Below, piece by piece: positions 1 to 38,796 of a stretch of 38,796 bases of DNA (its first letter is position 1; the number at the start of each line of letters is the position of its first letter). The notes beneath the pieces were generated by a model. That model worked only from the letters and a program-made list of their open reading frames with translations. It was not told the origin of the DNA and did not search any database. Source of the DNA: Planctomycetia bacterium (GTDB lineage Bacteria; Planctomycetota; Planctomycetia; Gemmatales; Gemmataceae); assembly GCA_016795185.1 (NCBI GenBank), contig JAEUIF010000824.1, positions 1 to 38,796 of the forward strand, written 5' to 3'. The translations under genes and the position numbers were made by a program.

Positions 1-2202
1 CTTGCCGTCGCCCGTGATCTTGATCGTCTGGCCATTGGCCTTCCCAGCCGTCCCCTCGGTGACGCGGCGCACGCGGTACTCGCCGGCCGGCACCGCCTCG
101 AAGGCGTAGGCCCCGTTGGCGTCGGTGGTCGCCGTGGCCACAACGACGTACTGGCCGTTTTGCAGCACTTCGAGAACGACTTGCTCGCCCGCCACGCCGG
201 GTTCTTCCTCGCCCGGGCGGCCGTTGGCGTCGACGTCCGCGAACACGGTCCCGCTGATCACCGGCGCGGCGGCGGCGTCAGAGCCTCCCGAGGAGACGAC
301 GCCGGTGAGCAGGGAAACGAGCAGGGACGAAGCCAGTTCGCTGTTGCCTCGCGCAGCCAGGACTTGTTGGTCCGCAGGCGGGACGGCATTGTCGCGCGCG
401 GCCACGCCGAGCAGGGTCGCGATCAGGGAATTGGCGGTCAGGCTCACCGGATTGACCGGGGAACCGCCGCCGTTCGCGCCCGGCAGGGGGAATGCCGCCA
501 GCTGCGTGTTCGTGACGCTGGGCGTGCCGCGTTCGGGCACGGGAAACACAAACCCGGATGTCGTGATCGTCAGCACCACCTCGGGGGATGGTGCGGAATC
601 GGCCGGCGTGGGGAGGGCGAACGCCAGGGTGTCCTCGAAGAAACCCTGGCCGGAAAAATCCAGCCGCTTGAAAGTGGCCGTGTCGGCTGTATCGAACGCC
701 GCAAGCGACACCGTGTAGCTACCGATGGTACCCTGGTCGGCGGAGACCAGAAACTCATAGGTGTCGCCTGCCGTGACGCGCAGCACCACGAAGTGGCCGC
801 GCGTCGTTCCGCCATGCCCGAAATGGACGAAGACATCGTCGCCCTCGACCACCGTCACGGAGGAATCGCTTTGATCCACCACGGTAATTGCCGCGCGGGG
901 CGCTGTGGGAACCGTCAGCAGCCCCTGCATGTTGGTTGCAAACGTCGGGGTCAGGGCGATGATCGCGTAGCCGTCCTTCGCGGCAGTGAAACTGAACCGA
1001 TCCGTGTCGCCGGGGCTCTCGATGCTGCCCGACTGCGTGCCGACGTGAGTGACTTCGTCGATGTTGATGAGGTGCGCTTTGGAGTCGGCAAAGTCGTCCT
1101 TGACCATGGAGAAGGAAAGCTCGTAGTTGGCGCTATGACTCTCCACAGGATCGTTCGCCACCACGCCCGACGCGCGAACCGTGTATGTGACCCCGTCTTT
1201 CACCTCGAATTGCACGATGCGGGGGTAAGCCAGGAATGGGTTCGGCGGCCCGGAAAACTGGTAGCTGATATCGGGCGATGAGACCGTCAGGTCGCCCGTG
1301 AATCGCCACTCATCATCCTCCATGGTCACGGTCATGGTGCCGGACTTGGTGGCCGTGAAACGAAACACATCCACGTCGCCGATGTAGTCGATGCGGCCCG
1401 ACTGACTGCCCGTGCCGTCAGCATCCAGTTTGACGGTCTTGACCCCGGCATCCGGGAAGTCATCCGCGAAGGCATTGACCGTCAAGACGTAGGGGCCGGC
1501 AGAGTCTCGGGAGACCAGGATGCCGATCGTCTGTCCGGGCACCGTGTCGAAGACCAGTTCCTGGCCGGCGTTTGCGCCGCCATCCACGCGCACAAAGGCA
1601 CGCCCCTTTGCCTTGGCGGTGAAGGCAAATAGGTCCTGGTCCCCGGCGGTTTCGAGGGTGCCTAGCTGAATGCCCAGACCCGACGCATCGAGCGGGATCA
1701 TGTGCGGCGTCACAGCAGAGAAATCGCTTGCTTCCGTCGAGAGGTACAACCGATATGCCCCCACGTCGAGCCGACGGCCGGGGTTGCTCGGATCGTAGGG
1801 CACGCCGGCGGTGAACTCGTAGGTCTGGTCCGCCGTTACGTCGAACTGAACGAAGTAGTCCAGCGCTCCGGGTACCTGCGAGGCAACGGCGAAACCGATC
1901 GCGGACGGTTCATCGGCGACCGACAATTCACTGAGCATGAGTTCCTGTTCGGCCCGCATCAGGATCGAGATTTTGCCCGTGACCGTGGCCTTGAACTCAA
2001 ACCTGTCCGGGATGGCGGGATCCGTGAGCGTACCGGCGTCTGCGCCCGCCCCCGCACCGTTCAGGCCGATCAGCGTGGCGAGCAAGTTGCGTTCTTCCAG
2101 CGACTCGATGGTCGGGACATAGCGATGGAAGCTAACACGCGCGACAGCGGCCGAACGGGCTGCAACCGTCGACAGCAACAGATTGCGAATGGCACGGAGC
2201 AT
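1..2202 (-). CDS. Secreted planctomycete protein with PPC-like repeats and an SdrD B-like domain (C-terminus beyond the window)
   Basis: The frame is open from an ATG at 2202 to base 1, giving 734 codons with no stop, so the C-terminus lies outside the window. Around residues 33-42 it has the motif LEERNLLA, a version of the N-terminal LE-x-R-x-LL signature seen on many exported planctomycete proteins. The body holds several beta-rich segments of the type DQDLFAFTAKAKG...YVLTVNAF, which resemble bacterial pre-peptidase C-terminal (PPC) domains. The last visible part (GTVFADVDANGRPGEEEPGVAG, then YVVVATATTDANGAYAFEAVPAGEYRVRR, written here in pieces) is an SdrD B-like/Cna-B-type domain. It is paralogous along its length to the next gene (2359-5010), including the promoter, so the pair looks like a tandem duplication. 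The role is probably cell-surface or extracellular matrix; no catalytic motif is seen. No Shine-Dalgarno sequence precedes the ATG. Confidence 0.8.
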   Translation of the reverse strand, partial: MLRAIRNLLLSTVAARSAAVARVSFHRYVPTIESLEERNLLATLIGLNGAGAGADAGTLTDPAIPDRFEFKATVTGKISILMRAEQELMLSELSVADEPSAIGFAVASQVPGALDYFVQFDVTADQTYEFTAGVPYDPSNPGRRLDVGAYRLYLSTEASDFSAVTPHMIPLDASGLGIQLGTLETAGDQDLFAFTAKAKGRAFVRVDGGANAGQELVFDTVPGQTIGILVSRDSAGPYVLTVNAFADDFPDAGVKTVKLDADGTGSQSGRIDYIGDVDVFRFTATKSGTMTVTMEDDEWRFTGDLTVSSPDISYQFSGPPNPFLAYPRIVQFEVKDGVTYTVRASGVVANDPVESHSANYELSFSMVKDDFADSKAHLINIDEVTHVGTQSGSIESPGDTDRFSFTAAKDGYAIIALTPTFATNMQGLLTVPTAPRAAITVVDQSDSSVTVVEGDDVFVHFGHGGTTRGHFVVLRVTAGDTYEFLVSADQGTIGSYTVSLAAFDTADTATFKRLDFSGQGFFEDTLAFALPTPADSAPSPEVVLTITTSGFVFPVPERGTPSVTNTQLAAFPLPGANGGGSPVNPVSLTANSLIATLLGVAARDNAVPPADQQVLAARGNSELASSLLVSLLTGVVSSGGSDAAAAPVISGTVFADVDANGRPGEEEPGVAGEQVVLEVLQNGQYVVVATATTDANGAYAFEAVPAGEYRVRRVTEGTAGKANGQTIKITGDGK

Positions 2203-2258
2203 GCTTCAATCTTGCGGTAGCGGAGTGATCGGGGCGTTTGGCAGGCCACCTTATCATA
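2203..2258 (-). promoter_or_regulatory. Putative promoter (-10 TATGAT) and conserved leader of the 2202 gene
   Basis: On the minus strand TATGAT occupies 2258-2253, 50 nt upstream of the ATG. Between it and the ATG are CGCCCCG and then TACCGCAA, nine bases before the start. The same three blocks, in the same order and at nearly the same spacing, precede the paralogous gene at 5010. No convincing -35 box is visible. The conservation between the two upstream regions is the main support. Confidence 0.5.
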
Positions 2259-2358
2259 ACGTGGCGGACAACAGCACCGCAAAGCCCCTTTCCTGGATGT
2301 AAGGTCTGTCGGGCGTTTCCCGGCGCGGCTTCAAAGGAAGGCTTCTCCCACGGCGCTT

Positions 2359-5010
2359 TCAGGCGCGGCCACTGGGGACCCTTCCGGATCGCAGCGAGGG
2401 CCCTGGCTTGGTCGCACCGCCCTGCATCAGCGCAACCGCCGTCGCCAGAGGCAACACGCCGAGCCACCAGGCCGACGAGGAAGCGTCGGGTTCGTCAAGG
2501 TCGCGCCACTCCTTGAACACTTGCTCCAATTCCGGGGCGATGTCCGCTTCCTCGTGCCAGGTAACCTGTGCCGCAGTCCCACCGAGGGCTGGCTCGGGGT
2601 GATCGAGGCTCGTCCGGCCGCGCCGGGCGGGCTTGCCGAAGTTCAGGGGCGTCGGCTTGCCGTCGCCCGTCACCTTGACCGGCTGGCTGGCCGGAGTGGT
2701 GAGCTTGGCACCAGAACCGGGCTGGGCTAGGCGGCGGACGCGGTACTCGCCGGCCGGCACGTTGGCGAAGGTGTAAGCCCCCTGCGCATCGGTGACCGCC
2801 GTTTCGACGACGACATATTGGCCGTCCCGCAGCGACTCCAGGACAAGAGTCTCTCCCGCCACCCCGGCTTCGCCCGCATCCCGGGAGCCGTTGCCGTCCA
2901 GGTCTTCAAACACGGTCCCGGCGACCCGAACGCCTTTGCCGCTGCGGTCACCAAACTCGGCCCCGCCAATGGGCGTCGCCGCGTCGCCGCCCCCGCCCCC
3001 ACCCCCTGGTGCGATAACGCCGACGACCAGTGACGCTAAAAAGGACGAAGCAAGACCATTGGTCCCCAGCGCAGCCACGACGTTTTCGGAGGACGATACG
3101 GCATTATCGCGCGCGGCCACGGTCAGCAGCGTCGTGAGCAGGGAATTGCCGGCCGCCGTCGCCGGGCCGCTGGGGACCGTCACGGTGGGCGCACCTGGAT
3201 ACGCGGCTGGCAGGGAGAAAACTGCCAGGCGGGCGTTGGTTCCACCTGAACTACCAAGCGGCAGTTCAGGTTTGCCGGGCAGCCCGATGATAATTGTCAA
3301 TAAGACCTGGGGGGATGATAGGCCCGGCGCTGGGATCTCGAAACTCAGTCCGTCGTCAGCGCTGTTGGAGTAGCTGTAATTCACCTGCGGTGTGGCCGCG
3401 CTAAAGGCAGCCAGCGCCACCGTGTAATCGCCAATGGTACCCAGGTCGGCGGCGACCACGAATTCGTAGGTCTGGCCTGCTTCTACCTGGATCACCACGT
3501 AATGGTCGCGCGAGAGCGCGGCGTTCCCAACCTTTGTGAAGACCCCTTTCCCGTCAGCGTCAATCCACGTTCTCGTGCTGGTGGAGGAAAGTGGACCAAG
3601 AGCGATGTCCACGGCCGGCGCGTCAGTCGTCAGCCGTCCCTGCAACTCGGTGCCCAGCGCGGCGTTCAAAGCCACGATGACGTAGCCGTCCTCCGCAGCG
3701 GTAAACTTGAACCGGTCCTGATCGCCTGGGGTATCGATGCGGCCCGACTGGCTACCAGCAACTCCCTCCGGGATGATCGCATCGAGGCCGATCGCGTGCC
3801 CTTGATTCGGTATGTCGGCGAAGTCGTCCTCAGTCATCGAGAAGGTCAGCAGATAGTCGGCGCTCAGGTCCTCGAAGGTTCCGGGCTCCGGGGGATTCCC
3901 GGCGAAGAAGCGGGGTTGAGCGCCCGACGCCGTCCCGGACACCTGAATCGTGTATTGCACACCTTCTTCGACCTGGAACTGCAAAACGCGGGGGAACTCG
4001 GTGAACTGGTTCTGGGGGCCGGTGAAGTCGTAAGTCACGGCGACGGGCTGGTCGGACGAGACCGAGAGGTCGCCCGTAAAACGCCACCAATCATCGTCTA
4101 GCGTCAGGGTCATCAGGCCGCTCTTCGCGGCCGTGAAGCGAAACACGTCCACGTCGTCGGCGCTGTTGACGCGCCCCCCGTTGATGCGGCCCGCCCGGCT
4201 TGCGAAACCCTGGGCGTTGAGTTTGACGTTCTTGACTTTATCGTCCGGGAAGTCGTCCGCGAAGTTATGAATCGTCAGGGCATAGGGACCGTTTCCCGTG
4301 ACCAGCACCGCGTACGTCTGGCCCCGCGTGACGGCGATGACGAATTCCTGCTCGTCGCCACCGCCCACTCGTACAAAGGCCTGCCCCGTGGCCGTGGCCG
4401 TGAAGGCAAACAGGTCCTGGTCGTCCGGCGTTTCGAGGGTTCCCAGTTGCAGGCCAAACCCGGAGGAATCGAGCTCCAACATTTTTGGTGCCGTTGCGGA
4501 GAAATCGGCCGTTTCGGTGGACAGGTACAGTCGATAAGGGCCGACTTTGCCGCCATAGTCGTACCGGGTTAAGCCAACCAGCCCTGGTACGGCGGCATAA
4601 AATTGGTAGGTCTGTCCAGCGACCACGTCGAGTTGGAGCAGGGCATCCTGCGAACTCTTGAGCTGGGAGGCCAGTGGGATCCCGAAAGTGGGGAAAATGG
4701 TCTCGGAGTCTACGACGGTAATTGGTGTACCGGAGGCCAGTTCACCGTGCATCCTTTCAATCTCGGGATGCATCAGGATCGAGATTCGGCCGTTCACCGT
4801 GGCCAGGAACTCGAATTGGTTCTCCGTCGCCCCAATGCCGCCGGTGGTAAAGCCTGTTCCCGCTGCGTCCAGCGCGATCACCGTGGCGGCCAATAGGTTT
4901 CGGCCTTCCAGCTGCTCCAAGGCCGGCACATAGCAACGGTTGCGCTCCCGTCCGGGGGTTGCGAACCACGCACGCACGGAAGTCAGCAGGGGGTGCAGGC
5001 CACGTCTCAT
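2359..5010 (-). CDS. Secreted planctomycete protein with PPC-like repeats and an SdrD B-like domain
   Basis: This protein has 883 residues from the ATG at 5010. An upstream in-frame ATG at 5064 is rejected because it lies inside the TATGAT -10 box and because the paralogous gene starts at the position matching 5010. Residues 31-41 (LEQLEGRNLLA) are the planctomycete N-terminal LE-x-R-x-LL motif. Residues of about 60-570 hold repeated PPC-like beta segments (for example DDQDLFAFTATATG and DVDVFRFTAAKSG). Residues of about 696-790 form an SdrD B-like domain (GTVFEDLDGNGSRDAGE, YTFANVPAGEYRVRR). A short hydrophobic segment lies near residues 847-862, followed by a basic tail. It is probably exported and possibly anchored; adhesion or matrix function is inference. 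No Shine-Dalgarno sequence is seen, as in the paralogue. Confidence 0.85.
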   Translation of the reverse strand: MRRGLHPLLTSVRAWFATPGRERNRCYVPALEQLEGRNLLAATVIALDAAGTGFTTGGIGATENQFEFLATVNGRISILMHPEIERMHGELASGTPITVVDSETIFPTFGIPLASQLKSSQDALLQLDVVAGQTYQFYAAVPGLVGLTRYDYGGKVGPYRLYLSTETADFSATAPKMLELDSSGFGLQLGTLETPDDQDLFAFTATATGQAFVRVGGGDEQEFVIAVTRGQTYAVLVTGNGPYALTIHNFADDFPDDKVKNVKLNAQGFASRAGRINGGRVNSADDVDVFRFTAAKSGLMTLTLDDDWWRFTGDLSVSSDQPVAVTYDFTGPQNQFTEFPRVLQFQVEEGVQYTIQVSGTASGAQPRFFAGNPPEPGTFEDLSADYLLTFSMTEDDFADIPNQGHAIGLDAIIPEGVAGSQSGRIDTPGDQDRFKFTAAEDGYVIVALNAALGTELQGRLTTDAPAVDIALGPLSSTSTRTWIDADGKGVFTKVGNAALSRDHYVVIQVEAGQTYEFVVAADLGTIGDYTVALAAFSAATPQVNYSYSNSADDGLSFEIPAPGLSSPQVLLTIIIGLPGKPELPLGSSGGTNARLAVFSLPAAYPGAPTVTVPSGPATAAGNSLLTTLLTVAARDNAVSSSENVVAALGTNGLASSFLASLVVGVIAPGGGGGGGDAATPIGGAEFGDRSGKGVRVAGTVFEDLDGNGSRDAGEAGVAGETLVLESLRDGQYVVVETAVTDAQGAYTFANVPAGEYRVRRLAQPGSGAKLTTPASQPVKVTGDGKPTPLNFGKPARRGRTSLDHPEPALGGTAAQVTWHEEADIAPELEQVFKEWRDLDEPDASSSAWWLGVLPLATAVALMQGGATKPGPSLRSGRVPSGRA

Positions 5011-5065
5011 GGATCGATTTGCGGTAATCGAGCGAGCCGGGGCGACATTAGACCAACCAATCATA
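5011..5065 (-). promoter_or_regulatory. Putative promoter (-10 TATGAT) and conserved leader of the 5010 gene
   Basis: TATGAT lies at 5065-5060 on the minus strand, 49 nt before the ATG at 5010. It is followed by CGCCCCG and by TACCGCAA eight bases before the ATG, the same arrangement as in front of the paralogous gene at 2202. No clear -35 element is visible. Confidence 0.5.
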
Positions 5066-5136
5066 CCACAGGCGACGCGGAAATCGTTGGTCCAATTCCG
5101 CGCGTATGGGGTCCATCGGGTATTCCCCGAGGAATC

Positions 5137-8100
5137 TCAAGGCGAAGCCTTGCCGAATTGCGCCTCCAGGCGGACGTACTGCGGTTCCTTGCGGATCGCA
5201 TCGAGCGCACTGTCCTTTTGTACGGTGTCGCGCCAGAACGAGGTGCGGTCCTTCTCGGGTCGCAGATCCAGGGACTTTTGCAGCAGTTCCACGGCGCGGA
5301 TGCGATAGCGGCCCGCCAGCTTCTGGTGTTCCGGTTCCTTCGTGTCGGCGGCTGCCTTGGCGGCGAGCAAAGCGTACACGCAAGCGATGTTGAAATGGCG
5401 CACCGACGACTCAGGTGCCCGCCCGAGCGCTGCTTCACCGTCCTTGATCGCCTCTCGGTAGTGCCCGAGATAGGCGTGCGCCTGCGCCCGGCCGTTCAGG
5501 GCAAACTGGTCCTTCGGTTCGAGCCGCAGGGCCTCCTGAAAGTCCCGAAGCGCCAGCGGCCAGGCCTGGCATTCCAGGTAAGCCCAGCCGCGTTCCACGT
5601 AGAGACTGGCGTCCGGTCCGGCGACCAGATAGCGGGAAAAGTCATCCACGGCGCCACCAGGATCACCTTGCTGGCCGCGCGCCCGACCGCGCAGTCGGTA
5701 AATCTCCGCCACGGGGCGGCCTCTCTCCAGGTAGCGGTCGCACGCCTGGACGGCTTCGGCAGCCCGGTCCAGTTCGAGCAGCGCCCGCACCTGAGTCAGA
5801 CACGCCTCCGTGAAATCGGGCCGCAGTCGTAGTGCCGTGCCCGTGGCTTCTACGGCCTCGGCAACCTGTTTGTTCGCCAGCAGCATCTGGGCGCGCTCCA
5901 GGTGGTCGTCCGCCAGGCTGGCACTATCAGCCGGTTGAAGCTCGATGGCTCCGTTCATGTGCCGGAGCGCCGCCGGCGCGTCGCCGCGCGCCAGAGCGAG
6001 CCGGGCCTGGAGTCGATGGAAGGAAGCCGCCTTCGGAAAACGCTGCGCTGCCGATTGCAGCTGCGCCTCGGCCTCGTCCCAACGTTTGCCAGCCAGGTAG
6101 GCCGCGATCAGCGATTCGTAAGCCGGGGCCCGGTCGGGCATCAGGACGATGGCTTGCTTCAGATCGGCCACCGCATCGTCCAGCTTGCCTTGCCGATTCC
6201 GCATGCCGCCGCGATAGACCCACAGCACGTAGCGGGCTTCCGGCGACGGATTCAGTTGCAGTGCTTCCGCGAAATCCGCCTCGGCCAGCACGAATTCACC
6301 CGCGCCGCCATGCACCATGCCCCGCAAGAGATAGAGCCAGGGAAAGTCCGGCTGCCGGCTCAAGCACGCGGTCAGGCTGGCCCGCGCTTCGGCGGGGCGC
6401 TGCGAGTCCAGGTAGCGGAGCGCCAGGAAAAACTGCGCCCAGAAATGATCCGGCTGGAGGCGCAGCGTGTGATCGAAGGCCACGATTGCTTCAGTCATAC
6501 GGCCCCGCTTGTACCACTCGTCGCCGAGCAGGAAGAAATCGACGGCATGAACGGGCTTCAGGGCTTGCGCGCGTTCGGACTCTTGCGCGGCGCGTTCAGC
6601 CTGGCCGAGTTGATCCAGTAAGCGCGCCCGCCGCAAGTAATATGCCTGACTGGCCGCGCCGACCTGGGCCGCGCGATCCAGTACGCGCAGACCTTCCTGG
6701 AGGGCCGCGGTCTGTTGCTTCGCTTGCTGTCCCGGCGTGGACTGAGCCTTGACGTCCGCCAGAATGAGCAGCAATCCGTAGCAGCCTTCAACAATCTCCG
6801 TCAACTCCTCCTTGCGGTAATGGTGATTCCAGACAATGGCCTGCGTGCCGTCCACGGCGACGCCGACCGTGTTGAGCGCGTCCCGGATGGCGGCGTCGGT
6901 CGTGTGCAGGTTGGCCTGGAGGTCGAAACTGGTGAACAGCGTGCCGTACTGGAACAATGCCTCGTCCCGTTTGATGGTGAAACGCTTGTACTGCTCCTGC
7001 GCCTGCCGCCGTGCGGCCAGGGCCTCCAGGTGGCGCGCGGTCTCGGCGCGCAGGCCCTCGGCGGTGGCCTTCAGGTCCGTCAATGCCGGTTCCGTGCCGA
7101 TCTGCGCCAGAGCGCTGGTGAGGTGCAGATTGGCATTCTGCCAGTCCTCAACCTTGGTCGCCGCCTCACCGGCGAAGACCAGCTTTTGTGCATCCGTCCG
7201 CAGCAGAGCGAGTCGCTGGTTCTCGCGTTCCCGCGCGGCACGCATCAGCAGCAGGACCGCCGTCAAACCGACCAGGGCGACGGCGATGGCCGCGGCGCAG
7301 GCGGTGACCAGGGTCCGGTGGCGCTTGATCCACCGACGGGCGCGGCCGTACCACGGTTCACGCCAGGCCGTGACTGGCTCGTCGGCCAGCCAGTTTTCCA
7401 GATCGGCGGCCAGGGACTGGGCCGTCGGATAACGGCCTTCCGGTTGGACGGCCATGGCCTTCAAACAGATGCCTTCCAGAGCGCGGGGCACGTCGGGCTT
7501 CACGCGGCGCGGCGGGGGAAAGTCGCCTTGCCGGACCCGCTCCAGGATGTGGGCGACCTCGCGCCCCTGGAATGGAGCGTGGCCGGTCAGCACGCAATAG
7601 AGCGTGGCACCGAGGCTGTAGACGTCGCTGGGCGGCCCCAGACGGTCGAGCTCGCCAGCCGCCTGTTCCGGACTCATGAAGTGCGGTGTACCCACCGCCC
7701 GGCCCATTTGCGTGGCAGTCGCATCGTCCTCGGCTACGGGGTGCAGGGCCTGGCCCGCGGGCGCGGGGCCGTTTTCCGGTTGCGCCAGCGTCCGGGCCAA
7801 TCCCCAGTCGACGACCAAGGTCTCGCCGAATTCGCCGAGCATGACATTCGCGGGTTTCAAGTCCCGGTGCAATACCCCTCGGTTGTGGGCATAGGCGACG
7901 GCGTTGCAGATGCCGATGAACTGCCGCAGCAGCTTGTGAAAATCGAGCGCACGCTGGCCCGGATCGCGGCCCGAGCTATCGGCCTGATGAAAGCGCGCGA
8001 TGGCTTCCTGGAGGCTGTCTCCCTTGATGAAGCGCATGGCATAATAGGGACGCCCATCGGCATAGTGCCCCAGGCCGTACACCGGCACGATGCCGGGATG

Positions 8101-8664
8101 TTCGAGCCGGCCGGTGATGCGCGCTTCGCGCAGAAACCGCTCGCGCGATTCGCGGTCATCGGCGTAACGAAACTGGATCTCCTTGAGGGCGACTTCGCGG
8201 TCGAGTTCGCCGTCGTGTGCCACCGATACCTGACCGAGACCGCCCTTGGCATGCAGCTGTAGCACGTGATAACGCATGCCGCCGCGCGCGGCGGACGACT
8301 CGGACGACTCGGCATGGCCCTCGCAGAGCGTATTCTGGTCAACGAATCCCGGCGCCTGGCTGGCGTAAGGGTCCGTGGCTGCCGGCGACGATGGCGCATC
8401 ACGGGACACCGGAGGCGCGCCGGGCGGAAAAGTAGCGTAGGCGTCCGCCGGCGGAACGGGATTCAATTCTGGGGGATGGTTGACCAGTTCGGGAGAAGGG
8501 CGACTGGGCCTGACCGGCGCGACGTCGGTCGGCACCCGGGGCGGTGGCAAACCGGTCGCGAACTCATCCGCCGCCGAATCCGTGCCCGCTTCGGTCGAAG
8601 GCACACCGGACAGGGAAGCATTGGGGTCCGACGGCGAGTCGGCAGGCGCGGCTGATTCGGCCAT
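5137..8664 (-). CDS. Membrane Ser/Thr protein kinase with C-terminal TPR repeats
   Basis: This is a Hanks-type kinase of 1175 residues. Residues 1-125 are Pro/Ser-rich and probably disordered. The kinase domain spans about residues 131-425: a glycine loop (AKGGLGQV), the ATP-binding lysine in VALKEI (about K161), the catalytic loop HRDLKPANVM (Asp near 268), and an activation segment starting VVDWGLA, so the usual DFG is DWG; then MSPEQAAGE. One membrane segment follows at about residues 451-474. The rest is a chain of TPR-like repeats (for example AIVAFDHTLRLQPDHFWAQ), expected on the other side of the membrane. The ATG at 8664 is chosen over an in-frame GTG at 8676 because GGTGGAG ends six bases before the ATG and overlaps that GTG. 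It probably couples an extracytoplasmic or scaffold signal to phosphorylation; substrates are unknown. Confidence 0.92.
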   Translation of the reverse strand: MAESAAPADSPSDPNASLSGVPSTEAGTDSAADEFATGLPPPRVPTDVAPVRPSRPSPELVNHPPELNPVPPADAYATFPPGAPPVSRDAPSSPAATDPYASQAPGFVDQNTLCEGHAESSESSAARGGMRYHVLQLHAKGGLGQVSVAHDGELDREVALKEIQFRYADDRESRERFLREARITGRLEHPGIVPVYGLGHYADGRPYYAMRFIKGDSLQEAIARFHQADSSGRDPGQRALDFHKLLRQFIGICNAVAYAHNRGVLHRDLKPANVMLGEFGETLVVDWGLARTLAQPENGPAPAGQALHPVAEDDATATQMGRAVGTPHFMSPEQAAGELDRLGPPSDVYSLGATLYCVLTGHAPFQGREVAHILERVRQGDFPPPRRVKPDVPRALEGICLKAMAVQPEGRYPTAQSLAADLENWLADEPVTAWREPWYGRARRWIKRHRTLVTACAAAIAVALVGLTAVLLLMRAARERENQRLALLRTDAQKLVFAGEAATKVEDWQNANLHLTSALAQIGTEPALTDLKATAEGLRAETARHLEALAARRQAQEQYKRFTIKRDEALFQYGTLFTSFDLQANLHTTDAAIRDALNTVGVAVDGTQAIVWNHHYRKEELTEIVEGCYGLLLILADVKAQSTPGQQAKQQTAALQEGLRVLDRAAQVGAASQAYYLRRARLLDQLGQAERAAQESERAQALKPVHAVDFFLLGDEWYKRGRMTEAIVAFDHTLRLQPDHFWAQFFLALRYLDSQRPAEARASLTACLSRQPDFPWLYLLRGMVHGGAGEFVLAEADFAEALQLNPSPEARYVLWVYRGGMRNRQGKLDDAVADLKQAIVLMPDRAPAYESLIAAYLAGKRWDEAEAQLQSAAQRFPKAASFHRLQARLALARGDAPAALRHMNGAIELQPADSASLADDHLERAQMLLANKQVAEAVEATGTALRLRPDFTEACLTQVRALLELDRAAEAVQACDRYLERGRPVAEIYRLRGRARGQQGDPGGAVDDFSRYLVAGPDASLYVERGWAYLECQAWPLALRDFQEALRLEPKDQFALNGRAQAHAYLGHYREAIKDGEAALGRAPESSVRHFNIACVYALLAAKAAADTKEPEHQKLAGRYRIRAVELLQKSLDLRPEKDRTSFWRDTVQKDSALDAIRKEPQYVRLEAQFGKASP

Positions 8665-8741
8665 GAAAGTCTCCACCTATCCATCCAAAATTGCCGACCT
8701 GCCCGTGATTATGGACCGGCCGCAACGCACGGGACAAGTGG

Positions 8742-8747
8742 ATTATA
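8742..8747 (-). promoter_or_regulatory. Putative -10 box TATAAT for the kinase-TPR gene
   Basis: A perfect TATAAT on the minus strand, 77 nt upstream of the kinase start and in the short gap behind the cyclase gene. No good -35 hexamer is present at 16-18 nt. Confidence 0.45.
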
Positions 8748-8788
8748 GTCCGCCAACACGACGGTAGCCGACTCAACCGACCCGCAGT

Positions 8789-10600
8789 CTATTTCCCCCC
8801 CAGTTCCCAGACCGGATCGAAGTGTTCCGGCTCTTGCACCAAGGCGTTGGCGGCGCGCGCCAGTAGGATGAGTGAAGGGCCGTCGAGCGGGAAGTCGCCG
8901 AGTACCCGGCCCAGGGAAGCAGCCGACTGGCGGAACTCGCCGCGCTCGAACTCCGCCAGCGCCGCTTCGTAGCCCGTCCTCAGCGCCGCCCAGTCCGCGG
9001 AAGCGGTCGGTGCCAGTTCGTATAGGGCCACTGGCTCCGGAATGTTGACGACGCGCACCTGGCAGAGCCGCCGCGCGCGGAATTCATCCCCCAGGCGCGC
9101 GCGGGTGGCCTCGGTGATCAGCAGCGGGGTCTTGAGGTACTTGGTCGCGCCCTGGACGCGGCTGGCGAGGTTGACGGTGTTGCCCAGGGGCCCATACATC
9201 CGTCGGCGGGTGGAGCCTGTGTTGCCTACTCGCGCCGGGCCGGTATTGACGCCGACCCCCACCGCCAACGGTGCGCCCAGCGTGCCGCGCCAGCGCTCGT
9301 CGAGAGCGGGCAAGCATTCGAGCATCCGCAGGGCCGCCCGGCAGGCGAGCGCGGCGTGGTCCGGTTGCGCTTCCGGAGCGCCCCACATGGCCATCAACTC
9401 GTCGCCGATGTAGTTGACCAGCACGCCGCCGTGCTCGTACACACAGGCGGATAGAGCTTCCATCACGCTGCCAATCCATTCAAAAGTCTTGACCGGCCCG
9501 AGCTGGCTGCTGATGCGGCTGAAACCGCGGATATCGCAGAACAGCAACGTGACATCCGCGTCGCGGCCTTCGAGCAAGTCGGGCTGTGTCGCCAGCTGGC
9601 GCGCCAGTTGCGGCGTGAAGTACTGCTCGAACTGCACCTGAGCGCGCACGGCAGCCTGTTCCTGCTCGACGCGCGATAGGCCCGCCGCCACGCCGCTGGC
9701 GAGCAGTTCGACGAGCATGGCGTCGAGCTTGCTCACGGGGCGTGCGCCGGCATCGCCTTGCCGGCGGTCGCCGTACAGTGCGCCGATCACGTCGCCGTTG
9801 CGGTCGCTGATAGGCGCGGCTACCACGGCCTTGATTTCGACCAGGCTGGCCGCGGCCTGCGCCGGCGTGTTCCAGAAGGTGCGCTTTTCTTCAAGGACGC
9901 GGCTGAGCACCTGCCGGCTCGGACGCCAGGAGGCGTCGGCGCGACCGCCATCGGCTTGGGCCGCCACGTGCCAATCGTCGCCGTCGCGCACGAGTACGCG
10001 CCCGGAATCCATGTCCACCAGATCGACCATGGCGCGGGCGGCCTTGTCGAAAAAATCCGAAGCGCCCGCGGCACTTTGCAAGACGGCCAGCGCCGTGTGC
10101 AGCCAGGGCATGAGCGTTTCGAGCGAGATGCTGTCCGTGCTGGCGGAGAACTTCTTCAGCTGCCGCGACATTTCTTCGCGGCGCGGCGCCCGCGTGACTT
10201 CGACCAGGCTTTGCAGCGGCGCTGCCGTCGCGTCGTCGGCTTCGTCTGGCTGAAAGCGCACCGACCGCTTGCCGAACGACACGACGACGGGCAACCGGAC
10301 CTCGCGCGCGCCGCCGGGCGCCAGTTGGCTGCCATCGGTCAGACGCACGGGCAGGGTGTTGCTCAGGTTCTGGAGCCGGGCGCGGTCATTCGCCAGCGGT
10401 TCGATGCGCAGGTGTTTACGCGAGAAGGAAGTTTCGTCGAGGCGCGCGATCACGACCCGCCAGACGCCAGCGATCCGGGCGGTGTGGTAGGGAGGCGCTT
10501 CCTTGTCGGTGGCTCGGCCCAGTTCCACGATGCCTTGCACATCGGCCGTGTGAACCAGCTGATGGTCGTCGAAAACGCGGACTTGCCAGCGATCGGCCAC
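8789..10600 (-). CDS. FHA-GAF-class III nucleotidyl cyclase
   Basis: This soluble signalling protein has 603 residues. Residues of about 20-115 look like an FHA domain (GR at 28-29, SRKH at 60-63), which would bind phosphothreonine, perhaps from the neighbouring kinases. Residues of about 160-310 resemble a GAF domain (DMDSGRVLVRDGDDW, VVAAPISDRNGDVIGALYGD). Residues of about 345-530 are a class III cyclase catalytic domain with both metal aspartates (CDIRGFS D356, IGDELMAMWG D400) and the transition-state pair N477/R481 (GNTVNLASR). The two substrate-selecting positions are not canonical: N396 stands where adenylate cyclases have Lys, and the Asp position of YDIWG reads YGPLG. Substrate therefore cannot be assigned. 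The start is GTG with GGGAGG eight bases upstream; no ATG fits better. Confidence 0.88.
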   Translation of the reverse strand: MADRWQVRVFDDHQLVHTADVQGIVELGRATDKEAPPYHTARIAGVWRVVIARLDETSFSRKHLRIEPLANDRARLQNLSNTLPVRLTDGSQLAPGGAREVRLPVVVSFGKRSVRFQPDEADDATAAPLQSLVEVTRAPRREEMSRQLKKFSASTDSISLETLMPWLHTALAVLQSAAGASDFFDKAARAMVDLVDMDSGRVLVRDGDDWHVAAQADGGRADASWRPSRQVLSRVLEEKRTFWNTPAQAAASLVEIKAVVAAPISDRNGDVIGALYGDRRQGDAGARPVSKLDAMLVELLASGVAAGLSRVEQEQAAVRAQVQFEQYFTPQLARQLATQPDLLEGRDADVTLLFCDIRGFSRISSQLGPVKTFEWIGSVMEALSACVYEHGGVLVNYIGDELMAMWGAPEAQPDHAALACRAALRMLECLPALDERWRGTLGAPLAVGVGVNTGPARVGNTGSTRRRMYGPLGNTVNLASRVQGATKYLKTPLLITEATRARLGDEFRARRLCQVRVVNIPEPVALYELAPTASADWAALRTGYEAALAEFERGEFRQSAASLGRVLGDFPLDGPSLILLARAANALVQEPEHFDPVWELGGK

Positions 10601-10686
10601 GATGGAGACCTCCCGACAAACGGCCCGCGCGGAGCAGGAATGCGCTGCGCCTTCCCTGGTCGGCCCTTGTCCGGGCGGGGTGAGTG

Positions 10687-10692
10687 ATTATC
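10687..10692 (-). promoter_or_regulatory. Putative -10 box GATAAT for the cyclase gene
   Basis: GATAAT on the minus strand lies 86 nt upstream of the GTG start, inside an imperfect 17-bp palindrome (TGAG-N-GAT-N-ATC-N-CTCA, 10681-10697). No good -35 hexamer is seen. The 244-nt gap 10601-10844 otherwise holds nothing I can recognise. Confidence 0.35.
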
Positions 10693-10844
10693 CCTCAGTC
10701 CGCGGTCCGCGCCTACCGGCGCGCTGCAAATTCAGGGCCTCGTCGCAGTAGGGGAGCAGCGCGGCGAAAGTGCGGGGCTGGAATGGTCGGGATGGTCCGG
10801 GTAGATGCAAATCGGCGTGCGTGTGTGGGCGGCATTGGCCGGGA

Positions 10845-11621
10845 TCAGCTGGCCCGCCGCATTGCGCCTGGCGCAACCTGGCGGGCACGGCGGTTCTGCG
10901 CGAAGAACAGGCCGGTCCTGGGGTCATGTTCGCTGTGCTCGACCTTCACGTTGAACCCTTGCCCTTGCAGGTATTCCTGAAGCAGTGCGGTCGTGAAGCA
11001 GGCATGGCCGGGAACCTGGAACACGGCAGGGAAGTCGCCCAGGTGGTACTCGCCGCAGATGGCGTCGATGCGCGGCAAGGTGGACGAGGTGAGCAGGATC
11101 GGCCATTCGGAGCCGGCGCAATCGAGTTTGAGCAAGCGGATACCGCGGGGATGCTGCCGCCCAATCTGCTCGACCAGTTCGTCGAAGCGAATGACGGGCA
11201 CCGCGATACCCACATCGAAATCCGTGACGCGGCCGGTGCCGGCTTCCGTGTCGTGCGTTCTGTGGAAATGGACCAGCGGCGTGCGCGCGTCGGATTTCCA
11301 GACCGCGCCGTGAATGGCGCGCGCCCGTGCGCCGTAGGGTTCCAGGTTCTCTTTGAGCAACCGGCAGGCGCCTTCATCGGCTTCGCAGCAGTAGACCGTA
11401 CCAGCGCCGCGACGCAGGACCGCGCAGGCGAATGAGCCCGTCTGAGCACCGATATCGAGGACCACGTCATGCGGACCGAAGCGCGCGGGCAACCGATATT
11501 CGTTGCCCATGACCACGGTGCGGAAGACGCGCCGATCGGTGCCGCCCGGCCGCATTTGCCAGTGTCGGGGCTGGTTCCAGCTCGCCGCCAAACGCCGATA
11601 CCAATCGGTGAGGAGCCCCAT
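10845..11621 (-). CDS. FkbM-family SAM-dependent methyltransferase
   Basis: The protein has 258 residues from the ATG at 11621, which has GAGGA seven bases upstream. An in-frame ATG at 11654 has no Shine-Dalgarno sequence. The SAM-binding glycine motif is VVLDIGAQTGSFACAV, followed by the acidic residue in YCCEADE, as in FkbM-type enzymes. The second family motif, usually KIDxEGxE, reads LLKLDCAGSEWP here, with Ala in place of the first Glu. The substrate is unknown; family members O-methylate sugars, polyketides and other secondary or cell-surface products. It lies 51 nt downstream of the membrane-anchored unknown and 244 nt upstream of the cyclase, so a shared transcript is possible. Confidence 0.8.
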   Translation of the reverse strand: MGLLTDWYRRLAASWNQPRHWQMRPGGTDRRVFRTVVMGNEYRLPARFGPHDVVLDIGAQTGSFACAVLRRGAGTVYCCEADEGACRLLKENLEPYGARARAIHGAVWKSDARTPLVHFHRTHDTEAGTGRVTDFDVGIAVPVIRFDELVEQIGRQHPRGIRLLKLDCAGSEWPILLTSSTLPRIDAICGEYHLGDFPAVFQVPGHACFTTALLQEYLQGQGFNVKVEHSEHDPRTGLFFAQNRRARQVAPGAMRRAS

Positions 11622-11672
11622 GTCACCATCCTCGGTCGGCCACACCGTCCCCATGCAACGCCAAGGTCTGGA

Positions 11673-12398
11673 TCAACCGCCGTTGGCAGCGGCCGAGGCC
11701 GCGCCCGCAGTACGATTCGTGCGATCCGCACCACTGATGGCGATAGCGCCGGGGAGCAATTTGAGGTGCTGTAAGTAAACCGTCGGGTCCTTGCGGCCCG
11801 ATCCGAACCGCAACAGTGCTACCGGGCGGTTGTTGTAGCGGTACCACGACATTTCCACGTCCGAGCCCTGGCGGCGAATCGACTCGGCGAAACGCTCCAG
11901 CACCGATTGCAGCGCGATCGGCATCGCGCCGACGCGCATGCCCTGTACCTCCAGTGCGATGACGTTCGGTTCGTTGGCCGCCAACCAGATGTTCAGGTCG
12001 AGCGTGACGACCGTGCTCCAGCGCTTGCCGCCGTAGCGGAAGCCGAGCCGGACGCGGTCCTCCTCGAAGACCACGCGCGGCGCGCTGACCTTGTCCGGAA
12101 ACACCGCCTGGTCCCCCGTGTGCAGCCGGAGGTAGTCCTCCTCGAAGTAGCTGTTGATCTGCTCTTCGGTGAAGCGCGCGCCCCATTTCTTATCGTTGAT
12201 GATGCCGCCGATCAGGTTGGTCAATTCGCTGCGGAAATCGGTGGACCACTGCTGCCGTTGCGCTCCGGGCGGCAGGGCGGCGCGGCGGTAGAATTCGGGT
12301 TCGTGGCGGAGCATCAGGCCCAGGACGAGCACGATCAGGCCCACGGTCACCAGGGTGAACCCGCACGTCCAGGCAAAGGATTTTCGGCTCATCGACAT
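11673..12398 (-). CDS. Membrane-anchored protein of unknown function
   Basis: The protein has 241 residues. Residues of about 8-30 (CGFTLVTVGLIVLVLGLML) form one N-terminal membrane segment with no clear signal-peptidase site, so the rest is probably outside the cytoplasm. The remainder is a mixed-charge globular region (FTEEQINSYFEEDYLR, VVFEEDRVRLGFRYGGKRW) with no motif I recognise. The C-terminus is Ala/Gly-rich. Two starts are possible, ATG 12398 and ATG 12392; the only purine-rich stretch (GGGG) fits 12392 slightly better by spacing. It is the first gene after a good promoter (12467-12495) and may be cotranscribed with the methyltransferase behind it. Confidence 0.7.
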   Translation of the reverse strand: MSMSRKSFAWTCGFTLVTVGLIVLVLGLMLRHEPEFYRRAALPPGAQRQQWSTDFRSELTNLIGGIINDKKWGARFTEEQINSYFEEDYLRLHTGDQAVFPDKVSAPRVVFEEDRVRLGFRYGGKRWSTVVTLDLNIWLAANEPNVIALEVQGMRVGAMPIALQSVLERFAESIRRQGSDVEMSWYRYNNRPVALLRFGSGRKDPTVYLQHLKLLPGAIAISGADRTNRTAGAASAAANGG

Positions 12399-12432
12399 GG
12401 CCCCGTGGAGGCGAGGGAAACGACGAACGCAC

Positions 12433-12469
12433 AGTCCCCGCCGCGGCAGGGGCCAGCGCGGCGGGGACT
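12433..12469. repeat. 13-bp perfect inverted repeat overlapping a promoter
   Basis: Arms 12433-12445 and 12457-12469 (AGTCCCCGCCGCG and its exact reverse complement) are separated by 11 nt. The right arm includes the last three bases of the predicted -10 box of the 12398 gene, and the predicted transcription start falls inside the repeat. It could be an operator for that gene or a terminator hairpin for the vWA gene ending at 12557. The absence of a T-tract favours the operator reading. Confidence 0.55.
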
Positions 12470-12495
12470 CTAGCGGTGCGGCGACGCGCGGTCAA
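12467..12495 (-). promoter_or_regulatory. Sigma70-type promoter for the 12398 gene
   Basis: On the minus strand TTGACC (12495-12490, 5/6 to consensus) is followed after exactly 17 nt by TAGAGT (12472-12467, 4/6). The ATG is 68 nt downstream. The -10 overlaps the inverted repeat at 12433-12469. Confidence 0.55.
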
Positions 12496-12556
12496 GCCGC
12501 CTTTGGCTCCGAGTAGGCTGCGCAGAGTTCGTAACCCACGCGGGTTGCCGTCCCGG

Positions 12557-15500
12557 TCATTTCCAGAATTCCTTTTGTCGGGGTTGCGGCTTGGCGACGG
12601 GCACCGGCACAGTCGGTCCCTGGGCGTAACCTTGCAGCAACTCCTCGGACTTCGCCCAGAGTGCCGCCACCTCGGTAGGATCGGGCCGCTTGCGATCAAG
12701 CAGTTCGGCCAGCAACTCTGCCAGGCCCGCCAGTTCCTCGCCGGGCACCAGCACCTGCTGCGCGTCCTGGATGAACAGAGCCAGCCGTTCGGCCAGGACG
12801 TGTAGACTGGCCAGCCTATCGCCGAGACGGTTCTGCCGTAGGTCAGCGAGCATCGACTTGGCCCAACGACGCAGCCGCTCTTCGGGCTCCTCGACGGGTG
12901 TGATCAGGATGATGATGGCCTGCCCGTGCTCAGTTGGTTCGAGCTTCACTTGCAGGTCGTACTGACGACCACCTACCACATATTTGATTGATCCGTGCTG
13001 GTCCGCGTGTTTTTCCGCGATGTCGATACCGGCCAGGAACTTGATGCGGTTCAACAAGCTCGAATACAGCCGGATCGGCGGCGCATCGCGTTCCACCCAT
13101 TGCCCATCGATCCGATAGCGGACCGGAATGCGGTCGGCCAAGGGTGCGAGGTGAATTTCCGGACTGCGCAGGTTGATTGCTTCGAGAATCATCAGGTTCA
13201 CCAGCTTGACGATCGCGGTATGCTTCGGATTCGCCCGGTGGTTGTCACTGGACCCGCCTTCGGTGAAGTCGAGCGCGGTATCGGTGAATTCGCTGATGCA
13301 GCTATCGACCGAATCCCGATCCTTGCCATCGAAATGGCGGTCGATGGCTTCCTTGAGTTCGGCCGCCGGCGCTTGCACCGGAACGATGTCCTTGTCGAGA
13401 ATGAAGCGCAGCTTTTCGATCGTGTCCTGATCGTGGGGGTTGCTCATCAGGACGTGCAGCGTGCCGTTGCCGTCGTCGTGCAACGGCAGCACCTGGTTCT
13501 CGCGGGCCACCGATTCGGGGATTTGCTCGATGACCGACGGCGGCATGGTCACGTCCGCCAGGCTGTCGATGGCTTCGATTTCTTCCTCGGCTTCCTCGCA
13601 TTCCTCGATGGCCAGCTCGAATTCAGAGCTTTCCAGGTCGGTGTCAGCTGGGTCGATAGGTACGGCCTGCGAGCGCGATTCATCCCCCAGATCGTCGGCA
13701 TCGAAGTCGGTGAAGATGTCCTTGCGGTTCGCGTTGCTCATTCCAGGCACCAATGGAGCGCTGGCGGCAGCCGGCCGCGGTGCGGACGGCGGAGCAGGCG
13801 GCAGTGCATCACGCGCCGCATCGTCCAGTGCGAGCATCGTCTTTTTGCTCACCCGACCGCCAACATTGATCTCCTGGAGCACCTGCTTGGCCAGCATCGT
13901 TTTTCTGGCTGCCGACTTGCCGGCTTCTGCATTGCTTTTGGCTGCTGGCGTCTCGGCGAGACGGCAAGACAACTCAAACTCCGCAGTCGGAATGCCCAGT
14001 ACCCGGTCCGTCTTCTCCAGCATGTCCCAGCCGGCGGGCGGTTCGACCGCCTGCGTGACCTTGTGCAGTCGGCCGCCATCGTTGACGACCTCGGCACGGT
14101 CCACTGCCACGAACGCCGTGAAACGGCAGAGGACGCCGAAGCGCAGCGATGTTTCCACGATCTGCTGTTCGACCAAATGTGGATTGCCGACGCCGATGGC
14201 GTAGCGGTCTTCGAGTTCGCGAATGCGACCACGCGCCCAGACGCAGGGCACCGCCAGGCCAGGACTGCGGCGCGGTGCCAGCTTCTGCGCCCAGGGCTTG
14301 CCGGCGACATCGCGGCCTTCGACTGCTATCGAGCCTTCGGCCGCTCCAGCGTAGCGACCGAAAATGAACAATGGCGCGCCTGCAAAAAGGTCGGGCAGCC
14401 GGCCGGGCACCAGCGAATCCGCCTGAATGTTCAGGCCCGCGGGCTTGACCTGCACGTCGGAAAGAAGCGCGGTGCCGATCTGGCGGTGAATCTGCTCCAT
14501 CACCTCGTCGAGCCGGACTTCGGATTCCACCGATTCGCAGCTGCCGCCGCCCAGCGCCGCAAGGCGCTTCAGGAACGCATCGTTGGCGGCCATGTCGATG
14601 CCCAGGGTAAAGATGCGCAGCCGGCCGACGCGCGTGCCCAGCGTCTGCAAGAGTTGGTCTTCGTTGCCGACCTGGCCGTCGGTGACGAGGACCAGGATGC
14701 GGTCGCGCGTGGGGTCGTCGCCGCCGAGCGTGGTCAGGGCGAGTTCGAGCGGCCGGGCCATTTCGGTGCCATTCCTGCTGTCGATCTTGGTCAGGAATTC
14801 CACGGCCTGGAAGCGCTGCCGGTCGCCGCCGTGTACCAGGCCCCAGCCGTTGAAGGGCTTCGGCACTTCGACGGTGTCGTCGAAGGCGTAGACCGTGAAG
14901 CGGTCGCGCTCGGTCAGCGTGTCCACCATGCGACTCATCGCCCGGCGGGCGCAGACCATTTTCCAGCCTTCCATGCTGCCGGAGCGGTCCAGCACGAAGA
15001 TCACGTCGCGCGGCCGCTGGGCCTTCTCGACGCCCTGCGGCGGCACCAGGGTCAGGAGGAAGGTGCCTTCGGGGCCGCCGTCGTCGGGCCGCAGACTGAG
15101 CGCGGTTTGCAGTGCTTCGCTCGCCACGCGGAAACGCAGGATGAAATCGCGGTTGAGCCGTTCGCCGGGGTGCAGCCGGATGACGCGCACGCCGTCGGCG
15201 TTGGCCTCGTGCATGACGGAATGCAGGCTGGAACGGAAGTCGCGCATCAGCAGGCTGCCGGGCTGGATCGCCACGGTGAGAGAAAGCTGCACCGGGTTCG
15301 GATAGCCCGGCAGCAGCACTGGCGGCGAGATGCGCGAGGCGTCGGGCACCGCATCCGTATCACTGGCGACACCGCTGCCGACCGAGGGACCGGACAGCGG
15401 CTTGCCGGGTATGTAGCGCGGCGCGACCACGAGCGGGAAGCGGAAGGTCGCCTCGCCGTCGCTGTACTGCAAGGGGCCGACGAGCATCAGCGAGATTTTC

Positions 15501-15931
15501 GCCGCCTCGCCCGGCAGCAGATTGCCGACGCGAATGCTGAAGACGCCCGAACGCTCCTCCTCGGTGATCGCGGCCCGGTAGCCGCTCTGGATGGCCTGCT
15601 GGTATTGTCGGCGCGCCTCGCCGCGCTCGCGCAGCACGCCTTCGGTGACCCGGCCGTTCACTTCCATGCGGAAGCGCGTGACTGCCGCGCGGTCCGGCAA
15701 CGGGAAGATGTAGGTCGCCTCCAGAGGTTCATCAAAGGTGTTGATGAAGGTCTGACAGATGGACACCTCGCCGAGCAGGCCGTCAATGCGGGCCTGCACG
15801 TGCATGGCCTGCAAGGGCAGCTGGCCCCGTGCGGTGGACAGCCCGCCGAAACCGGCCTCCGGGCCGGCGGCCTGGGCGACCTGGGACGGTTGCAGTTCAT
15901 CTTCCCGGAGCAGGGCAAGCGGCTGAGTCAC
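12557..15931 (-). CDS. VIT-vWA protein fused to T2SSE_N and the N-terminal (non-ATPase) domain of GspE/PilB
   Basis: The protein has 1124 residues. Residues of about 38-155 are a VIT domain (the vault/inter-alpha-trypsin module that precedes vWA in ITIH-like proteins). Residues of about 308-490 are a vWA domain with a complete metal site (D315-x-S317-x-S319, T389 in NGTEMA, D418 in VTDGQVG). Residues 690-790 are a Pro/Ala linker and a strongly acidic stretch. Residues of about 794-868 resemble the T2SSE_N/MshEN fold of type II secretion and type IV pilus ATPases (SVARENQVLPLHDDGNGTL). Residues of about 905-1012 match the N2 domain of GspE/PilB (AIVKLVNLMILEAI, RYRIDG, NRIKFLAGIDIAEKH). The similarity stops just where the Walker A domain should begin; a helical tail replaces it. 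There is no signal peptide. The start is GTG with GGAG seven bases upstream and overlaps the MerR stop by 4 nt. Role unknown; metal-dependent protein binding linked to a secretion or pilus complex is inference. Confidence 0.88.
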   Translation of the reverse strand: MTQPLALLREDELQPSQVAQAAGPEAGFGGLSTARGQLPLQAMHVQARIDGLLGEVSICQTFINTFDEPLEATYIFPLPDRAAVTRFRMEVNGRVTEGVLRERGEARRQYQQAIQSGYRAAITEEERSGVFSIRVGNLLPGEAAKISLMLVGPLQYSDGEATFRFPLVVAPRYIPGKPLSGPSVGSGVASDTDAVPDASRISPPVLLPGYPNPVQLSLTVAIQPGSLLMRDFRSSLHSVMHEANADGVRVIRLHPGERLNRDFILRFRVASEALQTALSLRPDDGGPEGTFLLTLVPPQGVEKAQRPRDVIFVLDRSGSMEGWKMVCARRAMSRMVDTLTERDRFTVYAFDDTVEVPKPFNGWGLVHGGDRQRFQAVEFLTKIDSRNGTEMARPLELALTTLGGDDPTRDRILVLVTDGQVGNEDQLLQTLGTRVGRLRIFTLGIDMAANDAFLKRLAALGGGSCESVESEVRLDEVMEQIHRQIGTALLSDVQVKPAGLNIQADSLVPGRLPDLFAGAPLFIFGRYAGAAEGSIAVEGRDVAGKPWAQKLAPRRSPGLAVPCVWARGRIRELEDRYAIGVGNPHLVEQQIVETSLRFGVLCRFTAFVAVDRAEVVNDGGRLHKVTQAVEPPAGWDMLEKTDRVLGIPTAEFELSCRLAETPAAKSNAEAGKSAARKTMLAKQVLQEINVGGRVSKKTMLALDDAARDALPPAPPSAPRPAAASAPLVPGMSNANRKDIFTDFDADDLGDESRSQAVPIDPADTDLESSEFELAIEECEEAEEEIEAIDSLADVTMPPSVIEQIPESVARENQVLPLHDDGNGTLHVLMSNPHDQDTIEKLRFILDKDIVPVQAPAAELKEAIDRHFDGKDRDSVDSCISEFTDTALDFTEGGSSDNHRANPKHTAIVKLVNLMILEAINLRSPEIHLAPLADRIPVRYRIDGQWVERDAPPIRLYSSLLNRIKFLAGIDIAEKHADQHGSIKYVVGGRQYDLQVKLEPTEHGQAIIILITPVEEPEERLRRWAKSMLADLRQNRLGDRLASLHVLAERLALFIQDAQQVLVPGEELAGLAELLAELLDRKRPDPTEVAALWAKSEELLQGYAQGPTVPVPVAKPQPRQKEFWK

Positions 15932-16554
15932 GAGTGGTCTCCTTCCGGACGCGGGCCGAGCAAGCGGCGCGCATGGAGCAACTTGAGCAGAGGCGCCGCC
16001 ACGGCGCGAAGCGCCTCGAGGTCGTCGGTTTCCAGCGGGCGAAGCGTGGACAGCAGCAACGTGACGTCGGCGGCGAGCGGCACTCCCTGCAAGGGGACGT
16101 GAGGTTGGGCGGAGGCCGCTATTTCAAGAGGGCGCTGGTCGCGCGGAGGTTCAGCCGGCCGCGCTTTCCAGAATTCTTCGCGCGTTTCTGCCTTCACCTC
16201 CACTCCCTTTTCCGCAGGGGAAAAAGGGAACAGCGGGAGCCGAGCGATCTCTGCGAGCTTGCGGTCGGTCTGGCCCAGTAATTTCTCCTGAATCTCCGCC
16301 AGGGCCAGGCCGCGCGCCTGTAGCCGCTTCACCGCGACCAACTGCAAGAGATGGCGTCGCGCATAGAGCGCCGTCCGGCCGCGCATCTGGGCCGGGCGGT
16401 CCAGCAGGCCGAGCGTCGTGTAGTAGCGAATCGTCCGCAAGTCGGGGACCGAGCGCACGCGCCCGTTGGGCGCGCCGTCGTAATCGCTCGCCAGGGCCAG
16501 GGCGACCTGCGAGCCCAGCTCGTCGATGGTCCAGAGTTGGCCGGTGTTGCTCAT
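15928..16554 (-). CDS. MerR-family transcriptional regulator
   Basis: The protein has 208 residues. The DNA-binding head is recognisable by LWTIDELG (helix 1) and LRTIRYYTTLGLLDRP, followed by RGRTALYARRHLLQLVAVKRLQARGL in two pieces, the typical MerR wing and helix pattern. About 20 extra residues lie between the first helix and the RYY motif. The effector half has no cysteine at all, so it is not a metal or thiol sensor of the MerR/SoxR kind. It ends in a Leu-rich helical region (TLLLSTLRPLETDDLEALR). Its TGA overlaps the GTG start of the vWA gene, so the two are translationally coupled. A TTGACA promoter with a palindrome between its boxes lies directly upstream, suggesting autoregulation. 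No Shine-Dalgarno sequence precedes the ATG. Confidence 0.88.
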   Translation of the reverse strand: MSNTGQLWTIDELGSQVALALASDYDGAPNGRVRSVPDLRTIRYYTTLGLLDRPAQMRGRTALYARRHLLQLVAVKRLQARGLALAEIQEKLLGQTDRKLAEIARLPLFPFSPAEKGVEVKAETREEFWKARPAEPPRDQRPLEIAASAQPHVPLQGVPLAADVTLLLSTLRPLETDDLEALRAVAAPLLKLLHARRLLGPRPEGDHS

Positions 16555-16563
16555 GTCTTGACT

Positions 16564-16592
16564 AATTTAACACTGTTATATGACAGTGTCAA
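16564..16592 (-). promoter_or_regulatory. MerR-operon promoter with palindromic operator in the spacer
   Basis: On the minus strand TTGACA (16592-16587, perfect) is followed after 17 nt by TAAATT (16569-16564, 4/6). The spacer carries ACACTGT-N6-ACAGTGT, a perfect 7-bp inverted repeat that extends to 9 of 10 matching positions (16567-16592). An operator between -35 and -10 is the classical place for MerR-family proteins. The -10 ends 9 nt before the ATG at 16554, so transcription should start almost at the start codon, giving a leaderless mRNA. Confidence 0.75.
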
Positions 16593-16601
16593 ATAGAGTG
16601 C

Positions 16602-16651
16602 AAAAAAAACTGGGTCCGCCACGCTGCCGGATGGCAGTTTGGCGAACCCAG
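16602..16651 (-). terminator. Rho-independent terminator of ahcY
   Basis: On the minus strand a hairpin pairs 16651-16640 with 16621-16610 (CTGGGTTCGCCA against TGGCGGACCCAG, one G-U pair). It has an inner CTGCC/GGCAG stem and is followed by eight T residues (16609-16602). This is the clearest intrinsic terminator in the window. Confidence 0.85.
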
Positions 16652-16657
16652 GTTGTG

Positions 16658-16694
16658 CTAAACCGCAAGCGGGATCATGCGCAGCCGCGAGCGG

Positions 16695-16697
<3 letters not shown>
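16658..16697. repeat. REP-like element at the 3' end of ahcY
   Basis: Imperfect hairpin: TAAACCGCAAGCGG (16659-16672) against CCGCGAGCGGTTA (16685-16697). The bases TTA at its right end are the TAA stop of ahcY. Related copies lie at 18071-18112, 18133-18154, 19563-19591 and 20571-20584. Confidence 0.6.
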
Positions 16698-18044
<1,347 letters not shown>

Positions 18045-18070
18045 TCATCCTTTCGTCGGTGAAGTAATCC

Positions 18071-18112
18071 GTTTAGCCGCGAGCCGGACGCGATCCCCGC
18101 TTGCGGTTTAGC
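18071..18112. repeat. REP-like element between ahcY and trpF
   Basis: GTTTAGCCGCGAGC (18071-18084) can pair, with G-U pairs and one mismatch, with GCTTGCGGTTTAGC (18099-18112). Bases 18092-18112 are nearly the exact reverse complement of 16656-16676 at the other end of ahcY, so ahcY is flanked by inverted copies. Confidence 0.6.
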
Positions 18113-18132
18113 ACCGGGTGATCGGGTCGGGT

Positions 18133-18154
18133 TCGCGACTAAACCGCGGAGCGG
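18133..18154. repeat. REP-like half element at the 3' end of trpF
   Basis: On the minus strand this reads GCTCCGCGGTTTAGTCGCGAA. Its TAG is the stop codon of trpF and the preceding bases encode the last residues (RSAV). Confidence 0.5.
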
Positions 18155-18798
18155 GCATTATCGATAAAACGCTTCATTTTGTCCACCTCCTTGACGCCCG
18201 GCGCGGACTCGACGCCGCTAGCCACGTCGATGCCGTAAGGCCGCACGATGCGCACCGCCTCGGCGACGTTGTCCGGCGTCAGGCCGCCGGCAAGGATCAG
18301 CGGCACATCCGGCCGATAGTTCGCCAGCAGTTCCCAAGGCGCGGTCTGCCCGGTGCCGCCGAGCAGTCCCTTGTGAAAGCCATCAATGAGAATGGCGCGG
18401 GGCGACCAGCCCTGGCGGCGCACCAGGTCGAGCACGCCGGGAATGCGTTCGAGGCTTTCGCGATCAGGCACCGCGAAGGCGACGAGCAGATTGGACCGAT
18501 GCGTATCGACCGTGGGCTGGTTCAGCGTTAGTTCGGCGGGCTCGCCGTGCCATTGCAGGGTGCGCAGACCGAAGCCATCGGCCACGAGTTGCATGCGGAG
18601 CAGGTCGGTGAAGACGCCCACCGGCTCGATGAAGGGCGGCAGGCGCTGCAAAATTTCCTGCGCTATCTCGGTCGCCACGCAGCGCGGCGAGGCCGGGTGA
18701 AAATTCAGCCCGACGGCATCGGCCCCGAGTTGGGCCGCCGCGAGGGCGTCCGCCACGCGGGTGACGCCGCAGATCTTGATGCGCACGGAAGCAGTCAT
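18139..18798 (-). CDS. trpF: Phosphoribosylanthranilate isomerase
   Basis: The protein has 219 residues from the ATG at 18798. It catalyses the Amadori rearrangement of phosphoribosylanthranilate in tryptophan synthesis. TIM-barrel family signatures are present: VRIKICGVTRVADA with the catalytic Cys, GADAVGLNFHPASPRCV, a GVF motif (PVGVFTD), LIDGFH in the region that carries the catalytic Asp, and PLILAGGLTPDNV, then IDVASGVESAPGVKEVDKM in two parts, which binds the phosphate. A longer frame starts at TTG 18834, but ATG 18798 matches the family N-terminus. No Shine-Dalgarno sequence is present, and a promoter ends only 8 nt before the ATG, so the mRNA may be leaderless. It is the only trp gene in the window. 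The stop is embedded in a REP-like element. Confidence 0.93.
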   Translation of the reverse strand: MTASVRIKICGVTRVADALAAAQLGADAVGLNFHPASPRCVATEIAQEILQRLPPFIEPVGVFTDLLRMQLVADGFGLRTLQWHGEPAELTLNQPTVDTHRSNLLVAFAVPDRESLERIPGVLDLVRRQGWSPRAILIDGFHKGLLGGTGQTAPWELLANYRPDVPLILAGGLTPDNVAEAVRIVRPYGIDVASGVESAPGVKEVDKMKRFIDNARSAV

Positions 18799-18805
18799 TG
18801 CAGAA

Positions 18806-18834
18806 AATGTAGGGGGCGGACCGTCAAGTTGCAA
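18806..18834 (-). promoter_or_regulatory. Putative trpF promoter (leaderless)
   Basis: On the minus strand TTGCAA (18834-18829) is followed after 17 nt by TACATT (18811-18806). The predicted transcription start is at or next to the ATG at 18798. The divergent regulator gene uses the same -35 sequence and spacing. Confidence 0.45.
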
Positions 18835-18879
18835 GCCAGGCTCGACGGGGCGATCGGAGAACGAGTTCGTCAGCGAAGC

Positions 18880-18920
18880 AAACTGATAGCTGACAGCTTA
18901 TAGCTGTCAGCTATCAGTTT
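18880..18920. repeat. 19-bp perfect palindrome between divergent genes
   Basis: Arms 18880-18898 and 18902-18920 are exact reverse complements with the 3-nt loop TAT. Flanking bases extend the stem by up to five pairs including G-U. On the plus strand it is followed by GTTTTTG, which looks terminator-like, but both neighbouring genes are transcribed away from it, so it has no gene to terminate. It is AGCT-rich and internally repetitive. Confidence 0.7.
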
Positions 18921-18947
18921 GTTTTTGCCTGGGAGAGGCGCATCCGG

Positions 18948-18976
18948 TTGCAAGTCGTCTCGCCCCAGGCTATGAT
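18948..18976 (+). promoter_or_regulatory. Sigma70-type promoter of the GbsR/MarR gene
   Basis: TTGCAA (18948-18953), a 17-nt spacer and TATGAT (18971-18976). The ATG is 30 nt downstream of the -10 box. Confidence 0.65.
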
Positions 18977-19005
18977 TTCAGTGCTTCCTGAAAGGAATAA
19001 AACTC

Positions 19006-19548
19006 ATGAAACTTCGCAAGGCCGACCGCACCCAGCGCTTGCAGGAAGTGGAAGACCGCTTCGTGGACCTGTGGGACACGATGAGCGCCCTGTGGGGCAT
19101 CTCGCCGACGATGGCGCGCATTCACGGCGTGCTCTACATCACTGGCCAGGCGCTGTCGATGGACGACATCATGGCCCGGCTGGCGATCTCGCGCGGCAAC
19201 GTCAGCATGAACCTGTCGAAGCTGGTCGAATGGGGCCTGGTCCGCCGCGTCCACAAGCGAGGCAGCCGCCGCGATTATTACGAATCGCTCAGCGACGTCT
19301 GGGAAATGTTCACCCTGGTCGCCCAGCAACGCAAGCGCCGCGAGATCGATCCGATTCTCAACACGCTGCGCCACTGCCAGGAAATGCTCGGCGAATTGAA
19401 GGACGACGCGACGGCGCGAGAGCGCGGCGAACGCATCGGCGAGTTGTTGAAATTCCTGACGATGATGGAAAGCCTGGCGCGGCGTTTCTTCGAGACGCAC
19501 CAGGGTCTGAAGATGGCGGTGGGGCTGCTGGCACGGGAGAGCGAGTAG
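19006..19548 (+). CDS. GbsR/MarR-family transcriptional regulator
   Basis: The protein has 180 residues. It has a winged-helix domain of the GbsR type: GISPTMARIHGVLYITGQAL, LSMDDIMARLAISRGNVSMN and LVEWGLVRRVHKRGSRRDYY together are the family signature. A C-terminal helical region (DPILNTLRHCQEMLGELK) is probably the dimer interface. AAAGGAA lies eight bases before the ATG. GbsR proteins often repress osmoprotectant uptake or synthesis genes, but none are nearby, so the target is unknown. It is divergent from trpF and convergent with the ROK kinase gene, with only 16 nt between their stops. A large palindrome sits 85 nt upstream and could serve as its binding site. Confidence 0.88.
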   Translation: MKLRKADRTQRLQEVEDRFVDLWDTMSALWGISPTMARIHGVLYITGQALSMDDIMARLAISRGNVSMNLSKLVEWGLVRRVHKRGSRRDYYESLSDVWEMFTLVAQQRKRREIDPILNTLRHCQEMLGELKDDATARERGERIGELLKFLTMMESLARRFFETHQGLKMAVGLLARESE

Positions 19549-19562
19549 CGTTCGCCGTTTAC

Positions 19563-19591
19563 GTTTAGCCGCGAGCCGAAGGCGAGCGCTC
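19563..19591. repeat. REP-like element forming the 3' end of the ROK gene
   Basis: GTTTAGCCGCGAGCC (19563-19577) begins the element. Read on the minus strand it encodes the final residues ERSPSARG and the TAA stop of the ROK kinase. Confidence 0.55.
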
Positions 19592-20557
19592 ACCACCCTC
19601 ATCAAAATGTCTCCGGGCCAGCGCCAGCGCCCCATGCACCACCACTTCCTCGCCGAGCGCCGCCGGCACGATGTCGTAACAGTTGGCGAACGGCTTGAAG
19701 ACCCGCTCGGCCACCAGGCGGCGCAGTGGCTCGAACAGCAGTTGCTCGCCCATCAGTGAGACGCCGCCACCGATGACGATGCGGCGAGGGCAGAGCAAGG
19801 TGATTGTGTCACGAATCCCTGATGCCAGGCATTCCCATGCTCGGTCGAGCACGGCCTGAGCGAAGCGATTGCCTCGTTTGGCAGCCTGCGCAATTTGCTC
19901 CGCCGTCAGTTTCTCTAACGAGCGGCCCGCGAGTCCTTCAAGTTCTTCCATGCCATCATCACTACCGAGCCAGTGCCTTGCCTCGTCACAAATCCCCCAG
20001 CCCGAGGCGTATCCTTCCAGAGTTACTTTGCCGAGTCGAGAGTTGTAGTTTGGCCAGATCGTGAGATGCCCAATCTCCGCCGCCCCGCGCCCGCAACCGC
20101 GATAAATCTCCCCGTTGATAATCAAGCCGCCGCCGATACCCGAGCCGATGGTGATGTAGAAGATCGGCGACAGGCCCTTGCCCGCGCCGAAGAGCGCTTC
20201 GCCCAGGCCGGCGCAATCGGCGTCGTTGCCCAGGATGGCGGGCAGGCCAACGATGTCGGAGATCCAGTCTTGCAGCGGGAAATCGTCCCAGCCTTCGATC
20301 TGGTGTGACTTGATGACCGTGTGCGTGGCATCGTCCACTGGGCCGCCGAAGCCGACGCCCACGGCGCAGACTTCGCTCAGCGGCAAACCGGCCTTGGCAA
20401 GTAACTCAGGCAGTCCGTTAGTGATCTGCCGTCGGATGCCGTCCGCGCCCTGGGCCGGTTCGACCGTCCCGCGCCACAGGGCCTTCAGGGTGCCGTCGCC
20501 GGGGCCGATGCCGAGTTGCAGTTTGGTGCCGCCGATTTCGATTCCGAGGTAGTGCAT
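19565..20557 (-). CDS. ROK-family sugar kinase, glucokinase-like, without the zinc motif
   Basis: The protein has 330 residues. It has the ROK ATP-binding start (LGIEIGGTKLQLGI), the catalytic Asp in LGNDADCAGLGEA, the glycine-rich TIGSGIGGGLIINGE, EIGH, and LEGYASG. In most bacterial ROK proteins EIGH is followed by a CxCGxxGC zinc motif; here the segment is PNYNSRLGKVTLE with no cysteine. It probably phosphorylates a hexose or amino sugar; the substrate is not assignable. The ATG has GGAGG seven bases upstream. It is 34 nt behind the SIS isomerase gene and probably cotranscribed. The last eight or so residues are encoded by a REP-like element and are likely non-native. Confidence 0.88.
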   Translation of the reverse strand: MHYLGIEIGGTKLQLGIGPGDGTLKALWRGTVEPAQGADGIRRQITNGLPELLAKAGLPLSEVCAVGVGFGGPVDDATHTVIKSHQIEGWDDFPLQDWISDIVGLPAILGNDADCAGLGEALFGAGKGLSPIFYITIGSGIGGGLIINGEIYRGCGRGAAEIGHLTIWPNYNSRLGKVTLEGYASGWGICDEARHWLGSDDGMEELEGLAGRSLEKLTAEQIAQAAKRGNRFAQAVLDRAWECLASGIRDTITLLCPRRIVIGGGVSLMGEQLLFEPLRRLVAERVFKPFANCYDIVPAALGEEVVVHGALALARRHFDEGGERSPSARG

Positions 20558-20570
20558 CCGCTCCCCTCCG

Positions 20571-20584
20571 GGTCGCGGCTAAAC
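20571..20584. repeat. REP-like half element between the SIS and ROK genes
   Basis: On the minus strand GTTTAGCCGCGACC, matching the core of the other copies. It lies in the 34-nt gap and abuts the ROK Shine-Dalgarno sequence. Confidence 0.45.
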
Positions 20585-20591
20585 GCGCCCA

Positions 20592-21182
20592 TTAGTACGA
20601 AATCCGTTTCAGCATGTTATCGACGACCCAGTGGAACGCCGTCAGGTGGACCGATTCGACGATGCCCATGTCGTCCAGGGCCACATGCAAATTGTGCTGC
20701 GCTAGTCCCTTCAACTTGCCGCCGCCAAAGCCGGTGCAGCCGAAGGTCTTCAGGCCGTTCTTGTTGGCCCACTCGACGGCGCGGAGAATGTTCGGACTGT
20801 TGCCCGAGCCGCTGATGGCCACGAGCAGGTCGCCGGGGTTGGCCAGGTTCTTGAGTTGTTCGAGGAAGACGCGCTCGAAGCCTTCATCGTTGCCCCAGGC
20901 CAGAATGTACGGCGTGTTGTCCGTCAGACTAAGCACGCGCAGCCGCTTCTTATTGTCGTTGTCGAAATCCTCGCGGCGCAGGCTGCCCTTGCCGAGGTCC
21001 TCGCAGAAGTGCGAAGCGTTCGAGCCGCTGCCGCCGTTGCCGATGATGAAGACGGTCTGCCGTTTCTCGTAGCACTCGAAGATGGCGTCGGCCAGCGCCC
21101 GCACCTGAGTGACGTCGAGCTTGCGCAGCTCCTCGCACACCTTGTCCATGAAGGGGGCTACGTCGAGTTTCACGCCGAGCAT
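20592..21182 (-). CDS. SIS-domain phosphosugar isomerase, GmhA-like
   Basis: The protein has 196 residues. It resembles sedoheptulose-7-phosphate isomerase (first step of heptose synthesis for lipopolysaccharide): the SIS phosphate-binding loop [18 protein letters not shown], the second SIS motif [18 protein letters not shown], and a C-terminal [11 protein letters not shown] where GmhA has its catalytic His. The ATG at 21182 is three bases after the VapC stop, with AAGGA upstream inside the toxin gene, so translation is probably coupled. The ROK kinase follows. Isomerase plus kinase suggests a sugar-phosphate route for cell-surface glycans. GmhA itself is the closest assignment but not certain. 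Confidence 0.85.
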
Positions 21183-21185
21183 AGG

Positions 21186-21623
21186 TCATCCTTTCCGTTC
21201 GTCGAGCCAGTTTTCCAATCGCAAGCCGGCCACCAGGCGAAAGTCGCGCCGGTTGGCGGACAAGAGCAGGGCGTCGTGTACCAGAGCGATGCAGGCGATC
21301 TTCAGGTCCATGCTGCCGATGCGGACTTTCTGTTTCCGCTGACGCTCGAATTCATCGGCGGCAGGGAGGTCGAAGGGCAGACGGCGAAATCTGCTGAAGA
21401 AATCGAACATCACCAACAGAGATTCATATGCAGTCAATTGCTGGTGAACGTGCCGGTGCCGGTTAATTTCGGCAAGCCAGCCTCGCGTTTGTTCTTCAAT
21501 CGTCACGATGGCAACCCGAATGTCCTTGTCCTCGGCCGCCGCCAAACGCTCGCTCAGGCGTATCGAAGCTGGGCTGCCCTGATACTTCAGTACGGAAACA
21601 TGATCCGTATCCAGCACGATCAT
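21186..21623 (-). CDS. VapC-type PIN-domain toxin (ribonuclease)
   Basis: The protein has 145 residues. PIN-domain acidic residues are visible: D5 and D7 in VLDTDHVS, E43 in VTIEEQTRG, D106 in GSMDLKIA, and N124/D127 in LSANRRDF. VapC toxins cleave RNA (often initiator tRNA or rRNA) with Mg2+. It overlaps the upstream small gene by 4 nt (ATGA), the usual toxin-antitoxin arrangement, and is followed after 3 nt by the SIS gene. Confidence 0.87.
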   Translation of the reverse strand: MIVLDTDHVSVLKYQGSPASIRLSERLAAAEDKDIRVAIVTIEEQTRGWLAEINRHRHVHQQLTAYESLLVMFDFFSRFRRLPFDLPAADEFERQRKQKVRIGSMDLKIACIALVHDALLLSANRRDFRLVAGLRLENWLDERKG

Positions 21624-21856
21624 GACTGAACCTGTTTGCGGCCCTTGGATGCCTTGGGTCTAGTGCGCCTACGGTCCGCTTCGCGATATTTCCGGCCCGC
21701 TTCGTCGATCCGCTTCATGGCTTCATCGTCGGCGGAGAACATACCGACGGCACTCCGCCAGTCCCGAAGTTCAGTCAGCTTCTCAATGGCTACCCGCAAC
21801 TGGATCAGTTCTTTTTCAACGGCCGCAAGCCGCTCTTCCAGTTTTTGCTGCGCCAT
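21620..21856 (-). CDS. Putative antitoxin partner of the VapC toxin
   Basis: A small protein of 78 residues. It starts with a coiled-coil-like helix (LEERLAAVEKELIQLRVAIE), then WRSAVGMFSADDEAMKRIDEAGRKYREADRR in continuous order, and ends in a basic tail rich in Arg and Lys. The middle part resembles the toxin-binding tail of small coiled-coil antitoxins that accompany PIN toxins in cyanobacteria and planctomycetes. No AbrB, Phd or ribbon-helix-helix DNA-binding domain is obvious. A 4-nt overlap with the toxin gene supports the pairing. A purine-rich GGGAGG precedes the ATG. It is the first gene of the run antitoxin-toxin-SIS-ROK. Confidence 0.72.
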   Translation of the reverse strand: MAQQKLEERLAAVEKELIQLRVAIEKLTELRDWRSAVGMFSADDEAMKRIDEAGRKYREADRRRTRPKASKGRKQVQS

Positions 21857-21916
21857 CTCCGTGCCCCTCCCAGTTGCAGTGCCACACCCTTGCTGGCGGG
21901 CCTGGTCGCTTCGCGT

Positions 21917-21922
21917 TAGAAT
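21917..21922 (+). promoter_or_regulatory. Putative -10 box TAGAAT for selB
   Basis: TAGAAT lies 31 nt upstream of the selB ATG in the 97-nt gap between the divergent antitoxin and selB genes. The nearest -35-like sequence (TTGCTG, 21890-21895) is 21 nt away, too far for a standard promoter. On the other strand the same bases read TATTCT and could serve the antitoxin gene. Confidence 0.35.
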
Positions 21923-21953
21923 AAAACGTCAGTCTATCGCAAAGGACCGCACC

Positions 21954-23894
21954 ATGCCACGCGACTTGATTCTCGGCACCGCCGGCCACATCGACCACGG
22001 CAAAACCTCACTGGTCAAGGCGCTCACGGGCATCGATTGCGACCGGCTGCCGGAGGAAAAGGCCCGCGGCATCACCATTGACATCGGGTTCGCCACGCTC
22101 GACCTGGGCGACTACCGCCTGGGCATCGTCGATGTGCCCGGCCATGAGCGATTCATCAAGAACATGCTGGCCGGCGCGACCGGCATTGACCTGGTCGTGC
22201 TGGTCATCGCGGCGGATGATTCCGTGATGCCGCAGACGCGCGAGCACCTGGAAATCCTCCGGCTGCTCGGCCTGCGGCACGGCCTGATCGCGCTGACGAA
22301 ATGCGACCTGGTGGACGACACCACCCGCGAAGTCGTCGAACTGGAAATCCGCGAACTGGTGCAAGGCACCTTTCTGGAAAACGCACCCATCGTGTCCACG
22401 TCGGCGCATTCGGGCCAGGGCATTCCGGAGTTGAAGGCGGCGATCGTCAAGTTGTGCCGGGCCATCGAACTGAAGACCGGCGCGGAGTGGTTCCGCCTGG
22501 CCATCGACCGCTCGTTCATCGTGCAGGGGCATGGCACTGTGGTGACCGGTTCGGTGACCTCGGGCAGTGTCAAGGTGGGCGACGAGCTGGACTGGCAGCC
22601 CCGCGGGCAGCGCGTGCGAGTGCGTTCCTTGCAGAACCACGATCAGCCGGTCGAGGAAGTACATCGCGGAATGCGGGCGGCGTTGAACCTGGCGGGTGTG
22701 CATCACGAAGATGTGATTCGCGGTCAGGAGGTGGCCGCGCCGGGCTACCTGGTGCCGTCGCGGACGCTGACCGTGCGTTTGCACTGCTTAAGGGATGCGC
22801 GCAAGCCAATCAAACATCGCGCCTCGGTGCGGTTTCACCTCGGCACCTCGGAGATCATGGGAACGGTCTCGCTGCTCGACTGCGACAGCATCGCGCCGGG
22901 CGGCTGGGGCCTGGCGCAGCTCTTCCTGGAAGAACCGGCGACGGCGACCTGGGGGCAGCCGTTCGTGGTGCGCGGGCCGTCGGCAACCTACACGCTCGGC
23001 GGCGGCCAGGTGCTACAGCCCGTGGCCAAGAAGATCCGCCGCCGGCACGTCGAGATGCTCGAACGGGTGGAAAAGCTCTGGACCGGCAACGACGAGGAGC
23101 GTGCCCTGACCGTCGCGTGGTTCGCGGGCTTCAGCGGTTTCACGGCGGCGGACCTGGTGCGCGGCGCCAACATCCCTCCAGACCAGGTGGATGAGTTGAT
23201 CGGCCGACTGCGGCAGAGCCAAGCGCTGGTGGAAATTGCCCTTAGCCAAGCCAAGAAGGTGTTGCTGCATGCCGACATGGTGCGGGAACTGAACGAGCGC
23301 ATTCTGGCCGTGCTGGGTCGGATGCACGCGGAGTTCCCGCTAGTGACCACGCACGACCGGCAGAGAGTGCAATCGCAACTCGACTATGTGGGCGACGATG
23401 CCCTCGTGCATGCCGCCGTGGACCGATTGCTCAAGCAGCGCACGCTGGTCGGCGACCCGCGACGGATCGCACGGGCCGATTTCAAGCCGAAACTCAGCGC
23501 CAATTTGCGCAAGCTCAAGGAAAAGGTGGTCGAAGTCTACCGCGAAGCCCGCTTCCAGCCGCCGGAACCGGGCAGCTTCGCACCGCAGGCGGGCGGCAAC
23601 GCAGCCAACCTGAAAGACCTCTTCGAGGTCTGTGTCGCCGAGGGTTTCCTGGTCCGTATCGCGCCCGATTTGTATTTACATGGCGAAGTCGAAGCCGAGA
23701 TGCGCCGCGTCGTCACCGAACGGCTGCGCAGCGGGCCGGGCCTGACCGTGGCCGAGATCCGCGACATGCTCGGCACCACGCGGAAGTATGCCGTGCCGCT
23801 CTGTGAATACCTGGACGCCGCAGGCGTCACGAAGCGCGAAGGCGATTTGCGAGTGCTGGCCGTCCAACCCGCGCAACAGGAAGCTCACGAATGA
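21954..23894 (+). CDS. selB: Selenocysteine-specific elongation factor
   Basis: The protein has 646 residues and is the GTPase that brings Sec-tRNA to UGA codons followed by a SECIS element. GTPase motifs in order: [12 protein letters not shown] (G1), [10 protein letters not shown] (G2), DVPGHERF (G3), LTKCDLVD (G4) and STSAHSG (G5). EF-Tu-like beta-barrel domains follow ([13 protein letters not shown]). The C-terminal third has winged-helix repeats that bind mRNA ([19 protein letters not shown] and the end [20 protein letters not shown]). The frame is open further upstream, but ATG 21954 has AAAGGA seven bases before it and matches the SelB N-terminus. It overlaps selA by 4 nt. The order selB-selA is the reverse of E. 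coli selAB. No selC tRNA is seen in the window. Confidence 0.96.
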
Positions 23895-25285
23895 CCCAGA
23901 ATGCGTTTCGCAACCTGCCCGCCGTCAACGACCTGCTCGAACTGGAGAGCATCCGGACGCTGATCGACCAGCACGCTCACGACCTCGTCGTCGCCGCGAT
24001 CCGGGTGGAACTGGCTGACCTTCGTCAACAGATCGCCCAGGGCGAAACGGTGGACGACGCTTCCACCGCAGCCAGCGTGGCTCAGCGCGTCGCGGACCGT
24101 TTGGAGCGGGAGTTGCGGCCGAAGCTGCGCGCCGTCATCAACGCTACTGGCATCGTGCTGCACACGAACATCGGCCGCGCACCCATTGCGGAAGCTGCCG
24201 GGAATGCAGCGCGCGAAGCGGCCTGCGGCTATCTGAACCTCGAACTCGATCTGGAAACCGGCAAGCGGTCGTCGCGGCCCCTGGCTATCCGCGAATGGGT
24301 TTGCCGGTTGACGGGCGCCGAGAGCGCCACGGCGGTGAACAATAACGCGGCAGCCACGGTCATCGTGCTGCGGGCGGTTTGCCACGGCAAGGAAGTGGTC
24401 ATCTCGCGTGGTCAGCTGGTCGAGATCGGCGGCAGCTTTCGCATCCCGGAAATCATGGGTGTCAGCGGCGCGTTGCTGCGCGAGGTCGGTGCAACCAACA
24501 TCACCCGGTTAAGCGACTACGAAAAAGCTATTGGACCGAACACCGGCGCGTTGCTCCAGGTGCATTGCAGCAACTATCGCATCAGTGGCCACACTGAGGC
24601 GGTGCCGCTGGAAGACCTCATCGCGCTGGGCCGTAAGCATGGCTTGCCCGTGATCGACGACATCGGGTCCGGTGCGCTGCTGGACTTCGCCCGTTTCGGG
24701 TTTCACGGTGAGCCCGTGGCGCGGCAAAGCATCGCGGCCGGCGCGGACCTGGTATTGTTCAGCGGCGACAAGCTGCTCGGCGGTCCACAGTCGGGGATCA
24801 TCGCGGGCAAGAAAGAGCTGATTCAAAAGATCGAGAAAGACCCGCTCATGCGGGCATTTCGCCTCGACAAGATGACGTTGGCGGCTCTCGAAACCACGCT
24901 GCGCATTTACCTCGACGAAGCCAAAGCACTGCAAGCAATTCCCGTCCTGCGCATGCTCGGCGCTCCGCTGCCCGAACTGCGGCGGCGCGCCGAGGCCCTG
25001 GCTGTTCGACTGCGAACGCTCGCTGGCATTGCCGGTGTGCGCGTCAGCGAAGATGTGGCCTTCGTCGGCGGCGGTTCCTTGCCCGATCAGACCATGCCGA
25101 CCGCCGCGCTGGAAGTGACGGCGCAACAAACCAGCGATGCCGAACTGGCCCACCGATTGCGAGTCGGCAATCCCGCAGTCTTGTGCCGAGTGCGCGATGG
25201 CCGCCTGGTGCTCGACGTGCGAACCATTTTCCCCGAGCAAGAAACAGCCGTGGTCAAGGCGTTTCAACGCTCGCTGCAAGCGTGA
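23891..25285 (+). CDS. selA: L-seryl-tRNA(Sec) selenium transferase
   Basis: The protein has 464 residues. This PLP enzyme converts Ser-tRNA(Sec) to Sec-tRNA(Sec) using selenophosphate. Visible features: the helical N-terminal tRNA-binding part (VNDLLELESIRTLIDQH), NATGIVLHTNIGRAP, LVEIGGSFRIP, the pyridoxal aspartate region VIDDIGSGAL, and the PLP lysine K294 in FSGDKLLGGPQSG. Its ATG overlaps the selB TGA (ATGA), indicating translational coupling. It ends 12 nt from the convergent esterase gene. Confidence 0.97.
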   Translation: MTQNAFRNLPAVNDLLELESIRTLIDQHAHDLVVAAIRVELADLRQQIAQGETVDDASTAASVAQRVADRLERELRPKLRAVINATGIVLHTNIGRAPIAEAAGNAAREAACGYLNLELDLETGKRSSRPLAIREWVCRLTGAESATAVNNNAAATVIVLRAVCHGKEVVISRGQLVEIGGSFRIPEIMGVSGALLREVGATNITRLSDYEKAIGPNTGALLQVHCSNYRISGHTEAVPLEDLIALGRKHGLPVIDDIGSGALLDFARFGFHGEPVARQSIAAGADLVLFSGDKLLGGPQSGIIAGKKELIQKIEKDPLMRAFRLDKMTLAALETTLRIYLDEAKALQAIPVLRMLGAPLPELRRRAEALAVRLRTLAGIAGVRVSEDVAFVGGGSLPDQTMPTAALEVTAQQTSDAELAHRLRVGNPAVLCRVRDGRLVLDVRTIFPEQETAVVKAFQRSLQA

Positions 25286-25297
25286 CTGCGCAGGTCG

Positions 25298-27805
25298 CTA
25301 CCGTTCGGCCTGCAATTGCAGCCGCAGCCAGTGATGGGCAACCACAAGCTGGCGGTTTGAGAGCTGATTGAACTCGTGCGGCGCGTAAAGCTCCAGCCGG
25401 CGCAATCGCCGTGCCGATGAAACACTGGCCCGCCATTGACCGCTCCAGTCCGGTTCAAACCCGCCGCGCGTCTTTTCCTCCGGTTGCAGCAACTCGTACA
25501 GCTTGCGGACTTCGTCCACACAAGTGCGGACGTGGGTAAAATTCGCGTCCTGGTCGTGCTGCGGCGCTACCACCAGGCAGGGCCGTGGCGCGATGAGCCC
25601 GAGGACTTCGTGGTAGTCCCACGGCGTCCGGCGCGGCTCGTTGACGAAGAAGCCCAGTCGGGGCAGCAGGCCATGAATCTCGGCCAGGTCTTTCAGCTTC
25701 CCGGTGCCTTGCTCCGCGTTTTCCAGGCGCAGCGGCGTGAAACCGGAAATGGCGGCCACACCGGCAATGCGGTCGTCCAGCGCTGCGGCGTGCAGCGCCA
25801 CGGTGCCGCCGAGCGAATAGCCCATGACGTAAATGCGCCGCGCATCGACGCGCTCGTTGTCCGTCAGCGCATCGACCGCCGCATGTACGTCCGCCACCAT
25901 CCGGCCCAGCAGCGACCAGCGCGGATGGCGTTCGTAAAACTGCTTCGCCTCGCCGATGCGGCTGCCAAAGCCGATCTGGTCGAAGGCAAAGACGGCGAAG
26001 CCTTCGTTCACCAGCGTGCCGACCTTGAAGTCGGTGCCCAGGTAGCCGTTGTCGGGCAGCGGGAACGTACCACGCTGATATGCCGAGGTGCCCGAACTGG
26101 TTGGCACGATGGGCAGCAACGAGTAGCCGCGCGCATGGGCGTACGGATGCAGCAGAATGACGACCGGCAGCTTCGCGCCTGTTGGCAGCCCGCGGCGATA
26201 GAACAACTCGCCGGACAGCGAACTGCTGAAGGGCAGGGTGGTGCGGTCGATCTCGGTGGTCGCCGTCGGCCGACCGATGATGCGCTCGACGTAACTGCCT
26301 CGCGTCGGCCCCGATCCTGGAGGACTGGACGTGAGGTTTTTCGCTCCGGGCAGGCGCACGCGCGGCGGCGCTTCCCCCATGGCCGCCAGCAGTCGTTCGC
26401 GCACCTGCTTGCGTTTCTCCAGCCATTGCAGCGGCTGACGGATGTCGCGGCCTTCTTCGTCATGTAACAGATCGCCGAGTGAACGCACCGGATGCTTCTG
26501 CGGATCGAGAACATCGCCGCTGCGCTTCTGCCAGCGGGCGAACGAGTAGTCGTAAAGGAGGTCGTCCGGGAGCGGGAATCGTCTCCGGCCGAGCATGGTA
26601 TCGAACCAGTCGAAATACGCTTCGAGGTCGGCGGCGGCAGGAGCATGAATGCCGGGCCGGAAGCGCAGGGCCAGCCGGTCTGGAACCTTCAGCAATTCGT
26701 AGACCCGTCGCGCCGCCAAGTAGCCGCGCTCCTCGCCCCAGGGATTGACCTCGGATTCATTGATGCCAAGCGTGGTCATGTAGGCGCGGGGGGCGATCAG
26801 CGCAACCAGTTGGTGCATGTCGATGGGCAGCTGGTTCTCGCGACCGACGAAGAAGCGCAGCCGGGGATGGAACCAGTGCGGATAGTTGCGGGTAATCTGC
26901 TCAATGGTTTCGTTGGCGTAGCGATCGGTGCAGTAGCGCCAGGGCAGCGAACCGCCGGTGACCGAACTGCTGCCCACCACGGCGGTCAGCCGGTCGTCGA
27001 AGGCGGCGGCCCAGGTCGCCATCTTGCCGCCGCGCGAATGGTCCGACAGCGTCAACTGGTCCTTACGGACCAACGGCAGCGTCACGAGATAGTCGATCGC
27101 TCGCGAGATGCCCCACGCACGCCGGGCCAGGCAGGTGAAGTCGAAATCTGGGTAGAGCAGCGCGAACGCTTCCGTGTCGTCCTGCCGGTCGGACGCCGCC
27201 ACCAGACAACCCAGGTAGCCACGCCGCACCGCGACCTCGGCCCAGGAGCGGTTGCCCAGCGTGCTGATGAACACGGGGAACGGTCCTTGGCCGGGTGGAA
27301 TCAGCAGTTGCAGATTTAGCGTGCCGCGTTGCTCCGGGCCGAAGCGCAGCCCCACCCGTTGCACGCGCACGTCGCCTTCCTGGGTCTGACCGAGCACCTC
27401 TGATGCGACATTGCCGGGCGGTGGGGGCAAGCGACCCGTGACCCAATGCTCGAAATGTTTCCTGAGGGCGGCGCGGTGCTTCTGCCAGTCGGCCGCCGTG
27501 GTGATCGGTTGGCGCGAGTCGCCCTCGACGGCGATCAGCGGATCGGGCAGGTCGATGTCGCGCCGCATAGACGCGAAGTCCGGCGGCAGTTCGCCGCTCC
27601 GTTGCAGCCATTCGTTCCAGTGGGCGCTGGGCGGCAGTGCGCTCAACAGCTGGATCAGGGATTGTTGCCGTCGTGCGCGGGCGGCCGGATCGGCGGGTTT
27701 CGCTTCCTGGCCATACACCGAATGCGAAGTCGCCGCAACCAGGATTAATCCCAGAACCCACGGCAACCGAGGAACGTGGAGGCAACGGTTCCACGCGGCA
27801 GTCAT
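25298..27805 (-). CDS. Secreted tandem alpha/beta-hydrolase, N-terminal half CE15-like
   Basis: The protein has 835 residues from the ATG at 27805, which has GGGGAG seven bases upstream. The frame is open for 50 more codons without a better start. Residues 1-32 are a signal peptide ending SVYGQ. The first half (to about residue 430) is an alpha/beta-hydrolase with nucleophile DHSRGGKMA and the late motif LVALIAPRAYMTT, resembling glucuronoyl esterases of family CE15. The second half is another hydrolase with nucleophile MGYSLGGTVALHAA, FDQIGFGSR and LGLIAPRPCLVV, resembling acetyl-xylan esterase/dienelactone hydrolase types. Both late motifs (LIAPR) are alike, suggesting an internal duplication of fold. 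Likely role: de-esterification of plant or algal polysaccharide outside the cytoplasm. The exact substrate is inference. Confidence 0.87.
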   Translation of the reverse strand: MTAAWNRCLHVPRLPWVLGLILVAATSHSVYGQEAKPADPAARARRQQSLIQLLSALPPSAHWNEWLQRSGELPPDFASMRRDIDLPDPLIAVEGDSRQPITTAADWQKHRAALRKHFEHWVTGRLPPPPGNVASEVLGQTQEGDVRVQRVGLRFGPEQRGTLNLQLLIPPGQGPFPVFISTLGNRSWAEVAVRRGYLGCLVAASDRQDDTEAFALLYPDFDFTCLARRAWGISRAIDYLVTLPLVRKDQLTLSDHSRGGKMATWAAAFDDRLTAVVGSSSVTGGSLPWRYCTDRYANETIEQITRNYPHWFHPRLRFFVGRENQLPIDMHQLVALIAPRAYMTTLGINESEVNPWGEERGYLAARRVYELLKVPDRLALRFRPGIHAPAAADLEAYFDWFDTMLGRRRFPLPDDLLYDYSFARWQKRSGDVLDPQKHPVRSLGDLLHDEEGRDIRQPLQWLEKRKQVRERLLAAMGEAPPRVRLPGAKNLTSSPPGSGPTRGSYVERIIGRPTATTEIDRTTLPFSSSLSGELFYRRGLPTGAKLPVVILLHPYAHARGYSLLPIVPTSSGTSAYQRGTFPLPDNGYLGTDFKVGTLVNEGFAVFAFDQIGFGSRIGEAKQFYERHPRWSLLGRMVADVHAAVDALTDNERVDARRIYVMGYSLGGTVALHAAALDDRIAGVAAISGFTPLRLENAEQGTGKLKDLAEIHGLLPRLGFFVNEPRRTPWDYHEVLGLIAPRPCLVVAPQHDQDANFTHVRTCVDEVRKLYELLQPEEKTRGGFEPDWSGQWRASVSSARRLRRLELYAPHEFNQLSNRQLVVAHHWLRLQLQAER

Positions 27806-27994
27806 GCGACGACTCCCCGAATAAGCACTTTCTTCAGCGGACTGGAATGCGAACCCCGGCCGCTGGCATTGTCGTCGTTGCGGAGTTGGGAAAGCGAGTG
27901 GAATCGCAGATTGCTGTGCCAAAAGGCGCAATCCGGCGGGAGTTGCAGCGCGCAAAGTCTACGAGGAGGGGCGTCGCTCGGAATCGAGTAACCG

Positions 27995-28186
27995 TTAGTT
28001 TACCGAGAATCGCACCGGGTAGATGGCGCGGCTGTTGGTCAGTCGAGCCAGCGTGACCCGGTCGGGGGAGGGAGCGCGCTGTGGTTCTTCTCGGGTGGGT
28101 TCAGCGGCAGTTTGGAGAGCAGAAACGACGGCTACCGAGGTCATAGCCAAGGCCGAAACGGCGAGGCAGAACGCGAAAAACCTCAT
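27995..28186 (-). CDS. Small secreted protein of unknown function
   Basis: The protein has 63 residues from the ATG at 28186, with GGAG six bases upstream. A nine-residue longer form starts at 28213 but lacks that site. Residues 1-22 (MRFFAFCLAVSALAMTSVAV) form a signal peptide or single membrane segment. The mature part is Pro/Arg-rich (EPTREEPQRAPSPDRVTLAR) and has no motif I recognise. A TATACT box upstream and the good ribosome site support it as real. The 189-nt gap between it and the esterase gene (27806-27994) holds nothing I can identify. Confidence 0.55.
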   Translation of the reverse strand: MRFFAFCLAVSALAMTSVAVVSALQTAAEPTREEPQRAPSPDRVTLARLTNSRAIYPVRFSVN

Positions 28187-28260
28187 CGGACACTCCAGGA
28201 GTTTGTGCGACATGGCATCCAGACGCCGGATCGCACCGTGGATCCGACGGCTGACGAATC

Positions 28261-28266
28261 AGTATA
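28261..28266 (-). promoter_or_regulatory. Putative -10 box TATACT for the small secreted protein
   Basis: TATACT on the minus strand is 74 nt upstream of the ATG at 28186, in the gap behind the HEAT-repeat gene. The -35 region is weak. Confidence 0.45.
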
Positions 28267-28305
28267 CCTCGATCCGTGGGGCAATGCGAGATGAGTTCCA
28301 CCGCT

Positions 28306-29301
28306 TCACTGGCTGCCTTCGATCTTGCCGAGCGCCACCACGGCGGCCTTGCGCACGTCGGCATCCTCGTCCTTGAGCAGCTGGCTAATGGCGGGGATGG
28401 CGTCGCGGGCGTTGCCAGCGATTTCGCCCAGAGCGAAGACGGCAGCGCCGCGCAATTCGACCTCCTTGCTCTTCAGGGCCGCGATCAATTCGGACACCGC
28501 AGCCTTGGCGTCCGGCCCGATCTCGGCGAGCGCCAGCGCAGCGGTGACCTGGACATCGACGACCGTGTCTTTCAATGCCACGGCCAGTGCCGCCACGGCA
28601 CCCGTTGCATCCGGTCCCAGTTCGCCGAGGGCACGGGCGGCGGCGCGGCGCACATCCGTTTCCTTGTCCTTCAACGCCGCGGCCAGCGCGGGTACCGCGT
28701 TCTTGGCCACCGGGCCGAGTTCGCCCAGTGCATAGGCGGAGGCGCCGCGCACTTCCACGCTGGCGTCCGTCAGGAAATCCGCCAGCACCGAAACATGGCG
28801 GTCGGTGAACAGATCGTCCAGAACGGCGAGCGCACAACGGGCGAACACCTGCAACTGTTTGTCCTCGTCGCGCGCCAGGTCGAGCAAGGCTGGGACGGCG
28901 GCCTTCGCTTCCTTGCCAATGCGGGCCAGGGCCAGGGCGGCAGCGCCCCGCAGGTCCTTGTCCTTGTCCTTGAGTAAGTCGGCCAAAGCCGGTGTGGCGG
29001 CCTTCGCTTCCTTACCCATGCGTCCAAGTGCCAGGGCAGCGGCCCCACGCACGTTCACTTCCTTGTCCTTCAAGGACTCGGTCAGCGCGGGCACGGCGGC
29101 CTTCGCGTCTTTACCGATGCGCCCCAACGACTGGGCGGCGCTCTTGCGCACCTCCGCGTCGCTGTCCTTCAGCGCGTCCACCAGCGCCTTGATGGCGGTG
29201 GGATCGGTGCCCTGAGCCGCTGCGGTCTGGGCCGGAACCTCGGACAAAGCCGTCACGAGCAGGGCCACGACGCCGAACCACCGGAATAACTGCGCTGGCA
29301 T
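28306..29301 (-). CDS. Secreted HEAT-repeat protein
   Basis: The protein has 331 residues from the ATG at 29301, with GAGG five bases upstream. The frame runs open to 29388 only because it reads through a palindrome. Residues 1-30 are a signal peptide (FGVVALLVTALSEVPAQT). The rest consists of about eight HEAT repeats of 35-38 residues with the recurring pattern DVRKAAxxALGxIGxxAKAAVPAL (for example EVNVRGAAALALGRMG and KDLRGAAALALARIG). HEAT arrays are protein-binding scaffolds. Export suggests a periplasmic or paryphoplasmic role. It is the last larger gene of the sigma-kinase cluster. Confidence 0.85.
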   Translation of the reverse strand: MPAQLFRWFGVVALLVTALSEVPAQTAAAQGTDPTAIKALVDALKDSDAEVRKSAAQSLGRIGKDAKAAVPALTESLKDKEVNVRGAAALALGRMGKEAKAATPALADLLKDKDKDLRGAAALALARIGKEAKAAVPALLDLARDEDKQLQVFARCALAVLDDLFTDRHVSVLADFLTDASVEVRGASAYALGELGPVAKNAVPALAAALKDKETDVRRAAARALGELGPDATGAVAALAVALKDTVVDVQVTAALALAEIGPDAKAAVSELIAALKSKEVELRGAAVFALGEIAGNARDAIPAISQLLKDEDADVRKAAVVALGKIEGSQ

Positions 29302-29325
29302 GGCTACCTCGGATTCTCCAGTTCC

Positions 29326-29372
29326 TGATGCATCGTTGCGCGCGGGACGATCCCGCGCGCAACGATGCATCA
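29326..29372. repeat. 22-bp perfect palindrome between two co-oriented genes
   Basis: Arms 29326-29347 and 29351-29372 are exact reverse complements with a 3-nt loop (CGA). It lies 16 nt after the stop of the coiled-coil protein gene and ends 24 nt before the HEAT gene start. No T-tract follows on either strand, so it is not a classical terminator. A transcript-processing or attenuation hairpin, or a mobile repeat, is possible. Confidence 0.75.
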
Positions 29373-29388
29373 AACCCTCAATCTTCAT

Positions 29389-29928
29389 CTACTTGGCTGG
29401 CGGTCGGCGCAGTTCGCGGCGTAAATCTTCCAGTTCGCGCATCAGTCTTTCGAGGCGCTTCTCCGCGTCTTCTGCTTTGCCGGCAGGCGGCATGGGCGGC
29501 GGATCCTTGGCAGGCGGCGTAGCTTCTTTGCCCTTTTCGGGCGGCCTGGGTGCATCCTTGCCGGGAGGATTGTCCTTGCCTTCGCGGCCGGGCGGGCCAA
29601 ACGGCCGACCGCCGAACCCCCCGAAGGGATTGCCGCGCCGGTCGCCGAAACCGCCGCGCGGATCGCCGCCGCGGTTGGACCGGCCTTGCAGTTCGTCGAG
29701 CTTGTACTGCGCCTGGCGCAGCTTGCGTTCCGCCTCACCCAGTTGATCGTAGAGCTTTTCGAGGTCGCCCTGAAGACGGCGGACTTCGTCGCGCGATTTC
29801 TTGAGCTCTTCCTCGGACGGCCCGGAACCAGGCTGCTGGGCAGCGCCGGGCAAGGTCAGGAAGAAGAGTCCGGCGGCGCTGAGCGCCGTCAGACGGATGA
29901 AGAGTGAGCCGAACCCGGAACCGATCAT
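29389..29928 (-). CDS. Secreted coiled-coil, Gly/Pro-rich protein
   Basis: The protein has 179 residues; GGAG lies seven bases before the ATG. Residues 1-31 are a signal peptide (LTALSAAGLFFLTLPGAA). Residues of about 38-82 form a coiled coil (SRDEVRRLQGDLEKLYDQLG). Residues of about 83-152 are low-complexity Gly, Pro, Arg and Lys. The C-terminus returns to a charged helix, RLERLMRELEDLRRELRR. The same helix ends the neighbouring 431-residue protein (RIDNLMREIEELRRLLRR), so the two probably pair or bind the same partner. No enzymatic motif. Confidence 0.72.
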   Translation of the reverse strand: MIGSGFGSLFIRLTALSAAGLFFLTLPGAAQQPGSGPSEEELKKSRDEVRRLQGDLEKLYDQLGEAERKLRQAQYKLDELQGRSNRGGDPRGGFGDRRGNPFGGFGGRPFGPPGREGKDNPPGKDAPRPPEKGKEATPPAKDPPPMPPAGKAEDAEKRLERLMRELEDLRRELRRPPAK

Positions 29929-29972
29929 TGGTGGTCTCCCGTGGGGACTGGTACTCCGGCGCTGGGAAAGCG

Positions 29973-30003
29973 GCCTGAGCCGCTGCGGAACAGCGGCTCA
30001 GGC
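29973..30003 (-). terminator. Hairpin behind the Arg/Gly-rich protein gene
   Basis: A perfect 13-bp stem (GCCTGAGCCGCTG and its complement, 29973-29985 and 29991-30003) with a 5-nt loop, 32 nt after the stop of the 31331 gene. On the minus strand it is followed by CGCTTTCCC, a weak T-tract. A TACAAT sequence at 30021-30016 between stop and hairpin could be a -10 box for the next gene, in which case the hairpin would be in its leader. Confidence 0.5.
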
Positions 30004-30035
30004 TTCGTCTGGTCAATTGTAGCGTGAAATTCAGT

Positions 30036-31331
30036 CTAACGCCGCAACAGGCGGCGCAGTTCCTCGATTTCGCGCATCAGGTTGTCAATGCGGCGATCCG
30101 TGTCGCCGCCGCGCGGCGCGGCAGCCGGCGGAGCCGTACGCGGCGCGGGAGCTGGCGGGGCCGCCGGGCGACCCCGATCCGGGGTGCGCGGCGCGGGAGC
30201 CGCCGGACGCGCGGGCTGCGCCGGGGCAGCCGGTCGGGACTGCGGACGACGGAAATCGCGCCAGTCGAAACGGCCCATGCCGCCTCGGCCTGGAGCGCCG
30301 GACCCGAAACCGAATCGGCCGCCCGGGCCGAAGCCGCGGAAGTTCGACCCACCGCGCTGCGCGCGGGGATTGGGCGCGAAGCCGCGACGCCATTGACCCA
30401 GGGCCGGACCACGTCCATGCCGTTGCGAGAAGCCATGCCGTTGCGCGCCCGGACGCTGGCCGAAGCGCCCGCCGAAGGCTGGCCCGCGTCCGTGACCGCG
30501 CCCGGCGTAAGCCGGACCACGCCCGTGGCCGCGTCCACCCCAGGCTGAACCGCGCCGCTGGCCGAAGCCGCCGCGCCATTGGCTCAGCGCCGCGCCGCCC
30601 CGACCACCCCGGCCGGAGAAACCGCAACGATGACCGCCGTGCCGCTGGCTAGCCCAGCCGCGTCGCGCGAAGGCTGGGCCGCCACGACCGTGACCGCGCC
30701 CGGCAACGGCCGGACCTCGGCGCTGGCTGGAGCCGCCGCGCCAGTGACCGAAGGCATGACCGCGCCCGTGTCCGCGCCCGGCCAAGGCCGGACCGCGCCC
30801 GTGATGACCGAAGCGCCCCGCGAAAGCCGGAGCGCCGCGACCCGGCGCGCCGCCGCGACCGGCCCAGGCCGGAGCACCGCGACCGCGCTCGCTGGAGCGG
30901 CTCACACCGCGCCGCCAGTCGCCGCCGAACGGACTACGCGGCGGGGCTGCCGCCGGGCCACGTCCTGGCGTAGCGAACGGCGGGCCACCACGGCCAGCGT
31001 CACTACCGGGACGCCAGGCATCACGACTCGAAGCGGGCGGCGCGGAGAAACGCCCGAAACCGCCTGGCGGCCCTTTCGCGGCATCACGGCTCGGCGCGGC
31101 TGGCCGGCGATCCGGGCCGCGGGCGACTTCTTCCGCCCGGCGGTCGCGGTCGTAACCGCCAAACCGGCTGTCCCAGTCCGCGAAGCCGAAGAAGCCGCGC
31201 GAGCGGTCGGCCTGCGCCACCTGGTTGTCGTCGGGCCGTGGCGTCTGCGCGCTGGCCCGCGCTTCCGACAGGCAGGCTGCCGTCAGCAAGGCGGCAGCGC
31301 CTGTCAACATGGTCGTCAATCGCTTGCTCAT
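30036..31331 (-). CDS. Exported Arg/Gly-rich low-complexity protein
   Basis: The protein has 431 residues from the ATG at 31331, with GGAGGA four bases upstream. A longer open frame to 31451 has no such site and would overlap the kinase gene. Residues 1-29 look like a signal peptide (LTGAAALLTAACLSEARASA); the Cys could be a weak lipobox. Residues of about 110-370 are dominated by Arg, Gly, His and Pro in units such as GRGHGRGPA and WRGGFGQRRG, so the mature protein is very basic. A Pro/Ala-rich stretch follows. The end is a charged helix, RIDNLMREIEELRRLLRR, shared with the next gene. Possible roles are binding acidic polymer (polysaccharide or nucleic acid) in the envelope; this is inference. 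Confidence 0.7.
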   Translation of the reverse strand: MSKRLTTMLTGAAALLTAACLSEARASAQTPRPDDNQVAQADRSRGFFGFADWDSRFGGYDRDRRAEEVARGPDRRPAAPSRDAAKGPPGGFGRFSAPPASSRDAWRPGSDAGRGGPPFATPGRGPAAAPPRSPFGGDWRRGVSRSSERGRGAPAWAGRGGAPGRGAPAFAGRFGHHGRGPALAGRGHGRGHAFGHWRGGSSQRRGPAVAGRGHGRGGPAFARRGWASQRHGGHRCGFSGRGGRGGAALSQWRGGFGQRRGSAWGGRGHGRGPAYAGRGHGRGPAFGGRFGQRPGAQRHGFSQRHGRGPALGQWRRGFAPNPRAQRGGSNFRGFGPGGRFGFGSGAPGRGGMGRFDWRDFRRPQSRPAAPAQPARPAAPAPRTPDRGRPAAPPAPAPRTAPPAAAPRGGDTDRRIDNLMREIEELRRLLRR

Positions 31332-31401
31332 TCCATCCTCCTCGTACACGATTCCCCGTAGCACTCCTGGTAACCGCATCCCGTCCATGACCAGCATCCT
31401 T

Positions 31402-33741
31402 TCACGGCCAGGGCGGTGGTCGAAATCCACCCGGTCCCGGCGGGAACACAAACCCGCCAGGGGATTTCACCTCTCCCCGGAAAGGCTCTCCGGTCATCTC
31501 TTGCCACACCTCTTTCTGCTCCGGGCCGAGCACCTTCAGTACCTGCGCTCTGAGGTTCTTGGCCGTTTCTTCCTCCGTCGGCGATGGTCCGCGCCGCTCA
31601 CCGTCGCCGTGCCGCCAACCGCTGCCGAACGGCGGGCCACCTCGGCCACCACCCTTGCCCGGCGAAAACGCGCGGCGCAGGTCTTCCTGGGCCAGACGGC
31701 GCAATTCGCCATTCAGCGAGCGCATTTTCTCGCGTTGGTCGGCGGTCAGGCGCAGCGCCTCGGCTACTTCGGGATCGAGAAACGCCTGCACGCCCTGCTG
31801 CTGTAGCGCGATCTGCCGCAGCCGCTTCCCCTGGTCGGCGTCGAGCAGCGTGAGCGCCGTACGGTCCCAGGCCGCCAGCTTCTGGGCACGGGCGTACCAG
31901 TCGTCGGGCGTCCAGCCGCGCGGGTCGCGGAACAGTTCCGCGCGGCGCTCCTGCAATTCCTTGAGATGCTGGCCCTGTTCCTCTGACAGCCGCAGTTCGC
32001 GGCGCACCGAGTCGTTGCTGAGCAGTTGCAGCTGGCCGCCGCCTTGCAGAAACTTGGTCGCCGCCAGTGCGTCGAGCGGACTGCCAATCTCCTTGAGAAT
32101 GTTGGCCACGCGCGTGTAGCTCGATTCCAGTTCCGCCTTGACGGATGCATCGTTGCGCTGCTGCTCGATGAAGTTCTGGTAGTACTCCAGTGCGGCGGCG
32201 AGGAACTTGCGCCGCGCCTCGGGCGTTTCTGCCAACTCTGTATCGCTAAGTGCCACGAACGCATCGACCGCTTGCCGGGCCTGGCGGAAGTTGCCCTCGG
32301 CCTGTGTCCGCTGGCGGGCCTCGGCCTGGTAAGCCAGGCGGGTCCGGTTCTCTTCCTGACGGAGCAGTTCGTAAGCCCGCTGCGTGCGCGATTGTTCCCG
32401 GCTGATGAGCACGGTGCCGACCGTCAAGCCCAGCACGGCCAGCGTCAGCAGCAGCAACGCGGTGACCACCAGACGGAGATTCCGGCGATACCAGCGCGCC
32501 ACCTTTTCCAGTAACGTTGGCTTACGCGCCAGGATCGGGCGGTTGTCCAGGAAGCGGCGTAAATCCTCGGCCAGCTCGGCGGCCGACGCGTAACGGGCCT
32601 CGCGTGCCTTCTCCAGCGCCTTGAGGACGATGGTTTCCAGTTCGCGCGGGACCGCTCGTTGCAGGTTGCAGGGGGCCGTCGGTTCCTCGTCGGCGATGCG
32701 GCGCAGTAATTCCGCGCGATCGTTGCCGGGGAAGACTGGTGCGAGCGTCAGCAGTTCGTAAAGTGTGGCCCCCAGGGAATAAATATCCGTGCGTTGATCG
32801 ACCTCGGCGCGGCGGCCCAGCGCTTGCTCCGGGCTCATGTAGCGGAAGGTGCCGACGAGGTCGCCGGTCACGGTCAGGTTGGCTTCGGACTGGCAGCGGG
32901 CCAGACCGAAGTCGGCGATCCAGAGATGGCCCTGCACATCGACGATCAGGTTGCCGGGCTTCACGTCGCGATGCACGACGCCGCACTGGTGCGCGTGTTC
33001 CAGCGCCTCGGCAGCCTGGACGCCCCAGGCAGCCACGAGCTTGAAGTAACTGGGGCTGGTCGTGGACAGCTTGGTCGCATCGAGACCGCGCACCGTCGGC
33101 GCGGCAGGCTTCGACGACGAGTCGGTCTGAGCACTGCTGCCGTCAACCAGCACGAAGCCGCCTACGATCTCCGAAGCCGCAGAAGGCGAAGCGCCAGCGT
33201 GCGACTTCGTCAGCTGATCGATCAGCGTATCAAGGCTCTGGCCCTCGATGAACTGCATGGCGTAGTAATGCACGCCGCGTTCGACGCCAATGCCATAGAC
33301 CGGCACGATGCTCGGATGCTGCAAGTGCGCGGCGGCCTGGGCCTCGTTCTTGAACCGCTGAAGTTGCCGGGGGTCCAGCGCCGCCGCGAACGGCAGCACT
33401 TTCAGGGCCACGCGCCGGCCCAACGAGATTTGCAGCGCTTCGTACACGACGCCCATGCCGCCGCGACCCACTTCGCGGATCAGGCGGAAGTCACCCAGCG
33501 TGCCCAGCAACTCGACCGAGCGTGGCGGGGCGACGGGCGGTTCGGCCGCAGCGGTGGATAGTCGCATGACCTGTAGAGCCGGCAGCACACGCCGAATGAC
33601 TGCGGCGATCTCGGGATGGCGGCGGGCATAGTCCTCCGCTTGCGGCTGCTCGCCCTGGCGCAACCGTTCCATGAACTCATCCGCTACTGTCGCCAGCAGG
33701 GATTCGATGGAGGGATCGTCCTGGAGGTCGAGGTTATTCAC
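31402..33741 (-). CDS. Membrane Ser/Thr kinase with C-terminal LTxxQ-like repeats
   Basis: The protein has 779 residues. The kinase domain is at about 86-400: VGRGGMGVVYEA, Lys 114 in VALKVLP, HRDVKPGNL with Asp 259, ADFGLA with Asp 277, and YMSPEQALGR. A membrane segment lies at about 422-447. The other side of the membrane carries a charged helical region, then four motifs of the form L-[ST/D/G]-x-[ED]-Q (LSEEQ 585, LDADQ 633, LTADQ 665, LGPEQ 738). These resemble the LTxxQ motif of Spy/CpxP-type periplasmic chaperones and similar planctomycete secreted proteins. The tail is Gly/Pro-rich. The start is GTG with GGGGGAGG six bases upstream, and it overlaps the ECF sigma gene by 8 nt, so sigma and kinase are coexpressed. 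An envelope-sensing kinase is the likely role. Confidence 0.92.
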   Translation of the reverse strand: MNNLDLQDDPSIESLLATVADEFMERLRQGEQPQAEDYARRHPEIAAVIRRVLPALQVMRLSTAAAEPPVAPPRSVELLGTLGDFRLIREVGRGGMGVVYEALQISLGRRVALKVLPFAAALDPRQLQRFKNEAQAAAHLQHPSIVPVYGIGVERGVHYYAMQFIEGQSLDTLIDQLTKSHAGASPSAASEIVGGFVLVDGSSAQTDSSSKPAAPTVRGLDATKLSTTSPSYFKLVAAWGVQAAEALEHAHQCGVVHRDVKPGNLIVDVQGHLWIADFGLARCQSEANLTVTGDLVGTFRYMSPEQALGRRAEVDQRTDIYSLGATLYELLTLAPVFPGNDRAELLRRIADEEPTAPCNLQRAVPRELETIVLKALEKAREARYASAAELAEDLRRFLDNRPILARKPTLLEKVARWYRRNLRLVVTALLLLTLAVLGLTVGTVLISREQSRTQRAYELLRQEENRTRLAYQAEARQRTQAEGNFRQARQAVDAFVALSDTELAETPEARRKFLAAALEYYQNFIEQQRNDASVKAELESSYTRVANILKEIGSPLDALAATKFLQGGGQLQLLSNDSVRRELRLSEEQGQHLKELQERRAELFRDPRGWTPDDWYARAQKLAAWDRTALTLLDADQGKRLRQIALQQQGVQAFLDPEVAEALRLTADQREKMRSLNGELRRLAQEDLRRAFSPGKGGGRGGPPFGSGWRHGDGERRGPSPTEEETAKNLRAQVLKVLGPEQKEVWQEMTGEPFRGEVKSPGGFVFPPGPGGFRPPPWP

Positions 33742-34369
33742 GAGCGGCCTCCCCCAGTTCGCTGGCCGAGAGCAAATCGTGCAGACGCAGCAAGGCCCGC
33801 CCGTGCCGCTTGCGGGCCGCCGCCTGGTCGATGTTCAGCACCTGCGCCACCTCGTCGTAGGACAGTTCCTCGAAGTTGCGCATCAGCAGGATTTCCCGGT
33901 CGAGGTCGGGCAACTGGGCCACGGCGACCCGTACCAGTCGGGCGCGCTCGCGCTGGCTGGCTTCCTGACTGGGCGTCGGCCCAGGCGCGACCAACTGCTG
34001 GGCCAGCACCACCGAGGACCGATCGGGCAAGGGCAGTTCGCGGACCAGTGTCCGACAGGCCGCGTCCACATGCTGGCGGCGCAGCATCAGCAGCCGTTCG
34101 TAAGCGGTCTTGCGCAGCCAGAGCCCGAAGGGCATGGGCCGCCGCTCCTGGTATTCCGGGAGCCGGCGGAAGGCTTCCAGCTGAGTTTCCTGCACCACGT
34201 CCGAGGGGTCGATGCGGGCCCGCAGCACGTTGTCGAGCCGGAGCGAGACGAACTGGCGGATCACCGGGCGATGGCGGACGAACAGGCGCTCGAAGGCTTG
34301 ACGATCCCCCGTGCCGACCTGTTCGAGCAGCACACGGGTTTCGTCCGAGTCCGACCTGACCCTGGTCAT
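33734..34369 (-). CDS. ECF-type RNA polymerase sigma factor
   Basis: The protein has 211 residues from the ATG at 34369, with AGGGGA seven bases upstream; a TTG two codons earlier is less likely. Region 2 is recognisable in FERLFVRHRPVIRQFVSLRL and DPSDVVQETQLEAFRRLPEY, and region 4 in LPDLDREILLMRNFEELSYDEVAQVLNIDQAAARKR in order, the helix-turn-helix for the -35 element. This is the architecture of ECF sigma factors common in planctomycetes next to Ser/Thr kinase genes. It overlaps the kinase gene by 8 nt. No anti-sigma gene is adjacent, so kinase-based control is plausible. Two 11-bp tandem repeats lie about 30 nt upstream. Confidence 0.92.
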   Translation of the reverse strand: MTRVRSDSDETRVLLEQVGTGDRQAFERLFVRHRPVIRQFVSLRLDNVLRARIDPSDVVQETQLEAFRRLPEYQERRPMPFGLWLRKTAYERLLMLRRQHVDAACRTLVRELPLPDRSSVVLAQQLVAPGPTPSQEASQRERARLVRVAVAQLPDLDREILLMRNFEELSYDEVAQVLNIDQAAARKRHGRALLRLHDLLSASELGEAARE

Positions 34370-34671
34370 CGACAAGTCCCCTGATCCCCTGCATTACTAC
34401 CTGTGCCAACACCGTGCCATGTGACCGGAAGTTGCCAGGGGCGGAGAGATTTTTTTCACGCATCCGGGCCGGCACGGGCGGCACCTGCGTATGTAATCGC
34501 AACGGCGCGCCAAAGTATCGGTGTCGCAGCGCGAATTCCACGCAGTCACCGTCGCGGACGCCCGCTGGTTTCCGGGGCGACTGCTGGACTTTCGTTCCGT
34601 TTCGGCCTAGGAATGCAGGGGGCTGACGATCAACATTTCACGCCGAACTTCAATCACCAGGGAGATTTGCC
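34370..34671. other. Divergent intergenic region between sigma factor and SgcJ/EcaC-like gene
   Basis: These 302 bases hold the upstream regions of both genes. I see no coding frame, no strong sigma70 promoter and no hairpin. The only notable structure is the tandem repeat listed at 34398-34419. Confidence 0.5.
34398..34419 (-). repeat. Tandem 11-bp repeat upstream of the ECF sigma gene
   Basis: On the minus strand TGGCACGGTGT is followed directly by TGGCACAGGTA (8 of 11 positions equal). It sits 29 nt upstream of the sigma ATG and could be a paired binding site. It resembles a sigma54 -24 element, but no -12 GC occurs at the required spacing. Confidence 0.35.
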
Positions 34672-35568
34672 ATGAATCGACGCATCGCGTTGCTGGCCGT
34701 CCTCGCGGCGGGCGGCCTGTACCTGGCCCTCGGCTGGGCACAAACGTCCAGCAAGACGGCCGACGACGAGCAAGCTATCCGCAAGGCGGTCGAAGCCTAT
34801 TCGGCTGCGTTCAACAAGGGCGACGTGCCCGGCGTACTGGCCTACTGGACCGTCGACGCTGATTTCGTCGATGAGGACGGCAAGCTGCACAAGGGCCGCG
34901 AAGCTCTGACCGCGCTCTTCAAGTCCGCGGCGGTCGATCTCAAGGGCCATCAACTCAAGCTGCATACCAAGTCGCTGCGCTTCCTGAAGCCGGACGTGGC
35001 CCTGGAAGACGGTGAGGCCGAGATGAAAGGCCCGGACGGCGAGACCAACGCCAACCGCTACACGGCTGTCTGGGTCAAGGCCGACGGCAAATGGCAGATC
35101 GCCAGCGCCCGCGACCTGCCCAGCGACGCAAGCGAAGTGGGCCAGCGCAAGCTGCGCGAACTAGACTGGCTGATCGGCACCTGGACGCACCAGGACGACA
35201 AGGCCAGCGTACAGGTGGTGGGCCGCTGGGTGCTCAGCCGTTCCTACTTGCAGCTGGAGACCACTGCCAAGGTGAAGGGTGAAGAGTTGGCGGTCTCGCA
35301 GATGATCGGTTGGGACCCGGTGAACCAGCAACTGCGGACCTGGTTCTTCGATTCGCGCGGCGGCCACGGCGACGGCTGGTGGACGCGCGACGGCAACACC
35401 TGGTCGGTGGAACTGGACGGCGTGCTGGCGGATGGGCGGCTGGGTTACTCGCTCAATCACTGGAAATACGTCGATGAGAAGCACGCCACGTGGCAAGCAA
35501 CACACCGTTCGGTCGATGGACAGCCATTGCCCGACGTGGAAGTGAAGTTCACTCGTGCGGCCAAGTAG
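34672..35568 (+). CDS. Exported SgcJ/EcaC (SnoaL-like) protein with a C-terminal DUF1579-like domain
   Basis: The protein has 298 residues. AGGGAGA lies six bases before the ATG. Residues 1-24 are a signal peptide (LLAVLAAGGLYLALGWAQT). Residues of about 30-145 are an NTF2-like/SnoaL fold of the SgcJ/EcaC kind (DEQAIRKAVEAYSAAFNKGD, YTAVWVKADGKWQIAS). Residues of about 160-298 form a beta-rich domain (LDWLIGTWTHQDDKASVQVV, QMIGWDPVNQQLRTWFFDS) like DUF1579/lipocalin-type domains. This fusion is frequent in planctomycetes, and its ligand or substrate is unknown. It is followed after 37 nt by the Gly-rich TPR gene, probably in the same transcript. Confidence 0.83.
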   Translation: MNRRIALLAVLAAGGLYLALGWAQTSSKTADDEQAIRKAVEAYSAAFNKGDVPGVLAYWTVDADFVDEDGKLHKGREALTALFKSAAVDLKGHQLKLHTKSLRFLKPDVALEDGEAEMKGPDGETNANRYTAVWVKADGKWQIASARDLPSDASEVGQRKLRELDWLIGTWTHQDDKASVQVVGRWVLSRSYLQLETTAKVKGEELAVSQMIGWDPVNQQLRTWFFDSRGGHGDGWWTRDGNTWSVELDGVLADGRLGYSLNHWKYVDEKHATWQATHRSVDGQPLPDVEVKFTRAAK

Positions 35569-35605
35569 GCGCGGCGTTCCTAACTCTCAACCAGGTGAAT
35601 TCATC

Positions 35606-37114
35606 ATGAAGATCATGCGCTATACGGCCGCCGGCTTAGTGCTGTTGTGGTGCGCCTCGGACGGTGATGTGTGGGGTTTCCCGCGCGGGGGCGGGGGCGG
35701 GGGCGCACGCCCCGCCGGAGGCGGCGCACGCCCCGCGGTTGGCGGCGGTGGACGCACGCCCTCGTTCAGCGGCGGGGGCGGCGGCGCTCGGCCTTCCCTG
35801 CCCAGCGGCGGAGGCGGTGGGGGAGCCCGGCCCGGCCTGGTGCCGCAGAATCGTCCTTCAACGTTGCCTGCCGGAGGCGGTAACCGACCCGGCGGCGGTG
35901 GCGGCATCAATATCGGCGGCGGTGGTAATCGGCCCATCAATCCCGGCGGCGGCGGCATCATCGGTGGCGGGGGCAATCGGCCGATCAATCCGGGCGGTGG
36001 CGGCAGCATCGGCGGCGGTGACCGTCCCATCAACATTGGCGGAGGCGGTAACCGACCCGGCGGCGGGGGCATCATCGGCGGGGGCGGCGATCGGCCGATC
36101 AACATTGGCGGAGGTGGAGATCGGCCCATCAATATCGGTGGGGGCGGCAACCGACCGATTATCGGCGGGGGCGGTGATCGACCGATCAATATCGGGGGTG
36201 GGGGAGACCGGCCCATCAACATCGGCGGCGGGGGCAACAACATCAATCGGCCGATTGGTGGGGGCGGCAACAATAACATCATCAACCGCCCCAATATCGG
36301 CAACAATAACAACATCATCAACAACCGCCAGAACAACATCAACGTCAACAACAACAACTTCTATCGACCGTACAACAACTGGCATTCGGGCTGGACGCAC
36401 GGCTACTGGAACTACTGGCCGCGCTGGCCGGTCGGCTTCGTGGGCGGGGCGTCGCTCGGTTGGCTGCTCGCTCCGGGTGACAGCTTCGTGTACAGCAACC
36501 CGTACTACGTCCAGCAGACTACCGTGGTTGAGCAGCCCGTGGTGGACTATTCGCAACCGATCCCGCCGCCTCCGCAGCAGGCTGCCGCGCCGGCGGGCGG
36601 CGAAGCGCCAGCGCCCGATGGAACTCCGGGCGTGCCGCAGGAAGCGATTCAGGATCTCGACTCGGCCCGTGCCGCTTTCAAGAAGGGCGACTATGCCGGC
36701 GCGCAGAAGTTGACGGAACGTGCCTTGAAGCTGGTGCCCAGCGACGCCACGCTGCACGAGTTCCGCGCCCTGACGCTCTTTGCCCAGAAGAAGTTCCAGG
36801 AAGCGGCGGCGGCCATCTACGCGGTGCTGGTGACCGGCCCCGGCTGGGACTGGGACACCTTGAAGGCCCTGTACCCCGACGTGGCCACCTACACGGCCCA
36901 GCTGCGGGCGCTGGAGGACTACGTCAAGCAGAACCCCAACCAGGCCGACGCCCGCTTTCTGCTGGCCTATCACTATCTGGCGATGGGCTATCCGGACGCG
37001 GCGGCCAAGCAGTTAACCGAAGTGGTGAAATTGCAGCCCAAGGACCAGCTCTCGGCGGAGTTGCTGAAATCGCTGCAAAAGAACAGCGGCGACAAGCCGG
37101 CCGTCGGGCAGTAA
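35606..37114 (+). CDS. Secreted Gly/Asn-rich repeat protein with C-terminal TPR repeats
   Basis: The protein has 502 residues from the ATG at 35606, with AGGTGA seven bases upstream; the frame is open 17 codons further but without a site. Residues 1-24 are a signal peptide. Residues 25-215 are Gly-rich, with a regular unit GGGGDRPINI or GGGGNRPINP repeated about ten times. Residues 216-252 are Asn-rich (NNNNIINN). Residues 253-305 are aromatic (WHSGWTHGYWNYWPRWPVG). After a Pro/Ala linker, residues of about 348-490 form TPR-like helical pairs (ARAAFKKGDYAGAQKLTERA, ADARFLLAYHYLAMGYPDAA). It is probably an envelope or matrix protein with a protein-binding end. A terminator follows. Confidence 0.85.
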   Translation: MKIMRYTAAGLVLLWCASDGDVWGFPRGGGGGGARPAGGGARPAVGGGGRTPSFSGGGGGARPSLPSGGGGGGARPGLVPQNRPSTLPAGGGNRPGGGGGINIGGGGNRPINPGGGGIIGGGGNRPINPGGGGSIGGGDRPINIGGGGNRPGGGGIIGGGGDRPINIGGGGDRPINIGGGGNRPIIGGGGDRPINIGGGGDRPINIGGGGNNINRPIGGGGNNNIINRPNIGNNNNIINNRQNNINVNNNNFYRPYNNWHSGWTHGYWNYWPRWPVGFVGGASLGWLLAPGDSFVYSNPYYVQQTTVVEQPVVDYSQPIPPPPQQAAAPAGGEAPAPDGTPGVPQEAIQDLDSARAAFKKGDYAGAQKLTERALKLVPSDATLHEFRALTLFAQKKFQEAAAAIYAVLVTGPGWDWDTLKALYPDVATYTAQLRALEDYVKQNPNQADARFLLAYHYLAMGYPDAAAKQLTEVVKLQPKDQLSAELLKSLQKNSGDKPAVGQ

Positions 37115-37123
37115 TGTTCGCGC

Positions 37124-37155
37124 AATCCGGCGCGGGTGACCGCCCGCGCCGGATT
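37124..37155 (+). terminator. Hairpin terminator behind the Gly-rich TPR gene
   Basis: A perfect 13-bp stem (37124-37136 with 37143-37155, AATCCGGCGCGGG and complement) with a 6-nt loop, 9 nt after the TAA. It is followed by CTCTTG, a poor T-tract. Confidence 0.6.
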
Positions 37156-37240
37156 CTCTTGAATCCGCCAGGCTGCCAGCGGCGTCCTCAAATCCGCGCG
37201 CCATTCCCGATCCGCACATCGATTTTTTGTTCCGCCAGCG

Positions 37241-37264
37241 GTCACAGTGCGTGTCACAGCGCGT
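37241..37264 (+). repeat. Two tandem 12-bp repeats upstream of the pilin gene
   Basis: GTCACAGTGCGT followed at once by GTCACAGCGCGT (11 of 12 equal), 53 nt before the pilin ATG. A regulator-binding site is possible. Confidence 0.4.
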
Positions 37265-37317
37265 ACTGCCGTTGTCCGACGGAACTTCTACATCACCTCT
37301 GCATCGGGAGTGTCATC

Positions 37318-37506
37318 ATGTCGATCCGGAACAGCTGGCAACGTCTGCACACGTTCTTGAAGCGCGAGGACGGCCCGACCGCCGTGGAGTACGCGGTGAT
37401 GCTGGCTTTGATTATCGTGATCTGCCTGTCCGCCGTGGAACTGCTAGGGCAGAACAGCTCCAAGTTGTTCCAGACGGTAGCCCAGTCGGTCGCCGGGGTG
37501 GAGTGA
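37318..37506 (+). CDS. Flp-family type IVb pilin
   Basis: A small pilin of 62 residues from the ATG at 37318, with GGGAG seven bases upstream. It has the class III prepilin pattern: a short charged leader ending KREDG, then PTAVEYAVMLALIIVICLSAV, with the conserved Glu at position five after the expected TadV/prepilin-peptidase cut and a hydrophobic helix. The C-terminal tail is short (LFQTVAQSVAGVE). Flp pilins build tight-adherence (Tad) pili. No tad/cpa assembly genes lie nearby, so it is an orphan pilin locus. A terminator follows. Confidence 0.9.
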   Translation: MSIRNSWQRLHTFLKREDGPTAVEYAVMLALIIVICLSAVELLGQNSSKLFQTVAQSVAGVE

Positions 37507-37531
37507 CGGTCAGCACAGGTCGTTCCCGTAG

Positions 37532-37560
37532 GCCCGCCAGAAGGTGCGCTTCTGGCGGGC
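37532..37560 (+). terminator. Terminator behind the pilin gene
   Basis: A perfect 12-bp stem (37532-37543 with 37549-37560, GCCCGCCAGAAG and complement) with a 5-nt loop, 25 nt after the pilin stop. It is followed by TGGTGCTTTTC. Confidence 0.65.
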
Positions 37561-37609
37561 TGGTGCTTTTCAGGCTGGGTTGCGCAGACCTCACGCTTCC
37601 AACACAAGT

Positions 37610-37762
37610 TCATTGCGGATCCGGTTCGTGCAGCGGCCGGGCGAAGACCCTCAGCGGAGGCAGCCCTCGATACAGTTCCGCCGTCTCCGCGGGGCTCAAG
37701 GGCCGCAGCGGCCCGCAATCAATGCCGATTAACTTCATGATGGCTTTGGCCGCACGGTCGCT
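37610..37762 (-). pseudogene. C-terminal remnant of a dihydrodipicolinate synthase (DapA/NanA)-family gene
   Basis: On the minus strand about 50 codons encode AAKAIMKLIGIDCGPLRPLS, followed by PAETAELYRGLPPL and a stop. This matches the usual end of DapA-family aldolases, where a helix AAKAxMxxxGIDCGPxRxPL closes the protein. Nothing upstream in any frame resembles the TIM-barrel body, and no start codon fits a short gene. A large REP-like hairpin (37846-37885) lies near the broken end. I read it as a decayed fragment left by deletion or repeat insertion. The similarity is judged by eye only. Confidence 0.5.
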
Positions 37763-37845
37763 GCACTGACCATGGCGCGCTTTCCGGTGGAGTCGCTGTG
37801 GGAGTTGTTTCTCAACCTGCTGGGGCCTACCACCGGAGGTTCTTC

Positions 37846-37885
37846 TGGGTGCCATGTCCACGCCAAGCCGTGGGCATGGCACCCA
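37846..37885. repeat. Long REP-like hairpin
   Basis: TGGGTGCCATG (37846-37856) pairs with CATGGCACCCA (37875-37885), with a G-U pair and an inner CCACG/CGTGG stem, giving about 17 bp around a CCAAGC loop. It lies in the 415-nt stretch 37507-37921 between the convergent pilin and HIT genes. Apart from this hairpin, the pilin terminator and the DapA-like remnant, I see nothing in that stretch. Confidence 0.65.
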
Positions 37886-37921
37886 AGCCTCCGCTTGAGC
37901 AAGGTGTCGCGTGTATCTGCG

Positions 37922-38392
37922 CTAGGCGCGCTGGCTGGTGAGTTCCTGCAATTGTCGCCGGACCCGTTCGATGGTCTCGCGTCGCAACGACGGTTCGCCG
38001 CGCAAACGATCCGCGAGTACGGCATCGGCGCCGGCCCGTTCGACCGGCCCCCAGATCGGTTGGCGGGCATCGGGGTCGTCCGGGTAGCGCGGGATCAGGT
38101 GCCAATGCATGTGAGGCACCTGGTTGCCGAGCATCTCGTAGTTCATCTTCCGGGGCCGGAAAGCCCGTTCAATGGCCTGCGCCGTCAGGCTCATGTCATC
38201 GAGAAACTGGCGGCGGTCCTGCTCGGACAGTTCGCTCAGCTCCGCGCCATGTTTACGCAGGAGTAGTACGCAGTAGCCGCGATACTGCTGCCATTCCCCC
38301 AGCACCGCGACCGACAGCGGGAACTCCCAGACTAATTCGGACAGCTGGTTCGGATCGGCAGTCTTCTCGCACAACGGACACGCGGTAGTCAT
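37922..38392 (-). CDS. HIT-family (histidine triad) nucleotide hydrolase or transferase
   Basis: The protein has 156 residues. The histidine triad motif is in QVPHMHWHLIPRY (H-x-H-x-H), with the upstream Asn-containing NYEMLGNQ. The N-terminus has CPLCEK, a half-site often seen in HIT proteins. It probably acts on nucleoside phosphoramidates or dinucleotide polyphosphates in the cytoplasm. The ribosome site is weak (AAAGG, twelve bases before the ATG). It is convergent with the pilin gene and stands alone. Confidence 0.9.
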   Translation of the reverse strand: MTTACPLCEKTADPNQLSELVWEFPLSVAVLGEWQQYRGYCVLLLRKHGAELSELSEQDRRQFLDDMSLTAQAIERAFRPRKMNYEMLGNQVPHMHWHLIPRYPDDPDARQPIWGPVERAGADAVLADRLRGEPSLRRETIERVRRQLQELTSQRA

Positions 38393-38447
38393 GCGCGGAT
38401 CTACCTTTCGAGCATTGCGCGGCCGGTCGTAGCTCCGGCTGGAATGG

Positions 38448-38494
38448 TCCGCGCAGCGGGCCCTACAAAATTACTGTAGGGTCCGCTGTGCGGA
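38448..38494. repeat. REP-like hairpin between the Gly-rich gene and the HIT gene
   Basis: Arms 38448-38466 and 38476-38494 (19 nt) pair at 17 positions plus two G-U pairs around a 9-nt A/T-rich loop. It lies about 50 nt past the stop of the Gly-rich gene and may act as its terminator, although no T-tract follows. Confidence 0.55.
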
Positions 38495-38546
38495 TCGCTA
38501 CAGCGGGTCGCAAACTGCTCTCGCGGAACTATGGAAGAGCATTCAC

Positions 38547-38796
38547 TCAAAAGTCACCCCCGCCACCGCCGAAATCGCCGCCGCCTGCGAAGTCGCCACC
38601 GCCGCCAAAGTCACCGCCTCCGCCTCCGGCGTCGTTGCCACCAAAATCGCCGCCGCTGCCTGAATAGTCGGTGTCTTGCGGGGAGGTGCCGTCGGAGTAC
38701 GATTCCGAGCCATAAGCCGACGAGCCCCAGCTGCTGCCTCGGAAGAAGGAATCGTAAATCCACGCACCGGCCATCGCGCCGAAGAGGCCGCCCAGC
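38547..38796 (-). CDS. Gly/Asp-rich protein with N-terminal hydrophobic segment (N-terminus beyond the window)
   Basis: The frame is open to the right edge, so the start lies outside; an internal ATG at 38774 is not needed. The visible part begins LGGLFGAMAGAWIYDSFFRG, a glycine-zipper-like hydrophobic segment. Then follow a Ser/Tyr-rich stretch and a C-terminus made of repeated GGGGDF units. Such tails occur in planctomycete and other bacterial small membrane proteins, but I cannot assign a family or function. Confidence 0.6.
   Translation of the reverse strand, partial: LGGLFGAMAGAWIYDSFFRGSSWGSSAYGSESYSDGTSPQDTDYSGSGGDFGGNDAGGGGGDFGGGGDFAGGGDFGGGGGDF

What the first reader, a model, noticed from the sequence alone, without database searches (positions are those of the whole stretch)
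12557..15931. VIT-vWA protein fused to an ATPase-less GspE/PilB front end
The N-terminal half is a complete VIT-vWA pair with an intact metal site (D315, S317, S319, T389, D418). The C-terminal half carries a T2SSE_N-like domain and then the N2 domain of type II secretion/type IV pilus ATPases, and stops exactly before the Walker A domain. The RLG-type c-di-GMP motifs of MshEN are not visible. A protein that can grip a partner through vWA and also present the ATPase-docking domain of a secretion motor, without the motor, could be an adaptor, decoy or regulator of a secretion or pilus ATPase. I know of no described system with this architecture.
Basis: partly seen in the sequence, partly recalled or inferred. 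Interest (0 to 1): 0.78.

Follow-up and report, generated by a model that had tools for sequence, protein, structure and literature searches.

The report
MerR-coupled VIT-vWA protein with captured pilus-motor front end
A protein of a widespread but apparently undescribed two-gene regulatory unit has swallowed the partner-docking front half of its own cell's pilus motor, without the motor, which makes it a testable candidate for a protein that listens to, or interferes with, the pilus machine.

Summary
One intact 1124-residue frame (minus strand, 12557-15931) carries VIT, vWA with intact metal site, the second half of a PilB/GspE N1 domain and a complete N2 domain; no Walker A. It does not simply stop there: about 112 further residues form predicted helices ending in FWK. 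That helical FWK end, the VIT-vWA core and an overlapping merR gene belong to a family found in Planctomycetota, Actinomycetota, Myxococcota and Competibacteraceae (MerR directly upstream in 72 of 80 loci, 5 undecidable, 3 without). The PilB piece is an insertion between core and tail, found in none of those 80. It branches with the genome's own PilB1 (100/99), on a branch ten times longer, lacks the c-di-GMP lobe and has lost the three N2 arginines that work at PilB's nucleotide site. ATPase-less PilB fragments arose separately in other Gemmataceae proteins. An operator in the merR promoter, unique in the genome as an exact match, suggests a self-contained unit; MerR carries a conserved internal FW motif echoing the FWK tail. 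Most likely the insert is a docking module for pilus-motor partners; it cannot serve as an ATPase. Partner and output are untested, and the fusion is known from one assembly.

The parts
12557..15931 (-). VIT-vWA / PilB-N1C-N2 / helical-tail protein, 1124 aa, GTG start with AAGGAG upstream, overlapping the merR stop (GTGA)
15491..15817 (-). VIT domain (residues 39-147)
   Evidence: Pfam 6.7e-33; mostly high confidence in the model
14543..15010 (-). vWA domain (308-463) with intact metal site D315, S317, S319, T389, D418
   Evidence: invariant in 44 of 44 rows, window included
13580..14011 (-). linker (641-784), predicted disordered
   Evidence: pLDDT about 30
13247..13579 (-). N1C: second half of PilB N1 (785-895); 29 of 37 residues invariant in 21 PilBs are kept
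   Evidence: MshEN 1e-19
12899..13246 (-). N2 domain (896-1011); 32 of 49 PilB-invariant residues kept; R257/R271/R286 of Geobacter PilB correspond to S981/Q994/L1009
12623..12886 (-). C-terminal helical tail (1016-1103), four predicted helices as in the family
12560..12568 (-). C-terminal FWK (1122-1124); 64 of 80 family loci have FW followed by at most six residues
15928..16554 (-). merR-family regulator gene (208 aa), overlapping the start of the VIT-vWA gene
   Evidence: Pfam MerR_1 8.9e-10; upstream in 72 of 80 loci
16168..16173 (-). FW motif (residues 128-129) in the MerR linker, present in 70 of 73 MerR rows
16564..16592 (-). merR promoter-like site: TTGACA, 17-bp spacer, TAAATT, with operator ACACTGTCATATAACAGTGT at 16570-16589 between

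Best explanation
Shown: the gene is the second cistron of a merR / VIT-vWA unit, and in this Gemmataceae lineage a copy of the front end of the genome's own PilB1 (half of N1 plus N2) was inserted between the VIT-vWA core and the family's helical tail. Inferred: the insert works as a docking module. It keeps much of the N1C and N2 scaffold that PilB uses to meet stator, platform or effector partners (PilM-, PilC- or PilZ-like), but it has no ATPase domain and cannot supply the N2 arginines to a neighbouring motor subunit. So the vWA protein is tethered to, or competes at, the pilus motor's seat. Inferred and weaker: the MerR, whose only exact operator match is at its own promoter, is held or released by the VIT-vWA protein through the FW motifs, so that occupancy of the insert feeds back on the unit's own expression.
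For: Domain calls; insert flanked by family sequence; clade with own PilB1 at 100/99 (90); PilB1-PilT-PilB2 cluster in the same genome, PilT over its NCBIfam cut-off; replacement of the three N2 arginines R257, R271 and R286 (46, 92; their roles from PMC5424180 passages, 35); retention in N1C 29 of 37 against N2 32 of 49, with six of the eight N1C changes conservative; dN 0.37 / dS 1.42 against PilB1 and an unbroken frame; a second group of ATPase-less N1C-N2 proteins that, as aligned, lacks the R257 and R286 equivalents in 8 of 8; operator: one exact match in 9.5 Mb, and half-site pairs in 66 of 73 upstream regions with at most one mismatch against 0 in ten shuffles; FW in 70 of 73 MerRs and near the end of 64 of 80 VIT-vWA proteins. 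A review states that N1 likely meets the stator and describes PilZ bound to it (PMC11656802, passages).
Against: Only one genome shows this fusion; the congener G001 has a contig that ends at residue 185, so conservation of the insert is untested. The insert's branch is ten times longer than PilB1's (1.22 against 0.12), which also fits decay. No partner was tested. Both structure models leave the FW tail loose (pLDDT 35 and 42), giving no support to docking in cis. The difference in retention between N1C and N2 (78% against 65%) is small. The second N1C-N2 group keeps the R271 equivalent in 6 of 8. In two close VIT-vWA loci (L040, a fragment, and L041) no MerR was found.
Confidence: 0.45

Rival explanations
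1. Dominant-negative pilus regulator: N2 packs onto the ATPase domain of PilB1 in the hexamer, taking the place of a real subunit and, lacking arginines and a motor domain, stops it.
For: In PilB the principal inter-chain contact is N2 of one chain on the ATPase domain of the next (PMC5424180 passages); the insert derives from the co-resident PilB1; arginines at the nucleotide site are lost.
Against: Other PilB-invariant stretches of N2 (ASDIH, RRPQDGR) are also altered, so packing may be lost; interface residues were not mapped on a structure; nothing shows co-expression.
Confidence: 0.17
2. Passenger insertion: a PilB1 fragment landed in the permissive linker and is drifting, tolerated because the core and tail still work.
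For: Found in one genome only; tenfold longer branch; 25 of 86 PilB-invariant residues in N1C-N2 lost; the slot tolerates several other inserts.
Against: Unbroken frame; rough dN/dS of 0.26 overall, about 0.5 if nearly all dN is put on this branch and dS is split equally (my inference, dS near saturation); ATPase-less PilB fragments persist in 8 and 9 of 23 Gemmataceae genomes searched, in two other architectures.
Confidence: 0.25
3. Integrated decoy: the insert imitates PilB to catch foreign proteins that attack pilus motors, for example phage PilB inhibitors, and the vWA protein reports the catch.
For: The phage protein Tip maps to the PilB N2 domain (PMC11656802 section 10, read); other family members carry an apparently dead kinase or a rearranged phosphatase in the same slot.
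Against: No defence-model match for the window protein, its MerR or the plain relative L155; the PP2C variant keeps its metal-binding residues by eye (motifs recalled), so not all inserts look like baits; defence genes around the loci were not sought.
Confidence: 0.08
4. Assembly artefact joining two genes.
For: The contig comes from a 1500-contig assembly; GC of the insert is lower (0.589 against 0.677 for the core).
Against: The insert has family sequence in frame on both sides, including the terminal FWK; PilB1 itself has GC 0.616 and is only 56% identical, so the insert is not a stray copy of it.
Confidence: 0.03

Closest known systems
PilB / GspE assembly ATPases (TIGR02538, TIGR02533; PDB 5TSG, 3JC8)
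   Same: N1C and complete N2 domain, 56% identical to the genome's own PilB1
   Different: No ATPase domain, no first half of N1, the three N2 arginines at the nucleotide site replaced
MshEN c-di-GMP receptors and their non-ATPase fusions (PMC5013675, section 12 and passages read)
   Same: An N1-type domain used outside a motor protein; section 12 names REC, HD-GYP, CheA, CheX, cyclases and Ser/Thr kinases as partners, an earlier passage glycosyltransferase
   Different: Here the c-di-GMP half is missing and N2 is present instead; vWA is not among the partners named in what I read (its supplements were not seen)
VIT-vWA proteins (vault PARP/PARP4, ITIH heavy chains, Dictyostelium Vwa1)
   Same: VIT-vWA core (PARP4 best solved sequence match, 6e-31; ITIH1 best fold match)
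   Different: Bacterial, MerR-coupled, helical FWK tail, motor-derived insert
vWA-MoxR ternary conflict systems (PMC7159879, passages)
   Same: vWA proteins with interchangeable partners in planctomycetes and actinobacteria
   Different: No MoxR among nine neighbouring window ORFs; a term search of the paper's held text finds no MerR and no VIT domain

Membership tests
merR / VIT-vWA two-gene family (defined here) | VIT-vWA core with intact metal site, alignable over about 640 residues | tested here: met
merR / VIT-vWA two-gene family (defined here) | merR directly upstream with an ACA[CG]TGT pair in its promoter | tested here: met
merR / VIT-vWA two-gene family (defined here) | C-terminal helical bundle and terminal FW[K/F/R] | tested here: met
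   first of the four helices is modelled with low confidence in the window protein
PilB/GspE ATPase | Walker A and ATPase domain | tested here: not met
   T2SSE profile 5-109 of 370 only; no Walker A pattern
PilB/GspE ATPase | N2 arginines R257, R271, R286 | tested here: not met
   S981, Q994, L1009
PilB/GspE ATPase | common descent of N1C-N2 with PilB | tested here: met
MshEN c-di-GMP receptor | c-di-GMP motif (NF053729) | tested here: not met
   no match in the window protein; PilB1 36.9 bits (cut-off 38), PilB2 51.9
marine proteobacterial sortase target (TIGR03788) | score over the curated cut-off | tested here: not met
   404.5 bits against 551.65
vWA-MoxR ternary system | adjacent MoxR ATPase | tested here: inconclusive
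   nine neighbouring window ORFs gave no MoxR match; neighbours of the 80 loci were clustered but not annotated by profile
adaptor/decoy of a pilus motor | physical binding to a pilus component | not testable with these tools
   needs binding assays

The most novel reading that the evidence does not exclude
The window protein belongs to an undescribed cross-phylum sensory unit, merR plus VIT-vWA, wired by FW motifs present in both partners, whose C-terminal slot captures pieces of signalling and motor enzymes (PilB front end, dead kinase, circularly permuted PP2C) as exchangeable baits; here it is an integrated decoy of the pilus motor that reports attack on, or the state of, the pilus machine.
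Probability: 0.12. Interest if true: 0.88.

Novelty: new variant of a known kind. Interest (0 to 1): 0.62.

Why it matters
It gives a traceable case of a cell reusing the docking half of its own pilus motor in an unrelated regulator, with a clear prediction of what is lost (ATP use, c-di-GMP) and what may be kept (partner surface). It also exposes a widely distributed MerR / VIT-vWA unit with its own operator and a matching FW motif in both proteins, which makes the question of what bacterial VIT-vWA proteins bind directly testable.

Tried and rejected
Frameshift or gene-fusion error: rejected, single open frame and family sequence on both sides of the insert. Secretion (GspE) origin: disfavoured, since the insert groups with a PilB-like paralogue beside PilT, though NCBIfam PilB and GspE scores of both are close. 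c-di-GMP sensing by this protein: rejected for lack of the motif half. Shared origin with the TIGR02996 N1C-N2 proteins: disfavoured (AU p=0.017; that tree held five of the eight, the divergent rows L110, L111 and L112 were left out). FWK docking in cis: not supported by either model. MerR regulon: no second exact spacer-6 operator in the genome; the one-mismatch site at C1266:650 was not followed; in 14 other genomes there were 20 sites with up to one mismatch, 8 of them at the merR promoter, against 36 for the reversed-pattern control (19 of these in G057 and G060), so no sign of a regulon. The first collection scan found nothing. Neighbour clustering in the 80 loci: the largest clusters (36 and 26 loci) overlap the merR position and look like shadow frames of it; a gene that looks like a homocysteine methyltransferase lies downstream in 13 loci, which I take for synteny of related actinomycetes (not tested). 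Padloc gave nothing for the window protein, MerR, L155, L116 or L106; L130 matched many kinase-based models and L133 one model weakly (2.7e-5). A profile of eight of the nine N1C-SPFH-like proteins (L115 left out) gave only weak HflK (0.036) and major vault protein (0.05) hits, below chance-like TFIID hits (0.017), so 'SPFH/vault-like' is tentative. Literature: the listings (7 of 7, 20 of 45, 12 of 494, 12 of 29 and 15 of 39 papers shown) hold no paper on a MerR / VIT-vWA pair by title and abstract; only openly licensed PMC papers are covered.
Full report
What is there. The minus-strand ORF 12557-15931 encodes 1124 residues. It starts at a GTG with AAGGAG upstream and overlaps the stop of a 208-residue MerR-family gene at 15928-16554. 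Pfam places VIT at 39-147, vWA at 308-463, MshEN (N1) at 789-870 and only the N2 part of T2SSE at 903-1007. The closest solved relatives by sequence are PARP4 for the VIT-vWA half (6e-31) and PilB for the C-terminal half (2.1e-29).

The family. In 102 genomes of the order, 7 including the own one had a strong VIT-vWA match (E up to 1e-70); in 392 genomes drawn from the phylum, 52 including the own one did, many of them distant relatives at 31-36% identity. A collection scan found 431 relatives and kept the best 80: Planctomycetota, many Actinomycetota, Myxococcota/Deltaproteobacteria and Competibacteraceae by record title. A MerR relative lies directly upstream in 72 of the 80; five matches lie too near a contig edge to tell and three (L148, L184, L196) show none. 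In the earlier loci MerR was found in six of eight (none in L040, a fragment, and L041) and in 16 of 35 (those without are mostly the distant relatives). No open frame in the 80 loci, nor in those 35, matched the PilB N1-N2 piece.

The tail. In 64 of 80 loci the protein has FW followed by at most six residues. Of the other 16, three run off the contig, six are mycobacterial, two carry PP2C, two (L135, L146) have a membrane segment by eye, L193 and L204 have variants (FWK ten residues from the end, WWK) and L177 has an unrelated end. A model of the 754-residue Actinocrispum relative shows a well-predicted VIT-vWA core, a disordered linker, four helices at 663-743 (block means 89-97, dropping to 66 at the end) and a loose FWKR (42). 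The window model shows four helices at 1016-1103 directly after the last N2 strand: the first with pLDDT about 50, the other three 84-91; FWK is loose (35). So the PilB piece sits between core and tail. The N1-N2 stretch itself is modelled poorly because the alignment held no PilB sequences; only the order of helices and strands in its second half resembles N2.

Where the insert came from. It is 56% identical to the genome's own PilB1, which lies in a PilB1-PilT-PilB2 cluster. In a tree of 27 rows and 226 columns it groups with that PilB1 at 100/99, on a branch of 1.22 against 0.12. A tree of N1C alone, with fewer columns, could not place it with support, though PilB1 was again its nearest row. 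The homology begins in mid-N1, so the c-di-GMP half is gone; the NCBIfam c-di-GMP model matches PilB1 (36.9 bits, cut-off 38) and PilB2 (51.9) but not this protein.

What the insert can and cannot do. In Geobacter PilB, R286 binds the nucleotide phosphates, R271 binds the ASP-box glutamate and R257 pairs with it in the open state (PMC5424180, passages). Aligned through the PDB chain (offset 20, by my count) these are L1009, Q994 and S981 here. Of residues invariant in 21 PilBs, 29 of 37 are kept in N1C and 32 of 49 in N2. Compared with PilB1, dN is 0.37 and dS 1.42; dS is near saturation, so this is rough. Without ATPase domain and these arginines it cannot be a working motor subunit. N1 of PilB is thought to meet the stator and is bound by PilZ in Xanthomonas (PMC11656802, passages); docking is the natural function left, but that is inference.

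Not alone. From the matches in 23 genomes I fetched 20 regions chosen by frame length; 19 lack Walker A and one is an ATPase. They are of three kinds: eight with a TIGR02996 domain (all eight over its cut-off) plus N1C-N2, nine with N1C plus an SPFH/vault-like part (tentative), and two with full N1 plus a proline-rich, by eye membrane-anchored part. In a 55-row tree of N1C the first two kinds each lie on one branch, the third does not; five label changes are needed, of which well-supported branches force two. As aligned, the eight TIGR02996 proteins all lack the R257 and R286 equivalents and six keep R271; an insertion in this stretch makes the R257 column less sure. Holding the window insert together with five of these eight is disfavoured (AU p=0.017). 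So capture without the motor happened at least twice.

A slot that takes other modules. In the same C-terminal position two Gemmataceae-type relatives carry a PP2C whose second half comes first: NCBIfam Stp1 profile 122-230 then 2-119 of 232 in one, 122-231 then 4-118 in the other (loci L053 and L052, the same contigs as L133 and L129). L130 carries a kinase domain (1.6e-41) in which, by eye, the lysine and the DFG aspartate are missing; its contig is short and part of the sequence is repeated. L128 and L158 carry weaker kinase pieces, both under Pfam's cut-off (0.0015 and 4.1e-6). The mycobacterial members tested, L142 and L157, carry DUF4349.

Regulation. Just upstream of merR lies TTGACA-17 bp-TAAATT with ACACTGTCATATAACAGTGT between. 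It is the only exact match in 9.5 Mb, with one further one-mismatch site and no control hits. Allowing one mismatch, 66 of 73 upstream regions (window, G001 and 71 loci) have the pair of half-sites at spacer 6, 7, 17 or 18, and 63 at 6 or 7, against a mean of 0 in ten shuffles; the spacers were chosen after looking at the data. The genome search used spacer 6 only. A 17-bp spacer is called optimal in the abstract of PMC8113463 (seen in a listing), so repression by MerR is more likely than classical activation; inference. The MerR linker carries FW in 70 of 73 rows (not in L132, L139, L199), also where the partner lacks the FWK end (L129, L133, L142, L157). I infer that both FW motifs may be read by the same pocket; nothing here shows it.

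Verdict. The best reading is a VIT-vWA adaptor in a MerR-controlled unit whose lineage captured the docking half of its own PilB. The main doubt is that the fusion is known from one assembly and evolves fast.

Noticed in passing
L053:6143-9205 and L052:160-3225 (same contigs as L133, L129): Circularly permuted PP2C phosphatase fused to the VIT-vWA core in two relatives: profile halves 122-230 then 2-119 of 232.
   Followed up: partly
L130:3150-4343, L128:7888-8631, L158:7813-9129: Kinase-like domains, apparently dead in L130, placed before the terminal FWK; L158 may also be permuted (C-lobe part before N-lobe part, by eye only).
   Followed up: partly
L112:2186-3659, L112:675-2144; L106, L109: The TIGR02996 plus N1C-N2 gene lies beside archease and RtcB in L112 (Pfam); archease-like frames sit beside it in L106 and L109 by eye.
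   Followed up: partly
L115 to L123: N1C fused to a conserved protein of SPFH/vault-like look in nine Gemmataceae genomes; profile hits to HflK and major vault protein are weak.
   Followed up: partly
window 8789-10600 and 5137-8676: Downstream on the same strand: a guanylate-cyclase-domain protein with a weak GAF match and a Ser/Thr kinase with TPR repeats.
   Followed up: no
L040:4517-5461 (G001:C475): In the sister genome a C-terminal part of another VIT-vWA protein ending KDDFRK, with no VIT in the same frame; fragment or pseudogene.
   Followed up: no
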